From: Anaerolineales bacterium
Lineage (GTDB): Bacteria > Chloroflexota > Anaerolineae > Anaerolineales > E44-bin32
Direction of reading: 5' to 3'
Length of the DNA stretch: 64,000 bases
Assembly (NCBI GenBank): GCA_016927115.1
Contig: JAFGNH010000035.1
Coordinates: forward strand, 1-64,000
Part shown: positions 1 through 64,000 of the stretch, one piece after another
Layout of the letters: each line of letters begins with the position of its first letter
Position numbering within the stretch: the stretch's first letter is position 1
Notes under the pieces: generated by a model
Seen by the model: the letters and a program-made list of their open reading frames with translations, nothing else
What the model was told of the DNA's origin: nothing
The model's database searches: none
Translations under genes and position numbers: made by a program

Positions 1-198
1 GACTATTGAATTAAATCATGATGTTCGTGTCAACCAGGGAAAAGCAGCCCCAATAATACCTTATCAGCCGGTTTCCACCGTGCCCGGGCTGCCGCAATTG
101 ACGTTCACGCAGGATTCCCCTGCACCCTGGATTTTCCCACCGTACAACACCGGAAACGGAATCCCGGCCGGATTCCACACCCGGATCCGCCTTTATCG

Positions 199-1782
199 TT
201 ATTCTTCTCCGATTCCTTCCATCGGGAAAACTTCCGGATCTGCGAAAATTTCCGCCGTGTTCGAAACGTGAACAAGGACAAGGCCTTCCGTCAGCTCCTC
301 AAAGGTCGCATATTTGAACTCCCGCCTGTAGAACGAATCGAATATTGCCAGAACCGCACCATTCTCCATCTTTTCATGGAATGCTTCCAGCTGATGGTCA
401 AAATCATCACGTGCTTCCTGCGTGTAGTTATCCTGCTTGATCGGAATGAGGAACGAATTTCGACCTAAAAGGTACACGAGATCGATTTCATTGGTGAGAA
501 TTACGGTGGAAGGATCAAGGTCTCGAAGGAATTCACCTGCTTCGACAGCTCCTTCTGCCCAGCTGTCATAGGCGCTGACATCACGGATTTCTTCCAGTGA
601 ATCACAGGTAAATTGCAGATGGAATCCAAATATAAATACCCACAAAACAAAGCCGGCAATGCCTGCATACCTCCACGGCTTCGCCATAGATATCAGCTCG
701 ACGAACATGCACAGCAGGAAAATGACAAGATAGACATAGACCGGCAGCAAGTAACGGCGATAGGCACTCATTGAAGCATCAAGAAAAGAAGTTGAGAGGA
801 ACACTGTTGCCAGGTAGGCATACATGAAGAGCAGAGAAAAAATCGGTAGAAGCTTATACGACCAGATATGCCCCGGCTCAAAGGCTTGCGTTTTGTATTG
901 GCGATATTTGAAAACCGCATAGCCCAGGGTTAAAACCGCCAGTACAATTATCAGGTGTGAGAAACGCGGACGCCATTCAATCTGGAGTATCTGCGGGATT
1001 AACCAGGATACAACTTCATTACGATAGTTGACCAGCTTCTCAACCGGTATGGGATGATAAGCAAGAGAACGGTTTGTTACGGTTCCCTCCAGCCTTGCAT
1101 TACGTTGAAACCAGAGCAGCGTTGGAAGAATCCCCTCCACCCCAAGTACAACTACCTTCACCAGGCGTTTCTTCCACTCCTCATTTGAAAACACCAATAT
1201 CAGCAAACAGGCAACTGGCAAAACTGCAAGTGAAACGTAACGAAAAAGTGGAAGGATTCCGAGAACCAGTCCAAGCAATAGCAGGCGCCCCCAGGTGTGA
1301 TTGCGTTGATACTCCGCGAGCAGAACGAAGGAAAGCAGCGAAAGAAAGATAAAGCCAGGTTCAGACAGCGCATACGAATGAAACTCTACTGTTCTGTGAA
1401 ATCCAAGAACAGCCACAGCTCCAAGTACTGCTGGCAATTGCTTTTTTGAAAATCGAAAGATTAACCAGCCGACAAGAAAAACATTTCCACAGAAGAAAAA
1501 AGTATTCAAAATCCTGGGCGCAACCAGTTTATCGATCCCCAGAAACATTAAAAGGCTGATACTTGCAGGAAATGCTGGCGGAAAGCCAACGATCGGTTTA
1601 GGGTTACCATAGCCATCAAGACGACTGTAGCCATTACCCAGAACCATGTTTTCTGCGCCCATAATGTAGCGGACTGAGTCTCCCGTGAGAACCATCCCCG
1701 GCCCTGTAACATACAGAATCAATACCATGGCTAAAGCTGCCAATACAGCCAGTAGAATAACAGCATGCCAGTTTCTACTCAT
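199..1782 (-). CDS. GT-C-like polytopic membrane protein (putative glycosyltransferase), copy 1
   Basis: A 527-residue protein with a dozen or so hydrophobic segments and a soluble C-terminal tail of about 100 residues. An N-terminal membrane helix is followed by an extracytoplasmic loop with an acidic residue (GDSVRYIMGAEN). That layout is typical of GT-C enzymes of the ArnT/GT39 kind, which use polyprenyl-phosphate sugars. No family-specific motif fixes the substrate. The start chosen is the ATG at 1782, which has GGGAGGAG 8 bases upstream; a longer TTG-started reading would begin inside that ribosome site. It is a tandem paralogue of the next gene, with the same length and the same SVRY.MGAEN and GNGY signatures. 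It is the last gene seen on this strand. It could instead be a polymerase or ligase of the locus. Confidence 0.75.
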   Translation of the reverse strand: MSRNWHAVILLAVLAALAMVLILYVTGPGMVLTGDSVRYIMGAENMVLGNGYSRLDGYGNPKPIVGFPPAFPASISLLMFLGIDKLVAPRILNTFFFCGNVFLVGWLIFRFSKKQLPAVLGAVAVLGFHRTVEFHSYALSEPGFIFLSLLSFVLLAEYQRNHTWGRLLLLGLVLGILPLFRYVSLAVLPVACLLILVFSNEEWKKRLVKVVVLGVEGILPTLLWFQRNARLEGTVTNRSLAYHPIPVEKLVNYRNEVVSWLIPQILQIEWRPRFSHLIIVLAVLTLGYAVFKYRQYKTQAFEPGHIWSYKLLPIFSLLFMYAYLATVFLSTSFLDASMSAYRRYLLPVYVYLVIFLLCMFVELISMAKPWRYAGIAGFVLWVFIFGFHLQFTCDSLEEIRDVSAYDSWAEGAVEAGEFLRDLDPSTVILTNEIDLVYLLGRNSFLIPIKQDNYTQEARDDFDHQLEAFHEKMENGAVLAIFDSFYRREFKYATFEELTEGLVLVHVSNTAEIFADPEVFPMEGIGEE

Positions 1783-1895
1783 TAAAAACACTCCTCCCAA
1801 ATTCCCGCATCAGCTCTGCAGCAGCAGCGCAATATTAACTCTCGTGATCGAAACATGTAAATGAATACCCGGATCAGGTCAATCATGAAATCGAA

Positions 1896-3476
1896 TCAAG
1901 GAGCATAATCCGGATCCTCAAAGATCTCCACATTAAAAGAGGAATGAACCAGTTCCATTCCGTTTGTCAGTTCTTCATAAGTAGCATAATTATCCTGCAC
2001 AGCCAATTTACCAGACAAAAAAAGCACAGCCCCCTTTTCCATTTTCTCGAAGTAAGCCTGCATCTGTTGAGAATAATCATCTGTTAATTCATTTGTGTAG
2101 TCATTAATCCGAATCGGTATCATAAAAGCATAACGGCCGGTCAGTAAATACACAATATCAATATCATTTGAAATTATTACTGAGGGTTCGGTATCTGCAA
2201 TGTATACCGCCGCATCATCCAACATTTCAACTAATGATCCAAGGCCCCGGTTATTGCGAATATCCCATAATTGCTGCCTGGTCTCGAGAAAATGAAGCCC
2301 AATAATTATCGACCACACACCAGTAATAACGACACCGAAAACACGCCATTTTCCAGGCAGATCAAACAGCACATTGATGCCATCCGCCAGTAGAATCACA
2401 ACAAAGAAGAGAGCTGGAATCAGGTATCGCCGGAACCCTCCAAGAGATGCGTCAAGAAAAGCTGAGGAAAAGAAAAGGATACCAACATAAAGAATCAGAT
2501 ATCCGAAAGAAAAGAGTGGAAGGATCTGATACTTCCAATTCGAAGAGCCTGAATGTGAAGCTCTGTTGATTCGCCTTACCTGATAATAAGCGAAAACGGC
2601 TGCTGCCAGAATAGCGGCAATTGCCAGGTGGGATAATCGCGGCCGCCATTGTGACTGAAAAACAGCTGGAATGAACCAGGAAAGCACTTCATCGACATAA
2701 CCCGCAACCTTGTCCAGCGGTATGGCATGATACGCAAAAGTCCGGTTTGCTGCGGATCCGGTAAGTCTGGCATTATGCAAAAACCAGATAGCAGAAGGCA
2801 GAATCGCTGTTACGGAAAAAAACACTGCTGCCTGTATGCGCTTACGCCATTCCTCATCAAGGAAGAACAGTATCGAAAGGGTTGCCACAGGCAACAGGGC
2901 ACTTCCCAGGTAACGAATAATCGGAATAAAGCCGAACGAAGCAGCCATCAAGATCAGCAGCCATGTTTTCTTCTTTTGAATATATGTAATTAATAAAATA
3001 GTACTGAGCAAGGAAAAGAAAATATAAGGAGATTCAGACATAGTAATTGTGTGATAGCGCAGGCTTTCCACATATCCCATCACCATCAACGACGCCAACC
3101 CAGCAAGGATCGGTTTGTCTGTAACGCGATAAACAAGCCACCCTGTCATGAACACATTGGCAGTATAGAAAAACACCCCCAGAATCCTCGCTGCTGTTAA
3201 TGCTTCCATTCCGGATAGCATGAGCGAGCTCAACAACAATGAATAGCCTGGGGGGAAAACAGAGATGGGTTTAGTCGAGCCATCCCCGGTAAAACGAATG
3301 TAGCCGTTGCCTGCCGTCAGGTTCTCTGCCCCCATTAGATACCGCACTGAATCTGATTTGAGCGTCATTCCCATTCCGGTGGCGTAGAGGATCAGAACCA
3401 ATGCAAACAAGGATATGAATCCGACGCCTATCAAAGCAATCTGATTTCTGCGCACCTGTTGTTTTTCTCCACCCAT
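1896..3476 (-). CDS. GT-C-like polytopic membrane protein, copy 2
   Basis: A 526-residue membrane protein, paralogous to the gene at 199-1782. Both share a first helix ending LILY.TG.GM, the loop signature DSVRY(I/L)MGAEN and the tail region with (E/D)ID(L/I)VYLL. About a dozen membrane segments are followed by a soluble C-terminus. The likely role is transfer or polymerisation of polyprenyl-linked sugars outside the membrane; this is inferred from architecture. The start at 3476 is preferred because GGAAGG lies 8 bases upstream. An upstream ATG at 3518 in the same frame would overlap the end of the GT2 gene. The pair looks like a local duplication at the distal end of the glycan locus. Confidence 0.75.
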   Translation of the reverse strand: MGGEKQQVRRNQIALIGVGFISLFALVLILYATGMGMTLKSDSVRYLMGAENLTAGNGYIRFTGDGSTKPISVFPPGYSLLLSSLMLSGMEALTAARILGVFFYTANVFMTGWLVYRVTDKPILAGLASLMVMGYVESLRYHTITMSESPYIFFSLLSTILLITYIQKKKTWLLILMAASFGFIPIIRYLGSALLPVATLSILFFLDEEWRKRIQAAVFFSVTAILPSAIWFLHNARLTGSAANRTFAYHAIPLDKVAGYVDEVLSWFIPAVFQSQWRPRLSHLAIAAILAAAVFAYYQVRRINRASHSGSSNWKYQILPLFSFGYLILYVGILFFSSAFLDASLGGFRRYLIPALFFVVILLADGINVLFDLPGKWRVFGVVITGVWSIIIGLHFLETRQQLWDIRNNRGLGSLVEMLDDAAVYIADTEPSVIISNDIDIVYLLTGRYAFMIPIRINDYTNELTDDYSQQMQAYFEKMEKGAVLFLSGKLAVQDNYATYEELTNGMELVHSSFNVEIFEDPDYAP

Positions 3477-3504
3477 AAGAATAACCTTCCAAAGGAATAA
3501 TTCC

Positions 3505-4464
3505 TTAATTCCCTTCATAGCGAATCGGCTGCACTTTACGCTTGGATTCTTTGCCCCCCAGATTCCTTCCCAGAGGGTAATAAAATGTTTGCCGCAGCTG
3601 TTCAGTTATCGGTCCAGCATACCGGTATCCTTGATAGGTTCCCCAGAATTGCATCGCCCTGAACCAGAAGATTTCACCGGCTTTTGACAGCAGCTGCTTC
3701 TTCTTCAGTGCGTGCCAGAAATCGCTCATACTATTTGACAGGAACAGACGAAGAAAATCAGTAAAATGGAACTTCTGGCGCGGATCGATGCGCGACAATG
3801 CGATCGCTTCTCTACGATAGCGGTTATACACCCCTTTCGGAGTTTCTTCATGTACATGAATAATCTCGGCGTCTGCCGCATAGCTGATCCCAAACCCTTG
3901 GGAAAAAGCCCATTTTGCCCAATCAAGATCCTCGAGTCCGGGGAGGGATTCATCGTATTGCTTTTCTCTCCACAGATTTGTTCGAACCGCTGCATTTGCA
4001 TTATTGCAGAATGGGTGATTCTGGCGTGTATTCGATTGCTCCGGAAACCACTTGAGGAAAACCTGGTGCTCACTGAATTTCGTTGAAGTTGTCCCGCGCT
4101 GCTTGCCATAAACAAGAGCGATCTCTGGATCCTCAAAGGGAGCAAGAAGGCACTCCAGCCAGTCGGGATACACAGGGTATACATGGGCGCTGGCGAAGAC
4201 GATAAAATCCGCTGTTGCACGCGCACATCCGATATTCAGAGAGCGGCCAAAAGTAAATTCTTCCGGCTTAATCGAAACCAGTTCTACGGGAAAACGGGAA
4301 GCGATGGCGACTGTTGCATCGCTTGAGCCAGAATCAACCAGGATAATCTGGACGTCTTGAACCGTCTGTTCAAGAATACCGGTGAGTAAACGCCCGATAT
4401 GTTTCTCTTCGTTATAAGCTCGAATTACAATAGAACATTGTGGACTCTGCGGCATTATTTTCAC
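3505..4464 (-). CDS. Glycosyltransferase family 2
   Basis: A 319-residue cytosolic inverting glycosyltransferase with a GT-A fold. The N-terminus carries the GT2 core (SIVIRAYNEEKHIGRLL), followed by the nucleotide-contact motif VDSGSSDAT near residue 45. The acceptor-side region GLEDLDWAKWA has the ED pair expected for the catalytic base region. The last 80 residues are basic and likely membrane-associated. The gene overlaps the upstream sulfotransferase by 4 bases, so translation is probably coupled. Donor and acceptor sugars cannot be told from the sequence. Confidence 0.88.
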   Translation of the reverse strand: MKIMPQSPQCSIVIRAYNEEKHIGRLLTGILEQTVQDVQIILVDSGSSDATVAIASRFPVELVSIKPEEFTFGRSLNIGCARATADFIVFASAHVYPVYPDWLECLLAPFEDPEIALVYGKQRGTTSTKFSEHQVFLKWFPEQSNTRQNHPFCNNANAAVRTNLWREKQYDESLPGLEDLDWAKWAFSQGFGISYAADAEIIHVHEETPKGVYNRYRREAIALSRIDPRQKFHFTDFLRLFLSNSMSDFWHALKKKQLLSKAGEIFWFRAMQFWGTYQGYRYAGPITEQLRQTFYYPLGRNLGGKESKRKVQPIRYEGN

Positions 4465-5222
4465 CCTGGTTTCTGCAATAACTCACTGGTGAGCAGATAC
4501 CCCATTTCTTGAAGAGAATCCCCGATCTGATCCTCTATCAAGGAGATCTGATCTTCTGTAAGATTTTTAATATACCGCCCGGCAACGCCCTTATGAAAGT
4601 GCAAATTCGACTGTTCGGTCTTTCTTGCAGTATACCGGCTGACAATCTCCTCGCGAGCTGATTCGGGCACATCGAAGCCGAGATGTTCACATAATCGATC
4701 GAGTTCCCCTCGAGTATCCTGCAAAAGGTCCTCATATCGCACCAGTAACGCCTCAGGCGTGTCCCTCCATTGCCTCCAGCGTGAAATGTTTTCCTTAATC
4801 AGCGGGAGTGTCTTCTCAAGAGTGTTGTATGGAGTAAAAGCGCTGGGAATCCCGCGCTCACGAACCCGTTTGCTGTGATCCATGGTTGACACAATCACAT
4901 CACGCGGATCGCGATAAACATAGGTTGTCAGGACTTTTCTCTTACTGATCCAGCTCTTTACAATTGGTGTTGGTGCGTAGTGAGTCTTAATAACATACTG
5001 CCTGCCAAAAATAATATGGGGATACATAACCAGTAGAAACCTGAAAAAAGTAAGCTTTCCCATATTCACATTGGCTTCCGTCAATAAAAACTTCAATCCA
5101 TAGGCGGTGCGGATTTGACGTGGATCATCCCAGCCGGCTGATATTGCCAGATCGTTGGTCATATTAAAATACCAGGCTGAACCAGCCTTTACCATCCCAG
5201 CCGAGAGAATTACTCCAGGCAT
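4461..5222 (-). CDS. Sulfotransferase (PAPS-dependent), copy 1
   Basis: A 253-residue sulfotransferase-domain protein. The N-terminal LSAGMVKAGSAW is the 5'-phosphosulfate loop (KxGS). YRDPRDVIVSTMDHS is the 3'-phosphate-binding motif, with the conserved Arg and Ser. A C-terminal HKGVAGRYIKNLTEDQ corresponds to the RKGxxGxWK-type PAPS loop. The family moves sulfate from PAPS to a hydroxyl or amine; in this locus a glycan is the likely acceptor. The start at 5222 is chosen because AAGGAG sits 8 bases upstream; a longer open frame to 5267 has no ribosome site. It is one of four sulfotransferases in the locus. Makers of PAPS are not in the window. Confidence 0.85.
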   Translation of the reverse strand: MPGVILSAGMVKAGSAWYFNMTNDLAISAGWDDPRQIRTAYGLKFLLTEANVNMGKLTFFRFLLVMYPHIIFGRQYVIKTHYAPTPIVKSWISKRKVLTTYVYRDPRDVIVSTMDHSKRVRERGIPSAFTPYNTLEKTLPLIKENISRWRQWRDTPEALLVRYEDLLQDTRGELDRLCEHLGFDVPESAREEIVSRYTARKTEQSNLHFHKGVAGRYIKNLTEDQISLIEDQIGDSLQEMGYLLTSELLQKPG

Positions 5223-5313
5223 TTGCACAACTCCTTTACAGTCCACCAGGCCGCATTGAAGGCACATTTTCTCAATCTATTCGCCGGATCACCGGGTATT
5301 TATCTCAAGATCG

Positions 5314-5348
5314 CTCAACCTGAAACACCAAATGACTGTTCAGTTGAG
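5314..5348 (-). repeat. Inverted repeat in the sulfotransferase intergenic gap
   Basis: The 180-base gap between two sulfotransferase genes contains CTCAAC-TGAA paired with TTCA-g-GTTGAG, a ten-pair stem with one bulge. No T tract follows on the minus strand, so it is not a classical terminator. It may be an RNA processing or stability element; the role is unknown. The rest of the gap is AT-rich and could hold a weak internal promoter. Confidence 0.4.
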
Positions 5349-5402
5349 ACCACAATATATACGCTAAAACTGAACCACAGAATAAAGTGCCGTGTCCAAC
5401 TT

Positions 5403-6257
5403 TCACCAATTATTACTCTTCTCATAACCCATCTTGACCAACAGGTCACCAGTACATTTTTTGAATTCCTCGATATTGCGTTCAGAAAAATATTTCCGCC
5501 ACTCGCCTGACGTTCCTTTTCGAAAGGTGTTCGATTTTTCAGGAGCCATCTGTCGTTTTAATATATCTATCATCTGGTTTCGGGAGAGTTTTGCTGTGAA
5601 CCCTCTATTCTCCAGATAATCGAGCATAATGCCTGATTGCGTTTCTCGATCGGAAACCAGCTCTTCAAAACGGATCAAACAAATATCCGGATTATCCAGC
5701 CAACCCATCCAGCGAGCATATCTTTCTCCTACATTCGACATTGCAAATTCACCCTCTGCGTTACCATGAATAGCAAAAGACAGGCGTTCTTCCATATCCG
5801 GGAGATTCATCAAAAAATCATGATGGAATTGGTCAGGGTTAACATCAAGGGCAAAAAATATGCTGGAAACCAGTGCATCTCGCGGATCACGCACAATAAA
5901 ATAATGAGCGATTCGTGGCCCGGATAAGATTTCCCGAAGATCAGGGGTAGCGTAGAAATACCCTGTGCGAATATCTCCCGGAGACAAAGACCTCAGCTCC
6001 TTATGGATCCAGGCAGGATTTGTGGGTTCCCCGTCTGTATAGGGTTTGATGACCATCAGTGTGGTATCAATAAAGGGACCAATTTCTACAAATCCTCGCA
6101 ACATATTAAATAGTAGTTTGGATCCACTTTTCGGTATCGCATTACCGACAATAATCGGAAGCCTGTTGATTTCTGCTTTACCGTAACGCAGGATGTTCCG
6201 AAAACGGTTGGTTTTCCATCGAACTGTCCCGCGCAAATGTATTTGTCCTCGCTGCAT
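5403..6257 (-). CDS. Sulfotransferase, copy 2
   Basis: A 284-residue protein of the sulfotransferase family. NAIPKSGSKLLFNM is the 5'-phosphosulfate loop (PKSGS), FIVRDPRDALVSS is the 3'-phosphate motif, and FRKGTSGEWRKYFSE near the C-terminus is the RKGxxGxW PAPS loop. All three motifs are intact, so it is predicted to be active. It resembles the following sulfotransferase (6290-7153) more than the fourth copy at 11751. It probably sulfates the sugar chain made by the locus, but a protein or lipid acceptor cannot be excluded. Confidence 0.87.
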   Translation of the reverse strand: MQRGQIHLRGTVRWKTNRFRNILRYGKAEINRLPIIVGNAIPKSGSKLLFNMLRGFVEIGPFIDTTLMVIKPYTDGEPTNPAWIHKELRSLSPGDIRTGYFYATPDLREILSGPRIAHYFIVRDPRDALVSSIFFALDVNPDQFHHDFLMNLPDMEERLSFAIHGNAEGEFAMSNVGERYARWMGWLDNPDICLIRFEELVSDRETQSGIMLDYLENRGFTAKLSRNQMIDILKRQMAPEKSNTFRKGTSGEWRKYFSERNIEEFKKCTGDLLVKMGYEKSNNW

Positions 6258-6289
6258 GCTTATAACCTCTCAGGATAATAAGAAACCGA

Positions 6290-7153
6290 TTACCAGTCCT
6301 GGTCAGTCTCATACCCTAACTCTACCAGAAGTGCACCCGCTTTTTCTTTGAAAAGGTTTTTGTGTTCTTCAGTAAAATGATTCCGCCACCCGCCCGTTTT
6401 GCCTTCGCGATAGGTTGGGGATCTGGAGGGCTGGATGGAAGTATGGATCCGCTCCAGCCATTTTTCTTCGGAGTGCTCCTGAGTGCCGGCAGCAGCGAGA
6501 AAGTGCTGCAGAATCCTTCGCAGTGTATTCTCCCGGTCTTTTATCAGATCTTCGAATTTAATACTCAGCACACCCATTGCGTTCACCCACCCCAGGTAGG
6601 GTTTATAACGCTCCGCAATGCCTGGAAACTCAACATCACTTTCCGGTAAACCCAGAATACTCGTCGTTATCCGTTCCTCATCTGTGTGAAGCACGTTCTG
6701 ATAGTACTCGTGGTGAACATGGTCCAGTGCCATATTCGTGACATAGAAGGCATGAGATACCACAACATCGCGGGGATCGCGATATATGAAGTAGTTCACA
6801 ATTTCGGGTTTTAACAGGCGGTCTGCCAGATCACGGGTGTGGAAGAGATGGCCGGACCAGATTTCCCCCGGCTGCATTTTATGCAGGTCCTGCAGAATTT
6901 CCTGATCAGACCGCTTCCTCCCCGTATCATTCTCGAATGTGGGAATGACATCCCTGCTCCAGTCGATGTAACCGCTGAGTCCCGCCCAGGCCTGGAAAAC
7001 CTGACGCATCAGGTTTGTGCCACTCTTGGGAAAGGAATTACTGAAGATGATCGGCAGGCCTTTCCTTTGCTCCCGGCCATCGATAACATTCCGGAGCAGT
7101 CGGGAACCATACCGGCTTGCGAGCCAGATTTTATTTTTAAAAGATTGCTTCAT
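6290..7153 (-). CDS. Sulfotransferase, copy 3
   Basis: A 287-residue sulfotransferase. SFPKSGTNLMRQ is the canonical PKSGT 5'-phosphosulfate loop, YRDPRDVVVSHAF is the 3'-phosphate site, and YREGKTGGWRNHFTEEH is the C-terminal PAPS loop. Its C-terminus (LLVELGYETDQDW) matches the LLVKMGYEKSNNW end of the neighbour at 5403, which suggests duplication followed by divergence. It lies 32 bases upstream of copy 2 in the same direction. The acceptor is unknown. Confidence 0.88.
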   Translation of the reverse strand: MKQSFKNKIWLASRYGSRLLRNVIDGREQRKGLPIIFSNSFPKSGTNLMRQVFQAWAGLSGYIDWSRDVIPTFENDTGRKRSDQEILQDLHKMQPGEIWSGHLFHTRDLADRLLKPEIVNYFIYRDPRDVVVSHAFYVTNMALDHVHHEYYQNVLHTDEERITTSILGLPESDVEFPGIAERYKPYLGWVNAMGVLSIKFEDLIKDRENTLRRILQHFLAAAGTQEHSEEKWLERIHTSIQPSRSPTYREGKTGGWRNHFTEEHKNLFKEKAGALLVELGYETDQDW

Positions 7154-7174
7154 ACCTTTACCTCACTCACGTTT

Positions 7175-8821
7175 TCAGATACCGGAGAAATCTCTGGGTG
7201 AAGGATAACGAAACGAACCCGAACGCAGGATACCGTCCTGAAGTACTTCCATCAATGCATTTTCTGAGGTTTGTAAAAGGTCCATATCAAACGGTTTCAG
7301 AATGATCTGTCCCCGGGCATGTTTCTGCTGCCTGAGAAATGGAGAAAAGTCCAATGAAACATAGGCCAGGTGGAAATACATAAAACGGCGGGCTTCTTTC
7401 AGATAGCTGTCCGACCACTCGATATCATGATCTGCAAGGAAATCCTCCAGAGTAAACCGGTACGCCTCAACCGAGTCCGGCAGGAGTACTGTCGGGTAAT
7501 GAGAATATCTGGACTGTCCGCCGCAAAGCACTGGTTTTCCAAGCAGGGAAGCTTCCAGTCCAATGGATGAGTTATAGACCATTACAAACTTCGCCCGCTG
7601 AATCAACTCATACGAATTGAGGTAATCATCCGGCCCAATGAAAAGGATGTTTTCGCAGCCGGTATTACAGTATTTCCTGACTCGTTCCTCGACAGTTTCC
7701 CGGCTTTCCTTATTCCGCCGCAGTTCATCTGGATGAGCACGGATAATAAACAGGGTCTCGGGATGCCGCTTTGCCCGCTGAAGTATATCTTCCAGCCAGG
7801 CGAACATATCCTCAAACAGGACATTCGCATGGATCTGACTGGTATCAAAAATTACATTGGTGAAAACGACCACCATCTGCTTACAGGCTTCGATTCGGGT
7901 TGTAAGTTCTTTGCCAAGCTGCTTTATCTCCGGCCAGAAGCGAATCCCGGCCATGCTGAAATCACCCTTGAATCGCCTGGAAAGATAGAGGTCCAGAATA
8001 CGCTCATCCTCTGCGGAGAGCTGGAAGGTTTTTGGAATGTCCATCCTGTAAGCTGTTGCGTGGTCATGAGAGAAAAAGGAGGTAAACGGTAATGCACTGA
8101 CTTCATGTGTCACGACCGGGATCTGTTTCTCCAGACAGATATGGCGGACGACGGCTTCAGGGAAGCTGACTCCGTTGAATATCACTACAGCTGCCGGTGA
8201 CACTCTTGCGGCATACTCCTTAAAGTACTGTGCCACATTCCCGGCTGACAGCAGGAATTTCCGCATCAGAGACCGGGTGGGTTCATCATCCACCAGGTTG
8301 TGCCGTCCAAGCGCCCAGCGAAGGCTCGGCAGACACAGCTCTCCCAGGTGAATACCTTCCCACTCATATTGTTTGAGTTTTTCTATAGAAAGCCCTTCGA
8401 GTTCCTTCTCAAACCCTGGTGACTGCCAGCGTATCCTGTCTGCCAGGCCTTCCGGGAACAGACGGTCGCTCAACTTCATGCAGCTCCCACAATCAGGTTT
8501 CTCCCGCGGAACATCTGCGCCTGATTTCAGGCGTGCACCAATCTGACAGTGCAGCATACCGGCGGTACATACCAGGTAGCGTACCGGGATCTCACTGGTC
8601 CGCATTCCCCAGGAAGTGATCAGGCTGAATGCCGCATTCTGACTCAACCGGTTAATTCTGGAGGATGCGTTAAAAAACACTACCGGACCGGCCTGCCCGT
8701 GCGGTACCCTTGATACCAGGCTCCGGTTTATCTGCCGGACCCGGCGGTACAGCGAAAGATCTTCCAGCCGGCGGGTAAACCTTATCCATGCAGAACGGAC
8801 TTTCCTAACGAGTATCTTCAC
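7175..8821 (-). CDS. Capsule-polysaccharide-type transferase with N-terminal cysteine cluster
   Basis: A 548-residue protein whose C-terminal half has features of capsule polysaccharide biosynthesis proteins (KpsS/KpsC-like, GT-B fold). These include VVVFTNVIFDTSQIHA, a FIIRAHPDELR strand, and VMVYNSSIGLEASLLGKPVL, the usual donor-binding block. The N-terminal half has four cysteines (C85, C92, C111, C114) in a C-x6-C-x18-C-x2-C arrangement that could bind metal. The start is GTG at 8821, 17 bases inside the end of the upstream NeuB gene. The gene at 22523-24154 shares the C-terminal architecture. The activity is inferred: a glycosyl or glycerophosphate-type transferase acting on the capsule linker or chain. 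Confidence 0.7.
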   Translation of the reverse strand: MKILVRKVRSAWIRFTRRLEDLSLYRRVRQINRSLVSRVPHGQAGPVVFFNASSRINRLSQNAAFSLITSWGMRTSEIPVRYLVCTAGMLHCQIGARLKSGADVPREKPDCGSCMKLSDRLFPEGLADRIRWQSPGFEKELEGLSIEKLKQYEWEGIHLGELCLPSLRWALGRHNLVDDEPTRSLMRKFLLSAGNVAQYFKEYAARVSPAAVVIFNGVSFPEAVVRHICLEKQIPVVTHEVSALPFTSFFSHDHATAYRMDIPKTFQLSAEDERILDLYLSRRFKGDFSMAGIRFWPEIKQLGKELTTRIEACKQMVVVFTNVIFDTSQIHANVLFEDMFAWLEDILQRAKRHPETLFIIRAHPDELRRNKESRETVEERVRKYCNTGCENILFIGPDDYLNSYELIQRAKFVMVYNSSIGLEASLLGKPVLCGGQSRYSHYPTVLLPDSVEAYRFTLEDFLADHDIEWSDSYLKEARRFMYFHLAYVSLDFSPFLRQQKHARGQIILKPFDMDLLQTSENALMEVLQDGILRSGSFRYPSPRDFSGI

Positions 8822-9701
8822 TGAGCCAGCCGCCCACTCTGCGTAATTTTTTCAGCGAGGATAACTCACTGTCATACACCCGCTTCTCTCCATCACCCAG
8901 CGCCAGTTCTGAGGTACGGATATATTTCACCAGACGGGTGAATCCAACCGGTTCGACAGACGCCGCCTGGTCTGAACCCCACATAGCCCTGTCGAGCGTA
9001 AAATGGCGTTCAACCAGCACAGCACCCATTCCGACAGCAACGACCGAGGGGATCAGGCCGACCTCATGCCCCGAGTACCCTACCGGCACATCAAACTCCT
9101 CCATAAGCTGCGGGATCATCCGCAGATTCAATTCATCGGGCGGGCAGGGATATGCGCTCGTACAATGTGTAATGAGGAGGTTATCCGTGCCCATCACTTC
9201 CACAGCTGCTCTGATCTGCTCCATGGTGGACATACCGGTGGATACGATCACAGATCGTCCGGTGCTCCGCATATGAGCGATCAGATCAAGATCGGTTAGA
9301 GCTGCTGAAGGGACTTTATAGGCAATCGGATCGAACTGTTCCAGAAAATCCACGGAGGGGATATCCCAGGCTGAAGCAAACCAATCAATACCAAGATCCC
9401 TGCAGAAACTGTCAATCTCCGTGTACTCATCCTTACCAAACTCAACTTTTTCACGGTATTCAAGATAGCTTATATAACCCCAGGGAGTCTCCCGCATTTT
9501 TGTTTTCTGGTCCGGTGGTACACACAGCTCCGGTGTGCGTTTCTGGAACTTCACTGCATCCGCACCGCTGTTTTTTGCAGCCCGGATCATTTCCCTGGTT
9601 ACAGCCAGATCACCGTTATGGTTAATCCCGATTTCCGCAATGACATAAGTCGGGTGTCCTTCTCCAACTGTTCGATTTCCCAGCTTTATCGTTTTGGCCA
9701 T
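8805..9701 (-). CDS. neuB: NeuB-family nonulosonate synthase lacking the SAF domain
   Basis: A 298-residue TIM-barrel enzyme of the N-acetylneuraminate synthase family, which condenses phosphoenolpyruvate with a six-carbon sugar to give a nine-carbon acid. Core motifs are present: AEIGINHNGDL, DAVKFQKR, YKVPSAALTD, STGMSTMEQ, HCTSAYPCP, GYSGHE and VERHFTLDR. The protein ends at about residue 298, with no C-terminal antifreeze-like (SAF) domain; full-length NeuB or PseI is about 340-350. The loop after HFTLDR reads MWGSDQAAS rather than the common PGPDHxAS, closer to phosphate-route synthases. It overlaps the NeuA fusion upstream and the capsule gene downstream. The exact nonulosonate (Neu5Ac, KDN or other) is not determinable here. 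Confidence 0.85.
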   Translation of the reverse strand: MAKTIKLGNRTVGEGHPTYVIAEIGINHNGDLAVTREMIRAAKNSGADAVKFQKRTPELCVPPDQKTKMRETPWGYISYLEYREKVEFGKDEYTEIDSFCRDLGIDWFASAWDIPSVDFLEQFDPIAYKVPSAALTDLDLIAHMRSTGRSVIVSTGMSTMEQIRAAVEVMGTDNLLITHCTSAYPCPPDELNLRMIPQLMEEFDVPVGYSGHEVGLIPSVVAVGMGAVLVERHFTLDRAMWGSDQAASVEPVGFTRLVKYIRTSELALGDGEKRVYDSELSSLKKLRRVGGWLSEDTR

Positions 9702-10933
9702 TCCTGTACCTCTCGTTTCATATTTGCCAGCAGCATGTCAGCAAGTTCTCGGACAGCTCCCCTGCCGCCCTTCTCGGAAACAACCAGGTCTGCCTGGAGA
9801 AGAACCTCGGGATGGGCATCGGTTGGGGCAAAGAAGCAGCCCACCAACGGATATACAGAGAGATCGTTCACATCGTTTCCCATATATACCACCCGGTCCT
9901 CTGCAAGATTTCTTTCCCTGAGGAGTATCTCGAGTGCAGCTTTTTTATCACCCACCCCCTGAGCAACCTCGATCTGAAGCTTGCGGCAGCGTGCTGTTAC
10001 GACCGGATTTGTTTCGGTAGACAGCACAATCACATCAATCCCGTGGGTTTTCAGCTGCCGGATCCCCCAGCCGTCACTGCGGTTGGCCGCCACCCACTCG
10101 ACCCCATCCTGATTTACCCACACCCGGTTGTCTGTCAGAACGCCATCAAAATCGAGCACAACCAGCTTCACATCTGTGGGAACCGGCCGGGGTGCACGAC
10201 CGGGCCGGACGAATGACAGATCACTGTTCTGTACACGCCATTCCGCCCATGCCCAGTCATTTAACGTATCAATATCCACAGTATAGGCAGGATCGATGTA
10301 TAGCGGGTAAATGCAATTTCCTGTCAGCGATTCTTTCTCAAGCACAGTTCGTATTCGAATAGCGTCGATGTGCCCGGTCTGCCAGAAGGTTTTTGGAAGT
10401 TTCTGGCGGGGCATATTATATGGCTCCTTAAATTCGTCCTGGAGGAGTGAGACAATCTCGCCATGCTCACCCGGACGCCACATCTTGTAGGGGTTCTGCC
10501 CGGAAGGCACCACACCGCGCACGCAGTCGGCATCCGGATGTGCCAGCAGCGTTTCCACAGCCGCATCCACACAATCTACCGGCCGCAGGGGAGATGTGGG
10601 GCGAAGCTGGATCACTACGTCCGGCTGATAACCTTCCTCAGCAGCCAGTTTGTTTAGCACATGTTTGAACACCGGGAAATCCGGTGTCTCGTCCTCGGCC
10701 AGTGATGCAGGCCGCAGGAAGGGAACCTCGCCACCATAGCTTGCGGCAACGCCTGCGATTTCCTCGCTGTCTGTTGATACAATTGTCCTGGTCACATACT
10801 TCGATTGCAGACCCGCTGCAATACTGTAGGCGATCAAAGGGTGTCCGGCCAGTTTCCGGATATTTTTCTGCGGTATCGATTTTGATCCACCCCTGGCAGG
10901 GATGATAGCCAGAACTTCTGTCTTTTTCACCAC
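9686..10933 (-). CDS. neuA: CMP-nonulosonate synthetase fused to KdsC-like HAD phosphatase
   Basis: A fusion of about 415 residues. Residues 1-225 are an acylneuraminate cytidylyltransferase: IIPARGGSKSIPQKNI is the CTP loop, followed by IQLRPTSPLR and YTVDIDTLNDW. Residues 235-410 are a HAD phosphatase of the KdsC type: LDFDGVLTDN (nucleophile motif), VLSTE (motif II), GDKK (motif III) and YMGNDVND (motif IV), all intact. Together they would dephosphorylate a nonulosonate-9-phosphate and then activate it with CTP. The start at 10933 (GTG) is chosen because GGAGG lies about 9 bases upstream; an earlier GTG at 10942 sits on that site. It overlaps the upstream SDR gene by 7 bases and NeuB by 16 bases, so the genes are coupled. 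Confidence 0.88.
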   Translation of the reverse strand: MVKKTEVLAIIPARGGSKSIPQKNIRKLAGHPLIAYSIAAGLQSKYVTRTIVSTDSEEIAGVAASYGGEVPFLRPASLAEDETPDFPVFKHVLNKLAAEEGYQPDVVIQLRPTSPLRPVDCVDAAVETLLAHPDADCVRGVVPSGQNPYKMWRPGEHGEIVSLLQDEFKEPYNMPRQKLPKTFWQTGHIDAIRIRTVLEKESLTGNCIYPLYIDPAYTVDIDTLNDWAWAEWRVQNSDLSFVRPGRAPRPVPTDVKLVVLDFDGVLTDNRVWVNQDGVEWVAANRSDGWGIRQLKTHGIDVIVLSTETNPVVTARCRKLQIEVAQGVGDKKAALEILLRERNLAEDRVVYMGNDVNDLSVYPLVGCFFAPTDAHPEVLLQADLVVSEKGGRGAVRELADMLLANMKREVQEWPKR

Positions 10934-11754
10934 GCAGTCCACCCTCCATCCACTACAAGGTTTGCACCGGTCATATATGTAGAAGCATCCGAGACCAGGA
11001 ACAGCAGCGCGGCGGCCATCTCATCGGGTTGAGCCATCCGGCCAAGGATCGTCTTCGCCGAATACCGTCGGACAAACTCATCATCATGCCCGGCGAATAC
11101 GCCTCCCGGTGTGAGAGTATTAACCCTGACTCCGCTTCCGGCAAAATACGCAGCCAGGTACCTTGTCAGGCCTACTGCCGCGGCTTTGGATACAGTGTAC
11201 GTAACCGGCTTGAAACTGGGCGGTTCTCCTTCACGCTGATAAAGCCTCTGGTCCGGTCCGACAAGCCCATATGTTGAAGAAACATTGATGATAGAACCTT
11301 TCCCGGCGGCGAGCATGGGTTTCGCAACAGCCTGGGAAAAGAGGAACATCCCTCCCACATTAACCTCGAGCTCACGCTTCCAGCTTTCGAATGGGTAATC
11401 CTCAAAGCGGTTTGAATGCTCCCCGGCATGGTCGGGGTCGAACTTCGGATTCATGGCCGCATTGTTCACCAGGGCATCGATTCTTCCGAATCGTTCCATC
11501 ACTGCATCGACCGCTGCACGAACCTGGTCTGGTTCAGCAATATCAGCTTGCAGCGGAAGACTTTCAACACCTTTTTCTTTAATTTCAGCTGACAGGGTAT
11601 GAACTGGCTTCCCTTCGATATCCACCATAACAGGAATCCCGCCGGCTTCGGCAACAGTATGGCTGTATTGCCTTCCGAGCAGCCCTGCCGCCCCCGTTAT
11701 GATCACTACCCGGCCCTTAAGTGAAAATCTATCAAGTATCGAATTCTTCTTCAC
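10927..11754 (-). CDS. SDR-family oxidoreductase
   Basis: A 275-residue classical short-chain dehydrogenase/reductase. It has the cofactor motif TGAAGLLGRQY, NNAAMNP, the catalytic Ser in INVSSTYG, and YTVSK as the YxxxK dyad. The C-terminal MTGANLVVDGGW is typical of 3-oxoacyl reductase-like or sugar dehydrogenases. The start is GTG at 11754, in a 4-base overlap with the sulfotransferase stop. Its position next to neuA and neuB suggests it modifies the nonulosonate or its precursor. The substrate is unknown. Confidence 0.85.
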   Translation of the reverse strand: MKKNSILDRFSLKGRVVIITGAAGLLGRQYSHTVAEAGGIPVMVDIEGKPVHTLSAEIKEKGVESLPLQADIAEPDQVRAAVDAVMERFGRIDALVNNAAMNPKFDPDHAGEHSNRFEDYPFESWKRELEVNVGGMFLFSQAVAKPMLAAGKGSIINVSSTYGLVGPDQRLYQREGEPPSFKPVTYTVSKAAAVGLTRYLAAYFAGSGVRVNTLTPGGVFAGHDDEFVRRYSAKTILGRMAQPDEMAAALLFLVSDASTYMTGANLVVDGGWTAW

Positions 11755-12773
11755 AATTCTGTTTCCTCATCTTCCAGATGTGAGTATTGTTCAGATGAAG
11801 CAGACTGCATCCTGTCTCTCCGTCTTCTATCGATCACATAGTCTATCCAAAAGAACCAATCGGACAACTTCACAGGTTCCTCAAGGGTATAATCCCAGCG
11901 CCGCATCAGAAATACAAGCGCAGCTTCAATCTGACGGACTTCTTTTGATGAAAGTGAATCCCTCCATCTGCCTTTTGGAACACTGCTGACCGCCTCGAAA
12001 CGATTCCCGAACATGGAGTTTCCATGCCAGGCCTTCCCTGCTTTGCTTGGCTGAAACATGGCAGGGTTTTCTTTAATTTCAAGGAACTGCCGTACACGTT
12101 CCATAGTCTCCGCCGGCCGCGAAATCAGGTCTTCAAATCGAATGCACAGATAGTGGTTTTTTCCAAACCGCCTGAGATTTTTCCGGGCTGTACGTGTAGA
12201 ACTTCTCCACGAATAGGCAAAATCGAATGGAGACCAATCGGGATGTTTCTTATGATAAGACGTAAAGTTATCACGGGGATCTCTGATGACCTGAATGCAG
12301 CGTGCATCCGGCCAGTATTTAAAGATCCGGCTTGTATACTTCTCATTATAAGGAGTCTTCTCCACCCAGCGAACCGTCTGTTCTGAAAGCTGGCCGCTGA
12401 TTTCGCCATATGCGAACATGGCAGCGGGAAGCAGGTTCCTATCCTCAAAACCCAGTTTCTCCATCCAATTTCGATACGCATGATTGGCAGCTTCAAAAGA
12501 GAAAGCCGAATAATCCCGATCGGGATAGCCCTCCTGGCTTGGCGGTGGATTGGCTGCATCCCACTCGAACATGTGGATCAGATGGAACTTCGCCTGGTCA
12601 ATTTTCTGTTCAATTGTTTTTCCTGCTGTCAATCGATCAAAACGACGGAAGTACGCGGACTCCTCTGGATATACCAGCAGCTGCGGGTGTGAATCCAGCA
12701 GTGACAACAGGAGACTTGTCCCTGATTTCGGATGCCCACAAATAAAGGTTGCCTGCCCTGCCAGTTCTGTCAT
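11751..12773 (-). CDS. Sulfotransferase, copy 4 (distinct subfamily)
   Basis: A 340-residue sulfotransferase. FICGHPKSGTSLLLSLLDSHP holds the 5'-phosphosulfate loop and QVIRDPRDNFTSYHK the 3'-phosphate-binding Arg and Ser. The HPKSGTS..L.LLDSHPQL signature and the greater length place it in the PF13469-like group, separate from the three shorter copies at 4461-7153. The C-terminal RKGxxGxW loop is not obvious; a GRWRDSLSSKEV segment may replace it. It sits between the SDR and the Gfo/Idh gene, so it may sulfate the sugar made by this subcluster. Confidence 0.85.
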   Translation of the reverse strand: MTELAGQATFICGHPKSGTSLLLSLLDSHPQLLVYPEESAYFRRFDRLTAGKTIEQKIDQAKFHLIHMFEWDAANPPPSQEGYPDRDYSAFSFEAANHAYRNWMEKLGFEDRNLLPAAMFAYGEISGQLSEQTVRWVEKTPYNEKYTSRIFKYWPDARCIQVIRDPRDNFTSYHKKHPDWSPFDFAYSWRSSTRTARKNLRRFGKNHYLCIRFEDLISRPAETMERVRQFLEIKENPAMFQPSKAGKAWHGNSMFGNRFEAVSSVPKGRWRDSLSSKEVRQIEAALVFLMRRWDYTLEEPVKLSDWFFWIDYVIDRRRRDRMQSASSEQYSHLEDEETEL

Positions 12774-12774
12774 G

Positions 12775-13779
12775 CTAAGTTCTCATTTCCCTCAAGAACA
12801 CCCTGCAGCCCTGGTGATCTGACCTTTGCGACGCAAGTGCAATCTCAAGCGAGCGGATGCCGTCATCGAGGCTGCAGGCAGGCTGTTCTGTTCCATTCAC
12901 AACATCAAGAAAGTTCTTCATCTCATCCAAAAACAGAGTGTTCCGCTCAAACTGCTGCGGTGGTGTCCACTGCTGCCATGTATCTTTCCCTGCTTCTATC
13001 CAGGACACGGAACCATCTGCGTTATCCCATTTGATTCGGCCATTTTCCGTTGTGACCTCCAATGTGTGGCTGGCCGGACGCTGCACATAATCCAGATGGA
13101 CACTCCCCAGCACATCATTCTCAAAGTCGAGCAGGATCTCGGCTGTATCTTCCACATCCAACCCTGCCAACCGCCCGGAGCGCAGGTCCGCATTAACTGA
13201 TTCTACCTCGCCAAACAGCATCCGGAGGTAGTCGAGCGGATGGCAGAGTGTCAGCACTACGCCCCCTCCCAGGTCTTTACGGGCGCTGTATGAATCCCGG
13301 TAATCTTCCCACGGATGCCAGTCGGGGAGATATTCACCCCAGTGCACCCTGACATAAAGCGGTTTCCCCAATGTTTCCTGTGCCAGAAGATCCTGGGCCT
13401 TCTTCATTCCGGGATGGAAGCGGAACTGGAAGCCCACCAGTACCTGCCCTCCGCCTTGATGGACAGCCTGCTTCAGCTCTTCAATACGCTTCAGATCATG
13501 CGATATCGGTTTCTCCAACAGCAGGCTGCAACCTGCCGCTGCAGCCGGTATGGCAATATCCATATGGAAGGCAGTTGGGTTGGACACGATTACAGCGTCC
13601 GGCTGCCGGTTTTTCAGTGCAAGCTGAATATCCGTCTCAACCGGGAATCCCGCCAATTCATCATCCGGCAGGGTGCCCCTCCCTGAGCGCAGCAGGACGA
13701 TATCTTCTTCGCCCAGCGCCAGAAGATTTCGCAGGTGCCGTCTTCCTATTGAGCCCAGGCCGGCAATAAGCGTTCTCAT
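12775..13779 (-). CDS. Gfo/Idh/MocA-family sugar oxidoreductase
   Basis: A 334-residue NAD(P)-dependent oxidoreductase. The N-terminal Rossmann motif is LIAGLGSIGRRH, SNPTAFHM follows, and LLEKPISHD holds the conserved EKP lysine. The C-terminal half has GGVVLTLCHPLDYLRMLFG, with the catalytic His/Asp region of the family. Such enzymes oxidise or reduce sugar or nucleotide-sugar ring positions. The start at 13779 has AAGGGG 4 bases upstream. Its place beside NeuB and NeuA suggests a role in making or tailoring a nonulosonate precursor; this is inferred from context. Confidence 0.85.
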   Translation of the reverse strand: MRTLIAGLGSIGRRHLRNLLALGEEDIVLLRSGRGTLPDDELAGFPVETDIQLALKNRQPDAVIVSNPTAFHMDIAIPAAAAGCSLLLEKPISHDLKRIEELKQAVHQGGGQVLVGFQFRFHPGMKKAQDLLAQETLGKPLYVRVHWGEYLPDWHPWEDYRDSYSARKDLGGGVVLTLCHPLDYLRMLFGEVESVNADLRSGRLAGLDVEDTAEILLDFENDVLGSVHLDYVQRPASHTLEVTTENGRIKWDNADGSVSWIEAGKDTWQQWTPPQQFERNTLFLDEMKNFLDVVNGTEQPACSLDDGIRSLEIALASQRSDHQGCRVFLREMRT

Positions 13780-13791
13780 CGAGCCCCTTCC

Positions 13792-14649
13792 TCAGACATT
13801 ATTTCCCCGCAGCAGACGCTTCTCTTCTTTCCTCAGCGCCATGTTTGCTTTCCAGTAGTACCAGAGCTGAAACAACATGACCTGGACAGCAGGCCATTCC
13901 CGAAAAGCTTTCTTTACCAGATCTCGTTTCAGACTCCGGGCGATCTCACGAAACATACTCTTCCAGCTGAAATGCCTTCCCACTCCAAGGCGGCTTTCAG
14001 CTTCGAATGGCAGATATCGGCGTGCTTTATCCACCATATCCATATAACCATCCACCCAATCATGGAAAATCGCCTCGTTTTTCTGGCGCAAAAGACAAAG
14101 AGAAAAATATCCTTCCTTGAGGACATCTCCCCGATGGTGAACATATCCTTTGAAGTGATTACGCTCCCGATGTGCCAGTGCGCGGTAGACTCTGGTACCC
14201 CCTTTTTGTCCATAGCGCAGTACTTTTCCACCGAAGCCTGTTGCCAATGGAAGATAAACTGCGCCCAGGCCTGTATTGTCATATCGGGCAATCATGGATT
14301 TAATCCTTACACCCATATTTTCCGGCAGGTACAGGTCTGGAGAAACGAAGACTATCCAGTCGTTGTTCGTATGGCGGCATGCATCCTCCCAGGCTTTTTC
14401 AGCAAATGGCACCCATGGATGCTCCAGCACTTTTGCGCCATTCTCCCGGGCTACTTCAACTGAATTATCGGTGCATCCGATATCGACGACGATAATATCA
14501 TCACAAAAATCAAGCCTGCTGATACATTCCGGCAAATACTGTGCTTCGTTGTATGTAACAATAACAGCAGAAATATGAACATCCTCAATATTACGAGTAT
14601 TGTCCGGATCCGGGTTTAATAAAAACTCACTCTGTTTTGAGTCCTTCAT
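13792..14649 (-). CDS. Glycosyltransferase family 2 (WaaE/KdtX-like)
   Basis: A 285-residue GT2 enzyme with an N-terminal extension of about 25 polar residues. The GT-A core reads SAVIVTYNEAQYLPECI and IIVVDIGCTDNSVEVA. A short FVSPDLYLP stands where the DxD-type metal site is expected. The middle segment (HRERNHFKGYVHHRG) resembles lipopolysaccharide-core GT2 enzymes of the WaaE type. The C-terminus is basic and aromatic and probably lies on the membrane. About 100 bases separate it from the next gene upstream. Confidence 0.82.
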   Translation of the reverse strand: MKDSKQSEFLLNPDPDNTRNIEDVHISAVIVTYNEAQYLPECISRLDFCDDIIVVDIGCTDNSVEVARENGAKVLEHPWVPFAEKAWEDACRHTNNDWIVFVSPDLYLPENMGVRIKSMIARYDNTGLGAVYLPLATGFGGKVLRYGQKGGTRVYRALAHRERNHFKGYVHHRGDVLKEGYFSLCLLRQKNEAIFHDWVDGYMDMVDKARRYLPFEAESRLGVGRHFSWKSMFREIARSLKRDLVKKAFREWPAVQVMLFQLWYYWKANMALRKEEKRLLRGNNV

Positions 14650-14751
14650 GGCGCCTCTGTTTCCTGTATTAAAGACCTTCTCATAATAAATTCACCATCC
14701 TGCTGCCAAACAGTAACTATTCCTGTTCGACACTTACATTACGCCTGATAT

Positions 14752-15759
14752 CTAATTCCTATCCAGCTGACCCCGATTTAGAATAATAAACAGGCGATGA
14801 TAGACTGATTTGAGTAGTTTTCTCATCCCGGGGATTTTAAGAATAACTTTCGACAAAAAAGAGCTTTTATTGTTTTCTAACCTTTTTTGTGACCTCTCAT
14901 CAGCTAAAGGCCCGACTTCCGAAAGATCTTTCGGCAGTGCGTTACCCATATGTCGAACCTTACGATCCATTGTGCTCAAACGAAGGTAACCCAGCTTCTC
15001 TACAGCCTTATCAAGCGCTGCCATCTCCCGCATCAGGCGACCGGTCCATTCAGGCATGAGGGCCTGCAGGAGTACTTCCCTTGGTGAGATAAACTGGAAA
15101 TGGTTCGCCATGGCGAACGCCTTTTTTCCGTGATAATGCAGAATGATATCCTGCATATCAGCAGTATTTCTGCCGTGTACCTCCGGATCCCTGCCTGTGC
15201 TCAAGCAAAAATCCCGCTCCCATTCATCCGGAATAAAACGGCCATATTCCAGACTGAGTTCCGGATCCTTCTCCGCATAATCCATGTTGCTCTGGATGAA
15301 ATCTCTGAAACGAATCCGGATTCCCACACCACTTACCATCCCGACATTGGGAAAATGGTCCAGCAGCTCAAGCTGGGGTTCCAGCCAGCCCGGATAATGG
15401 TAAACATCATCGTCACAGTATGCCACGATCTCACCAGGTGCAGCACCGAAAATCATCTTCAACGCACCAGTTTTCCCAATGTTCTCCCGGCTGGACAGGA
15501 GGTATTGAATCTTCCCTTCAAGACGAAGGTTTTCAAGGTAGGCGCTGACTTCCTGACAGCTTCCGTTATTGAATACCATCAGGTCGACAGGGACATCCGT
15601 GTTCTGCTGAAGACTGCCGAGGCATACCTTCAAGATATCGAGCCGCTCGGTGAAGTATCCCTCCATCACCGGTATGTAGGTCAGAACAGCTGCAGTTACC
15701 CTTGCGGGTCTGTAGCCGGCCACCTGATCTCTGGCTGGATTCACTCCAATTCTTCGCAT
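14752..15759 (-). CDS. Glycosyltransferase family 2-like protein
   Basis: A 335-residue protein with a GT-A-type core: AAVLTYIPVMEGYFTERL, then LMVFNNGSCQEV, a NIGKTGALK segment, and AYCDDDVYHYPGWLEP, which supplies an Asp-rich metal site. The C-terminal third is unlike common GT2 families and contains no clear membrane helix. The start at 15759 has GAGAAGG upstream. It is followed by a putative transferase of unknown family at 15793, here transcribed before it. The sugar is unknown. Confidence 0.7.
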   Translation of the reverse strand: MRRIGVNPARDQVAGYRPARVTAAVLTYIPVMEGYFTERLDILKVCLGSLQQNTDVPVDLMVFNNGSCQEVSAYLENLRLEGKIQYLLSSRENIGKTGALKMIFGAAPGEIVAYCDDDVYHYPGWLEPQLELLDHFPNVGMVSGVGIRIRFRDFIQSNMDYAEKDPELSLEYGRFIPDEWERDFCLSTGRDPEVHGRNTADMQDIILHYHGKKAFAMANHFQFISPREVLLQALMPEWTGRLMREMAALDKAVEKLGYLRLSTMDRKVRHMGNALPKDLSEVGPLADERSQKRLENNKSSFLSKVILKIPGMRKLLKSVYHRLFIILNRGQLDRN

Positions 15760-15792
15760 ATCGCCTTCTCTTTACATCTCCCCGTTCCCAGA

Positions 15793-16695
15793 CTATTCAC
15801 GATTCATAATCTGGCGAAATACCTGAGGAATCTTCTTTGGATGGAAAAGCAGATGAACAAGTGTGCTGATTTTCCCTGCACCCGCGCGCGCTATCAGACT
15901 CATCTCCACACGTCGCAGCAGCCCGCGCCAACGAAGCGGTTTTCGCCGCAGAAAATCAGGGGTAAGCTCCCAGTTGGCATCACGCAGCTTGAACACAGTC
16001 AGATGTCCACCGCCCATACGTACATTCTCATAACTTTCCGGCAGACGGTAATGCGGTTTGCCATCCGGCAGGTGGGCGTAATCATGATTCTGGTGCACAA
16101 TCGTCACCGTCTGGGTGGCATCGATAACAGGTGCACCGCTGTGCCTGCATGCGTATATCATCCAGTTATCCCAGCCGGCCCGGCCGAGCGCAAACGGCGG
16201 AATAGTCGTGTACATCGTTCTGGGGTAGACAAAGTAATCACTTCCTGCGGGTTTGTGCAGAATACCAGCCTGGCTGATCCGCTGTCGCAGGGCGGATTCC
16301 CAATCTCCGGAAAATTCAAGTTGTTCGGTCACGTCCAGATCCCAGCGCCTGCCGATCAACAGGAAACGTTCAAATTTTTCCTGTGCCCGTACCACCGCCG
16401 GAAGGAGATTTTTGAAGAGAATTATGTCCGCATTGACATAAACCATCAGGGGTTGTGTGGAATGCTGGTGCGCCGTAGCAAAGATTGAGCTCAGCAGCGG
16501 TGTGCCATACTCATTACGTTCCACATCCGGGAAATACCGTACACCAACCTCTGCGGCGGCTTCTGCAATACCTGCTTCATCACCAATGACAAACACTTCC
16601 ACCCCATCCAGCGCAGCCCAGGAACGCAGCGCGTTGTACTGGATCACACCAATCGGACCTTCAAATGGTTTGGGGGCACTGAATATTGTTAGCAT
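15793..16695 (-). CDS. Putative glycosyltransferase of uncertain family
   Basis: A 300-residue soluble protein I do not recognise with certainty. It starts MLTIFSAPKPF, has alternating strand-helix segments, and contains YVNADIILFKNLLP, in which NAD could act as a DxD-like metal site. AGWDNWMIYACRHSG and TIVHQNHDYAH are conserved-looking blocks. Proteins of this shape occur beside GT2 genes in glycan clusters and are usually called glycosyltransferase-like. The neighbours (SpsF-like enzyme upstream, GT2-like downstream) support a role in glycan assembly. Confidence 0.6.
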   Translation of the reverse strand: MLTIFSAPKPFEGPIGVIQYNALRSWAALDGVEVFVIGDEAGIAEAAAEVGVRYFPDVERNEYGTPLLSSIFATAHQHSTQPLMVYVNADIILFKNLLPAVVRAQEKFERFLLIGRRWDLDVTEQLEFSGDWESALRQRISQAGILHKPAGSDYFVYPRTMYTTIPPFALGRAGWDNWMIYACRHSGAPVIDATQTVTIVHQNHDYAHLPDGKPHYRLPESYENVRMGGGHLTVFKLRDANWELTPDFLRRKPLRWRGLLRRVEMSLIARAGAGKISTLVHLLFHPKKIPQVFRQIMNRE

Positions 16696-16715
16696 AATCG
16701 TTTTCTCGTACCTGT

Positions 16716-17522
16716 TTATCCTTTTTCAACCACCGTACCAGAGTCCATGCTGCCGCGGGAGTCAGTCTCCCGGAATCCTTTATGCCGGATATGGGCATTG
16801 ATCGAAACCAGCTCAGGCTCCTGCTCCAGCAAATTCAGCACATCCATCCATCGGAAATGCGCCCGATCCGCCAGCAGCCGGTAGACCCGGCGTACAAACT
16901 CCAGATCCTCGGGTGTGTCTACAGTCCAGCGTAAATGGCCATACTCGCCTTCCGCTTCGACAGATACGAGCGGGAATTTTCCGGGTGTATCGTAGAAAAA
17001 CGGCGTTACGTGTTCCCGTTGATAAGGCTCTTCCGCATCCGAAAAAGCCCTCTCCAGACCGTCCCTGGTGAACACCTCCACATCCAGCCCGATCGGATAG
17101 GTATAACGCTGCAGGCGATTGCTGGCATACACGGCTGCCGGCTGCTGAAGAAATTTATCAATCGTTCGATCGATCACATCCGGATCGATCAACGGGCAGT
17201 CTGCTGTGATACGTACTATTGTTTGCCCGTCAAACGTTTCTGCTGCAAGATGGTAGCGAGCCAGCACATCGAACACAGGTCCCCGGCAGAAGGGATATCC
17301 TTGCTGTTCGCAGAAGGCTGCAACCGGATCATCCTCCGGGTCGATCGTCGTTGCCACGATCACATCATCCAGCAGTGCTGCTTGCTTTGCTCTTTCCACG
17401 ACACGGGCAAGCATCGGCCTGCCGGCGATATCCAGAAGGACTTTATCAGGAAGCCGGCTGGAGCCCATCCGGGCCTGGATTACTGCAAGAATTGGTTTCC
17501 GTATCTCCGGCACCTGTTTCAT
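16716..17522 (-). CDS. spsF: SpsF-like cytidylyltransferase
   Basis: A protein of about 268 residues related to the CMP-sugar synthetase superfamily and to SpsF of Bacillus spore-coat glycan synthesis. It has VIQARMGSSRLPDKVLLDIAG (nucleotide loop), VATTIDPEDDPV, and RITADCPLIDP, the metal and product site. It probably activates the acid made by the NeuB-like enzyme at 18625. The start chosen is the ATG at 17522, giving a 4-base overlap with the GT4 gene. A TTG-started extension to 17588 would run through that gene and is unlikely. Confidence 0.85.
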   Translation of the reverse strand: MKQVPEIRKPILAVIQARMGSSRLPDKVLLDIAGRPMLARVVERAKQAALLDDVIVATTIDPEDDPVAAFCEQQGYPFCRGPVFDVLARYHLAAETFDGQTIVRITADCPLIDPDVIDRTIDKFLQQPAAVYASNRLQRYTYPIGLDVEVFTRDGLERAFSDAEEPYQREHVTPFFYDTPGKFPLVSVEAEGEYGHLRWTVDTPEDLEFVRRVYRLLADRAHFRWMDVLNLLEQEPELVSINAHIRHKGFRETDSRGSMDSGTVVEKG

Positions 17523-18625
17523 CCTTCGTTTACCCTGCCTGCAGCTTTCGAATAAGCCTGCAGCAAGAGCGGGTTGTTCCTGTTCCAATCAGCGCGCTGC
17601 TCACAGATATGCCGGCTGTTCTCTCCAAGACGATCCAATGTACTTCCCGCTGAAGCAGCAGTCATGATCGCTTCCGCCATCCTGCCGGGATCACTCACCG
17701 GGAATAACCAGCCGTTCTCACCTTCCAAAACCCATTCCCGATTACCAGGGATATCCGAAACCAGTGCCGGCAGTCCACAGGCCATCGCTTCCAGAAGTGA
17801 GATCGAACTGCCATCACATGTTGAACTGCTGCAGTACACATCCGCAGCCCGATAATAACCCGGCAAATCCTCCAAACCAATCCTGCCGGCAAAAAACACC
17901 CGATCAGACAGCTCTTCTTCCTGAAGTCTCTCCTCCAGCCTTTTCCTTTCGGAACCATCACCCAGGAGCAGCAGCCTCAAAGAAACGTTGCCGCCGGCTG
18001 CACGGATAAAAGCATCCACGGTCACATCTACAGCATACAACCTCTCCATCGAGCGTGTGGAAAGGAGCACAAAACAATTTTGCCAGCCGAGCTCCGCACG
18101 GACCCTGCTGCTCTGCGCCGGGGAGAAATGATCAAGGTCCACTCCCCACGGAAATACCACTATACGGTCCTCCGGCATGCCGAGATCCTGTGCACGCTCT
18201 TTTACAGCCAGGCAATCGCACAGAAACACGTCACTATGCTGCAGCGTATACCCTGCCTGCCGCCGCCCAAATCCAGACTGTGCGTCCAGCAGGATATCCG
18301 AACCCCAAGACATCGTTACAAGCGGCCGAAAACCTGCCAGGGCAGTCAGGAAAGCACTTTTCTGAACAGGCCCGGCATGCACCAGATCCGGTTTGAATTT
18401 TTTCAGCACCATCCTCAGTGCCCGGACATTATGCGACAGCGCCCATCCATACTTCACACCCGGCCACGACAAGGCCAGGATACCGGGCGGCAGATCCGGA
18501 GTTCCTGAAACTGCCGCGGCTGCCTCATAAGGCAGGTAACCCACCTCATGTCCGCTGTCGGCCAGTACGGTCAAAAACCGGTGGTCATGCGGAGAATAAT
18601 TCCGGGTGAAATATAGAACGCGCAC
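17519..18625 (-). CDS. Glycosyltransferase family 4
   Basis: A 368-residue GT-B retaining transferase. The N-terminal domain starts MRVLYFTRNYSPHDHR, and PWGVDLDHFSP lies at the domain linker. The C-terminal donor site has LLLGDGSERKRLEERL, FFAGRI, and DGSSISLLEAMACGLPALVSD, the EX7E-type motif. The start is GTG at 18625, overlapping the NeuB-like stop by one base, with GGGAG just upstream. Its place between two nonulosonate genes makes it a candidate for assembling that part of the chain, although GT4 donors are usually UDP- or GDP-sugars. Confidence 0.88.
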   Translation of the reverse strand: MRVLYFTRNYSPHDHRFLTVLADSGHEVGYLPYEAAAAVSGTPDLPPGILALSWPGVKYGWALSHNVRALRMVLKKFKPDLVHAGPVQKSAFLTALAGFRPLVTMSWGSDILLDAQSGFGRRQAGYTLQHSDVFLCDCLAVKERAQDLGMPEDRIVVFPWGVDLDHFSPAQSSRVRAELGWQNCFVLLSTRSMERLYAVDVTVDAFIRAAGGNVSLRLLLLGDGSERKRLEERLQEEELSDRVFFAGRIGLEDLPGYYRAADVYCSSSTCDGSSISLLEAMACGLPALVSDIPGNREWVLEGENGWLFPVSDPGRMAEAIMTAASAGSTLDRLGENSRHICEQRADWNRNNPLLLQAYSKAAGRVNEG

Positions 18626-19695
18626 TAGTCTCCCAGCATAGTCCAGCGAATGGCTTCCCCGGCTTTGATATCAACAGCCGCCCGCGTTCCCAGCATCTGT
18701 GGGATTTCGTACGGCATGATTGCATCCGGATCTGCAGGGCGCAGCGGATCGAGCATACTGCGGTCTAGCACAGTGCCTGCCGGAATATCAGAAGCCGCAC
18801 GTACGCAGCGTCGTTGTATCACAACTGTCTGGGTTTCATTATCGGCCACACACTTGGATGGATCCCCGAGTGCTGCTTCGAGCTCCCGTGTCCGATCGAC
18901 CATATCCCGCCATGTAGTCGGAGTCATCGAAAAAGGATGGTCCGGGCCCTCGCGGGAAGTATCATCGGTAAAGTGTTTCTCAACCGCCCGTGCCCCCATA
19001 ACCACGGCACCCAATACCGTTGCATGCCCGGGTGTATGGTCAGATAAGCCGAGAACCACATCCGGGTACATAGCAGCGTATGTTTTCAAGACATTCAGGT
19101 GAATATGGCGCATGTTTTCCAGGCTCCCTGTGTAATTGGTGTTGCACTGCATCAGGATCAGCTCCTGGTTGATTGCCAGAATCGCATCCACTGCACGCTG
19201 TACATCGCCGATGGTTGAAGCACCGGTTGCCAGCAGGACAGGCTTTCCCTTTTGCGCCATCCTCTCCATGATCTCAATCCAGGTGATATCACCAGAGCCA
19301 ATCTTATAAGCAGGCACATAAGGCTCAAGCATATCTACTGCTTCAAAATCATAGGGAGAAGAGAAATAGTGAATTCCTGCTTCATCACAGGTCTTTTTCA
19401 GTTCTGGTGTCCAGTCAAATGAAATAGAAGCGCCATCATAGACTTCAAATACAGACTTCTTCCATTTAGCCTGATGCGACACCTGGCCGTCCATATGAGT
19501 AAAACCATAATCACTTACGATTTTTGCTGCACGAAAATTCTGAAATTTTGCTGCATCCGCGCCGGCTTCTGCAGCCAGATGGATCAGATCTTTCGCACGT
19601 TCGATTTCTCCATCATGATTCGCTGAAATATCAGCCACAAAATAGGTTGGATGTGCTTCTCCAACCAGACGGTCACCGATCTTAAATTCTTTCAT
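18625..19695 (-). CDS. neuB: NeuB-family nonulosonate synthase with SAF domain
   Basis: A 356-residue full-length synthase of the NeuB/PseI/SpsE family. The barrel carries FVADISANHDGE, DAAKFQNFRA, YFSSPYDFEAVD, YKIGSGDITW, LATGAST, GLSDHTPG and VEKHFTDDTSREGPDHPFS. A C-terminal SAF domain (about 290-356, AASDIPAGTVLDRSML) is present. It condenses phosphoenolpyruvate with an aldose such as ManNAc or a 6-deoxy diamino sugar; which one cannot be read here. It is clearly a different lineage from the short NeuB at 8805. It overlaps the RmlD-like gene by 14 bases and is followed by GT4 and SpsF. Confidence 0.87.
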   Translation of the reverse strand: MKEFKIGDRLVGEAHPTYFVADISANHDGEIERAKDLIHLAAEAGADAAKFQNFRAAKIVSDYGFTHMDGQVSHQAKWKKSVFEVYDGASISFDWTPELKKTCDEAGIHYFSSPYDFEAVDMLEPYVPAYKIGSGDITWIEIMERMAQKGKPVLLATGASTIGDVQRAVDAILAINQELILMQCNTNYTGSLENMRHIHLNVLKTYAAMYPDVVLGLSDHTPGHATVLGAVVMGARAVEKHFTDDTSREGPDHPFSMTPTTWRDMVDRTRELEAALGDPSKCVADNETQTVVIQRRCVRAASDIPAGTVLDRSMLDPLRPADPDAIMPYEIPQMLGTRAAVDIKAGEAIRWTMLGD

Positions 19696-20620
19696 GTCTC
19701 CCTCCCGTGGTCAGATCCTGTAATGCTGCCTTATAACCATTCTCGCGTAAACTGCACATTTTTTGCAGAGCTGATTCCAGGTCCAGAGGAAAAATACCCA
19801 GCTCCGATTCCATACGTTCACTCTTCAAGCACAACCTGCGGCCGCGTACAGCCAACAGCCCTGCTTCTTCCACTGTCGATGGCTCAATCACGCTGGAATC
19901 GAGCGCGAATGCCTGTGCAATACGGACGCCGAACTCATACTTGCTGACACAGTCTGCTCCGGCGGCATGCACAATCCCCGACGTGCCGGTGCCGGCCATC
20001 GCCTCCAGCAGTGGAACCAGTGCGTTCACCAGCGTGGGTGTTATAAAAACATCGGTAAACCCTTTGCAGCTGTGCTTTTGCTCCAACTTATCCAGAAACC
20101 ACTCGGCCAGGCTGAACTTGTCCTGTGCATTCCAGCCGAAGATATTCACTCGCAGCACTGCTGCATTGGCATTCTCCGCCAGCACCTGTTCCTCCCCCTC
20201 GACTTTCGAGCGGGCATAGATATTGACCGGGTGAACCGGGTCATTTTCCCGATAGCCGCCTTGCTCTCCGTCAAAAACGGCATCGGTGGAAATATGCACC
20301 AGATAAGCTCCAACCTTCTTTGCAGCAGCCGCTACAAGCCCTGGCATTTTTGCGTTCAAACGGAAAGCCAGATCAGGTTGTTTCTCACAGGTATCCACAT
20401 GGGTCAGAGCTGCACAATGGATCACCACATCCGGACGCACCCGCTGTAAAAGAGCTTCAGCAGCGCCTTCCACCGACAAGTCCACACACTCACAGGCAAA
20501 CCGATCCGAAGCGATTTGATGCTGGTAATACTGCGCGGTCACTTTCCAATCTGTACTCATTTCAAGCGCCAGATTGGAGCCCAGCAGTCCGCTTGCGCCG
20601 GTGATTAAAATGCTGCGCAT
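19682..20620 (-). CDS. RmlD-like nucleotide-sugar reductase (extended SDR)
   Basis: A 312-residue extended SDR. ILITGASGLLGSNLA is the cofactor loop, VVIHCAALTHVDTCEKQPD and HISTDAVFDGEQGGY follow, and YARSK is the YxxxK dyad, all as in dTDP-4-dehydrorhamnose reductases. No other dTDP-rhamnose gene is present, and its partner is the 4,6-dehydratase just upstream. It may therefore reduce the 4-keto product of that enzyme, as WbvR-type proteins do for UDP-L-RhaNAc. That is an inference. The start at 20620 is preferred over a TTG at 20641 that would overlap the dehydratase. Confidence 0.8.
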   Translation of the reverse strand: MRSILITGASGLLGSNLALEMSTDWKVTAQYYQHQIASDRFACECVDLSVEGAAEALLQRVRPDVVIHCAALTHVDTCEKQPDLAFRLNAKMPGLVAAAAKKVGAYLVHISTDAVFDGEQGGYRENDPVHPVNIYARSKVEGEEQVLAENANAAVLRVNIFGWNAQDKFSLAEWFLDKLEQKHSCKGFTDVFITPTLVNALVPLLEAMAGTGTSGIVHAAGADCVSKYEFGVRIAQAFALDSSVIEPSTVEEAGLLAVRGRRLCLKSERMESELGIFPLDLESALQKMCSLRENGYKAALQDLTTGGRHERI

Positions 20621-20627
20621 GGATACT

Positions 20628-21614
20628 CTACTTCGCCTCAAATTCTTTCAGCATCTCAACCAGTTCCTGGCGGTCCATCCACTCCTTGTTTTCATTACTG
20701 ACATAGCGAAAGCCTTCCGGCAGGGTTTTCCCTTTTTCGCGCCAGCTTTTACCGAACCACAACATTCCGGGGGGTTCGACTATAAACATATCGTCAAGCT
20801 CGATCGTATGGCGGGCTTCATCTTCAGAAATCAGGACTTCATGCAGCTTCTCACCAGGCCGTATACCGATTGTCTCGATGGTGCAATCCGGTGCGATCGT
20901 TTCTGCCAGGTCTGAAATCGTCATACTGGGCAGTTTGGGCACAAATACTTCTCCGCCCTGCATTTGTTCAATACTGCGGATGGTAAAGCGGACCCCTTTT
21001 TCCAGTGTGATCCAGAAGCGTGTCATGCGGCTGTCTGTGATGGTTATTTTGCCGGTCTTGCGCTGCTGCAGAAACACCGGCACCACACTGCCGCGGCTGC
21101 CGAGCACATTTCCATAGCGCACGCATGCAAAACGGGTTCCTTTGCCGCCTGCATAGGCATTTGACTGGACGAATAATTTTTCCGCCGCCAGTTTGGTGGC
21201 ACCATAAAGGTTGATCGGATTAACGGCCTTGTCTGTGCTGAGTGCCATCACTTTTTCAACACCGGTATCGAGTGCGGCTTCAATTACATTACGCCCGCCA
21301 ATAATATTGGTGTTGATAGCTTCCATCGGGTTGTACTCACACGCCGGCACCTGCTTCAACGCGGCTGCATGCACTACAACATGGACACCCTGCATTGCCC
21401 GGCGCAGGCGGTTTTCATCGCGTACATCGCCGATAAAATAACGCAGCGATGGATGATCAAACCCGGCCCGGCGCATTTCATGCTGCTTAAGTTCATCCCG
21501 GCTGAACACAATCAGCTTGGCAGGATGCTGCTGGCTGAGCATTTCCCGGATAAAACGCTTTCCAAACGACCCGGTTCCCCCGGTTACCAGTACTACTGTA
21601 TTGCTCCATTCCAT
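20628..21614 (-). CDS. pseB: UDP-N-acetylglucosamine 4,6-dehydratase, PseB/FlaA1 type
   Basis: A 328-residue SDR dehydratase. It has VLVTGGTGSFGKRF (NADP loop), SRDELKQHEMRR, HAAALKQVPACEYNP, and STDKAVNPINLYGATK, which gives the Thr-Asp-Lys plus Tyr active site. SRMTRFWITLEKGV and IGIRPGEKLHE complete the family pattern. The Tyr after NPINL matches PseB/FlaA1 rather than CapE/WbjB enzymes, which have Met there. PseB makes the 4-keto-6-deoxy-L-sugar that starts pseudaminic acid synthesis. No PseC, PseG or PseH homologue is visible nearby. The start at 21614 follows AAGGAT by 6 bases. Confidence 0.88.
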   Translation of the reverse strand: MEWSNTVVLVTGGTGSFGKRFIREMLSQQHPAKLIVFSRDELKQHEMRRAGFDHPSLRYFIGDVRDENRLRRAMQGVHVVVHAAALKQVPACEYNPMEAINTNIIGGRNVIEAALDTGVEKVMALSTDKAVNPINLYGATKLAAEKLFVQSNAYAGGKGTRFACVRYGNVLGSRGSVVPVFLQQRKTGKITITDSRMTRFWITLEKGVRFTIRSIEQMQGGEVFVPKLPSMTISDLAETIAPDCTIETIGIRPGEKLHEVLISEDEARHTIELDDMFIVEPPGMLWFGKSWREKGKTLPEGFRYVSNENKEWMDRQELVEMLKEFEAK

Positions 21615-21618
21615 GAGT

Positions 21619-22518
21619 TTATCCTTCATTTCCGGAATCAATTGGTTCTGTTGAACCGTGATAAATAATCATCGGATACTGTCCATACCGTGCAAAAAAG
21701 ACCGGCGCTTTCTCCTCAAGGGAATAGAGCAGCCGGAGCCAGAGTTTTCCAAAGAAAAACCGGTGGATGAACACCCGGGAAAATTTCGTGTTGATTGTGC
21801 GCCAGATAAGAAGCCTGAAACCCGGGAGACTGCCAAGGTTCTTTTGCACCCAGTTAAAATCATGACGGAAGGTCGGACTCTGGATTTGAATATCAGCTGC
21901 TTTTTGCCCTTCGCCTGCCCGCTGGTCTGCCATTCCCTGTCCTGAAAGTAATCTGCTGATCCATCGCCGTGCCCGGATAATCCATTTCATCGGCCGGCGG
22001 AAGACACGCTGGATCGGCGCCAGGTTGCCCCAGCTGTGAACAATAACAGCAGCGCCACTATCCTTCAACACCCGCCACATCTCGTGAAAAGCCTGAAGCT
22101 GCTCCTCACCAGGAATATGATGCACAGCGTGCAGCGAAACGACACCGTCGACAGCGCCTTTCCTGAAGGGGAGGTGTGCTATGTCTCCCAGAACCATCAA
22201 ACCATGGTCTCCAATCCGCTCTCTCGCCTCAACCAGTGCAAGCCTTGATATATCCAGGCATACACGGTAACGATAATCGCGGGAATATTCCAGATACTCA
22301 GGATACTGGATGGGCCCTGAACCTGCATCCAGAAGGTATTCACCTTTTTCAGGTAAATGTCTTTTCACCCGCATCCGGCAGCGATGAATGTATTCCTGGG
22401 CTACCGGCCGCAGGTCTTCACGCGATGCATTGTGAAAGACTCCATCCTGGATATTCTTCCATCCTACCGAGTTGTAATAATCCATAATCTGGCGTTTTAC
22501 GCCGCTTGTTTGATCCAC
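21619..22518 (-). CDS. Class I SAM-dependent methyltransferase
   Basis: A 299-residue methyltransferase. EYLLDAGSGPIQYPEYL is motif I, VCLDISRLALVEAR is the acidic ribose-binding strand, MVLGDIAHLPFRKGAVDGVVS is motif II/III, and VSLHAVHHIPGEEQ resembles UbiE/COQ5-type enzymes. The C-terminal 110 residues are basic with a long hydrophobic tail. Its site four bases after the capsule gene and close to wzt suggests glycan O-methylation. In Wzt-dependent export, terminal methylation can be the chain-stop signal, so this is a candidate capping enzyme. Confidence 0.83.
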   Translation of the reverse strand: MDQTSGVKRQIMDYYNSVGWKNIQDGVFHNASREDLRPVAQEYIHRCRMRVKRHLPEKGEYLLDAGSGPIQYPEYLEYSRDYRYRVCLDISRLALVEARERIGDHGLMVLGDIAHLPFRKGAVDGVVSLHAVHHIPGEEQLQAFHEMWRVLKDSGAAVIVHSWGNLAPIQRVFRRPMKWIIRARRWISRLLSGQGMADQRAGEGQKAADIQIQSPTFRHDFNWVQKNLGSLPGFRLLIWRTINTKFSRVFIHRFFFGKLWLRLLYSLEEKAPVFFARYGQYPMIIYHGSTEPIDSGNEG

Positions 22519-22522
22519 TGTT

Positions 22523-24154
22523 CTACCTCACATACTCCGATATTCCATACTGCAGCGGCTCACCGGCGAAAGTGCGCACAGCCAATCCATACTTCTCCAT
22601 GCCGGCTTCACTCGACACCTGTGCTATCGGCCGCTCCTTGATATCCTTCATAAAACCAACGATGTGCCACGGGAACGGCAAGGCAAATTCAAAGAAAAAC
22701 CTGTAAGCATAACGCCATGCCAGCAATGCCTGCTCTTCAGGAACGGAAAAAAACTCCGGATTCTCCAGAAACACATCCAGGTTTCCAGCATATTCTGCAA
22801 ATGTATCTGCATCAATGGTGAACCCTTTGCCGCGATAGTGTGTGCGGGCACCCACCATTACCGGGATTCCCGCCATCGCCATCTCCATCCCGACCGTGGT
22901 GGTGTATACCAGCCCCAGATCCGCGATCTGAATCAGGTCATAGGTATTCACCGGGGATTCGGGGGGCACGATAATGATATTTTCCGGTATCGCCGGAAGC
23001 GTGCGCCTGACAATGTCCACAGAAGGATCACCCACACTTCGCAGTTCACCCGGGTGGACACGGATCACCAGCTGTGCCTGTGGATGTTCCGCAAAATATT
23101 CCGCTGTCCTCGCAAGCCAGTCCACCATGCCGTTGGTGAAAAGCTGGCGCCCAAGTGCAAGGCTGTCGCCCACCACATTGGTACACAGCAGCACTACCGG
23201 CCGGTCTGCATCCAGGCCGAGCTGCGTGCGCACTGCCTCGCCGCCTGCCTGCCCGGAGGCCTGCCAGCGGCGCTGGAAATTCTTCCAGAGTTCGCCTCCC
23301 ATACGCGCAGCATACAGATCCTGAATAGCCTGCTCCTCTTTATCAGTCAGCGATAAATCTCCACGCTCCAGCCACAGCCTGGCAGTATCCTGCAGCATCA
23401 CTTCACTGTCCTGTGCAAGCCAGATACGCTCCCGTTGTTCACCGAATTCAAAGGTCACCACCGGAACCTGCAGGAAGCGCGCTGTTTGATACACAGCTCC
23501 AAACTCAAAAATACTGCCATTGGGTACAATCACCTGCTGATAAGCTCCGGAACTTAACAGAGAATAGACAGCTTCAGCAGCAGTTTTATTACGCTCCCAC
23601 CGCAGCTGGTACAAGCCTTCATCCTCACCACCTGGCCCGAGATGAAGTGTCTCCCTTTGCCGGCTGTATTGAACATCGATCAGAGTGAGTTCTTCGATCC
23701 TTTTCAGCAACTTTTCCGGAAGAGGCACGGACACAGGTCGGGAAAGATTATGCAGCGGTAGAAGTTGCCGGGCGGGATTGAATGTTCGCTCGATCAGGGA
23801 CGCCTGCCGGCGTCGATCGAATTTGTTGACCTCACCAAGCCATTCCCTGTATGGAACATAAGCCAATTCCGGAAGATAACCCTGCCCGTAGAGCAGCAAG
23901 CCCAGTGCAGCAGCATATTCCAGCCACCAGCGAAGAAAACCAACCAGCAGAATACGCTTCTCCGACGGTTTATTACATACTGCCCTGGCTTTATCGGCTT
24001 CCTGCACCCACTGCGGCAGCACCGCAGATAACCTTTCAAGCTTATATCCGGATGTTGGCGGCCGGTCCTGGTAGAACAGCGCCTGTGCAAGCTCTGCTGT
24101 TCCCGGCATATCCCCCAGCAAATTTTTAAGCCATTCTCTTCTCTGGCCGCTCAT
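22523..24154 (-). CDS. Capsule-polysaccharide-type transferase (second copy)
   Basis: A 543-residue protein whose second half matches the capsule polysaccharide synthesis GT-B architecture: PVVLLCTNVVGDSLALG, LVIRVHPGELRSV, LGLVYTTTVGMEMAMAGIPVMVG, and THYRGKGFT, the KpsS/KpsC-like donor and acceptor segment. The first half has no recognised domain and lacks the cysteine cluster of the protein at 7175-8821. The start overlaps the wzt stop by 4 bases, which couples it to the exporter. It could add the linker or first sugar to the lipid carrier; this is inferred. Confidence 0.7.
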   Translation of the reverse strand: MSGQRREWLKNLLGDMPGTAELAQALFYQDRPPTSGYKLERLSAVLPQWVQEADKARAVCNKPSEKRILLVGFLRWWLEYAAALGLLLYGQGYLPELAYVPYREWLGEVNKFDRRRQASLIERTFNPARQLLPLHNLSRPVSVPLPEKLLKRIEELTLIDVQYSRQRETLHLGPGGEDEGLYQLRWERNKTAAEAVYSLLSSGAYQQVIVPNGSIFEFGAVYQTARFLQVPVVTFEFGEQRERIWLAQDSEVMLQDTARLWLERGDLSLTDKEEQAIQDLYAARMGGELWKNFQRRWQASGQAGGEAVRTQLGLDADRPVVLLCTNVVGDSLALGRQLFTNGMVDWLARTAEYFAEHPQAQLVIRVHPGELRSVGDPSVDIVRRTLPAIPENIIIVPPESPVNTYDLIQIADLGLVYTTTVGMEMAMAGIPVMVGARTHYRGKGFTIDADTFAEYAGNLDVFLENPEFFSVPEEQALLAWRYAYRFFFEFALPFPWHIVGFMKDIKERPIAQVSSEAGMEKYGLAVRTFAGEPLQYGISEYVR

Positions 24155-25440
24155 CTATCCAGCGCCTCAATCGTCCAATCCAAAGAAGGCCGCAGCGGGC
24201 CGGAACGCCGTTCCGGCCAATGGCTTCCGGGTGCTCCGGTATCATCGATTGTCAGTGTCATTGCATGCTCGTCAGTAAAAAAGGAACGGATACGGTAGGA
24301 AGAAGCGTTCACGCCCACAATCAAACGGCCGGAATTGAACGTGTTTGCCGGAATTCTGCAGCGGCTAATATATCTCCCGGCAGGCCGGTCGGTGTACTTT
24401 TCAAAATCCTCCGTGCGATCGGTATCGAAGGATGTAAAAATCGGTTCGCCCCGACTGCTTGAGATATAGAAACCAACCCGCAGCCCTGTGATATCGTCTT
24501 CGAGTTCGTACTCGAATTCAATATCCATTGGTTCGATAGACATCATCTGCCCGCTCTGTTTGCCCCGGGAATCCCGTACCCGCAGCGATATCGGGCGAAA
24601 CGGCCTGGTCCGCTCAAGACGCGGATCGTTTTCCCACAAACGCTCTCCCTCCTGCGCCATACCAGAGGTGAGGTAGTAATCAACCACATCCTGCGAACTG
24701 CCTCGCTTTACTATCTGGCCATGGTCCAGCAGAATAGCTTCCTCAGTCAGGCGTAAAACAGCGGACATATTATGGCTGACAAACAACACCGTCCGCCCTT
24801 CAGTTGCCACCTGGTTCATCTTCCCGAGGCATTTCTGCTGAAACTCCGCATCACCCACTGCCAGCACTTCATCCACAACCAGGATCTCCGGTTCCAGGTG
24901 GGCTGCCACGGAGAAAGCCAGCCGGAGGTACATACCACTGGAATAGCGCTTCACCGGCGTGTCAATAAATTTTTCCACTTCGGAGAAAGCAATGATTTCA
25001 TCAAATTTCTTATCGATTTCGGCTCGCTTCATTCCCAGGATTGCGCCGTTTAAATAGGTATTCTCACGCCCGGTTAATTCCGGATGGAAGCCGGTTCCCA
25101 CTTCCAGTAAAGACCCTACCCGGCCCCGGATTTCAGCCCTTCCTTCAGTTGGTTCCGCCACACGGGCAAGCAGCTTGAGGAGAGTACTCTTGCCGGCGCC
25201 ATTGCGGCCGATCACACCCAGCACAGTCCCCTGTTCCACCTCGAAATTGATATGCCTGAGCGCCCAGATCGTTTCCTGCTCAGATCTGCTACGCGCACCG
25301 GCTGCCAGGTTTTTCAGGCGGCGTGTGGAGGAGCCGACAAATTCCGTCAGCGCATCCCGCAGCGTCCGGTAGCCGCTTACATTCTGCCCGATACGGTACT
25401 GTTTACCTAAATCTTCAACACGAATCACTATATCTGCCAT
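24151..25440 (-). CDS. wzt: ABC transporter ATP-binding protein for polysaccharide export (Wzt-like)
   Basis: A 429-residue ATPase. Walker A is GRNGAGKST (residues 78-86), the signature is RYSSGMYLRLAFS, Walker B is ILVVDEVLAVGD, and the switch histidine is in FVSHNMS. A C-terminal domain of about 160 residues (SLRVRDSRGKQSGQMMS onward) is a Wzt-type beta-sandwich, which in relatives recognises the modified end of the glycan. It works with the permease immediately upstream. The extra domain implies that the exported chain carries a terminal mark, perhaps methyl or sulfate. Confidence 0.93.
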   Translation of the reverse strand: MADIVIRVEDLGKQYRIGQNVSGYRTLRDALTEFVGSSTRRLKNLAAGARSRSEQETIWALRHINFEVEQGTVLGVIGRNGAGKSTLLKLLARVAEPTEGRAEIRGRVGSLLEVGTGFHPELTGRENTYLNGAILGMKRAEIDKKFDEIIAFSEVEKFIDTPVKRYSSGMYLRLAFSVAAHLEPEILVVDEVLAVGDAEFQQKCLGKMNQVATEGRTVLFVSHNMSAVLRLTEEAILLDHGQIVKRGSSQDVVDYYLTSGMAQEGERLWENDPRLERTRPFRPISLRVRDSRGKQSGQMMSIEPMDIEFEYELEDDITGLRVGFYISSSRGEPIFTSFDTDRTEDFEKYTDRPAGRYISRCRIPANTFNSGRLIVGVNASSYRIRSFFTDEHAMTLTIDDTGAPGSHWPERRSGPLRPSLDWTIEALDR

Positions 25441-25443
25441 GTT

Positions 25444-26307
25444 TCACACCACATCCGCAAACGTCCGCTCCATCCGGCGGAAATAAAAAGCACCGCTGAC
25501 CATCAGCACCACTGATATCAGCACCGACACCAGAATTTGTGCCGAAGGAGCATCGCCATGGCCGAGCATCGCCCAACGAAATCCCTCCACCACACCGACC
25601 ATCGGATTAAGTGCATAAAGTATCCGAAATTTTTCAGGCACAATACTGGCTGCGTACGTGATCGGAGTCAGATAAAACCAGATCCGGCTGAAAAACGGGA
25701 TAATATACCCGATATCCCGGTACCAGACATTCATCGCACTCAGCCAGAAACCTGCGCCAAGCGCAGTGATCATCGCCAGAAGCAGGAAAAGCGGCAGTGT
25801 CCAGATCGCACGGGTTGGAGGGTAACCGTAATACAGCATCATCACAATCAGCACAAGAAACGCCAGTGCAAAATCCACCAATGCGGCAATCACCGGGGCT
25901 AACGGTATCGCCAGACGCGGAAAATAAACCTTTGTCAGCAAACCACGCCCGGATACCAGGCTGCTCCCGGATTTTGAAATCCCGGTCTCAAACAGCTGCC
26001 ATGGAAGCAGTGCCGTATAGGAAAAGATCGGATAGGGGATCCCATCAGTAGGAATCTTCGCCAGCGAGCCAAAGAAGATGCTGAAAACAATCATCGTCAT
26101 CAGGGGTTGGATGATTGCCCAGGCTGCCCCCAGCAGCGTTTGTTTATAACGCACCTTCACATCACGCCAGATCAGAAAATACACCAGCTCCCGGTAGCGC
26201 CATAATTCTTTTAAATTGATCTGACGCCAGCCGCTCGACGGCCGAATGATGGTTAATTCAACCTGCTTTGGAGATACTATATCATCAGGTTTGGTCAAGA
26301 TATGCAC
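25444..26307 (-). CDS. wzm: ABC transporter permease for polysaccharide export (Wzm/TagG-like)
   Basis: A 287-residue ABC-2 permease. A basic N-terminal region (LKELWRYRELVYFLIWRDVK) is followed by six predicted membrane helices and family blocks such as RYKQTLLGAAWAIIQP and LPWQLFETGISKS. It forms the channel that moves lipid-linked polysaccharide across the inner membrane, powered by the ATPase 3 bases downstream. It starts 2 bases after the Fcl-like gene ends. Confidence 0.93.
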   Translation of the reverse strand: MHILTKPDDIVSPKQVELTIIRPSSGWRQINLKELWRYRELVYFLIWRDVKVRYKQTLLGAAWAIIQPLMTMIVFSIFFGSLAKIPTDGIPYPIFSYTALLPWQLFETGISKSGSSLVSGRGLLTKVYFPRLAIPLAPVIAALVDFALAFLVLIVMMLYYGYPPTRAIWTLPLFLLLAMITALGAGFWLSAMNVWYRDIGYIIPFFSRIWFYLTPITYAASIVPEKFRILYALNPMVGVVEGFRWAMLGHGDAPSAQILVSVLISVVLMVSGAFYFRRMERTFADVV

Positions 26308-26309
26308 CT

Positions 26310-27275
<966 letters not shown>

Positions 27276-27402
27276 TCACCAATCCCTTCTGTGTCTTTCA
27301 TCCCATTTGCTGCATCAGGTACTGTTCGGGGTGAACACATTCTATAGCTGCTCACAGGCACGATTATGTCTATTTCCATTACACTCACAAACGACGGTCT
27401 TC

Positions 27403-27885
27403 TCAAACAGCACTCTTTTCCAGCAGCACTTTACTGCCATCGATCACCAGTACCGCCGTCCTGCGCCCATCTGTTTCAGTCACAACCTCCATCCCCTGTT
27501 CAAGGCACGTCAACCTGCAGATATCTGCAACATCCCCGGTCCCCTGGATACGCACCTGTTGAAAACCCTGTTGCTCTGCCTGCTCCAGCGCATGCATCGC
27601 CTGCTCCCGGACCTTTCGGTACAGCAGCATTGACTGCTCGATATACGCCACGGTCAGCTTGGCCCGCCTGGAGATGCCTTCAGGAGTAATGATATATTTC
27701 AATTTACGCCGCTCAGCCCGTTTTACCTTGACATATCCTTTTGCGATCAGGCGTTTCATATGCCAGTTAACAGTTCCAACTGCCACACCCAACTGATCTG
27801 CCAGCGTCGCCTGGGTCGTATCGGGGTCCTGTTCAATTTCTTCAAGCAGGTTCAAATCTCTGACAATTTCCTGTGTGCTGTTCAT
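27403..27885 (-). CDS. Winged-helix transcriptional regulator (MarR-like, EPS-associated)
   Basis: A 160-residue regulator. Residues 1-75 are a winged helix-turn-helix: ATLADQLGVAVGTVNWHMKRL is the HTH and KGYVKVKR with LKYIITPEG forms the wing. A helical dimerisation segment follows (SMLLYRKVREQAMHALEQ). The last 50 residues form a small alpha/beta domain (RIQGTGDVADICRLTCLEQG) that could bind a ligand. Related regulators sit at the head of exopolysaccharide loci. The start at 27885 is chosen because GGAG lies 5 bases upstream; a TTG at 27900 lies inside the leader. A strong promoter lies just upstream. Confidence 0.82.
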   Translation of the reverse strand: MNSTQEIVRDLNLLEEIEQDPDTTQATLADQLGVAVGTVNWHMKRLIAKGYVKVKRAERRKLKYIITPEGISRRAKLTVAYIEQSMLLYRKVREQAMHALEQAEQQGFQQVRIQGTGDVADICRLTCLEQGMEVVTETDGRRTAVLVIDGSKVLLEKSAV

Positions 27886-27914
27886 GCCATCTCCATGCAA
27901 AATTCAGAGGTTGA

Positions 27915-27942
27915 ATTATAACGCGCTCTCCACGAAGTTCAA
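27915..27942 (-). promoter_or_regulatory. Sigma70-type promoter of the winged-helix regulator gene
   Basis: On the minus strand TTGAAC (27937-27942) and TATAAT (27915-27920) are separated by 16 bases. Transcription should begin near 27908, giving a leader of about 23 bases to the start at 27885. The -10 box is followed by TCAA, as at the promoter near 35431, where the ten-base string TATAATTCAA recurs. Confidence 0.65.
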
Positions 27943-28018
27943 GGGCATTCCAAGCCCGATTTTTACCGGTTTACTACCCCCAAAAGCTGAAACCCCGCAC
28001 TTCTTCACAACCAGATGT

Positions 28019-28051
28019 CGGCAACGCCAGAAAATACTCCTGCCGTTGCCG
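28019..28051 (-). repeat. Strong hairpin downstream of the 28074 membrane gene
   Basis: CGGCAACG pairs perfectly with CGTTGCCG, and an inner CAG/CTG extends the stem to 11 pairs around one C-C mismatch. It begins 23 bases after the stop codon at 28074. No U tract follows, so it may be a factor-assisted terminator or an mRNA 3'-end stabiliser. The remainder of the region between 27943 and 28073 shows nothing else. Confidence 0.5.
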
Positions 28052-28073
28052 GTATGCGTGATGCCGGAGAAGC

Positions 28074-30026
28074 CTACGGCGCTGCCGGATCAATGGGCGC
28101 CAGCAGCCAGATGCCCAGCCCTTTGAATTCCTGAACCGGCTCATAATACTGCAGGATCGGTACGCTGACCTGTTCAACCCACAGGTCATTCTCTTCCCCA
28201 AATATGGTCTCACTACCCTTGTAAATTATGGGCAGTGGATCACTGATAATCAGACTGAATCGATGATTCTCAAGGTCGTCGTAAAACTTTTCGAAATAAG
28301 CCTGGTTGCGCCGCATTGCCTGATTCATCAAATCTTTGAGCTCGTACTCTTCCACCAGCAGAACACGGGGTACTTCGCTGAATGTCAGCAGCTGGCGCTG
28401 GTCTATAAACAGGACCTCGCCTTCCTGTGCTGCCCGCTCCACTTCCTGACCGATAACCGTCAGTGCCCCCTCAACTGCAGCCTGCGGCTTGATATTAGGA
28501 AGCTTTCCGGATCGTGATACAAACCAGACCGGGATCAGGATAATCAGCAGAGTCAGGACCTGGAGTATGGGCTGGTCCGGCAGCAGCCTCCGCCAGGTTG
28601 GATAAAACAACATAGCAAGCAGAACCAGCGTGACAAGGAACATATCCAGATTATGAAGATTGTTTCCACCACCGATCTTGATGCTTGCTATCAGGCCAAT
28701 TGAGATCATCGCAGCCAGCGCTACAGTCATGGTTGCTACAAAAAGCCAGTCCACCTTTGGTTTTGTTCTTACATATACAAGAATCAGAAGCAGAAGCAGT
28801 GGAAGCGCCGCCAGCAGTAAACTATTCACTATGCCGAGATCATTGGTAGCGCTTTCCCAGAGCCGATATTGAAGAAAATCCTGCTGCATTGCAGTAGCAT
28901 AGATTGCTTCATCACGCGGGATTAAAATGCGCATTCCCAGCCATGCTGCACCACCACCCAGGAGCCCCGCTCCACCCAGGACAAGAGCTCTCCGAGAACG
29001 CAGCCAGAAATCAAACCAGCGGCGGACTGGATCCGTTGAAAACAGGTCCAGCAGCACAACCCAGATAGCAGGAGCCACAAACCAGGTCCAGCGGCTGAAA
29101 CCTGCATAGAAGCAGGCCAGCATCGCGCCTGCCGCAGAGCGCAGCAGCTTCTGCGGTGAGTACATCACCACCAGCAGCAGAGCACTGAGCAGCAGCGGTG
29201 AATAGATCGGTCCTTGCCACAAGTACAGGAACACCCACAGAATCATTATTAACCGTCGCAGTAATGAGGAGTCCAGCCGGGTGGAAAAAAGTGCCCACCC
29301 CAGAAGCAGACCGGGGACGACCCACACAATCAGATCCCATAAGCGCACAATCTGGATACTTACATTCGGAAAGAGAAATATCAGGCCCCACAGCCCATGT
29401 CTGCCGGGAGCAATGTATGTCGGCAAAGAAAAGTTACTGTCCAGCAGGTAGCGGCTTTTCGCGAAGATCAGTGAATAGTCCCAGAAACGATTTCCTTCCG
29501 ACCAGGTTAAAGAGAATGGGTAGTCGACAACCGATGCTGCCTTAATCACAATCAGATAGACGAAAGTTGTTAAAAACAGGCCCAGGACGAGGCGTTCACC
29601 GATCCGCTTCTCCCGATCAGGGATCATCAAACCACTCAATAAACCTGTCGTGATGAATACAATCTGACGGAAAACCGGCAGTTCGAAATATTCTTTCCAA
29701 TTCCCCAGGAACAGCAGCAACGGGATACTGAAAAGCCCCAGCACAAGCACCCAGCGGGCCAGGCCCAGCACCTGCAGCGCTCTTTCTACATTGTCTCGTA
29801 AAAAGGTCAAAAAGGATGATGGTGAGATCAACATCCAGATCAGAAAAACCAGCAGAATCAGCGCAACCAGGTAATAGACTGACAGTGCATACGTCCAACC
29901 GATAGAAAATATACCCAGGACGCCACCTGTGCCGCTGGCTCTATCGGTCAGCTCCCACAGACTCCAACCCAGAAAAAAAAGATAAACAGCAGCGATGAAC
30001 CTTGTGAGAAAGTACGGTTGTTTCAT
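28074..30026 (-). CDS. Large polytopic membrane protein (GT-C-like or polymerase candidate)
   Basis: A protein of about 650 residues with roughly 13-15 hydrophobic segments and a C-terminal soluble domain of about 140 residues. No family motif is certain. A loop with WSEGNRFWDYSLIFAKSRYL lies after the first block of helices and resembles the acidic first loop of GT-C transferases. The C-terminal domain (VLFIDQRQLLTFSEVPRVLL) is like those in the membrane proteins at 199 and 1896. It could be a mannosyl-type transferase or the Wzy-like polymerase of the locus. The start is set at the ATG 30026; a GTG at 30035 is also possible and the ribosome site is weak. Confidence 0.65.
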   Translation of the reverse strand: MKQPYFLTRFIAAVYLFFLGWSLWELTDRASGTGGVLGIFSIGWTYALSVYYLVALILLVFLIWMLISPSSFLTFLRDNVERALQVLGLARWVLVLGLFSIPLLLFLGNWKEYFELPVFRQIVFITTGLLSGLMIPDREKRIGERLVLGLFLTTFVYLIVIKAASVVDYPFSLTWSEGNRFWDYSLIFAKSRYLLDSNFSLPTYIAPGRHGLWGLIFLFPNVSIQIVRLWDLIVWVVPGLLLGWALFSTRLDSSLLRRLIMILWVFLYLWQGPIYSPLLLSALLLVVMYSPQKLLRSAAGAMLACFYAGFSRWTWFVAPAIWVVLLDLFSTDPVRRWFDFWLRSRRALVLGGAGLLGGGAAWLGMRILIPRDEAIYATAMQQDFLQYRLWESATNDLGIVNSLLLAALPLLLLLILVYVRTKPKVDWLFVATMTVALAAMISIGLIASIKIGGGNNLHNLDMFLVTLVLLAMLFYPTWRRLLPDQPILQVLTLLIILIPVWFVSRSGKLPNIKPQAAVEGALTVIGQEVERAAQEGEVLFIDQRQLLTFSEVPRVLLVEEYELKDLMNQAMRRNQAYFEKFYDDLENHRFSLIISDPLPIIYKGSETIFGEENDLWVEQVSVPILQYYEPVQEFKGLGIWLLAPIDPAAP

Positions 30027-30045
30027 AAACCACACCCAATATTCT

Positions 30046-30975
30046 TCATACTAACACCTCATCAGAGGATTCTTTCTTTTTCAGGATACCACCAAGCCAC
30101 AATGAACCGGGCAGGCTGACACTCACCAGAATCACCCTGGTGACCAGCGCCAGTGCTGTCGCCTGCTCAGGATCAGCACCAAGCTGAGAATACACACCAA
30201 AAATGACCAGCTCCCGAACGCCGTAACCGTTTATCGATATTGGCAGCAGCGTCAGAAAATAGCTAATTCCTGTGGCACCTGCTACCTGCCAGTAACTGAC
30301 CTTGATACCCAGCTCCCGGGCAACCAGCCATACAACCAGCAGATAAAATACAACACTGCCCCAGGAAAAGAGCAGTGCCAGGATCAGAGAACCCGGCCGA
30401 TGAACCCAGATCTTCAACGCATCAACACTGCGCGTTGTCAACCGCTTTATCGGATTAAGGATCCTGCCAAAAAGAACTCCGGAGAGTGCTGAGCCGCTTC
30501 TGCTGAAAAAATCGGGGTCTGCCGCAAGCACGCGAATCAAAGGAAGGCTGAAAGGCAGCATGAAAGTCATTCCAAAAACCCCGATCACCCGGTCCACAAT
30601 AACTGAAGCTGCGCCGGCAATTCTGTTTTCTGAGTAAGGCAGGATGCCGGCAACCCGGGCTACGTCCCCACCAACCGTCCCTGGCAGGAAATTTGATGCA
30701 AACAACCCGGCAAACGCTATCTGCACAACACGATAGAACCCCGGGCGGATTTGCTGGCCTTCAAGCAACGTCCACCAGCGAGCAGCATTAAACCCCTGGG
30801 ACACAAGGCTGCAACCGAATGCCAGCAGCAGTCCTCCGATCGAGGCTCCCTCCAAACTCGTCAGCAGTGCATTCCAATCCTGGCGCATTACCAGCCATAC
30901 CAGCAGGGCCGCCGAAAGCAACGAACCTGCCAGTCGCACCCATCTGCCCAAATCCTTGCCGCGCTCTCCTGACAC
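30046..30975 (-). CDS. UPF0104 / YbhN-type lysylphosphatidylglycerol synthase TM-like protein
   Basis: A 309-residue membrane protein with about eight helices. It carries the family pattern: ASNFLPGTVGGDVARV, VDRVIGVFGM, and FLTLLPISINGYGVREL near the end. Family members are predicted flippase-like proteins and often lie next to glycosyltransferase genes. The start is the GTG at 30975 with AGGAGG 6 bases upstream; a longer frame to 31074 would run through the upstream gene. It may handle a lipid-linked intermediate in the glycan pathway. Confidence 0.8.
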   Translation of the reverse strand: MSGERGKDLGRWVRLAGSLLSAALLVWLVMRQDWNALLTSLEGASIGGLLLAFGCSLVSQGFNAARWWTLLEGQQIRPGFYRVVQIAFAGLFASNFLPGTVGGDVARVAGILPYSENRIAGAASVIVDRVIGVFGMTFMLPFSLPLIRVLAADPDFFSRSGSALSGVLFGRILNPIKRLTTRSVDALKIWVHRPGSLILALLFSWGSVVFYLLVVWLVARELGIKVSYWQVAGATGISYFLTLLPISINGYGVRELVIFGVYSQLGADPEQATALALVTRVILVSVSLPGSLWLGGILKKKESSDEVLV

Positions 30976-30976
30976 C

Positions 30977-32047
30977 TCAACCCTCCTGATCGGGATTCGG
31001 CATGGAGGGATCCAATAGATCCACCAGCTGGTGCCCCAATCGGGGATCAAGCTGCCTGGACTCGGGAAGTTCAAGCCACTGAACAGATGTCTGAGAAAGG
31101 TAGCGCTTCAGCAGCTGCTTCTCTCTCATACGCCAGGCTTCCAGCCAATCCTCCGGAAGCGGGGTACCGGTTTTGTTGTTCATCAGATGGATAAAATGAC
31201 GTGCTTCATAAAAGTTCATCTCTGCCAGTGAATCCACAACTTCATCCAGCGATGAAATATCCACAAGCTGCGGGGCAGATACTGGAGCACGGCGCAGCAG
31301 CAGCACCTTGCCCAGCCTGGCGCGGGAAGCAAGCTGATGATCCGGCCACAGACGCTCTGCGGAAAGACGTACCGGCCACTTGATCCCATCCCGGGTCCAC
31401 TCTCGTATCGTGCCGTAGATAAACAGTCGGATCCGCTCGGATACCGTAAGTTGTTCGCGGAGCTGCGGCAGCCAGCGCAGCAGATCCTTGTACAGGTGAG
31501 AACGTGTCATGTATGCATAGGTCTGCGGACCGGCGCCGATATACACGTAATCATCCGCGTGGAGCTGCCATTCACTACCGCCCTGGGCAAGCAGCATGGA
31601 ACTGGTGGTTGTTTTTCCTGCACCGCCTCTTCCAGTCAGAATGATGCTCTGGCCATTTTTTACCACGGCAGCTCCATGCAGCATCAAAGTATCCTGCATA
31701 CTGGCGAGATAACGCAGAGACGGATGGACCATCATGTGATGAACCATGGAAACAGCAAAACGATTCCCGACGGCCTTGATCCGGATCGAGTTTTCTCCAT
31801 GCTCTATCTGATAACTCCAGCGCGCCAGAATCTTATGCATATGGAAGCGGAACGAATCCCCTGCCAATAACGGAATTCCCCGCCTCCAATTCAATGTCAC
31901 CAGCGGTTTTTCCACCCATTCCTCCATCGAGATATCCTGCAAATGATGCCGGTACTCATCGATGAAAAAGCGCTGGGCTTCAGAATCAGATGTGTTCAGT
32001 TTGTAGCCAACAACATCATGGAAATCAAAATACTTCTCAACAGTCAC
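30977..32047 (-). CDS. HPr-kinase-like P-loop protein in a glycan operon
   Basis: A 356-residue protein with a nucleotide-binding core like the HPr kinase/phosphorylase C-terminal domain. LMLHGAAVV precedes Walker A GRGGAGKTT (residues 139-147), and LHADDYVYIG (D165, D166) matches the acidic motif after it. The first 120 residues are a separate domain. No PTS gene is present, so it probably phosphorylates something else, perhaps a sugar or a biosynthetic protein. The start is GTG at 32047 in a 4-base overlap with the GT4 gene. Assignment to a kinase is by motif only. Confidence 0.65.
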   Translation of the reverse strand: MTVEKYFDFHDVVGYKLNTSDSEAQRFFIDEYRHHLQDISMEEWVEKPLVTLNWRRGIPLLAGDSFRFHMHKILARWSYQIEHGENSIRIKAVGNRFAVSMVHHMMVHPSLRYLASMQDTLMLHGAAVVKNGQSIILTGRGGAGKTTTSSMLLAQGGSEWQLHADDYVYIGAGPQTYAYMTRSHLYKDLLRWLPQLREQLTVSERIRLFIYGTIREWTRDGIKWPVRLSAERLWPDHQLASRARLGKVLLLRRAPVSAPQLVDISSLDEVVDSLAEMNFYEARHFIHLMNNKTGTPLPEDWLEAWRMREKQLLKRYLSQTSVQWLELPESRQLDPRLGHQLVDLLDPSMPNPDQEG

Positions 32048-33174
32048 TTGTTTAATGCTCTCCTCAGGATAGCTTCATACGCCTCTGCAACTGCCTTAAT
32101 ATCATAGCGCTGGGCAATCTTCAGACTTTCACGCTTCATTTTAAGAAGCCGGTCGGAATCCTTCACACACCAGCGCAAAGCAGCCACATAGGCCTCATCA
32201 TCACCAACCTCAACCAACCGTCCGTTTAAACGATCCGTTATCAATTCTGACAGGCCTCCTGCAGTGGTACCGGCGATCGCCAGACCGCAAGCCAGCGCCT
32301 GCACCCCTACAACAGGCAGACCTTCCGAAAGTGAAGGCATCACAAGAAGGTCACTCTTCAGGAATATCTGCCATACTTCATCAGGAGAAACCCATCCACG
32401 CATAAATATTCGATCCTCCAGCTGATGGGTCTTGACCAATGCTTCGATCTCCACGCGCTGCGGCCCATCACCGAGCAGCGTCAGGTTCCAGGGGAGATCT
32501 GCTGCTGCAGCAGCAGCTTCGATCAAAAAAGGAACATTCTTCTGAGGCTGGAAGCGTCCTGCAAACACCAGCTCCGGCGGATCCGAAACTTTGAGGTTTG
32601 CGGGATCCTGCTCAGGCAGATGTACGCCATTGGGAATCACATCGATGCGAACCGGGTAATGCTCGAGAGCAAGGTCGCGTGTGAATTCACTTACGGCTGC
32701 GATTGCGGCAGCCCCCTTCCAGATTGGCGGGGTGAATGGATAGACCATTCTGAACCATCGTCCGGTCTTTTGTGGAACACCACCCGGGACATCACCAAGG
32801 TGGGCTGTCAATATATACGGCACACCGGTAAGCAACGAAAGAAGCCAAACCAACGCCCCTGTAGGAACCGCAAAATGAACATGGATTACATCCGGTTTCC
32901 AGGAACGGATCAAACGCAGTCCCGGGAAAAAAGCTAGAAGCAGGAAGGCCAGCATAACCGGGAAAGAAGCACGGTAACGGGATTTCCGGCCGGTAAGTAT
33001 TCGATGGATGCGGACACCAGAACGAACTTCCTCGCCCGGAAGATCCGGTGCCCGAGAGGTCAGCACCCGTACTTCATGCCCGCGGGCAACCAGACCTTCA
33101 CAGATATCCGCGCTGGCCTGCCCACCACCACCACCTACCGGTGGGAACTCATAATTAATTACAAGAATTTTCAT
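32044..33174 (-). CDS. Glycosyltransferase family 4
   Basis: A 376-residue GT-B enzyme. The N-terminal block is ILVINYEFPPVGGGGGQA, followed by IRSWKPDVIHVHFAVPTG and IDVIPNGVHLPE. The donor domain has ELVFAGRFQPQKNVPFLIEA, LLGDGPQRVEIE, and SLSEGLPVVGVQALACGLAIAG, the EX7E region. The glycine-rich phosphate loop is intact, so activity is likely. The start at 33174 has GGAG 5 bases upstream; an upstream ATG at 33204 lacks a ribosome site. Confidence 0.9.
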   Translation of the reverse strand: MKILVINYEFPPVGGGGGQASADICEGLVARGHEVRVLTSRAPDLPGEEVRSGVRIHRILTGRKSRYRASFPVMLAFLLLAFFPGLRLIRSWKPDVIHVHFAVPTGALVWLLSLLTGVPYILTAHLGDVPGGVPQKTGRWFRMVYPFTPPIWKGAAAIAAVSEFTRDLALEHYPVRIDVIPNGVHLPEQDPANLKVSDPPELVFAGRFQPQKNVPFLIEAAAAAADLPWNLTLLGDGPQRVEIEALVKTHQLEDRIFMRGWVSPDEVWQIFLKSDLLVMPSLSEGLPVVGVQALACGLAIAGTTAGGLSELITDRLNGRLVEVGDDEAYVAALRWCVKDSDRLLKMKRESLKIAQRYDIKAVAEAYEAILRRALNK

Positions 33175-33239
33175 ACTGCTCCAACGGTGCCGTAAGCACT
33201 GCACGCGTATAAACTTATTGCGTGGAGTGAATTTCTGGC

Positions 33240-34274
33240 TTATCCCTCTGTCGATAAATGCTGCTCAAGTTCGGATTGTGTTCCCTTTTGCTGCACATTC
33301 ACGACCCTGCGTACAGAATAGGCGGGTTTGGACTGTGATTCGTAATATGTTCGCGCAAGCAGTTCTGCAATTAATCCAGACATGATCGACTGCAGTCCGA
33401 TCATGAACAACATGACCGACATCAAAAGAAGTGGGGATCTGACAAGCGATTCCTCATACGCTAATTTTCGAAATCCGATATAACCGAGGCTGATAAAGCT
33501 GATCAGGATCGAGATAATCCCAAACCCGCCGAAAAGATAGATGGGCTTGCCGCCGTAGGAGATCAGAAATTTAACCGTAATCAGGTCGAGCAAAACCTTG
33601 AAGGTCCGCTCTAACCCATAGTTCGCTTTGCCATACAGTCGGGGGTGGTGATTCACAGGGATTTCCGTTACTCTTGCCCCGACAGAGCCCGCATACGCAG
33701 GGATGAAGCGGTGCATCTCACCATACAGCCGGAAACCTTCCAGCACTTCACGGCGGTATGCCTTCAGTGAACAACCATAGTCATGCAGGCGGACGCCGGT
33801 AACGACTGAAATCAGCCAGTTTGCCATACGGGATGGCAGTGTCCGGGTAAGGAATGTATCCTTGCGGCTTACCCGCCAGCCTGAAACAAGGTCATACCCC
33901 TCATGAATTTTCGCCAGCAATTCCGGGATATCCGCCGGGTCATTCTGCATATCCGCATCAATCATGATGATGATATCACCGGAGGAGTAATCAATCCCCG
34001 CAGCCATCGCGGCAGTCTGGCCATAGTTACGCCTAAAATCGACCAGGACCACATGCTCCGGGTCCTCTTCAGCCAGCTTCTCCAGTACCTTTATGCTCTC
34101 GTCCTTCGAGCCATCGTTGATAAAAACCAACTCAAAACGAAAGCCATCCAGCACTGCATGCAGCGCCTCGTACAGAGGAAGAATATTATCTTTCTCGTTG
34201 TAGACAGGCACAATTACGGACAGCATCTGGTCTCGCATGGCCTGCATCAGCTCTTTTAACGCGCTGTTGTCCAT
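33240..34274 (-). CDS. Membrane-anchored GT2 (polyprenyl-phosphate sugar synthase type)
   Basis: A 344-residue enzyme. The GT2 catalytic domain has LSVIVPVYNEKDNILPLYEAL, FINDGSKDESIKVLEKLA and IIMIDADMQNDPADIPELL (DxD site). Two C-terminal membrane helices (about 255-320) follow. This is the GtrB/DPM/ArnC-like plan: transfer of a sugar from an NDP-sugar to polyprenyl phosphate, supplying donors to GT-C enzymes such as those at 199, 1896, 28074, 35447 and 37030. It has AAGGAG 4 bases before the ATG. Confidence 0.9.
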   Translation of the reverse strand: MDNSALKELMQAMRDQMLSVIVPVYNEKDNILPLYEALHAVLDGFRFELVFINDGSKDESIKVLEKLAEEDPEHVVLVDFRRNYGQTAAMAAGIDYSSGDIIIMIDADMQNDPADIPELLAKIHEGYDLVSGWRVSRKDTFLTRTLPSRMANWLISVVTGVRLHDYGCSLKAYRREVLEGFRLYGEMHRFIPAYAGSVGARVTEIPVNHHPRLYGKANYGLERTFKVLLDLITVKFLISYGGKPIYLFGGFGIISILISFISLGYIGFRKLAYEESLVRSPLLLMSVMLFMIGLQSIMSGLIAELLARTYYESQSKPAYSVRRVVNVQQKGTQSELEQHLSTEG

Positions 34275-34303
34275 GGATCTCCTTCGTTGCGTTTACGGTG
34301 CGC

Positions 34304-35389
34304 TCAATCAAATCCGCCCGTACTTGCTTCCAAAACAGCTGAGACACCCGATTCCCAGCGGTGCCAGTTATCGAACTTCTCTTCCAGAATCTTCTTCCCT
34401 TCCCCCATCGGCTCCAGCCCCACAGCTTCCATATCTGCATCAACCATAATCCTGGCCAGGGCCTTCCAGGTTACTTTCGGCTCCCAACCTAACTTTGTGC
34501 GTGCTTTGGATGGGTCACCCAGCAGGTAATCGACTTCCGTCGGACGGAAGTAGCGCGGGTCAATCTCAACATACTCCTGCCAATCCAAACCAGCATAGGC
34601 AAACGCTTCGGCTACAAACTCGCGCATGGTTGGCGCGACACCTGTACTCAGAACGTAATCATCGGGCTCCTCCTGCTGGAGGATTTTCCACATGACCTCA
34701 ACATATTCCGGTGCATAACCGTAATCCCGGCGGGAATCCAGATTCCCGAGATACACTTTCTGCTGCAATTCAGCCTTGATGCGTGCGACAGCCCTTGTCA
34801 CCTTGCGCGAAAGGAAGGTCGCACCCCGGCGAGGGCTTTCATGATTGAACAGGATTCCGTTCGAAGCAAAAATGTTGTACGCCTCGCGGTAGTTAACAGT
34901 GATCCAGTATGCATACAGCTTGGCAATCGCATATGGGCTTCGGGGTTGAAACGGTGTTATCTCACTTTGCGGCGGGGGGGAAGAACCGAATAATTCACTG
35001 GTGGAAGCCTGGTAGAACCTTGCTTTTACACCACTGCTTCGGATCGCTTCAAGTACACGGGTCGCAGCCAGTCCGGTAACATTCCCGGTATACCCCGGCA
35101 TGGCAAAACTGACTTTAACATGGGATTGTGCTCCAAGGTGGAACACTTCATCAGGCCTGATATTGTAGATCAGGTACGTGATCATCTCGGCATCCGAAAG
35201 ATCCCCGTAATGCAGGAACAGCTTTGCACCGGGGTCATGCGGATCCTGGTAAACATGATCAATGCGCTCTGTGTTGAAGGTGCTGGCTTTCCGAATCATA
35301 CCGTGGACTTCATACCCTTTGCTGAGCAAAAATTCCGTCAGATAGGATCCATCCTGGCCGGTTATCCCTGTGATTAATGCTTTTCGCAT
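34304..35389 (-). CDS. gmd: GDP-mannose 4,6-dehydratase
   Basis: A 361-residue extended [22 protein letters not shown] is the Gmd-specific NADP loop, and [44 protein letters not shown] (YxxxK) and NHESPRRG are family blocks. It makes GDP-4-keto-6-deoxy-D-mannose, the precursor of GDP-L-fucose, GDP-rhamnose or GDP-perosamine. The likely partner is the Fcl-like enzyme at 26310. The start at 35389 is chosen because GGGAG lies 6 bases upstream; an ATG two codons earlier abuts that site. A strong promoter lies just upstream. Confidence 0.95.
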
Positions 35390-35430
35390 CGCCATCTCCC
35401 AAACGCATATTTGTTATATTCAGGTCTTGA

Positions 35431-35458
35431 ATTATACCGCCGGACTTCACTTCGTCAA
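35431..35458 (-). promoter_or_regulatory. Internal promoter upstream of gmd
   Basis: On the minus strand TTGACG (35453-35458) and TATAAT (35431-35436) are 16 bases apart, a near-consensus sigma70-type pair. The -35 box overlaps the last codons of the upstream membrane protein gene, so the promoter starts a new transcript inside the cluster. The TCAA after the -10 box also occurs at the promoter of the regulator at 27915. The predicted start is near 35424. Confidence 0.65.
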
Positions 35459-37033
35459 GCGGTGCTGTTTCCTCTTCCGCAGCCAATCCCACAGCCAGGA
35501 GCCGGGCAGGAACAGTACGGTGAACACGGCAATGATTCGTAAAATTTCATCAAAATACAAACGGGATATCAGCTGCCCTCTGCCCGCATACCAGATAATA
35601 AACATGATATTGATAAAGCCAACCAGCAAACCGGTCCGCAGCAGCCACGGGCTCTGTAACTGTCTTGCATGCGCCCAGCTCCAGGCCGCGATAATTGCCT
35701 GAGCTGCCAGCAGCACCGTCCGGTAACGCGGATTATCCCACAGGTCCCCTGCAGCCCGGAAAGAAACCAGTAGAGCAGTCAACCAGAAGATCACAACAAG
35801 ATACGAATTGAGACTGCGCACACCTTCCGTTTTTAATGCGGCTATGGGGGCGTAAACAAGGAAGGTAATAAGGATCATCCACCCCAATCCGCGCCACGTA
35901 ACCAGAATCCGCCAGACAAGTGCCCCTTCTGACATCAGTCCACCCGGGAAAAACGGCTGGATGAGGCCGTACACAGTCGCCATCGGGATGTGTGTCCATT
36001 CAGGTGTCCTGTCGAACATCTTCTGAACCCAACCCGATCCTCGTTCGAGCTTGAGTATCTGGTATTCCGCAGTCCGTTCCAACCATTTCCTGACTGAAGC
36101 CAGCCCAGTACTCTTGACTATTCCCGCCTCAGACCACGCAAGCACTGTTATGACAAATGCAACCAGCACCAGAACAGTAAAAATAATCAGCAGCCAACCT
36201 GTCTGTCGGGAATGCTTTCTCCCTTCCCAGACCCAGGCAAGACCGATAATAGCGAGAGTCAACACAAGGAATGGCGGAGAGATGGAAAGCAGCACAACTG
36301 CGGCCAGAAAAGCTGCCGCACTTTTACGGGCTTCACCTTCCCGAACCCACATATAACCCATTATTGCTGCAGCAAATCCGCTGATAAGATAAGCTTCTCG
36401 CATCTGCGAGGAGCTAAGCATGACAGCATCAGGGTACAGCGCCACCACCCAGGCTGCAAACAGGGCCGGCTTCGCACCGAGGTTCAGTCGTGCAGCCTTC
36501 CAGGTGAACAACACCGCCAGCGATCCGATAAAACCCGATAGAATGGCTACCAGAAGCGGATGATGAACTGATGGAGAAAGAAAGCGATAGATTGATGCAC
36601 TGAGAAACAGCAATCCCCCATACTGGTCACTCTCTCCGAATCCTGCCAACGCTCGCCATAACGGCTGTTCCGAGCGTGCCAACTGCCAGGCATCCTGGTC
36701 GCGGGCATAAGCATCATAAAAGACGTAGCCAGCCTGTTGAACTGGCTCATCAGAATAACCGAATGCGGGCAGCACATATACAAGTATTAAACTTACAGCC
36801 AGCCGCAGCAGCACTGCTGCTGCCAGAACAACTATTAGCGACCGGATTTCATTCCCCGGTTCAGGCTTCAGCCAACGCCATGCCAGAAGAACAAGGCCAA
36901 ACCCGAAAGCAGATATAAGTACAAAGGCTGAAGCACTCTGAAAAGAAAGACCAACCGGATCCAGCAGTGCTACCACAATTCCCACTCCCAGTGATCCAAT
37001 TAACCAGATTCGCCAGGTAAAACGCGGTATCAT
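35447..37033 (-). CDS. Polytopic membrane protein (GT-C/GT39-like)
   Basis: A 528-residue membrane protein with about 12 helices. An extracytoplasmic loop after the third helix has YSDEPVQQAGYVFYDAYARDQDA, containing acidic residues. Helix blocks such as FLSASIYRFLSPSVHHPLLVAILSG resemble GT39-family mannosyl- or arabinosyl-type transferases. Its start overlaps the stop of the next gene upstream by 4 bases (ATGA), coupling the two membrane proteins. The sugar and acceptor are not visible. A Wzy polymerase is an alternative reading. Confidence 0.68.
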   Translation of the reverse strand: MIPRFTWRIWLIGSLGVGIVVALLDPVGLSFQSASAFVLISAFGFGLVLLAWRWLKPEPGNEIRSLIVVLAAAVLLRLAVSLILVYVLPAFGYSDEPVQQAGYVFYDAYARDQDAWQLARSEQPLWRALAGFGESDQYGGLLFLSASIYRFLSPSVHHPLLVAILSGFIGSLAVLFTWKAARLNLGAKPALFAAWVVALYPDAVMLSSSQMREAYLISGFAAAIMGYMWVREGEARKSAAAFLAAVVLLSISPPFLVLTLAIIGLAWVWEGRKHSRQTGWLLIIFTVLVLVAFVITVLAWSEAGIVKSTGLASVRKWLERTAEYQILKLERGSGWVQKMFDRTPEWTHIPMATVYGLIQPFFPGGLMSEGALVWRILVTWRGLGWMILITFLVYAPIAALKTEGVRSLNSYLVVIFWLTALLVSFRAAGDLWDNPRYRTVLLAAQAIIAAWSWAHARQLQSPWLLRTGLLVGFINIMFIIWYAGRGQLISRLYFDEILRIIAVFTVLFLPGSWLWDWLRKRKQHRLTK

Positions 37034-38376
37034 GCGCTTTCTTCCTCCTGCACAGGGTTTGAGATAAACAGAGTATACCCCGTTCTCAGCACCACGAAGA
37101 ATACCAGCATCTGCAGCGGCATCAGGAACCTTGGATTATCGCCATGATCTGCCAGAGTCTGGACAATCGAAATTAGCCACACCAGCCCACCAGAAGCCAG
37201 CAGCGGGAGATCAAGGTCCGCACGCTTGCGCAGCCTCGAACTCAACATCAATACGGCACTCAGAAACAGGAAGAGGAAGTTGGCTGCTATCGAAAGCCCC
37301 CTGCCCACAGGCGCCAGAAATCCAAAGATCTTACGCAGCAGCGGGCTGCTAAAAAGCGCAGCATCCCAATAGACCGGTGCCTTCCAGAAATTGATCCACC
37401 CTGTCACCACATTGCGCAGGTACAAACCAGGATACTCACGTATCAGATCCTGTGAAATGCTGTTCAATTCCCGGGAGAGATCGTAGAAACTGAGACCCGA
37501 AACCTCCCGCATCTCCGGGATCGCATCCCAGATCGCATTGGTCTGAGAACCGCGCTCCGCTATCTGTGCATCCCGATACTTCAGATACGTATCCCTCAGC
37601 GCCGCATGCTCGGCAGGCACTTTCTCAAAGAAGACACCGGTATGCTGGATCATATGGTAGCCGCCCATCGCATCCGGAGAGATAACATGGTAGGTGGAAT
37701 ACATCCACCCCAGCCAACCGCCAAGCAGCAGAAGCGGTGGAATTCCATAGATCAGAGATGTGATAATTCTGGCTTTTAATCCGCCGGGTTCGGCAAAGAA
37801 GAAAAAGATCAGGAACCAGACTGACAACAGGAAAAACGCCGGCCGCACCAGCCCTGCCAGGCTGCCCAGCAGCCCTGCCAGAAAAACAAGAACCAGCTGC
37901 TGCCGGCGCTTCCGGCTCCGATGCCAGGCGACAGCTGCAGTAAATGTGGCAATTACCAGAAACGCACTCAGCGTCTCGGAAATCATATTCGATTCAAACA
38001 GATACTGTCCGGGGATCAGGTTATACACCCCTCCCAGCAGCGCTCCCGCCCACGCACAGCCGGTGGTTTTCCACAGGAGCCAGTAAAGAAGCAGCGAAAG
38101 CGCCCAGCCCAGAATCAACTGCGTGATCCAGACCTTTTGCAGATCCATCCCATGCAGCACCAGAAAAACGGGATAGCCGGGTACCCTTGTTCCATCATAA
38201 CCACTCAACGACCAATCTGCCAGCGACCTGGCCAGCCTTAAATAGGAGGGAGTATCACCATAGCTGACCGGTTCGTAGGTAAACCACAGAAGGATACGCC
38301 AAAGAAGCCCTGATACCGCCACGCCACCCCCCCACAGCCAGGTTTTTCGCTTTGAAGTCTTTGGATTATCTGACAT
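37030..38376 (-). CDS. Polytopic membrane protein (GT39-like glycosyltransferase)
   Basis: A 448-residue membrane protein. The first helix is followed by a loop VSYGDTPSYLRLARSLADW with the DTPSYL acidic motif, then VPGYPVFLVLHG and ESNMISETLSAFLV, which are typical of GT39/PMT-like transferases using polyprenyl-phosphate donors. About ten helices are seen. The start at 38376 is preferred over a GTG at 38385; both lie inside the end of the upstream GT4 gene. It pairs with the coupled membrane protein at 35447. Confidence 0.7.
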   Translation of the reverse strand: MSDNPKTSKRKTWLWGGGVAVSGLLWRILLWFTYEPVSYGDTPSYLRLARSLADWSLSGYDGTRVPGYPVFLVLHGMDLQKVWITQLILGWALSLLLYWLLWKTTGCAWAGALLGGVYNLIPGQYLFESNMISETLSAFLVIATFTAAVAWHRSRKRRQQLVLVFLAGLLGSLAGLVRPAFFLLSVWFLIFFFFAEPGGLKARIITSLIYGIPPLLLLGGWLGWMYSTYHVISPDAMGGYHMIQHTGVFFEKVPAEHAALRDTYLKYRDAQIAERGSQTNAIWDAIPEMREVSGLSFYDLSRELNSISQDLIREYPGLYLRNVVTGWINFWKAPVYWDAALFSSPLLRKIFGFLAPVGRGLSIAANFLFLFLSAVLMLSSRLRKRADLDLPLLASGGLVWLISIVQTLADHGDNPRFLMPLQMLVFFVVLRTGYTLFISNPVQEEESA

Positions 38377-39514
38377 TCTGAACACCCAACTCTAATCCTG
38401 AAAGTGCCCGCCGCTCACGCTCCAGCCACGAGTAATGCTGAGCATCCTGCCTCGCTTTAGCCGCCAGCGTCCGCTGCAGGGAGCAATCCGCCACAACCGA
38501 TTTCAGGGCTAAATCCCATGCTTCCACATCTTCCGGGGGCAGGAGAAGCGCATTTCCTTCGTTCAACACCTCCCGAACCACCGGCAAATCACTGGAAAAG
38601 ATCACCCGTCCTGCCGCCAGGTATTCAAACGCCTTCATTGGGCTGGCATACCTTGCAGTATCACCGCCGGAACTCACTGATATGTGGCGCTCATAGGGCA
38701 TCACTAGAATGTCGCAAGCGGCCTGGATCTGCGGCAGATCTGCATTGGGAATGAATCCCAGCAGGCTGGTATTGTGCACACCCTTCTTTTCCAGACGGCT
38801 CTGCCAGGCGGCTACGTTTTCCGGTTCACCGCCAGCCCAGACAAAGTGGATGTCCTGATGGCGTTCCGCCAGCTCCAGGAGAAGATCCAACCCGCGACCC
38901 GCATAGAGCTGCCCGGTATAGCCCACGGTAAAACCCTCTTTCCAGCCGAGCTGCCTGCGGATAGCTGCAGGCTCAGAAAAATGCTGGTATTTTTCCAGAT
39001 CCACGCCGTTTGGTGAAAGGATGGAAAAACCCGCTTTAAACGGGGTTCCTGCCAGCTCTTCCACCCGATTCTCCAACGCTGCTGTAGTGGGGAGCAAGCG
39101 AACAGCTCCTTTACCCTTCAGAAAAGCACGGAACAGCCGTTGGCCTGAAGGTGCTGGTGGCTCATCGTGCAGCTCCAGCACGGTGGGCAACCCCAGTATG
39201 GATGCAATCGCAGCTGCCTGGTACGGCCACACATACAGCAGTTCACTCTGCCAGCGCCGTGCAGCCAGCACAGCCCGCAGGGAAAAATCATAACCATGGA
39301 AGCAGCTGCTGACGGGTATTCTCAGAATAGGAAAGGGTGTCTGGATACCATATCGGGCCAGAAGATGTTCCCAGTCTTCTGCTGGATCCCGATCAGGGAG
39401 CCAGAGAGTGATCTCATGCCCGAGATCCTGCAGTGCCTGGCACACCTTCATCAGTTCGATCGAATTTGCAGTCCGGGAAGGCACCCGTGAGGTTGAAATC
39501 AAACCGATGCGCAT
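38366..39514 (-). CDS. Glycosyltransferase family 4
   Basis: A 382-residue GT-B protein. It begins MRIGLISTSRVPSRTANSIELMK, the acceptor-side glycine loop being replaced by a TANS motif. LSPNGVDLEKYQHF marks the linker and FTVGYTGQLYAGRGLDLLLELA the donor domain. VMPYERHIS and ASPMKAFEYLAAGRVIFSSD form the C-terminal catalytic glutamate region. It is a retaining sugar transferase of unknown specificity. It overlaps the downstream membrane gene by 11 bases. Confidence 0.87.
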   Translation of the reverse strand: MRIGLISTSRVPSRTANSIELMKVCQALQDLGHEITLWLPDRDPAEDWEHLLARYGIQTPFPILRIPVSSCFHGYDFSLRAVLAARRWQSELLYVWPYQAAAIASILGLPTVLELHDEPPAPSGQRLFRAFLKGKGAVRLLPTTAALENRVEELAGTPFKAGFSILSPNGVDLEKYQHFSEPAAIRRQLGWKEGFTVGYTGQLYAGRGLDLLLELAERHQDIHFVWAGGEPENVAAWQSRLEKKGVHNTSLLGFIPNADLPQIQAACDILVMPYERHISVSSGGDTARYASPMKAFEYLAAGRVIFSSDLPVVREVLNEGNALLLPPEDVEAWDLALKSVVADCSLQRTLAAKARQDAQHYSWLERERRALSGLELGVQNVR

Positions 39515-39515
39515 C

Positions 39516-40886
39516 TCACGCTCCGCCCGAAGTCAGGTCAATCTGCGCCCTTTGTTTCACCTCACGAATCAGGCGGCCAACCAGTACAGCAGCCATTCCG
39601 ATAAAGTACAGGCTCAGTGCAGCAGAAAGACCGATCGCTCCGATCTGCGGCACCAGCCACAGCATCAACAGAATTTCAAGAGCGGCCATCGCAACGCCAA
39701 CCTTGGTGGGGAATTCAGGCATCCCCAATGGCAGAAAAACGGTTCTGCTCCAGTAGAAGGTATTGGCAACCATAAAACCAGCCAGCAGCACAAGCAGCAC
39801 ACCATAAGCCGGTCCGAAATCTTCACCATAAAGGCGCACCAACCACGGACCCAGAACCACCATCCCTACACCTGCCGCGATCGAGTATCCACCTGCGATC
39901 AACGTCCCGGTTCGCAGCAGATATCGGACATTTTTCCAGGCTCTGGAAGTAATCTCCCGTGCCAGTTCACGATAGGTGGTACTGATCATCGGATTCACCG
40001 GGACAACCAGAACATTCATGAATGCTTTGGCAACTTTATAGTAACCCACCTGCAGCGGGCTGCTCAGCGCACTGAGCCAGAGAGTATCACTATCCCGGGT
40101 TACGAGATTGACAGTGCCGCTGATATTAGTGCTGACTGCAAAACGAATCAACTCACCAAAACGCGGTTTTAACGAAAGAATTGAAACCCGGAACCACCCT
40201 CTGCCCCATTGCTGCCCTGCAAGCCTGAGAGAGTACACACTGATCGATACTGCCCCCACGATCTTTCCCATCATGTATGCCAGCACCACATGAGCCAATC
40301 CGCCCTGCAGCAGCCAGGCCAGGCCGATTAACAACAGCGTAACAATACTCTGAATAACCGTTATTACACCGAGGAATTTAAAACGGTCGTAGTACTGCAG
40401 CAGGCCGGTTGCACTCTCAGAAAACAAATTGGCCAGCAGTATACCCGCATACAGGCGGATTAAATCCACTCCCGCTGGATCCTGCAGAAAAATACGCGCA
40501 CCAAACGGTGCAAGGACAACAACCAGAAAAAATGCGAGAAAAGCACTGGCGGATTCAACCAGCGCCGCTGTCTTGAAAATAGCAGCTGCATCCTCCGGTT
40601 TCTCATTTGCAGAAAATTCACCCACATAGCTGACAACCAGTTCGCCCATTCTGAACGAAGTCAACCGGTTAATATTGGTCACAAATTGGGTGATTGGAGA
40701 TAGCATGCCAAACCCTGCTACACCAAGGAGCCGGGCGGCAATGATGCCCTGCAGCATACTGAAACCCGATGCAACGCTGTTCGCGCTGAGGATAACCCCC
40801 GAATTACGCAGCACACGCATAATCAGGGGATTATTTTTAACCTTATCTGCTAATCGCCGAAGAGAACCGGGAATTCGATCCATCAT
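39516..40886 (-). CDS. Polysaccharide flippase (Wzx-like, MOP superfamily)
   Basis: A 456-residue membrane protein with about 12-14 helices. VILSANSVASGFSMLQGIIAARLLGVAGFGMLSP is a typical first-repeat region, in which helix 1 is followed by a GVAGFG loop. IRFAVSTNISGTVNLVTRDSDTLWLSALSSP resembles the start of the second half. Such proteins flip undecaprenyl-linked repeats. It is the second export system in the locus, beside Wzm/Wzt. It starts four bases from the epimerase stop. Confidence 0.88.
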   Translation of the reverse strand: MMDRIPGSLRRLADKVKNNPLIMRVLRNSGVILSANSVASGFSMLQGIIAARLLGVAGFGMLSPITQFVTNINRLTSFRMGELVVSYVGEFSANEKPEDAAAIFKTAALVESASAFLAFFLVVVLAPFGARIFLQDPAGVDLIRLYAGILLANLFSESATGLLQYYDRFKFLGVITVIQSIVTLLLIGLAWLLQGGLAHVVLAYMMGKIVGAVSISVYSLRLAGQQWGRGWFRVSILSLKPRFGELIRFAVSTNISGTVNLVTRDSDTLWLSALSSPLQVGYYKVAKAFMNVLVVPVNPMISTTYRELAREITSRAWKNVRYLLRTGTLIAGGYSIAAGVGMVVLGPWLVRLYGEDFGPAYGVLLVLLAGFMVANTFYWSRTVFLPLGMPEFPTKVGVAMAALEILLMLWLVPQIGAIGLSAALSLYFIGMAAVLVGRLIREVKQRAQIDLTSGGA

Positions 40887-40889
40887 CCG

Positions 40890-41867
40890 CTAATCGCTGG
40901 TCACAATATCCTGCGCCCAGTCGCGTTCTTCCAGATACCACCGGACACATGCTTCCAACCCATCATCCAGGCTGGTATGCGGTTCCCAATCAAGCAGTTT
41001 GCCTGCCTTTTCAATATTTGCCCAGGTTGCCCGCACATCAGCCGGGGCCGTCGGACGTCTGTCCAGGATCGCCTTTTTATCCAGAAGTATCTCGATCCGC
41101 CTGATCACATCCATCATGGTATAAGGTTGGTCGCTTCCCAGGTTAATCAATTCAAAACCGAGCGGCCGCACCGCAGCAACTGTGCCCCTGGCAATATCCT
41201 GCACAAAAGTAAAATCACGTTCCTGCTCTCCATCGCCATACAGGATCAACGGACGCTCTTCCGCAATCCATTGGATAAAGCGAAAGATACTCATATCAGG
41301 CCTTCCGGCAGGTCCATATACGGTGAAATATCGCAGAATGGTGATATCCAGGTTATGGAGATGGGAATAGGAGTGACACATCATCTCTGCTGCCCCCTTG
41401 GAAGCAGCATAGGGGGAGAGCGGCCGGCTGCTGTCAGTTTCTTCACTGAACGGGCGGGGATTACTCGCCCCATACAGGCTCGATGTAGATGCCTGGACGA
41501 ACTTCGGTACTTCGCGCTGAACACAGGTTTCAAGCAGGTTGATCACACCAAGAAAGTTGGTTTTTGCATAGACCCAGGGATCGACGACGCTTTGGCGAAC
41601 GCCGGCGCGGGCTGCAAGATTGATCACAGCATCAAACCGCTGGGTGCCCCACGCCTTCCTGACAGCTTCAAGATCGCGAATATCCACATGTGTGAACTCG
41701 AATCCTTCGCGCTTGCGGAGTCTTTCCAGCCGCCAATCCTTGAGCCGGGGGTCATAAGCATCATTCAGGTTGTCCCAACCCGCGACCGTATGCCCTTCGC
41801 ACAACAGCAGATCTGCAACGGAAGAAGCAATAAATCCAGCTGCACCTGTAAGCAGATAATGAGCCAT
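40890..41867 (-). CDS. UDP-glucuronate epimerase-like NAD-dependent epimerase
   Basis: A 325-residue extended SDR. YLLTGAAGFIASSVADLLL is the NAD loop, VINLAARAGVRQSVVDP is the family block, STSSLYG and SPYAASKGAAE follow, and FTVYGPAGRPDMSIFRFI is the pattern of UDP-glucuronate 4- or 5'-epimerases. It would act on a UDP-uronate made by the dehydrogenase immediately upstream, giving UDP-galacturonate or an N-acetylated counterpart. It overlaps that gene by one base. Confidence 0.85.
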   Translation of the reverse strand: MAHYLLTGAAGFIASSVADLLLCEGHTVAGWDNLNDAYDPRLKDWRLERLRKREGFEFTHVDIRDLEAVRKAWGTQRFDAVINLAARAGVRQSVVDPWVYAKTNFLGVINLLETCVQREVPKFVQASTSSLYGASNPRPFSEETDSSRPLSPYAASKGAAEMMCHSYSHLHNLDITILRYFTVYGPAGRPDMSIFRFIQWIAEERPLILYGDGEQERDFTFVQDIARGTVAAVRPLGFELINLGSDQPYTMMDVIRRIEILLDKKAILDRRPTAPADVRATWANIEKAGKLLDWEPHTSLDDGLEACVRWYLEERDWAQDIVTSD

Positions 41868-43207
41868 CAGAGAACCACCACCTTCTCATCCTCAATTCCT
41901 GCGTTCTTTACTGCATTGCGAGTATCGAAAACCATTTTTGCGGCATCGACAATACCTCTGTAATCAAGGTTGGAGTGATGGGTGATAATCACCACACCAT
42001 CCGCTTCCGCTGCAGCCTGCACAGGGTCTTCCACAGATTCGAGGCTTATGCCTTCATGCTTCAGGCAGGGCACGAACGGATCGTAATAGGAAACAACCAC
42101 ACCCTTTTTCTCTAGCAGCCCTATTACATCAAGCGCCGGTGATTCACGCATATCCGAGATATCCGGCTTGTACGCTACACCAAGCACCAGGATTTTTGAC
42201 CCGCGCAGCGCCAGACTGTCGTCGTTGAGTGCATCCTGCACCCGCTGCACAACATAACGCGGCATGCCGGTATTGATCTCGCTGGCAAGCTCGATAAACC
42301 GGGCGGTGTATTTGACACTTTTCAGCTTCCAAGACAGGTACAGCGGATCGATGGGAATACAGTGGCCGCCAAGCCCCGGCCCGGGGGTGAACTTCATAAA
42401 ACCAAACGGTTTGCTGCCGGCAGCTTCGATTACTTCCCATACATTGATTCCCAATCGGTCACACATCAGCGCCATCTCATTCACCAGGCCAATGTTCACG
42501 GCGCGAAATGTGTTCTCAAGCAGCTTGGTCATTTCGGCGACTTCCGTGGAAGAAACCTTTACGATATTCTCCATCGCCTGTCCATACATGGCAGCTGCAA
42601 CCTCTGTACAGGCAGCTGTGATACCTCCAATTACCTTCGGAGTATTCTTCGTCGTCCAATCCTGCCGGCCGGGATCCACCCGCTCAGGGGAAAAAGCGAG
42701 GAAAAAGTCCTCCCCAACCTTGCATCCCAATGCTTCAATTTCGGGCAGGAACATTTCCCGCGTGGTACCGGGATAGGTGGTGGATTCAAGAATCACAACC
42801 ATCCCGGGGTGCAGCGCCGTTTTTAATGCATTAAGAGCGGATATGATGAAGGAAAGGTCCGGATCACCTGTTTTCCGCAAAGGCGTTGGCACACAGATGC
42901 TGACCCCATCCATCTCCTTCAGGACCTCAAAGGATGAGCTCGCCTTCAGGCGGCCATCCTGCACCAGCGGTGCAAGGGTTTCGTCTTTTATGTCCTCAAT
43001 ATAGCTTTTTCCGGCTTTCAGGCTGGCAACTTTCTCTTCACTCAGGTCTACACCGGTAACATAATAACCCGCTTCAGCAAGGATAACAGCCAGCGGCAAT
43101 CCTACATACCCCATGCCAATGATACCGATCCTGGCTTCCTTGTTCTGGAAACGTTCGATCATATGTTTAACCATGGAATGATCCGTGGTTTCATTTTCTG
43201 TATTCAT
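41867..43207 (-). CDS. Nucleotide-sugar 6-dehydrogenase (WbpA/UDP-GlcNAc dehydrogenase type)
   Basis: A 446-residue UDP-sugar dehydrogenase. IGIIGMGYVGLPLAVILAEAG is the NAD loop, CVPTPLRKTGDPDLSFI follows, and ESTTYPGTTREMFLP and GLGGHCIPIDPLYLSWK hold the catalytic cysteine. The C-terminal NAD-binding part ends VAYKPDISDMRESPALDVI. These details fit WbpA/WbpO-like UDP-N-acetylhexosamine dehydrogenases better than UDP-glucose dehydrogenase. The product UDP-uronate feeds the epimerase next to it. The start at 43207 has GGAG 10 bases upstream. Confidence 0.9.
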   Translation of the reverse strand: MNTENETTDHSMVKHMIERFQNKEARIGIIGMGYVGLPLAVILAEAGYYVTGVDLSEEKVASLKAGKSYIEDIKDETLAPLVQDGRLKASSSFEVLKEMDGVSICVPTPLRKTGDPDLSFIISALNALKTALHPGMVVILESTTYPGTTREMFLPEIEALGCKVGEDFFLAFSPERVDPGRQDWTTKNTPKVIGGITAACTEVAAAMYGQAMENIVKVSSTEVAEMTKLLENTFRAVNIGLVNEMALMCDRLGINVWEVIEAAGSKPFGFMKFTPGPGLGGHCIPIDPLYLSWKLKSVKYTARFIELASEINTGMPRYVVQRVQDALNDDSLALRGSKILVLGVAYKPDISDMRESPALDVIGLLEKKGVVVSYYDPFVPCLKHEGISLESVEDPVQAAAEADGVVIITHHSNLDYRGIVDAAKMVFDTRNAVKNAGIEDEKVVVL

Positions 43208-43240
43208 AAATTTTGATCTCCAAAAAGAACTGTGTCAGCC

Positions 43241-43870
43241 TTAGAACATACTCAGTTGTTCAGGCTCGTCGGGAGCATCTGATTCCCGGGTCGATGGAGT
43301 ATATCCTGCCTGGTTGCTCTTTTCAAGCAGCGATGGGATCTGGTGAAAATCCTGTTCGACAACACTTCGCAGAGAGGGTTGGTGCAAAGCAGCCGCCGGG
43401 TGGTACATGGGGATGATCAGCCGGTCGTCCACCATCCTGGCTTGCCCGTGGATAGCGCTGATGCGGGCGTTCGGAAAATAACGCATCATGGAGAAACGGC
43501 CCAGGGTAATGATCGCTTTCGGCTGGATCAGGGCAATTTGCTCTTCAAGGAAACTGCTGCAAGCCAGTATTTCCTCCGGTTCCGGATCCCTGTTCTGAGG
43601 CGGCCGGCACTTGATTATGTTCGTGATATACACACTACTGCGTTTCATCTGGATACTTTCCAGCATCGAATCAAGGAAGTTACCTGCAGCACCGACAAAC
43701 GGCAAGCCCTGTTCATTTTCATGGAACCCCGGCGCCTCCCCGATCAGCATGATCTTCGAATCCACCGGCCCGCTCCCAGGTACCGCCTGTTTCCGACTCA
43801 GGTGCAGCTTACACCCAGTACAGGAACGGATGGAAGCGTCAATTTCAGCCAATCTTTCAGTGCGATTCAC
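43241..43870 (-). CDS. udg: Uracil-DNA glycosylase, family 4 (iron-sulfur)
   Basis: A 209-residue base-excision enzyme that removes uracil from DNA. Four cysteines (C17, C20, C88, C104) match the [4Fe-4S] site, GEAPG is the active-site motif, and MYHPAAAL provides the catalytic histidine region. The C-terminal tail ends EQLSMF, close to the bacterial sliding-clamp motif QL(S/D)LF. The start is GTG at 43870, with GGGAGG 6 bases upstream and a 4-base overlap with rimI. Confidence 0.92.
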   Translation of the reverse strand: MNRTERLAEIDASIRSCTGCKLHLSRKQAVPGSGPVDSKIMLIGEAPGFHENEQGLPFVGAAGNFLDSMLESIQMKRSSVYITNIIKCRPPQNRDPEPEEILACSSFLEEQIALIQPKAIITLGRFSMMRYFPNARISAIHGQARMVDDRLIIPMYHPAAALHQPSLRSVVEQDFHQIPSLLEKSNQAGYTPSTRESDAPDEPEQLSMF

Positions 43871-44355
43871 GAGTTTCCTCCCTCTTCCGATGGTAACAGG
43901 ACTTTTGTCATCAGCACAGCAGTTTCGCAAGGCTTTTTATAATACCCCGGCCTCCGGCCAACTTCTTCAAAACCAAAGGAGCGATACAAGGAAATTGCAG
44001 GCTCATTGGATTCGCGCACATCCAGTGTGATGCTCTCGACTTCCCGGCCTTCCAGCCTTCCCAGTACCGTCTGGACCAGCTTGCGCCCTATGCCTCGGTG
44101 TTGAAATGCGGGATCAACTGCAACATTGCCGATCTGTGCCTCTCCGGTAATCAGCCACCATACAATGTACCCGGCCAGATGCCCTTCCGCTTGCTGCACA
44201 ATGTCAGCTACAAGTAATTCAGAATGGGGATTTTTCAACAACTCATAGAGAAAGGATGCGGGGGACCATGGAATGGAGAACACCTGTCGTTCAATCGATA
44301 CAACGCCAGGCAGATCGGTCTCTTCCATCACCCTGATGTAAATTCCCGGTTCCAT
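43867..44355 (-). CDS. rimI: Ribosomal-protein-alanine N-acetyltransferase
   Basis: A 162-residue GNAT-fold acetyltransferase that modifies the N-terminal alanine of ribosomal protein S18 in relatives. NVAVDPAFQHRGIGRKLVQTVL is the acetyl-CoA loop (Q/RxxGxG), VESITLDVRESNEPAISLY is the family block, and SFGFEEVGRRPGYYKKP is the C-terminal motif. The start at 44355 follows the tsaB stop by 2 bases. The tsaE-tsaB-rimI order is common in bacteria. The upstream open frame belongs to tsaB in another frame. Confidence 0.92.
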   Translation of the reverse strand: MEPGIYIRVMEETDLPGVVSIERQVFSIPWSPASFLYELLKNPHSELLVADIVQQAEGHLAGYIVWWLITGEAQIGNVAVDPAFQHRGIGRKLVQTVLGRLEGREVESITLDVRESNEPAISLYRSFGFEEVGRRPGYYKKPCETAVLMTKVLLPSEEGGNS

Positions 44356-44357
44356 TG

Positions 44358-45017
44358 TTACAATCCAGAGACAGACCGGGTATAGATCGGGACCAGCTGC
44401 GCAGGGTGGGATAACTCTCCCGATCGAAGCTTCTGCCAACCAAGGTCTGCCAGCATGCCTGGCCGCCTGACACACAATGCGGGAGACGCCAGCAAAAATC
44501 GTTGATCCTCTGCCAGCCTTTGACGATCCTCTGCATCCAGTTCACCGCAAAGATACACAGTATCCACGAGGGATTCGAACAATTCTTCCCAGGACTGGTT
44601 CACGGGGTTTCCAAGCGGCCGCCAGCCATTCCCCTGCCATTTATACCGCACTGTCGACAACCTGCTGCGGCCGGCGCGGATAACAGCGATCATTTCTTCA
44701 TCTCTCGGCGGCTGGCCATACGCCAACACTTCATGAGTCGGTATGCCGACCAGATCCAGTTTGTGCGAGAGTGCCATGCCTTTCGCCAGCGCCAGCCCGA
44801 TTCGCAGTCCGGTAAACGAGCCGGGACCGGTAACAACCGCGACTGCTGTCAGATGGCTCACACTGCTATCAATTCGTTTAAGGATCAGCCCGATTTCCGG
44901 CGCCAGATCTGCCGTGTGGTAGCCTTTTCCGGTCCAGACGACCTCAGCAAGAATACTCCCGCCATCATGGACTGCAACGCCCATGCTTTTCGTGGCGGTA
45001 TCAATCGCTAGCAGCAA
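44358..45017 (-). CDS. tsaB: tRNA threonylcarbamoyladenosine biosynthesis protein TsaB
   Basis: A 219-residue inactive-paralogue partner of TsaD in the t6A complex. LLAIDTATKSMGVAVHDG is the ASKHA N-terminal motif, and VTGPGSFTGLRIGLALAKGM is the TsaB signature. The start is TTG at 45017, with GGAGG 5 bases upstream. The frame extends to 45110, but that part overlaps tsaE. TsaD itself is not in the window. The product modifies A37 of ANN-decoding tRNAs. Confidence 0.92.
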   Translation of the reverse strand: MLLAIDTATKSMGVAVHDGGSILAEVVWTGKGYHTADLAPEIGLILKRIDSSVSHLTAVAVVTGPGSFTGLRIGLALAKGMALSHKLDLVGIPTHEVLAYGQPPRDEEMIAVIRAGRSRLSTVRYKWQGNGWRPLGNPVNQSWEELFESLVDTVYLCGELDAEDRQRLAEDQRFLLASPALCVRRPGMLADLGWQKLRSGELSHPAQLVPIYTRSVSGL

Positions 45018-45018
45018 C

Positions 45019-45516
45019 TCAACCTCCGAATGCTGATTTCTGAAAATCGCGCAGTAAGCGTATATAGCGGCTTCCTGCTGCATCAATCCGCAGTCTGCGC
45101 CGTGATTCATCCACCCACTGCATTTGCACCCACCAGCGCTCCTCCGGAAGAATGCCGGGGATCCGTTCAGGCCACTCTATGACCAGCGGCCCATCGCTGT
45201 CGAGCAGTTCATAGATTCCCATGGCTTCAGCTTCCGCAGAGCCGGAAAGCCTGAATGCATCAAGGTGATACATACGTGCCGAATCTGCCCGCCGGTACTG
45301 GTTGATAATTACGAAAGTCGGGCTGGTAGCTTCATCCAGCGCGCCCCACCCGCGGGCAATACCCTGTACAAGCGTGGTCTTCCCGGATCCCAGATCACCG
45401 GAAAGGCAGATCAAATCAGTCGGCTGAAGCAGTTCGCCTAGCCGTACACCCAGCCGACGGGTCTGTTCCGCACTGTGGCTGATAAATTCAAGGGTCTGAT
45501 CTGTCAGTATCGGCAT
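45019..45516 (-). CDS. tsaE: tRNA threonylcarbamoyladenosine biosynthesis ATPase TsaE
   Basis: A 165-residue P-loop ATPase. CLSGDLGSGKTTLVQGIARG is Walker A, ATSPTFVIINQYRRADSARMYHLDAFRL is the family core, and VIEWPERIPGILPEE follows. It supports the TsaB/TsaD t6A complex. The start at 45516 (ATG) is taken because residues further upstream cross the divergent gene's promoter region. It heads the tsaE-tsaB-rimI-udg operon; the divergent metallophosphoesterase begins 82 bases away. Confidence 0.92.
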   Translation of the reverse strand: MPILTDQTLEFISHSAEQTRRLGVRLGELLQPTDLICLSGDLGSGKTTLVQGIARGWGALDEATSPTFVIINQYRRADSARMYHLDAFRLSGSAEAEAMGIYELLDSDGPLVIEWPERIPGILPEERWWVQMQWVDESRRRLRIDAAGSRYIRLLRDFQKSAFGG

Positions 45517-45584
45517 CACTATCGCTCGATTATACGTCAGCCTATTTCCCTCTACAAGCACTTTTCCTTCTGCCCGCTCCATGC

Positions 45585-45597
45585 TACTATCCATCCT
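45585..45597 (+). promoter_or_regulatory. Possible leaderless promoter of the metallophosphoesterase gene
   Basis: TACTAT (45585-45590) lies 7 bases before the ATG at 45598, so transcription would begin at or within a base of the start codon. The matching -35 region (TTTTCC near 45562, 17-base spacer) is weak. No ribosome-binding site is visible before the ATG. The same spacing occurs upstream of 62564. Confidence 0.4.
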
Positions 45598-46326
45598 ATG
45601 AAAGTCCTTGTGATATCTGATATCCATGCCAATCTTACAGCCCTCGAAACAGTACTCGAAGACGCCGGGGACTATGATGCTGTCTGGTGCCTGGGGGATC
45701 TGGTAGGATACGGTCCGGATCCGAATGAATGCATTGAAGTTGTTCAAACGCTGCCCAATTTAAAATGTCTTATCGGTAACCACGATCAGGCTGCCCTTGG
45801 CCTGATCCCACTTGAACGGTTTAATATGGATGCTCACCAGGCTGCCGCCTGGACACAGAATGTACTCACTGAGGAAAACAGTGGTTTCCTCTATGACCTG
45901 CCTGAACTGATCGAAGTTGAAAGATTCGTTCTTTCACACGGAAGCCCCAGAAATCCCATGTGGGAGTACATCCTCGATCCATTCGTTGCTGACCGCAATT
46001 TTGATTTTATGCAGCATGACTTTGCTCTGGTTGGTCACAGCCACCTGCCCCTGATTTTCTCGCGCAAACCAGAAGAAGATGTCGCTATCAATATCCCGGT
46101 GCTTGCGCAGCAGCCGGTTACCCTGGAACCACAAATGATCCTCAATCCAGGCTCCGTCGGCCAGCCGCGTGACCTGGACCGGCGAGCCTCCTATGCCATC
46201 CTGGACCTCGCAGAGCTGACATGGCAGCTTCACCGTGTTGAGTACAATTTCTCCAGTGTTCAGCTGCGTATTCTTGAAGCGGGACTGCCGGAACGCCAGG
46301 CACTCAGATTGAGTGCCGGATGGTGA
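45598..46326 (+). CDS. Metallophosphoesterase (YfcE/CpdB-like calcineurin fold)
   Basis: A 242-residue enzyme. It has ISDIHANLTALE (metal-binding D-x-H), LGDLVGYGPDPNE (GD), IGNHD (GNHD), VLSHGSPRN and GHSHLPLIF (GHxH). This is a complete binuclear-metal phosphodiesterase/phosphatase set. NPGSVGQPRDLDRRASYAILD is the family C-terminus. The substrate is probably a phosphodiester or nucleotide. The upstream extension to 45475 lies in the divergent promoter region and is rejected. The gene stands alone before the DUF4349 gene. Confidence 0.88.
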   Translation: MKVLVISDIHANLTALETVLEDAGDYDAVWCLGDLVGYGPDPNECIEVVQTLPNLKCLIGNHDQAALGLIPLERFNMDAHQAAAWTQNVLTEENSGFLYDLPELIEVERFVLSHGSPRNPMWEYILDPFVADRNFDFMQHDFALVGHSHLPLIFSRKPEEDVAINIPVLAQQPVTLEPQMILNPGSVGQPRDLDRRASYAILDLAELTWQLHRVEYNFSSVQLRILEAGLPERQALRLSAGW

Positions 46327-46430
46327 TAAACCGGGAACAATTTCCATCCGACTTTCGTTAATAATACAAACACAGTATGATGATTCTGCGCTATAAATTA
46401 TAAACTGACCGAAACAATCGAGGAGGTACT

Positions 46431-47387
46431 ATGAAAATAACAGGAAATCGTATATCCATTCTTTTCCTGATTGTCCTGACTCTGCTTCTTTCCGCATGCA
46501 GCACTGCGGGAATGGCTCCTGCAATGGAGCGAAGTATGGATTATGAGGAAGCAATGGCTTATCCCCAGGAAGCCCCGGCTGCCTACAATGAGGCAGGAGC
46601 TTCATATGATGATGCATCAGGTGGCTATAACGGAAGCGCTTCAGTTGTAGAGCGGATGGTGATTCGTAATGCGAACCTGAGCCTGGTTGTTGCCGATCCG
46701 GAAAAAAGTGTGGAAGAGATCAGCAGCATCGCCACACAAATGGGCGGCTATGTCATCTCCTCCAGTGTGTATCAGACAACCTATGGTCAGCAGAACATCC
46801 CGGTGACGCGCGGTTCGATTTCCATTCGAGTACTTTCCGATTCACTGGATAACGCCCTGGCAGAAATTAAAGATCTGGCTATTGAAGTCGACAGCGAATC
46901 AGTCACTGGAGAAGATGTTACCGACCAATATACCGATCTTCAATCTCAGCTGCGCAATTCTCAGGCAGCCGAAGAACAGCTGCTGAAAATTATGGACTCA
47001 GCCACGGAAACTGAGGATGTACTCCAGATTTTCAACCAGCTGAAAATGGTGCGAGAAGAGATTGAAGTCCTCACCGGCCGTATGGAATACCTGGAGGATT
47101 CCGCCCGGCTTTCCCAGATCCAGATCGACCTGATCCCGGATGAAATGTCTCAACCGCTCCAGATCGGCGGCTGGGAACCCAAGGGAACGGCTCGTGATGC
47201 TGTTGAAGCCCTGGTAGGCGCACTGCAGTTTATCGCTGAAGCTGGAATCTGGTTCGTTATCTGCGTTGTACCAGTCGGGCTCATCCTCGGCGTCCCCCTG
47301 TATTTCGCATTCCGCGCTATTAATCGAAAGCGCCTGGCGAAAAAAGCTGAAAGAGAAGCAAAGAAGGCCGAAGCACCACAAGCCTGA
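46431..47387 (+). CDS. DUF4349 lipoprotein
   Basis: A 318-residue envelope lipoprotein. The signal peptide ends at LTLLLSAC (lipid-anchored Cys23), followed by an Asp/Tyr/Ala-rich spacer to about residue 75. The DUF4349 domain then reads MVIRNANLSLVVADPEKSVEEI...GGYV. A coiled coil (about 160-225) and a C-terminal membrane helix (about 275-300) with a basic tail follow. The function is unknown; the family is common in Chloroflexota and Gram-positives. AGGAGG lies 4 bases before the ATG. The 104 bases upstream of the gene hold two AT-rich TATAAA-like boxes that may be its promoter. Confidence 0.88.
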   Translation: MKITGNRISILFLIVLTLLLSACSTAGMAPAMERSMDYEEAMAYPQEAPAAYNEAGASYDDASGGYNGSASVVERMVIRNANLSLVVADPEKSVEEISSIATQMGGYVISSSVYQTTYGQQNIPVTRGSISIRVLSDSLDNALAEIKDLAIEVDSESVTGEDVTDQYTDLQSQLRNSQAAEEQLLKIMDSATETEDVLQIFNQLKMVREEIEVLTGRMEYLEDSARLSQIQIDLIPDEMSQPLQIGGWEPKGTARDAVEALVGALQFIAEAGIWFVICVVPVGLILGVPLYFAFRAINRKRLAKKAEREAKKAEAPQA

Positions 47388-47401
47388 ACATGATCCCTGA
47401 A

Positions 47402-47441
47402 GAAGGGGCTGCCCTCACTACAGGCAGCCCCTTCTTTTTTT
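47402..47441 (+). terminator. Intrinsic terminator after the DUF4349 gene
   Basis: GAAGGGGCTGCC (47402-47413) pairs perfectly with GGCAGCCCCTTC (47423-47434) and is followed by a run of seven Ts. It lies 15 bases past the stop codon and 93 bases from the end of the convergent TolB-like gene; it may also slow transcription from that side. Confidence 0.92.
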
Positions 47442-47534
47442 AACTGAGGCCCTCGTGATCTTTTGGGGCTCAGCACCACTCATGTCCGGTTCCGTATTAT
47501 CGGAATTACTCAGGGATCTTTTGAGGCACACCTG

Positions 47535-48509
47535 TTACCAATCAGGATATGCATCCACAAAGGCATCGTTTGTAAGCTGAACCGCACCAGACCCATCTGC
47601 ATTTACAACCCAGAGGTCGAGCTGGCCATCGTGATTGGACGCGTAAACAATGCGCTCGCCATCCGGTGACCATGAAGGCCCGGTGTCGTTGTATTGATCG
47701 CTGGTCAGGCGTACCACACTGCCGGTATCACCTCCCCGATCTATGATGTACAGCTCTGAGGCAGTGCTGCTGCCGTAGATGAAGGCAATACGCTGGCTGT
47801 CCGGTGACCAGGCTGCACCTGTTACCGGGCTGGCACCATCCGTGATCTGGGTGATGTCGCTTCCATCCGGATTCATAAGGAAGAGTTCCATATTCCCGGT
47901 CCTGTTGGACAGGAACAGGATGCTGCTGCTATCCGGAGCCCAGCGCGGATTGTAATCAACCGTCTCCGGGGCATCCACGAGTTCACTGAGATTTTCACCA
48001 CTTACATCGATTGTATACAGATCAGGTATATCCTGCGGCTCGTTCTGAAAATCGGATTGAAAAACGATCTTGCTTCCATCCGGTGACCAATCGGGATTAT
48101 TGCTGCGAAAATCGGTGATCCTGGTCAGGCCGCTGCCATCTGCTGCAATGGTAAATAGATTCCAGGCATCCGGTTCTGAAAAAACAATCGTATTGTGATC
48201 CGGCGACCACGATGCAAGGATTGAAGGCATACCCGTATTCAATGGTGTAACATCCAGTGATACCGGGTCAAGGAGATAAAGGTCGAGAAGCTCCGGGTCT
48301 TCACTGCGGTTGGAAGTAAACACAATGGGAGCATTACCGTCAGGCGGTTCCGGTGTGGGCATATCTGTTGCAGTTTCTGTAGGCAGAGGGTCGGTGGGGG
48401 CGGATGTGCCGGCAGGATCAGGAAGATCAGCAGGTACTGGCTCTGCCTGTGGCGTACAGGCTGCCAGTAAAAGAAGAACTACAGGGAAGACTTTCCGACA
48501 GACTCTCAT
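47535..48509 (-). CDS. TolB-like beta-propeller (PD40) lipoprotein
   Basis: A 324-residue exported protein. The lipobox LLLAAC gives an anchored Cys18. A Pro/Thr/Glu-rich linker (about 20-60) precedes five to six repeats of the WSPDG(S/E)(K/R)I(V/A)F type: WSPDHNTIVFSE, WSPDGSKIVFQS, WAPDSSSILFLS, WSPDSQRIAFIY and WSPDGERIVYAS. The propeller is probably a binding scaffold on the cell surface; no enzyme site is seen. The start at 48509 has AAGGAG 6 bases upstream; a longer frame to 48548 is rejected. Confidence 0.87.
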   Translation of the reverse strand: MRVCRKVFPVVLLLLAACTPQAEPVPADLPDPAGTSAPTDPLPTETATDMPTPEPPDGNAPIVFTSNRSEDPELLDLYLLDPVSLDVTPLNTGMPSILASWSPDHNTIVFSEPDAWNLFTIAADGSGLTRITDFRSNNPDWSPDGSKIVFQSDFQNEPQDIPDLYTIDVSGENLSELVDAPETVDYNPRWAPDSSSILFLSNRTGNMELFLMNPDGSDITQITDGASPVTGAAWSPDSQRIAFIYGSSTASELYIIDRGGDTGSVVRLTSDQYNDTGPSWSPDGERIVYASNHDGQLDLWVVNADGSGAVQLTNDAFVDAYPDW

Positions 48510-48571
48510 GTCTCGCTCCTTTTTCAAAAGGGTTCCTGCAAGCAGCATCGGATGATATAGCTGTTCAGCGT

Positions 48572-48577
48572 ATTATA
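48572..48577 (-). promoter_or_regulatory. -10 box for the TolB-like lipoprotein gene
   Basis: TATAAT on the minus strand, about 60 bases upstream of the start. The -35 region is poor. From 48578 to 48757 I see no gene or strong site. Confidence 0.4.
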
Positions 48578-48757
48578 GATAGAAATTAATTCTTCCGAAA
48601 TGTCTTTAAATCGGACGGAGTCTGCTTTCTCTGTCACATTTTTCATCAAGGTGAACTGCTGCTGGTTCTATGTTTCTCCCCCTCTCATTGCAGGAGTCTG
48701 GCCTCTTCACCACGGGCTTAGTATTCCAGAAACGCAGTTGGCACTGGCTTCCAGAAG

Positions 48758-49513
48758 CTACACCTGAATGGCCCGGCGGATTTCACCAGCCAGAGAACCA
48801 AACGTTTTCGTATGTTTCAGATCCAGCGTGCGGGGGCGCGGGAAAGAAATGGGCAAATCAAGCTTGAGCTGCGCCGGTCGTTTGCTCAGCACCAGAACAC
48901 GATCAGACAGCAGGATGGCTTCCGATATTGAGTGGGTAACCATCACAACTGTTACCGGCTTTGCCTGCCAGATCCTGATCAACTCGCTGCCCATCCGCTC
49001 TCTGGTCAATGCATCCAGTGCACCGAACGGTTCATCAAGATAAAGGACTTCCGGTTCGTTGATCAATGCGCGGGCGATTGCCACCCGCTGGGCCATACCA
49101 CCCGAAAGATCGCCTGGATACGTTTTCTCAAACCCGGCCAGACCAACGAGTTCCAGCATGGAGACTGCTCGCCGGCGGTTATCCGCACTGCTGCGGTATT
49201 CCAGTTCAAGCGGCAGCAGGACATTTTCAATAACCGTCCGCCACGGCATCAAATTGGCATTCTGGAAAACAAACCCTACCCTGTAGATGTTATTCTGAGT
49301 CTGCCGCCCTGGGTAGAAAACCTCGCCATCAGAGGGAGGAAGCAGTCCTGCAAGCACACGCAGCAGTGTTGTTTTTCCACAACCCGACGGCCCGATCAGG
49401 CAAACAAATTCCTGGGAGGCGATTGAGAAGCTGAGATCCTGGAGTACATCAAGCTCTCCCTGATCATTGGTGAATACTTTTATCAGATTATCTACTCGAA
49501 TCGCTGTTTCCAT
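48758..49513 (-). CDS. ABC transporter ATP-binding protein (SsuB/NMT1-type importer)
   Basis: A 251-residue ATPase. Walker A is GPSGCGKTTLLRV, the Q-loop is FVFQNANLMPW, the signature is LSGGMAQRVAIARAL, Walker B is LYLDEPFGALD, and the switch His is in VMVTHSISEA. The FQ.A.LMPWRTV and GALDALTR blocks fit SsuB/TauB/ThiZ-type importers. It is the last gene behind the FMN riboswitch, so it most likely powers riboflavin uptake with the two proteins upstream. AAGGGA lies 4 bases before the ATG. Confidence 0.88.
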   Translation of the reverse strand: METAIRVDNLIKVFTNDQGELDVLQDLSFSIASQEFVCLIGPSGCGKTTLLRVLAGLLPPSDGEVFYPGRQTQNNIYRVGFVFQNANLMPWRTVIENVLLPLELEYRSSADNRRRAVSMLELVGLAGFEKTYPGDLSGGMAQRVAIARALINEPEVLYLDEPFGALDALTRERMGSELIRIWQAKPVTVVMVTHSISEAILLSDRVLVLSKRPAQLKLDLPISFPRPRTLDLKHTKTFGSLAGEIRRAIQV

Positions 49514-49631
49514 GGGTTCCCTTCTATCCCACCCTGAGAACAGGGGGGGGCCAGTCTCCTGCCGAAAGGGCTGTACTCCTGTTTTCCGCCACCATATCCA
49601 GAAAATCTATCAGCAGTTCCCTGTCCGGATC

Positions 49632-50627
49632 TCAGGGTAGAAACTCATTGGTATACGCATCTTCGAGATTCAAGGGCTCCGTGAGCAGGTCCATTTCCAA
49701 CAAAACATCCTGCATGTTCTGCCATGCTTCAGGATTCGACATTCCAATGATCTCGCTTTCCCAGAAGTTGATGCTCTCTTGCAGAACCTTCTCCTGGATC
49801 GTGCTGGTGCTCTCATCAAGCCCATCTACATATTTCTCACAGGCAGCAAAAGCCCGATCGGTATCTGCCATACTACTTTCGATGGAACTGACCATAGCAG
49901 CTACCATCGCCCGGACAAGCTCCGGCTGTTCCTCGATCATGGTTTCGCTGGTGATCAATCCATTCGAAGCCAGGGTAACATAATCAGAAACGCGGATCAC
50001 ATCAACTGGCATACCCATCGATTCAAGCTGAAGCGGTTCATTTGCAGAGTAAATCACAACCGCTTCTTCAACTCCCTGCAGCAGCAGCTCAACCTGGTTG
50101 TACCCGATTGTGTCCAGGTAGATAGTCTCCGGTGAAATGCCGGCAGCGTTCAACAGTGCCCGGTAACCGACATACGATGCACCGGACAGCACCGGGATTC
50201 CCACCTTCTTACCCACCAGATCCTGCGGTTCTGTGATGCTGCTGTTTACAGGAGCCGCAACCCCAACGGGATAATCCTGGTACCATGCTGTAACATATAC
50301 CACAGGCAGGCCCTGTGCCCGGGCCAGGAGCACCTGCTCACCTGATACCACCGCAAACGGTACTTCACCCGCCCCCACCAGTGTGACGGCATCGCTTTCC
50401 TGGGTATGCTCGATGAGGAGATTGATCCCTGCACGCTTGAAGAATCCTTCTTCCATACCAACATAAAACGGTGCAAACTGAACATCCGGCCGGTACGGCA
50501 GAATCAACCTCACATCTTCAAGCTCAGATGGTGATTGTACTTCGGCCGGCTCTGCAGCTGGTGAACTACAGGCTGAGACCAGCAGCACCAAGATAAACAA
50601 GACTGGGAAGAAGCGTAGAATTCTCAT
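49632..50627 (-). CDS. ribY: Substrate-binding lipoprotein of a riboflavin-type ABC importer
   Basis: A 331-residue NMT1/THI5-like solute-binding lipoprotein. The lipobox LVSAC gives Cys20. The mature part starts VRLILPYRPDVQFAPFYVGMEEGFFK, the NMT1 motif, with GKKVGIPVLSGASYVGYRALL in domain 2. NMT1-like proteins bind pyrimidine or flavin-type ligands. Placement behind an FMN riboswitch makes riboflavin the most likely ligand, matching the known RibXY systems of Chloroflexi. GGAGG lies 9 bases upstream. The 118 bases to the ATPase gene show nothing. Confidence 0.82.
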   Translation of the reverse strand: MRILRFFPVLFILVLLVSACSSPAAEPAEVQSPSELEDVRLILPYRPDVQFAPFYVGMEEGFFKRAGINLLIEHTQESDAVTLVGAGEVPFAVVSGEQVLLARAQGLPVVYVTAWYQDYPVGVAAPVNSSITEPQDLVGKKVGIPVLSGASYVGYRALLNAAGISPETIYLDTIGYNQVELLLQGVEEAVVIYSANEPLQLESMGMPVDVIRVSDYVTLASNGLITSETMIEEQPELVRAMVAAMVSSIESSMADTDRAFAACEKYVDGLDESTSTIQEKVLQESINFWESEIIGMSNPEAWQNMQDVLLEMDLLTEPLNLEDAYTNEFLP

Positions 50628-50652
50628 TTAGATAAACCTCCATACAGTAAAT

Positions 50653-51438
50653 TCAAATAGATTGCCAGGAAAGTACCCGGCGCTCTATCAAGGTGACAAG
50701 TCCATAAAGCCCCAGTGCCAGGGCAATCAGGACAAAAACCGCAGCAAAAACAAGCGCTGTATCATACATACCGCGGGCAACATTAATCAGGAAACCAAGC
50801 CCTTCATCAGCTCCTACAAACTCTCCGACTACCGCTCCGATGACAGAGAGCGTTGCGCCCACTCTTACACCCCCGAGATAGACCGGCATCGCAGCTGGAA
50901 GCTCAAGCCGGGTAAAAACCTGCCAGCGGGTGGCTTTTAATATGCGCATCAGATCATGAAGATCTTCAGGTACTGAACGGATCCCAACCATTGTGTTTAC
51001 CAGAACCGGAAAGAAAACCAGAAGGGAAGAAATGAGTATCTTGGACAACTTGCCAGGGCCGAACCATATCACCAGCAGTGGTGCAATAGCTACCGTTGGA
51101 ATGGATTGGGAGGCAACGATATACGGTGATAGCAGTTTTTCTGCTACCGGAGACTTTGCCAGCAGCGTTCCGAGTGCAGTAGCAATCGCTAATCCGAGCG
51201 CCAATCCGGCCAGAACTTCCTGCAGGGTCACGGCCACATGCTGCAGCAGCACACCGCTCTGGATGGTCTGGATCAGCCGCAGTGCTACTGCCTCCGGGGA
51301 AGGCAGCAAATAGGCGGGCAGGAAACTCAAGCGAGTGACTGCCTCCCATAGAACCAGGGTGAGTACAACAGGCAGCGGCTTCATCCACATTGGTACCGGT
51401 GGATTATTACCTGAGGAAACTATTCCTTCACTTCCCAT
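50653..51438 (-). CDS. ribX: ABC permease of a riboflavin-type importer
   Basis: A 261-residue SsuC/ThiX-type permease with six helices. The EAA-like loop reads MRILKATRWQVFTRLELPAAMPVYLGGVRVGATLSVIGAVVGEF, the classical permease signature before the last helices. It forms the membrane pore with the lipoprotein and ATPase downstream. It is the first gene after the FMN riboswitch, and its ATG has GGAG 6 bases upstream. Riboflavin specificity is inferred from the riboswitch, not from the permease itself. Confidence 0.83.
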   Translation of the reverse strand: MGSEGIVSSGNNPPVPMWMKPLPVVLTLVLWEAVTRLSFLPAYLLPSPEAVALRLIQTIQSGVLLQHVAVTLQEVLAGLALGLAIATALGTLLAKSPVAEKLLSPYIVASQSIPTVAIAPLLVIWFGPGKLSKILISSLLVFFPVLVNTMVGIRSVPEDLHDLMRILKATRWQVFTRLELPAAMPVYLGGVRVGATLSVIGAVVGEFVGADEGLGFLINVARGMYDTALVFAAVFVLIALALGLYGLVTLIERRVLSWQSI

Positions 51439-51499
51439 CCTTCACTCCTGCCACACTTCCCTATCCTGCTGGCCCGATCTGATACTCTTGCCGGCCTGT

Positions 51500-51534
51500 T
51501 TAAAAAGAGAAGCCCTGAGACGAGTCTTCAGGGC
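51500..51534 (-). terminator. Riboswitch-controlled intrinsic terminator
   Basis: GCCCTG and AGA (from 51534) pair with TCT and CAGGGC (to 51512) around a CTCG loop, with a single bulged A, followed by TTCTCTTTTT. It lies 62 bases before the permease start. The 5' arm GCCCTGAAG is complementary to the first strand of the FMN aptamer, consistent with a switch between termination and read-through. Confidence 0.82.
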
Positions 51535-51569
51535 GTTAAACGGAGACCCACCCGGGTTCCGTAGAATTA

Positions 51570-51688
51570 CCTTCTTCCATCCGGACTATACCGTCGGCTC
51601 CGGAGTCACACCGGATCATGCACTAAGGCTTGCGGGCTGTACCGCCGATCGGGAATTGGGTCGTTAGACCCTCACCCTGCCCTGAAGG
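51570..51688 (-). promoter_or_regulatory. FMN riboswitch aptamer (RFN element)
   Basis: Read on the minus strand, the conserved RFN landmarks occur in order: CTTCAGGGCAGGGTG, CCCGATCGGCGGTA, AGCCCGC(A)AGCC, GGTGTGACTCCGGAGCCGAC, GGTATAGTCCGGATG and GAAGAAGG. P1 is CCTTC (51684-51688) pairing with GAAGG (51570-51574). FMN binding should favour the downstream terminator and shut off the importer. The variable P3-type arm is short. The signature is too specific for a TPP or cobalamin element. Confidence 0.93.
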
Positions 51689-51702
51689 CTTCAATTTGCC
51701 TC

Positions 51703-51708
51703 ATTATA
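51703..51708 (-). promoter_or_regulatory. -10 box of the riboswitch-controlled operon
   Basis: A perfect TATAAT on the minus strand, 14 bases before the aptamer P1, would start the RNA near 51695. No good TTGACA is seen 16-18 bases further up (sequence around 51725-51731 is CTCAAG-like), so an extra factor or extended -10 contact may help. Confidence 0.6.
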
Positions 51709-51898
51709 GCGCAAATTACTGCTCTTGAGTATTCCTTTATCGCTGTTTTTACCTTCTGTCAGCTGCAAGGAACTGCAGATAAGCACTTCTACAAGTTACC
51801 TCCACGCTGGATGACTCGACATTCTCTTCCGGCAGCAATTCTCGGAGCATCCTGCAAGCACCAGTATCGCCCCAATCACATTTCCGACATGAATCAAT

Positions 51899-51981
51899 AT
51901 CCCTCTGGACCCAATTCAAATCCGGCTGCCCGGAAAGACGAATTCAGAGGGATCTAGTGTTCCGTTTTTAGGGAAAACACT
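51899..51981 (-). repeat. Two adjacent hairpins downstream of phoU
   Basis: Hairpin one (51956-51981) pairs AGTGTT with AACACT and extends with CC/GG over a 2-base AA bulge. Hairpin two (51899-51953) pairs ATCCCTCTG plus AATTC with GAATTCAGAGGGAT around an inner TCCGG-CTGC-CCGGA stem. No U tract follows either. They lie just past the phoU stop at 52002 and may mark the transcript end or a small structured RNA. Nothing else is seen between 51709 and 51898. Confidence 0.5.
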
Positions 51982-52001
51982 GCAGCGCATCCGAAGCTTC
52001 G

Positions 52002-52673
52002 CTACACATTCAACTCCTTCACCTCACCAGTGCACACAAAAATAACCCGTTCAGCAATATTCGTAACCCGGTCTGCAATCCTCTCCAGGTTATGAGCGCA
52101 CCACAACAGATACGTAGCTCGCTCCACTGCTTCCGGTTTATTCGCCATAATCTCAACAAGCTCATCAAAAACTGCCTTATAAAGCCTGTCCATGGAATCA
52201 TCTTTTGATGCAATTTCGCGAGCCTTGACGACATCACGGTTGATAAAGGCAACCAGGGATTCACGCAGCATTGAACGGGCAAGTTCAGCCATGCGGGGAA
52301 TATCAACCAGTGGTTTCAACAGCGGGGCATCCCCCATTCGCAGCACCGTCTTGGCTATTCCGGCAGCATGATCGCCCATACGCTCAATATCCACAACGAT
52401 ACTCATGGCGGCAACTACCGCCCGCAAATCGGTTGCAGCCGGCTGCTGAGTGGCAATCAATCGCAAACAGGCTTCCTCGACTCTGAACCGCAGCCGGTTT
52501 ATCTCGATATCCTCGTCAATGATTTCCTGCGCCAGCACTGCATCACGGTTCCGTAAGGACAGAATGGATCTGTCGATTGCTCGATCCACCAGGTCCCGGA
52601 TGCGCAGAAGATCCTCCTCTATTGCCGCATATTCCCGATCATAAGTCGCACGAAGATTCTGCTTTGGTCCCAT
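52002..52673 (-). CDS. phoU: Phosphate transport regulator PhoU
   Basis: A 223-residue all-helical protein with two PhoU repeats. Each carries the metal-binding region: DIERMGDHAAGIAKTV in the first half and HNLERIADRVTNIAERVIFV in the second. It represses phosphate-starvation signalling through the PstSCAB-PhoR system; those partners are not in the window. The start at 52673 has AGGAG a few bases upstream. It stands alone, facing the same way as tsaC. Confidence 0.93.
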   Translation of the reverse strand: MGPKQNLRATYDREYAAIEEDLLRIRDLVDRAIDRSILSLRNRDAVLAQEIIDEDIEINRLRFRVEEACLRLIATQQPAATDLRAVVAAMSIVVDIERMGDHAAGIAKTVLRMGDAPLLKPLVDIPRMAELARSMLRESLVAFINRDVVKAREIASKDDSMDRLYKAVFDELVEIMANKPEAVERATYLLWCAHNLERIADRVTNIAERVIFVCTGEVKELNV

Positions 52674-53019
52674 CTGTCTGCTCCTGCTCTACAAACTCAC
52701 CTTTTCTTTATTAAACCACAGTAAACTTAACCAAACAGTCCCTGTATCAGGATATACTTCTCGCCTGTCTCACTGAAATTACCATCTTCCCAGTATAAAC
52801 GCATTGTACCTGATCTGTATTAAGAAAGTTTGATCTTTTCGCCCCAGCCTGTACACTCCCGGTTTCTGTGCTTCAGTATACCCCCACTGATACGAGTAGA
52901 AAATTCCAGAGGAAATAATATCGGCTGGATTTATGTGATCCCACTAGCGGAATCTTCAGACCGGATCTGATGCAGCAGAAAACAGAAACCTTCCCCGAAG
53001 TACAAGAACCGGCGCTGTT
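52674..53019. other. Gene-free interval between phoU and tsaC
   Basis: 346 bases with several short open frames and no ribosome sites worth noting. The part nearest phoU has GGTTAAGTTTACTGTGGTTTAATAAAG on the minus strand, in which GGTTAA and GGTTTAA are spaced by about 15 bases. It could be a regulator site (for example a PhoP-type box), but the match is too loose to call. Confidence 0.35.
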
Positions 53020-53646
53020 CTAATGTAATGCCTTCTCTATTTCAGCCAGAGCTATAGGCCCTTCCCGCAGCAAGATCGGTTTGTCTGCTGTGCAGTCAAT
53101 AACCGTCGAGGCTGTACCGCCTGGAGTGATTCCCCCATCAATAATCAGATCCACCCGTCCATTCAGATCCAAAAATACCTCCTGCGCACTGCAGGTGCTT
53201 TTCCCACCCGAAAGATTGGCTGAAGTAACCGCCAGTGGGCCGCACACCACCAGCAGATCACGTGTGAAGGCCAGATCCGGTACACGCACCGCCACTGTGG
53301 AGTAGCTGCTCACTTCGTCCGGTACTGAAGGAGCTCTGGGAACCAGCAGTGTCAGTGGGCCCGGCCAGAATTTTTTTGCAAGGAGACGGGTAGCATCATT
53401 AAGACCAGCCGCTACCTCCGCGAGGGAATCGAGATCCGCTCCAAGAATAGGAATCGCTTTCTCGCCCGGTCGATCTTTCGCATCATACAGCTTCAACACG
53501 GCGTCTGGATCGCTATAGATCGCCCCCAGACCGTATACCGTATCGGTCGGGAAGGCCACCACTCCGCCGGCCTGGAGTATTTGCAGCGCCAGCTGTACAG
53601 CATTCTTATCCGTGGTCGATACAACCTGTGTTTTCACTGCAGGCAT
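53020..53646 (-). CDS. tsaC: L-threonylcarbamoyladenylate synthase (TsaC/YrdC/Sua5 family)
   Basis: A 208-residue YrdC-fold enzyme. GGVVAFPTDTVYGLGAIYSDP is the signature loop, KDRPGEKAIPIL holds the KxR-type substrate motif, and FWPGPLTLLVPR and VTSANLSGGKSTC complete the family blocks. It makes threonylcarbamoyl-AMP for t6A modification, completing the TsaB/TsaE pair at 44358-45516. It lacks the C-terminal Sua5 domain. It lies 45 bases after the prmC stop on the same strand. Confidence 0.93.
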   Translation of the reverse strand: MPAVKTQVVSTTDKNAVQLALQILQAGGVVAFPTDTVYGLGAIYSDPDAVLKLYDAKDRPGEKAIPILGADLDSLAEVAAGLNDATRLLAKKFWPGPLTLLVPRAPSVPDEVSSYSTVAVRVPDLAFTRDLLVVCGPLAVTSANLSGGKSTCSAQEVFLDLNGRVDLIIDGGITPGGTASTVIDCTADKPILLREGPIALAEIEKALH

Positions 53647-53691
53647 CCTGATCCCTCACTTGAAAATAAGACTGAATGAGTGGATATCATT

Positions 53692-54540
53692 TCAGAAACC
53701 ACTCACAATCAGCAGCCGATCCCTCCCGGCCAGGTCCGGAAGGATCCGGCAGTCGCAATCAGAGAGGATCCATCTTGCGACATCCAGCACCTGCGTTCTC
53801 TGGTCTGCTTCAATCTCGAACAATGCTGCCCCGCCCCTGCAAACAAGCCGGGGTAAATCCTCCAGCAGCCTCCGGATCAGGTCCAGCCCATCCTCTCCAC
53901 CATCCAGCGCTGCAAGCGGTTCCCGGCGTGAAACCAGGAGGTTATCCAATTTGGTTGTGGGAATATATGGCAAATTAGCACAAACCAGATCAAAATCTCC
54001 CGCACAGCCCGAAGCGAGGTCTGTTTGTACTAATTTCAACCGTTCCTGCAGAGAATAAAAAACCCGGTTCTTTTCTGCGAAAACCAGTGCCTTGCGGGAT
54101 AGATCTGTAGCGACTGCAGTGCCGGGAAAATGTTCCAGCAGAAGGGTAATGGCGATAATGCCGGAACCTGTGCCGACATCCAGAATACGCGCCGGCTTTC
54201 CAGGCCTCAGGAATGAGAGTGCCTGCTCAACAAGCAGCTCTGTTTCAGGTCGGGGAATGAGCACAGCAGGGGAAACCTCAAATCGGCGTCCGTAGAACTC
54301 CCACCAGCCCAGCAGATAAGGCAGAGGACGGTTTTCGAGGTACTGCTGCACCAGGGTTTCTATCGAGCTTTCCTGTTCCAGGGTGAGGGTTTGTTCAGGG
54401 TGTGCCAGAAGTTGTTCCCGCGGCCGGCCCGTAACATGCTCCAGAAGAAGCTGCGTATCCATCCCGGCTGTCTCAGAGATGGACTGCAATCGATCGCGAG
54501 CAGACTTCATCACAGCTCCGACCGTACGAATTCCCTGCAT
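53692..54540 (-). CDS. prmC: Peptide chain release factor glutamine methyltransferase PrmC
   Basis: A 282-residue enzyme that methylates the GGQ glutamine of release factors. An N-terminal helical domain is followed by RPETELLVEQAL (family motif), ILDVGTGSGIIAI (SAM motif I), ATDLSRKALVFAEKN, and CANLPYIPTTKL, the substrate-binding NxPY block with Leu instead of the usual Pro. It follows prfA directly, the normal pairing. The ATG at 54540 is preferred over a GTG one codon earlier; GGAG lies upstream. Confidence 0.93.
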   Translation of the reverse strand: MQGIRTVGAVMKSARDRLQSISETAGMDTQLLLEHVTGRPREQLLAHPEQTLTLEQESSIETLVQQYLENRPLPYLLGWWEFYGRRFEVSPAVLIPRPETELLVEQALSFLRPGKPARILDVGTGSGIIAITLLLEHFPGTAVATDLSRKALVFAEKNRVFYSLQERLKLVQTDLASGCAGDFDLVCANLPYIPTTKLDNLLVSRREPLAALDGGEDGLDLIRRLLEDLPRLVCRGGAALFEIEADQRTQVLDVARWILSDCDCRILPDLAGRDRLLIVSGF

Positions 54541-54543
54541 CAC

Positions 54544-55605
54544 TTACACTCCGGCAGTCTGCAGCCGTTCTGCCTCATCCTGTGTTGCCAGCTCATCGAT
54601 GATTTCATCCAGATCGCCATCCAGAATGGCTGGAAGGTTGTGTATGGTCAGATTAACACGATGATCAGAAACCCGGGACTGGGGGTAATTATAGGTGCGT
54701 ATCTTCTCAGAGCGCTCCCCGGAGCCAACCTGCGCCCGCCGGGTTGCACCTTCCTTTTCCTGCTGCTTACGGACAGCGATATCGTACAGTCGTGCTTTAA
54801 GAATACTCATCGCCCGCAGTCTGTTCTGCAGCTGAGAACGCTCGTCCTGGCACTGTACCACCATTCCGGTGGGAAGATGAGTCAGTCGCACTGCAGTAGA
54901 GTTTTTCTGTACATTCTGGCCGCCTGCGCCGGCCGAACGGTAGACGTCCATCTTAATGTCTTTTTCCGGGATATCTATTTCTACATCATTTGCTTCTGCC
55001 AGTACCGCCACGGTCGCAGTGGATGTATGGATCCGCCCCTGCGATTCTGTGATCGGGACTCGCTGCACTCGGTGTACACCAGATTCAAATTTCAGGCGTG
55101 AAAAGGCACCAGTTCCCTTCACCTGGAAAATAATTTCCTTAAAACCACCTACTCCTGTGTCATTCTGAGATATGATTTCGATCTTCCAGCGGCGCCCTTC
55201 TGCATATCGGTTGTACATCCGGAACAGATCAGCCGCAAACAAGCCGGCTTCATCACCACCGGTGCCTGCACGAATTTCCACAATCACATTTCGCTTATCG
55301 CGCGGATCTTTCGGCAGCAGCATCCCGATTAATAATTGTTCCATCGGCTCAAGCTGAGGTTCAAGATCTGCGATCTCCATCTCAGCAAGTTCCTTCATCT
55401 CTTCTTCTTCTTCACCCCGCATTTTGTATGCCTGATCAAGCTGTTCGCGCAGATCACGGTATTCCCGGAACTTCTTTACAATCGGCTCCAGTTCAGACCG
55501 CTCACGCGCCAGCTCAGCCACACGCTCGTAATCTTCGCCTGCATCAGCCAGCTCCCGGTCGATCTCCAGAAAGCGGTCTTCTATTCCCTGCAGTTTTTCT
55601 AACAT
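54544..55605 (-). CDS. prfA: Peptide chain release factor 1
   Basis: A 353-residue class I release factor reading UAA and UAG. RSAGAGGQNVQKNSTAVRLTHLPTGM contains GGQ with the methylatable Gln. Upstream VEIRAGTGGDEAGLFAADLFRMY is the family block, and an IPTESQGRIHTSTATVAVL-like region carries the RF1 recognition area. An N-terminal coiled coil (KLQGIEDRFLEIDRELADAGED onward) is intact. It is the first gene of prfA-prmC and lies divergent from the VWA gene. Confidence 0.95.
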   Translation of the reverse strand: MLEKLQGIEDRFLEIDRELADAGEDYERVAELARERSELEPIVKKFREYRDLREQLDQAYKMRGEEEEEMKELAEMEIADLEPQLEPMEQLLIGMLLPKDPRDKRNVIVEIRAGTGGDEAGLFAADLFRMYNRYAEGRRWKIEIISQNDTGVGGFKEIIFQVKGTGAFSRLKFESGVHRVQRVPITESQGRIHTSTATVAVLAEANDVEIDIPEKDIKMDVYRSAGAGGQNVQKNSTAVRLTHLPTGMVVQCQDERSQLQNRLRAMSILKARLYDIAVRKQQEKEGATRRAQVGSGERSEKIRTYNYPQSRVSDHRVNLTIHNLPAILDGDLDEIIDELATQDEAERLQTAGV

Positions 55606-55630
55606 AAGCCCTCAATCTTATCGTAAAGTA

Positions 55631-55666
55631 CTCCCACTTCACTATGGGAGAACCGCAAGGATTATA
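55631..55666 (-). promoter_or_regulatory. prfA promoter region with leader hairpin
   Basis: A TATAAT box (55661-55666, minus) predicts a start near 55654. In the 48-base leader CTCCCA pairs with TGGGAG (55631-55650) around an 8-base loop. The hairpin lies about 25 bases before the start codon. The -35 box is poor. On the other side the VWA gene has its own AT-rich box near 55720. Confidence 0.45.
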
Positions 55667-55788
55667 CCACGGGGCCCAGGCACTCAGAATCGCAGCATCC
55701 CTGCACTCCAAGTACAATACTGTGGGAACATTTCCTGCTCTCCCGTCGTCTTTTCATTAAACAGGCGACTTCTCCGTGGAGGTGCATC

Positions 55789-58113
55789 ATGAAATTCAGA
55801 AGACCCTTAGCAGCGATCCTGTTCACCCTGCTCTTTACAGTATGTTCGTTCGGAGCTGTCTCAGCCGATGGGATCATCATTCCGGAACCACCGATCTGTG
55901 ATCCCTGGCCTTGCCCTGATCCTTTTCCTATTGAACAGCTGGCCATTGTCTACCATCGTGTCACTGTGGCCATCGAAGATCAGGTGGCTGTCACTCACGT
56001 CGACCAGGTATTCCGAAACGACCAGAATTGGGCTATCGAAGGTACGTATGTTTTCCCTCTGCCAGAGGACGCAGCCGTATCTGCCTTTACCCTCTGGATA
56101 GACAATGAGCCTGTTGAGGCAAAAATCCTCGATCGAGAGGAAGCGCGGCAGATTTACGAAGAGATCGTCCGCCAACTGCGCGACCCGGCTCTGCTGGAAT
56201 ACGTCGACCGCGGTGCGGTTCAGGCTTCTGTTTTCCCCATCGAACCGGGCGAAGAAAGACGTATCGAACTCGAATATTCGCAGGCACTTACCGCGGAACA
56301 AGGTCTTATCCACTACAGCTACCCTCTCAATACTGAAAAATTTTCCGCCCTGCCGCTGGAAGAAGTCTCCATCTCCGTTAATGTCACCTCCGGACAGCCT
56401 GTCCGGGCTGTGTATTCTCCCACCCACTCCATTGCTGTCGACCGGCAGGGCGACCAGGCATTCCGTGTGGGTTATGAAGCATATGACGTTACGCCCGATA
56501 AGGATTTCGATCTGTATTATTCGGTAAGCATGGAAGATATCGGTGTGAATCTCCTCACCTACAGGGATCCTTACCAGGATGATGAAGATGGCTTCTTCCT
56601 GCTTATGGCTGCACCGGGTTTTGAAATTGACCCTGAGCAGCGCCTGCCGCAGGATGTCTTCTTTGTGCTGGACCAATCCGGCAGTATGGAAGGAGACAAA
56701 TTCCTGCAGGCTCAGCAGGCTGCGGAATACGTACTGGAACACCTTGACTCTGAAGACCGATTTAATATTCTCAGTTTCAGCACCGGTGTGCGCTCTTACT
56801 CCCACAAACTGGAATCAACAAACCATATCGAGGATGCTTTACACTGGCTGCATACACTTGCTCCCATGGGTTCCACCGATATTAATCTGGCACTGCTGGA
56901 AGCTGTCAGCCAGGTGGATCCCGATCGGCCCACACTTATAATATTCCTCACAGATGGCCTCCCCACAGAAGGTGTGGTGGAAGCACCGGAAATTCTGAAC
57001 AATCTCTCCCGGGAAGCGCCGGAGAATGTGCGCCTGTTCGCTTTCGGTGTGGGCTATGATGTCGATACTTTCCTGCTGGACTCGCTGGCCAACAACCATC
57101 ATGGTGATACAACGTATGTATCTCCAGGTCAGCCCCTGGATGAAGTTGTTTCCGGTTTCTACGCCAAAGTCAGCACACCTGTACTGACGAACCTGACCTT
57201 CGAAACAGGGGATATCCAGCTGTACGACCTCCATCCGGCACCCATCCCCGATCTTTTCGCCGGGAGCCAGATTCTTCTCACCGGACGCTACCGGGGCAGC
57301 GGGATAACCACACTCACACTCAATGGCAACCTGCTGCAGGAGCAGCGATCCTTCACCTATTCTGGAGTTTCTTTTCACCGCAGCGGGGGATCGGACTTTA
57401 TTCCCCGCCTGTGGGCTACCCGAAAAATCGGCACCCTGCTTAACCAGGTCCGGCTGAACGGGCCCGAGCAGGAAGTGATCGATCAGATCATCGCCATCAG
57501 CATCCGCTACGGCATCATTACTCCCTACACGTCTTTCCTCGTCACCGAACCGGAATTCCTCGGCCATGAAGCCCAGAATACGCTCTCGGAAGAATTCTAT
57601 GCTGATGAGATGGCTGCAGCACCTTCCGTTTCCGGGGAATTTGCTGTCGAACGCGCTGAAGCAGAAAACTCAATCCGGTCTGCTGAAGTGCCACTCGAAG
57701 TAGAGGGGTCAGACGCTGATATTGTGCAAATCGCCGGTACCCGTACTTTCCGCCTGGTCGATGGAACCTGGATTGATACACAGGTCGACCCTGAAAAAGT
57801 AAACGCGATCCGGATACCTTTTCTTTCGGATGCCTATTTTGAGCTCAGTGCATCGTCAAGCGAAGCTGCTGCCTCCCTGGCCCTGGGTGAAAAAGTAATC
57901 CTCAGAATCGGTGAGAGAACCTATGAAATTGTAGGGGTGGACGAAGCCGGGGACTCCTTTGAGCTTCCCGCCACATCCGGTCAGGAAAGCGAATCTGATA
58001 CCGAAAACAATGAGGCAGCTGGAAAATCCGACGGTCTCGTATTCTGCCCCGGCTTTCTGCTTTTCGGAGCAGTCTTCCTTCCGATCGGTTTAAAAGCAGG
58101 GTCCTGGAGATAG
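55789..58113 (+). CDS. Secreted VIT/VWA-domain surface protein
   Basis: A 774-residue exported protein with a signal peptide (about 1-26, cut near VSADG). A VIT (vault inter-alpha-trypsin) domain covers about 45-170 (VYHRVTVAIEDQVAVTHVDQVF; REEARQIYEEIVRQ; ALLEYV..GAVQASVFPI). A VWA domain begins FFVLDQSGSMEGDK with MIDAS D295, S297 and S299 intact, and later IIFLTDGLPTEG. The C-terminus has a short hydrophobic stretch starting CPGFLLFG and a final basic residue, like a C-terminal sorting signal. It probably binds metal-dependent ligands at the cell surface. GGAGG lies 6 bases before the ATG. Confidence 0.9.
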   Translation: MKFRRPLAAILFTLLFTVCSFGAVSADGIIIPEPPICDPWPCPDPFPIEQLAIVYHRVTVAIEDQVAVTHVDQVFRNDQNWAIEGTYVFPLPEDAAVSAFTLWIDNEPVEAKILDREEARQIYEEIVRQLRDPALLEYVDRGAVQASVFPIEPGEERRIELEYSQALTAEQGLIHYSYPLNTEKFSALPLEEVSISVNVTSGQPVRAVYSPTHSIAVDRQGDQAFRVGYEAYDVTPDKDFDLYYSVSMEDIGVNLLTYRDPYQDDEDGFFLLMAAPGFEIDPEQRLPQDVFFVLDQSGSMEGDKFLQAQQAAEYVLEHLDSEDRFNILSFSTGVRSYSHKLESTNHIEDALHWLHTLAPMGSTDINLALLEAVSQVDPDRPTLIIFLTDGLPTEGVVEAPEILNNLSREAPENVRLFAFGVGYDVDTFLLDSLANNHHGDTTYVSPGQPLDEVVSGFYAKVSTPVLTNLTFETGDIQLYDLHPAPIPDLFAGSQILLTGRYRGSGITTLTLNGNLLQEQRSFTYSGVSFHRSGGSDFIPRLWATRKIGTLLNQVRLNGPEQEVIDQIIAISIRYGIITPYTSFLVTEPEFLGHEAQNTLSEEFYADEMAAAPSVSGEFAVERAEAENSIRSAEVPLEVEGSDADIVQIAGTRTFRLVDGTWIDTQVDPEKVNAIRIPFLSDAYFELSASSSEAAASLALGEKVILRIGERTYEIVGVDEAGDSFELPATSGQESESDTENNEAAGKSDGLVFCPGFLLFGAVFLPIGLKAGSWR

Positions 58114-58145
58114 GTTTCCGAGCCAATTCTGTCCTGGAGAAAGCA

Positions 58146-58177
58146 CGAAACGGAGGCATAACCTCCGTTTCGTTTTT
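58146..58177 (+). terminator. Intrinsic terminator after the VIT/VWA gene
   Basis: CGAAACGGAGG pairs with CCTCCGTTTCG around a CATAA loop, followed by five Ts. It begins about 32 bases past the stop codon, and the convergent hypothetical gene ends about 100 bases further on. Confidence 0.9.
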
Positions 58178-58277
58178 CATTTTAATTTACAAAACACTAT
58201 CTCAGTTTATAGGTCTTCAATATTGGCCCGGTTTTTCTATACATCTTCCTGTAAATACATAAAAAGCAATCTCCAGC

Positions 58278-59183
58278 CTAATCTGAACTGCAGGTCACCT
58301 CATACTCGGTGACATAGTAAATTGATTCATTACCATCCTTATCCAACGCTTTCAACCAAACCTTTACAACTACCGGGTCCTCCCAATCATCATCTATCTC
58401 AACCTCTACCGAGCCAGAATGGCAGCTGTACCAGGCATCGCCATCGAAGCCTCCACAGATGAGGGTTAAATTATCTGAATAAGTGAGCCCTAAATAGCCA
58501 GGGATCTCATATTTAATCTTTATCCACTTCAATCCACTGGATGGAGCAGGATCGCTGACATACACCTCTTCGATGTATATCGTAAACGCACAGGCTTTGC
58601 CGTCAGGTTCCAGGTTTAGATTTTCAGGATCTGTCCCGATAACCAGGTCATTATTGGGATTAATGACAGGTGCCGTAGTAACCCCTGCTTCCGGGGTCTT
58701 GGAGGGTTTTTCTGTCGGCTTGGGTGTATTCGAGGGTGTCTTTGTGGGGACTGGTGTTCTGGTTAACGTCGGCTCCGGTGTGTCAGATGGCGTGGCTGTT
58801 GGTTTTGGCGTTCGCGTATTTGTGGGAACCGGCGTGAAGGTTTGTGTGGGGGGCAGGTCTCCGGTGAAATTCAATGCAGTAGCAGTGAGAACCTGCTGAC
58901 TCAAATTGGTTTCCAGCTCTTCCAGTGCCTGTGATGATTCTCCGGAAAACGTCAGATCCTTCAATGCATCCTGGACAATAGCCAGGCTGATCATCCTGAA
59001 AGACCTCGGGGAACTTTCCTGCCTGTAATCAGCGGATAAACCTGAACTCAGATCCGCTGAAACCTGCCCTGGAGCAGCAAATACAGCATTCATCCGCAAG
59101 ACAACAACAAGCCAGACGACCAATCCCCCCAGAAAAACCAGGATCGATGGCAGTATACTTTTTTGACCACGCAACCATTTCAT
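58278..59183 (-). CDS. Exported Thr/Pro-rich protein of unknown function
   Basis: A 301-residue protein. A signal-anchor or signal peptide covers about residues 9-36 (ILPSILVFLGGLVVWLVVVL). A helical segment reaches about 108, then a Thr/Pro-rich stalk (about 111-172, repeats like TPVPTNTRTPKPT). A beta-rich C-terminal domain of about 120 residues ends in paired cysteines (one in the VTCSSD tail). I do not recognise the C-terminal domain. The stalk type is common in surface proteins of Chloroflexota. It lies 17 bases downstream of the sensor-cyclase gene and is probably co-transcribed with it. GGGAGG lies just upstream of the ATG. Confidence 0.75.
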   Translation of the reverse strand: MKWLRGQKSILPSILVFLGGLVVWLVVVLRMNAVFAAPGQVSADLSSGLSADYRQESSPRSFRMISLAIVQDALKDLTFSGESSQALEELETNLSQQVLTATALNFTGDLPPTQTFTPVPTNTRTPKPTATPSDTPEPTLTRTPVPTKTPSNTPKPTEKPSKTPEAGVTTAPVINPNNDLVIGTDPENLNLEPDGKACAFTIYIEEVYVSDPAPSSGLKWIKIKYEIPGYLGLTYSDNLTLICGGFDGDAWYSCHSGSVEVEIDDDWEDPVVVKVWLKALDKDGNESIYYVTEYEVTCSSD

Positions 59184-59200
59184 TTTGCCCCTCCCGGGAG

Positions 59201-61045
59201 TTAATCCCGAAGCCGGATCGTTCGATTCCGAACCTCATAGACCAGCACTTCTTCCTCCCGCCCTTGCAGCGCTGTTTTTCCATAGCGGCCGAATTCAAAA
59301 TGCTGCTGTGCACTTGCCAGATAACGATATGTATCCGAGCTGATCAGCAGACTGTTACCATGGAACTCCTGGGTGATCTGTGCAATCTGATATGCGGTAT
59401 GCACCATATCCCCGATCACTGAAATCTGACTGCTTTGCGTTGAGCCGACAAGGCCCACAATAACATCGCCCGTCGCTATACCCATGCCAATTTCAAACGC
59501 CGACAGGCCGCGATCAGCACGCTCGCGATTCCAATTATCGATAAACTCCCGGATTTCCATCGCAGCATGAGTGGCCTGAAGAGAGTTCACCTGCGGGCGC
59601 TGCAGCTGTGGTGTTACACCAAAATATGCAACACATTCATCACCGCGTATCTGTTGAATCACTCCACCGTGTTCTATTATTATCGGTGTGATCCCACCGA
59701 TCATGGTATTCAGATTGGCCAGCGTTTGCCCGGGTTCAGGAAGGATCAGACGATCAGAAAGCCGCTTTGCCAGTACTACCAGAATGGTCGCCGTAGAGAC
59801 AGCGCCAGTCGACAGATCTTCCGACAGCGTTTCAGCAGCCCCTGAACCTCCTTCTGTTTCCGGAAACCGGAATGCCCATGCCTGTTGATTTCCATTCCGC
59901 CCGGCCAGAAGCTGATTCAAGCTGCGTGCCAGCCGGGTGATTTCTTTCCCACCCGACTCAGGCAGTGGGGGATCCAGAGTCCCATCCGCTATCTGTACGG
60001 CCTGTTCACTGAGAGTGTCCACAGAATTAACTACGGAGTTGGAGATCAATAATCCGACGACAACTACCACGATGAGCGCCAGAGCCCCCAACCAGGCGAT
60101 CAGCTGGACATTTTCGGCGATTTCCGCTTCAACCGGCGCGGCCAGAAGTGAAACGCCAAGAACTCCCACAACCTGGCCTCCATCCCGGACTGATAGTGGA
60201 AGCAGGATTTCCCCATACACACTGCCCGCTACATCAATAATGCGGGTGACACCAGCCCCACCAGCCTCCTCTAACACCGACGAGAGCTGCTCTGATGTCA
60301 GCATGGTTGACTGCGATTTTTCTGTTTCCAGCGTTGACTCGATCAGAAAGCCATTGGTTTTGCTGTAGAGGGATATATTGGCCCCGGCATCCTGCTGAAT
60401 GGACCCAGCTATACTCTCCAGATACTGGCCGACCAGAACAACTCCCAATACCTCACCATCAGAGTTTTTTATCGGCCCAGCTATGTACAAAGTCGGCAGT
60501 TCCACACTGCCTGTGAAAATACTTTCAATTCCTGCGAACTTATCCCCTGCTGAATCAAGCGATCCCGAAAGCACTGATTGAACCAGTTCCCAATCAGCAT
60601 AGAAATTCTCCCCCCGTACTGCACGCTCATAACTCCCGGGAGCATCATCCGGTCGGTGGCGAACGGCAAAGACTGAGCTGCTGTTGGAGTCGAGGATCGC
60701 CGCCGAGTCCAGGTCTGCATTGATGACCAGCGGCAGTACACGATCGCGCAGCGCTTCAGCATCCTTTGCCCTCACTGCGTCAGCCAGCCCTTCAGTATTC
60801 GCGATCAGACGCTCAACTTCAAGCTGGTCCTGCTCAATCCGCACAACCGCATCAGCCGCCTGCTGGCCCCCATCCGCAACCTGGCGCCAATATCTCTCCT
60901 GCGCATTCTGGCTCAACAGTCTCTCGACCATCAGCGCAGCGCTGAAAGCCAGAACCAGTGCAAGAAAAATAAAAGGCAGCGTGATCCGCCAGCGTATGCT
61001 GATACCCGCGCTGGTGTTTTTCTGTTTCGGACCACGCATCTCCAT
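59201..61045 (-). CDS. Membrane sensor with HAMP-like region and degenerate class III cyclase domain
   Basis: A 614-residue protein. Membrane helix 1 (about 21-43), an extracytoplasmic sensor of about 270 residues, helix 2 (about 315-337), a HAMP-like segment, then a class III nucleotidyl cyclase fold (about 415-595). The second metal Asp is kept (RGDECVAYFG, D469) and GIATGDVIVGLVGS is recognisable. The first metal Asp is replaced (ATILVVLAKRL, position 425 is Leu). The transition-state Asn and Arg are His549 and Gln553 in VIGDMVHTAYQI. It is therefore predicted to lack cyclase activity, or to need a partner, and to act as a sensor by binding. The neighbours are surface proteins and a sortase. 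Confidence 0.85.
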   Translation of the reverse strand: MEMRGPKQKNTSAGISIRWRITLPFIFLALVLAFSAALMVERLLSQNAQERYWRQVADGGQQAADAVVRIEQDQLEVERLIANTEGLADAVRAKDAEALRDRVLPLVINADLDSAAILDSNSSSVFAVRHRPDDAPGSYERAVRGENFYADWELVQSVLSGSLDSAGDKFAGIESIFTGSVELPTLYIAGPIKNSDGEVLGVVLVGQYLESIAGSIQQDAGANISLYSKTNGFLIESTLETEKSQSTMLTSEQLSSVLEEAGGAGVTRIIDVAGSVYGEILLPLSVRDGGQVVGVLGVSLLAAPVEAEIAENVQLIAWLGALALIVVVVVGLLISNSVVNSVDTLSEQAVQIADGTLDPPLPESGGKEITRLARSLNQLLAGRNGNQQAWAFRFPETEGGSGAAETLSEDLSTGAVSTATILVVLAKRLSDRLILPEPGQTLANLNTMIGGITPIIIEHGGVIQQIRGDECVAYFGVTPQLQRPQVNSLQATHAAMEIREFIDNWNRERADRGLSAFEIGMGIATGDVIVGLVGSTQSSQISVIGDMVHTAYQIAQITQEFHGNSLLISSDTYRYLASAQQHFEFGRYGKTALQGREEEVLVYEVRNRTIRLRD

Positions 61046-61072
61046 ACTCCATCCTATATGCCTGGGGCAGCG

Positions 61073-61258
61073 CTAAATTATGAAGGACAGCCCCACCAGT
61101 CCAAGAATCAACGCAGCGGCTATAACCGCAATGCGCTTCAGGTCCTTGATTACATATGTGTAATCTGGATTGAAGGATGACTTTGATTTTTTACCATATC
61201 GGCTGCTGCCTGCCTGCTGCGTACTGCTGCGTGACGTATTCCGATTCTTCTTTCCCAC
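61073..61258 (-). CDS. Small single-helix membrane protein
   Basis: A 61-residue protein: a Ser/Arg/Lys-rich head, then FNPDYTYVIKDLKRI before one hydrophobic helix of about 22 residues at the C-terminus (VIAAALILGLVGLSFII). The layout, and the GGGAGAA site before a GTG start at 61258, support a real gene. The function is unknown. A 27-base gap separates it from the cyclase-like sensor downstream. Confidence 0.6.
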   Translation of the reverse strand: MGKKNRNTSRSSTQQAGSSRYGKKSKSSFNPDYTYVIKDLKRIAVIAAALILGLVGLSFII

Positions 61259-61456
61259 AATGTTTCTCCCGCAATTAATCATATTAAATCACCCCTCCTG
61301 ATACCAACATTGGTACTCTGGTACCGGTAGGCCAGGTCAGAAGGCAGTGTGTAAATGGATTGTATCAGGGTTCCGGAATTCTGTAACGAATGAAACCGCC
61401 CCTGTATACAAGCCTACCATGCGTTTTATGCTGCATGTGTTCAACGGCCAGTCGTT

Positions 61457-62359
61457 TCAACCTTCCTGTTCAAGTTCAGCAAAGACTACAATACGCTGGG
61501 TGTCAACCATGTATGGGTAACAGGATATCAATGTAACAGATGCTTTCGATGTTGGTTCCATGATTTCAACATCCGTCGGCTCGACTATTCTCAACCCTGT
61601 TACACGGTATACATATTCGCGATTTGCAGTCTGAATATAGATCTGGTCTCCAGGTTTCATTTTATCCAGATCACGAAAAAATTCACCAAAGATGTCATTA
61701 TGCGCCGACAGTACCATGTTGCCTGGCTGGCCCGGATCTGTTGAACCAATATGCTGACCGATACCCTTTTTCAGCTGCTCCCAGCCATCACCCTGAACGA
61801 TCGGCACGGCTGAAGACCACAGTACCGGAATGTAAATCGAGTGCGCCTGGTCCGGTGAAGGTGTGGCTGCCTGAACAACTCCCTGCGACTGTACCAACCC
61901 CCGTAGATGCAGGGGGATTTCTTCGTCATTAGGCCGCGCACCGCTTTCATCTGAAGGCGGGATATGGCCTGATGGCAGCACCACGACATCAATCAACGGG
62001 GTCGAAGTAGGAGTCCCCCCCAGCGCTGCCGTTTCACTGTTCAGCGTCTGGAGCATCCCCATTCCCGAAAACAGGATGTATACCAACCCGGCAACAGCAG
62101 CAATCTCTACAAACCACAGCAGCCGGCTGAAAAAATGGGGTTTCGACCGCGGAAGGTTTTCTTCCGCGACGTGTACTTCATTTTCCAATTCGGGCTCAAA
62201 TTTTTCCTCATCCGCAGGAAAAGTAATGCCTGGCAGGGCACGGCCATTGCGCTGGAACCGCTGCAGGCGTTCTTCACGCGCAGCCAGCTTCTTCCGCGCG
62301 AGGACCGCTTCCAGTTCCTCCACGGAGTAATCATCCAGGGTTTTTCGCTGCTTCGGCAT
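61457..62359 (-). CDS. Sortase (class D/E-like transpeptidase)
   Basis: A 300-residue membrane-anchored sortase. An N-terminal cytoplasmic segment of about 85 charged residues is followed by one membrane helix (about 85-105) and a Thr/Pro-rich linker. The sortase barrel has NMVLSAHND (catalytic His), TLISCYPYM (catalytic Cys) and TQRIVVFAEL (catalytic Arg). The full triad is present. It would anchor surface proteins carrying a sorting motif; no clear LPxTG substrate is in the window. The start at 62359 has GGAG 9 bases upstream. The 198 bases to 61258 show only inverted bits around GGTACTCTGGTACC. Confidence 0.88.
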   Translation of the reverse strand: MPKQRKTLDDYSVEELEAVLARKKLAAREERLQRFQRNGRALPGITFPADEEKFEPELENEVHVAEENLPRSKPHFFSRLLWFVEIAAVAGLVYILFSGMGMLQTLNSETAALGGTPTSTPLIDVVVLPSGHIPPSDESGARPNDEEIPLHLRGLVQSQGVVQAATPSPDQAHSIYIPVLWSSAVPIVQGDGWEQLKKGIGQHIGSTDPGQPGNMVLSAHNDIFGEFFRDLDKMKPGDQIYIQTANREYVYRVTGLRIVEPTDVEIMEPTSKASVTLISCYPYMVDTQRIVVFAELEQEG

Positions 62360-62550
62360 ACAAACCATCTCCGTACTCTGCAGATCCCAAAGCCTCTACA
62401 GGGCAGTCTTGTGCGTGGATTATACCCGATGCAGCTCCGAACCCGCTACCACCCTGCCCGACTGTGAATAACACCAACCAGCAGCTTTCTGCACCCTTTG
62501 AACAGCAGGAAAAACTGCTGCATTTGTTTAAAACCGGACCAGAAAACAGG

Positions 62551-62563
62551 TATACTGGATCCC
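62551..62563 (+). promoter_or_regulatory. Leaderless promoter of the LMW-PTP gene
   Basis: TATACT (62551-62556) sits 7 bases before the ATG at 62564, so the predicted start site is at or next to the start codon. TTTAAA (62527-62532, 18-base spacer) is a weak -35 candidate. No ribosome site is visible. Confidence 0.5.
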
Positions 62564-63049
62564 ATGAAAACCCACATTCTCTTTGTATGTATGGCCAATA
62601 TCGTCCGCAGTCCTGTTGCAGAGAACCTGTGCAAACACGCGGTTACCATGCATGAATTGGAAAAGGAGTTTGTGATCGATTCAGCCGGCACAACACCCGG
62701 TTTCGCAGGCCAGCCTCCGCATCCGGTCATGACCAGGGTTGCAGCCGCAGCAGGTGTTGTCAATGCGGGCCTTTCCCGGACCCTGACCAGGCAGGATCTG
62801 GAGGAATTCGATCTGATTCTGGTCATGGACTCAGAGAATTATGAGGATGTTCTGGCGCTCACCGACCGGGAAGACCAGAGAAAGAAAATCCGGTATCTGC
62901 GATCCTTTGACTCCACACATACAGGAGAACTGGATATCAAGGACCCGATTCTGGGATCGGCAGCCGATTTTGTTGAAGTATTTCAGATCATCCAGGCCAG
63001 TATCAACGGCCTCCTCGATTTTCTACAGCAGAAACCACTTCAAAAATAA
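62564..63049 (+). CDS. Low-molecular-weight protein tyrosine phosphatase
   Basis: A 161-residue phosphatase. VCMANIVRSP is the CX5R(S/T) active-site loop (C9, R15), FVIDSAGTTPGFAG is the following block, LVMDSENYEDV follows, and DPILGSAADF holds the catalytic acid in the DP motif. In glycan loci such enzymes dephosphorylate a tyrosine kinase that controls export, but no Wzc-like kinase is in the window, so a separate role is possible. The start at 62564 is the family start; the longer frame from 62498 is not. Confidence 0.9.
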   Translation: MKTHILFVCMANIVRSPVAENLCKHAVTMHELEKEFVIDSAGTTPGFAGQPPHPVMTRVAAAAGVVNAGLSRTLTRQDLEEFDLILVMDSENYEDVLALTDREDQRKKIRYLRSFDSTHTGELDIKDPILGSAADFVEVFQIIQASINGLLDFLQQKPLQK

Positions 63050-63720
63050 TCAATACAATAACAGTAAAAAGAACTGGTGTAACAAAAAGGCACCCTCTTC
63101 GTTTAAATAGGAGAGAGTGGGCAGCTAACATCTGAAACGATCAGGCGACCTTGGACGCCACAGATCCCAGCGGTCCCGATTGTTAGTTTCGGGGGGGAGT
63201 AATAAACGGGGAGTCTTTCCTTATTTGAATGGTCATTCTCGGGGGGATATGCGGCGATGGCCAATGGAATTCTCAAGAACCGGTTTCAGAATCTGTCCAC
63301 TCTTGCCTTGAATAACCTCTGTTCCTTTTTCAAGCCCTGTAATATGGCCTCCACAGATACAGTTCAATTCCTTTGCTCTATACTGCGAGCCGGGGATGCA
63401 ACCCCGACCTGAATAAAGAAACATTACCGCAGGCGGGCCAACTGCTGTCCTGCCGCCCGCCCTCCCCTCCAACATATATGCTCCTGTCTGCTGACATACA
63501 ACCTGCTTCTGCTTGACAGCCATCCATCTGGATCCTACTATGGTTGGATTGTTGGTATGTATCTGGATAAGCACGTACTTAAATATGGAAGAAAAGCATT
63601 AATGACTGCTTATGGGAACGTTCTTCCTGCACACCCATGGCCTGGCAGAGCACAGCCCACATGCTGGGAATGTTTTTACGTGGAAATTGGTGATTGATGA
63701 TACCGGAGAGAAGGTAACAT
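63050..63720. other. Gene-free stretch between the LMW-PTP gene and the MFS region
   Basis: About 670 bases with no supported gene. Open frames on both strands are short, lack ribosome sites and resemble no family I know. Two G-rich runs occur (TTCGGGGGGGAG near 63188 and TCTCGGGGGGAT near 63237). There is no terminator with a U tract. It could be decayed sequence. Confidence 0.4.
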
Positions 63721-63789
63721 ATGGAAACGCACTCTCCCGTGATCTCAACAACTGGTATACATACTGAGTCGCAGTACAAACGGAATTAG
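63721..63789 (+). CDS. Possible 22-codon leader ORF before the MFS gene
   Basis: A short frame (METHSP...YKRN, 22 residues, ending TAG at 63789) preceded by GGAGAGAAGG 6 bases upstream. It ends 39 bases before the MFS start, whose own site repeats the same 11-base string AGAGAAGGTAA. This looks like the arrangement of translational attenuators of drug-efflux genes, but there is no other support, so it is tentative. Confidence 0.35.
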   Translation: METHSPVISTTGIHTESQYKRN

Positions 63790-63828
63790 CCGCTGTCCGG
63801 TTATCCTTACCAGAGAAGGTAAACGATT

Positions 63829-64000
63829 ATGCAAACGCAGGTATCGAATCGAAAAAACACCATCATACTGTTCTTCACCATGGTCGTAGTGCTTCTTGGT
63901 TTTGGTATTTTCATCCCGATCCTCCCTTTCTATGTGGAGAGTTTTAATGCCGGTGGATTGGAACTCGGGCTGCTCATGGCAACATATGCCATCATGCAGT
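63829..64000 (+). CDS. MFS transporter (TetA/multidrug-like), truncated at window end
   Basis: The first 57 codons of a major facilitator protein; the frame stays open to the window edge. A short polar N-terminus is followed by helix 1 (IILFFTMVVVLLGFGIFIPIL), then PFYVESFNAGGLELGLLMATYAIMQ, with the spacing seen at the start of TetA- and quinolone-efflux-type transporters. AGAAGG lies 9 bases upstream of the ATG. The substrate cannot be told from this fragment. Confidence 0.82.
   Translation, partial: MQTQVSNRKNTIILFFTMVVVLLGFGIFIPILPFYVESFNAGGLELGLLMATYAIMQ

Follow-up and report, generated by a model that had tools for sequence, protein, structure and literature searches.

A very probable RibXYZ-type riboflavin importer operon behind an FMN riboswitch in an uncultured Anaerolineales lineage

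RfuABCD and ECF-RibU are riboflavin importers that share the substrate we propose for the transporter described here, and they represent protein families other than that of its NMT1-type binding protein. The closest described systems are those of the RibXY type, which a 2013 study predicted for Chloroflexi on the strength of FMN riboswitches and presented without an ATPase (PMC3766115). In 2015, RibXY of Chloroflexus aurantiacus (Caur_0816-0817) was found to enable a riboflavin-auxotrophic E. coli to grow when riboflavin was low (PMC4418817). That paper cites Rodionova et al. 2014 for the earlier finding of a ribZ ATPase adjoining ribXY in a few Chloroflexi and, as far as the citing description goes, that system has the same three components as ours.

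We analysed a window of 64,000 nucleotides (the whole stretch of DNA considered here) from an Anaerolineales bacterium, and consider it very likely, from sequence comparison, that it encodes a RibXYZ-type riboflavin ABC importer under an FMN transcription-attenuation riboswitch. The original prediction had read the locus as a RibXY-type riboflavin importer; this reading gains support from the Rfam match to the FMN riboswitch and the best matches of RibX and RibY to the tested C. aurantiacus pair, from the recurrence of the FMN riboswitch with ribX/ribY in related Chloroflexota and some Actinomycetota, from the missing riboflavin synthesis genes, and from the location of the TPP riboswitch elsewhere in the genome. 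The features, in the direction of transcription, are as follows.

51703-51708, minus strand: putative -10 box, a perfect TATAAT read in the sequence
51565-51693, minus strand: FMN riboswitch aptamer (RFN element; RF00050, 93.4 bits)
51679-51687, minus strand: predicted antiterminator 5' arm, CUUCAGGGC, overlapping the 5' edge of the aptamer
51526-51534, minus strand: predicted antiterminator 3' arm, GCCCUGAAG, overlapping the 5' arm of the terminator
51502-51534, minus strand: intrinsic terminator from folding, hairpin 51534-51512 plus U-rich tail 51511-51502
50653-51438, minus strand: ribX, ABC permease, 261 aa (PF00528, E 2.1e-35)
49632-50627, minus strand: ribY, NMT1-type substrate-binding lipoprotein, 331 aa, lipobox LVSAC (PF09084, E 3.8e-43)
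48758-49513, minus strand: ribZ, ABC-type ATPase, 251 aa (PF00005, E 4.2e-32)

The order first proposed (permease, NMT1-type lipoprotein and ATPase on one strand) is thus that of the coordinates and of the Pfam families: the RibX permease (BPD_transp_1) adjoins RibY (NMT1), ribZ lies in the operon, giving the three-gene form, and the FMN riboswitch stands upstream of all three. The operon is followed by a gene for a PD40 beta-propeller lipoprotein (47535-48548), and the upstream neighbour of the riboswitch is PhoU (52002-52673, minus strand). Several relatives have another ABC ATPase, possibly PstB, upstream of ribX, which suggests that pst-phoU/rib synteny is conserved. Elsewhere in the window, 55789-58113 (plus strand) encodes a 774-aa protein with VIT and VWA domains (inter-alpha-trypsin-like).

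Relationship to the tested RibXY pair and to other NMT1-type importers

We located the C. aurantiacus ribXY locus by means of the published forward primer (PMC4418817), which matched 1 of 158 genomes of the class of C. aurantiacus, a 5.26 Mb genome in which RibX and RibY are neighbours; no ABC ATPase was found after RibY at this locus. Of five NMT1 proteins compared from the window's genome, C. aurantiacus RibY matched the window RibY best (34%, E 6e-68; the runner-up had 28%, E 9e-22), and C. aurantiacus RibX likewise matched the window RibX best among the permeases of this genome that were compared (48% vs. 31-32% for the others). In the reverse direction, the window RibY found the C. aurantiacus RibY locus (E 2e-57 vs. 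5e-29 for the next match), so that the comparison with a characterised RibY, proposed as a check on the original prediction, yields a reciprocal best match and hence orthology to the tested protein. The 34% identity falls short of the 38% identity at 80% coverage to the prototype RibY, a cut that served as an initial screen, was adjusted for some families by riboswitch and synteny, and is not a defining biological feature (PMC4418817).

Both loci belong to an FMN-controlled family in which a RibX permease is followed by a RibY NMT1-type lipoprotein carrying a common QFAP(F/Y)Y motif; they differ in the missing ATPase after ribY in C. aurantiacus and in identities of just 34% (RibY) and 48% (RibX). 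We take the FMN riboswitch of C. aurantiacus ribXY from the published description (PMC4418817); a pattern search for the aptamer at that locus gave no match. In the RibY tree, the window protein groups with FMN-linked RibY of related Chloroflexota (support 100/99; the five nearest), and long branches of their own set the other NMT1 proteins of this genome apart. The motif [VI]Q(F/Y)AP(F/Y/L)Y is present in all aligned RibY (31/31 in alignment A1 and 38/38 in A2), and in none of four paralogues in this genome or of two other NMT1 proteins of C. aurantiacus. The genome also holds a second NMT1-type importer (L099:5001-7542, contig C149 of G000; a binding protein with 28% identity to RibY, a permease and an ATPase), which lacks the QFAPFY motif; the one FMN riboswitch of the genome lies elsewhere.

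Automatic annotation would make the operon an importer of sulfonate, taurine or nitrate. Matches to the SsuA, TauA and NtrCD families do exist, but they are weak and all fall far under the curated cut-offs (e.g. SsuA, 70.5 vs. 163.5 bits), and FMN control has no link to sulfonates; we therefore reject this role, to which we assign a very small probability. The specific annotation as a riboflavin importer replaces this misleading default.

The best matches of the RibY structure model (pLDDT 93) are ThiY (3ix1) and the thiamin-binding protein 4nmy, at 22-25% identity; these two, the closest in sequence as well as in fold, have thiamine or its pyrimidine precursor as ligand. The fold and the gene types are indeed those of ThiXYZ, and the operon could on these grounds import a thiamine precursor with the FMN riboswitch merely incidental upstream. 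However, the riboswitch is of the FMN and not the TPP type and is conserved before orthologues across phyla, no TPP riboswitch was found in the window, and the ThiY motif DWxPNxxH, seen as DWYPNAVH and DWTPNTNH in 3ix1 and 4nmy, is replaced by YxPDVQFAPFY in the window RibY, which argues that the ligand site has changed. The only TPP riboswitch of the genome (L100/L094, contig C198 of G000) is at a different locus, where it precedes a thiamine-pyrophosphokinase-like gene and a thiamine-type ABC importer distinct from the one described here. With control, TPP locus and ligand motif all differing, we reject a role in thiamine-precursor uptake as highly improbable. There is a similarly slim chance that the main substrate is a flavin other than riboflavin (FMN, lumichrome or another vitamer), since C. 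aurantiacus RibY is cited as binding flavins in general (in the account given by PMC4418817); against this, growth on riboflavin has been obtained with the tested relative (PMC4418817), and riboflavin remains the ligand that we would assign to RibY.

The riboswitch leader and its alternative pairings

An FMN riboswitch before the operon had been claimed from the start, and the covariance check proposed for it returned a match to RF00050 at 51693-51565 on the minus strand that spans the full model (positions 1-138) and scores 93.4 bits against a gathering score of 66.2 (E 3.4e-20; Rfam covariance-model scan of the window). It is the sole Rfam match in the window at the gathering score, and a genome scan with RF00050 found no second FMN riboswitch elsewhere in the 4.8 Mb genome. 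Of the original prediction, the promoter holds up least well: the perfect TATAAT at 51708-51703 stands, but TACTCA is a poor -35 region and a promoter scan made no call at this site, so the promoter remains a guess.

The predicted terminator fared better, being borne out by folding. It sits between the aptamer and ribX, with a hairpin (51534-51512) followed by UUCUCUUUUU; the hairpin has a folding energy of -13.2 kcal/mol (z -3.36), which no shuffled sequence equalled. A simple terminator scanner overlooked it, probably because of a bulge in the hairpin. Upstream, CUUCAGGGC (51687-51679) is a perfect 9-bp complement of GCCCUGAAG (51534-51526), which consists of the 5' arm of the terminator plus two more bases; the terminator and antiterminator pairings are mutually exclusive, as expected for an FMN-controlled terminator. 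In relatives, an A is replaced by G and its partner is changed to C, so that the pairing is kept (CUUCGGGGC/GCCCCGAAG in L075 and CCUUCGGGGC/GCCCCGAAGG in L078), and L012 and L013 have 11 to 14 such pairs; the same search gave short or unconvincing matches only in L074, L093 and the Ktedonobacteria L014, L020 and L022. Several relatives may act on translation, as their hairpin lies near the start codon and is without a clear U-tract. Folding of the whole leader gave three states close in energy (-77.5, -76.2 and -74.4 kcal/mol), and folding alone is thus no proof of switching. Because relatives keep the antiterminator pairing through a compensated A-to-G change, we regard FMN-dependent termination as the likely mechanism on comparative grounds.

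We propose that, at low FMN, CUUCAGGGC in the leader would pair with GCCCUGAAG, block the terminator and allow ribX-ribY-ribZ to be transcribed. RibY, as a lipoprotein outside the membrane, would then capture riboflavin, which RibX and RibZ would carry inward, with RibZ presumably energising this transporter, and the FAD synthetase/flavokinase would turn riboflavin into FMN and FAD. At high FMN, the P1 stem of the aptamer would form, the terminator would be freed and transcription would stop. No new mechanism is involved: the operon is a confident annotation, in an uncultured lineage, of the already described RibXYZ system.

Riboflavin synthesis genes in the genome, the order and the class

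Lumazine synthase (RibH, PF00885) was found neither in this genome nor in the other 25 genomes of the order that were examined; the same search was positive in 14/14 control genomes. Of the 26 genomes of the order, 16 combine a completeness of at least 90% with a contamination of no more than 5%. DHBP synthase (RibB, PF00926) is likewise missing from this genome, and FAD synthetase (PF06574) is present in it and, overall, in 25/26 genomes of the order. Absences in this genome alone are no proof, since it is 92% complete with 6.75% contamination. The lack of lumazine synthase and DHBP synthase, together with the presence of FAD synthetase, makes a riboflavin need of this bacterium plausible, and suggests that uncultured bacteria of this kind may need riboflavin in the medium.

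Across the class, a lumazine synthase match was obtained in 28/297 genomes (26 of them strong) and a RibY relative, counted at E 1e-30 or better, in 246/297. The presence of RibY did not differ significantly in either direction between RibH-positive and RibH-negative genomes (18/26 vs. 228/271, Fisher p 0.10); any inference for the class therefore draws on missing synthesis and widespread RibY, not on anticorrelation. On this basis, we lean towards the view that most of this Chloroflexota class obtains its riboflavin mainly or solely through RibXYZ; if so, most of its species would be obligate riboflavin scavengers. Another riboflavin route may exist in 43 genomes of the class, which have neither a strong lumazine synthase match nor a RibY match at E 1e-30. 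Cultivation work, and ideas about vitamin exchange, can draw on this widespread absence of lumazine synthase from the class; the interest of the operon for vitamin ecology is modest. A 2014 paper reportedly deals with B-vitamin auxotrophy in Chloroflexi already, so auxotrophy as a principle is not new.

Gene order in relatives and the place of ribZ

The Rfam scan of relatives' loci, which covered those other than L029-L031, L034, L036, L042-L044 and L048-L050, showed ribX/ribY together with an FMN riboswitch again in related Chloroflexota and at some loci of Actinomycetota. Among the loci examined, the order riboswitch-ribX-ribY-ribZ is that of the Anaerolineales, the window's order, and relatives; L035 and L037 have riboswitch-ribZ-ribX-ribY, and L012, L013, L014, L020, L022 and the Actinomycetota have riboswitch-ribX-ribY without a neighbouring ATPase. 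The original prediction had singled out the ATPase encoded in the operon, and this contrasts with RibXY as described without one (PMC3766115); yet ribZ was already known in a few Chloroflexi (in the account of PMC4418817), and its position downstream of ribY is kept in relatives and is the usual arrangement across the order.

In Deinococci, ribY has been described as monocistronic, with the permease unlocated (PMC4418817). We observed that an ABC ATPase and a RibX-like permease are fused in a single ORF (PF00005 + PF00528) in Meiothermus and in a Deinococcales genome (L017:953-2431, L018:3547-5124, L023:3617-5098 and L036:4191-5681). In L017, L018 and L023 this ORF shares its strand with the FMN riboswitch in front of ribY and lies upstream of that riboswitch. 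We regard the ATPase-permease fusion as a candidate for the components that the described Deinococci ribY system lacks.
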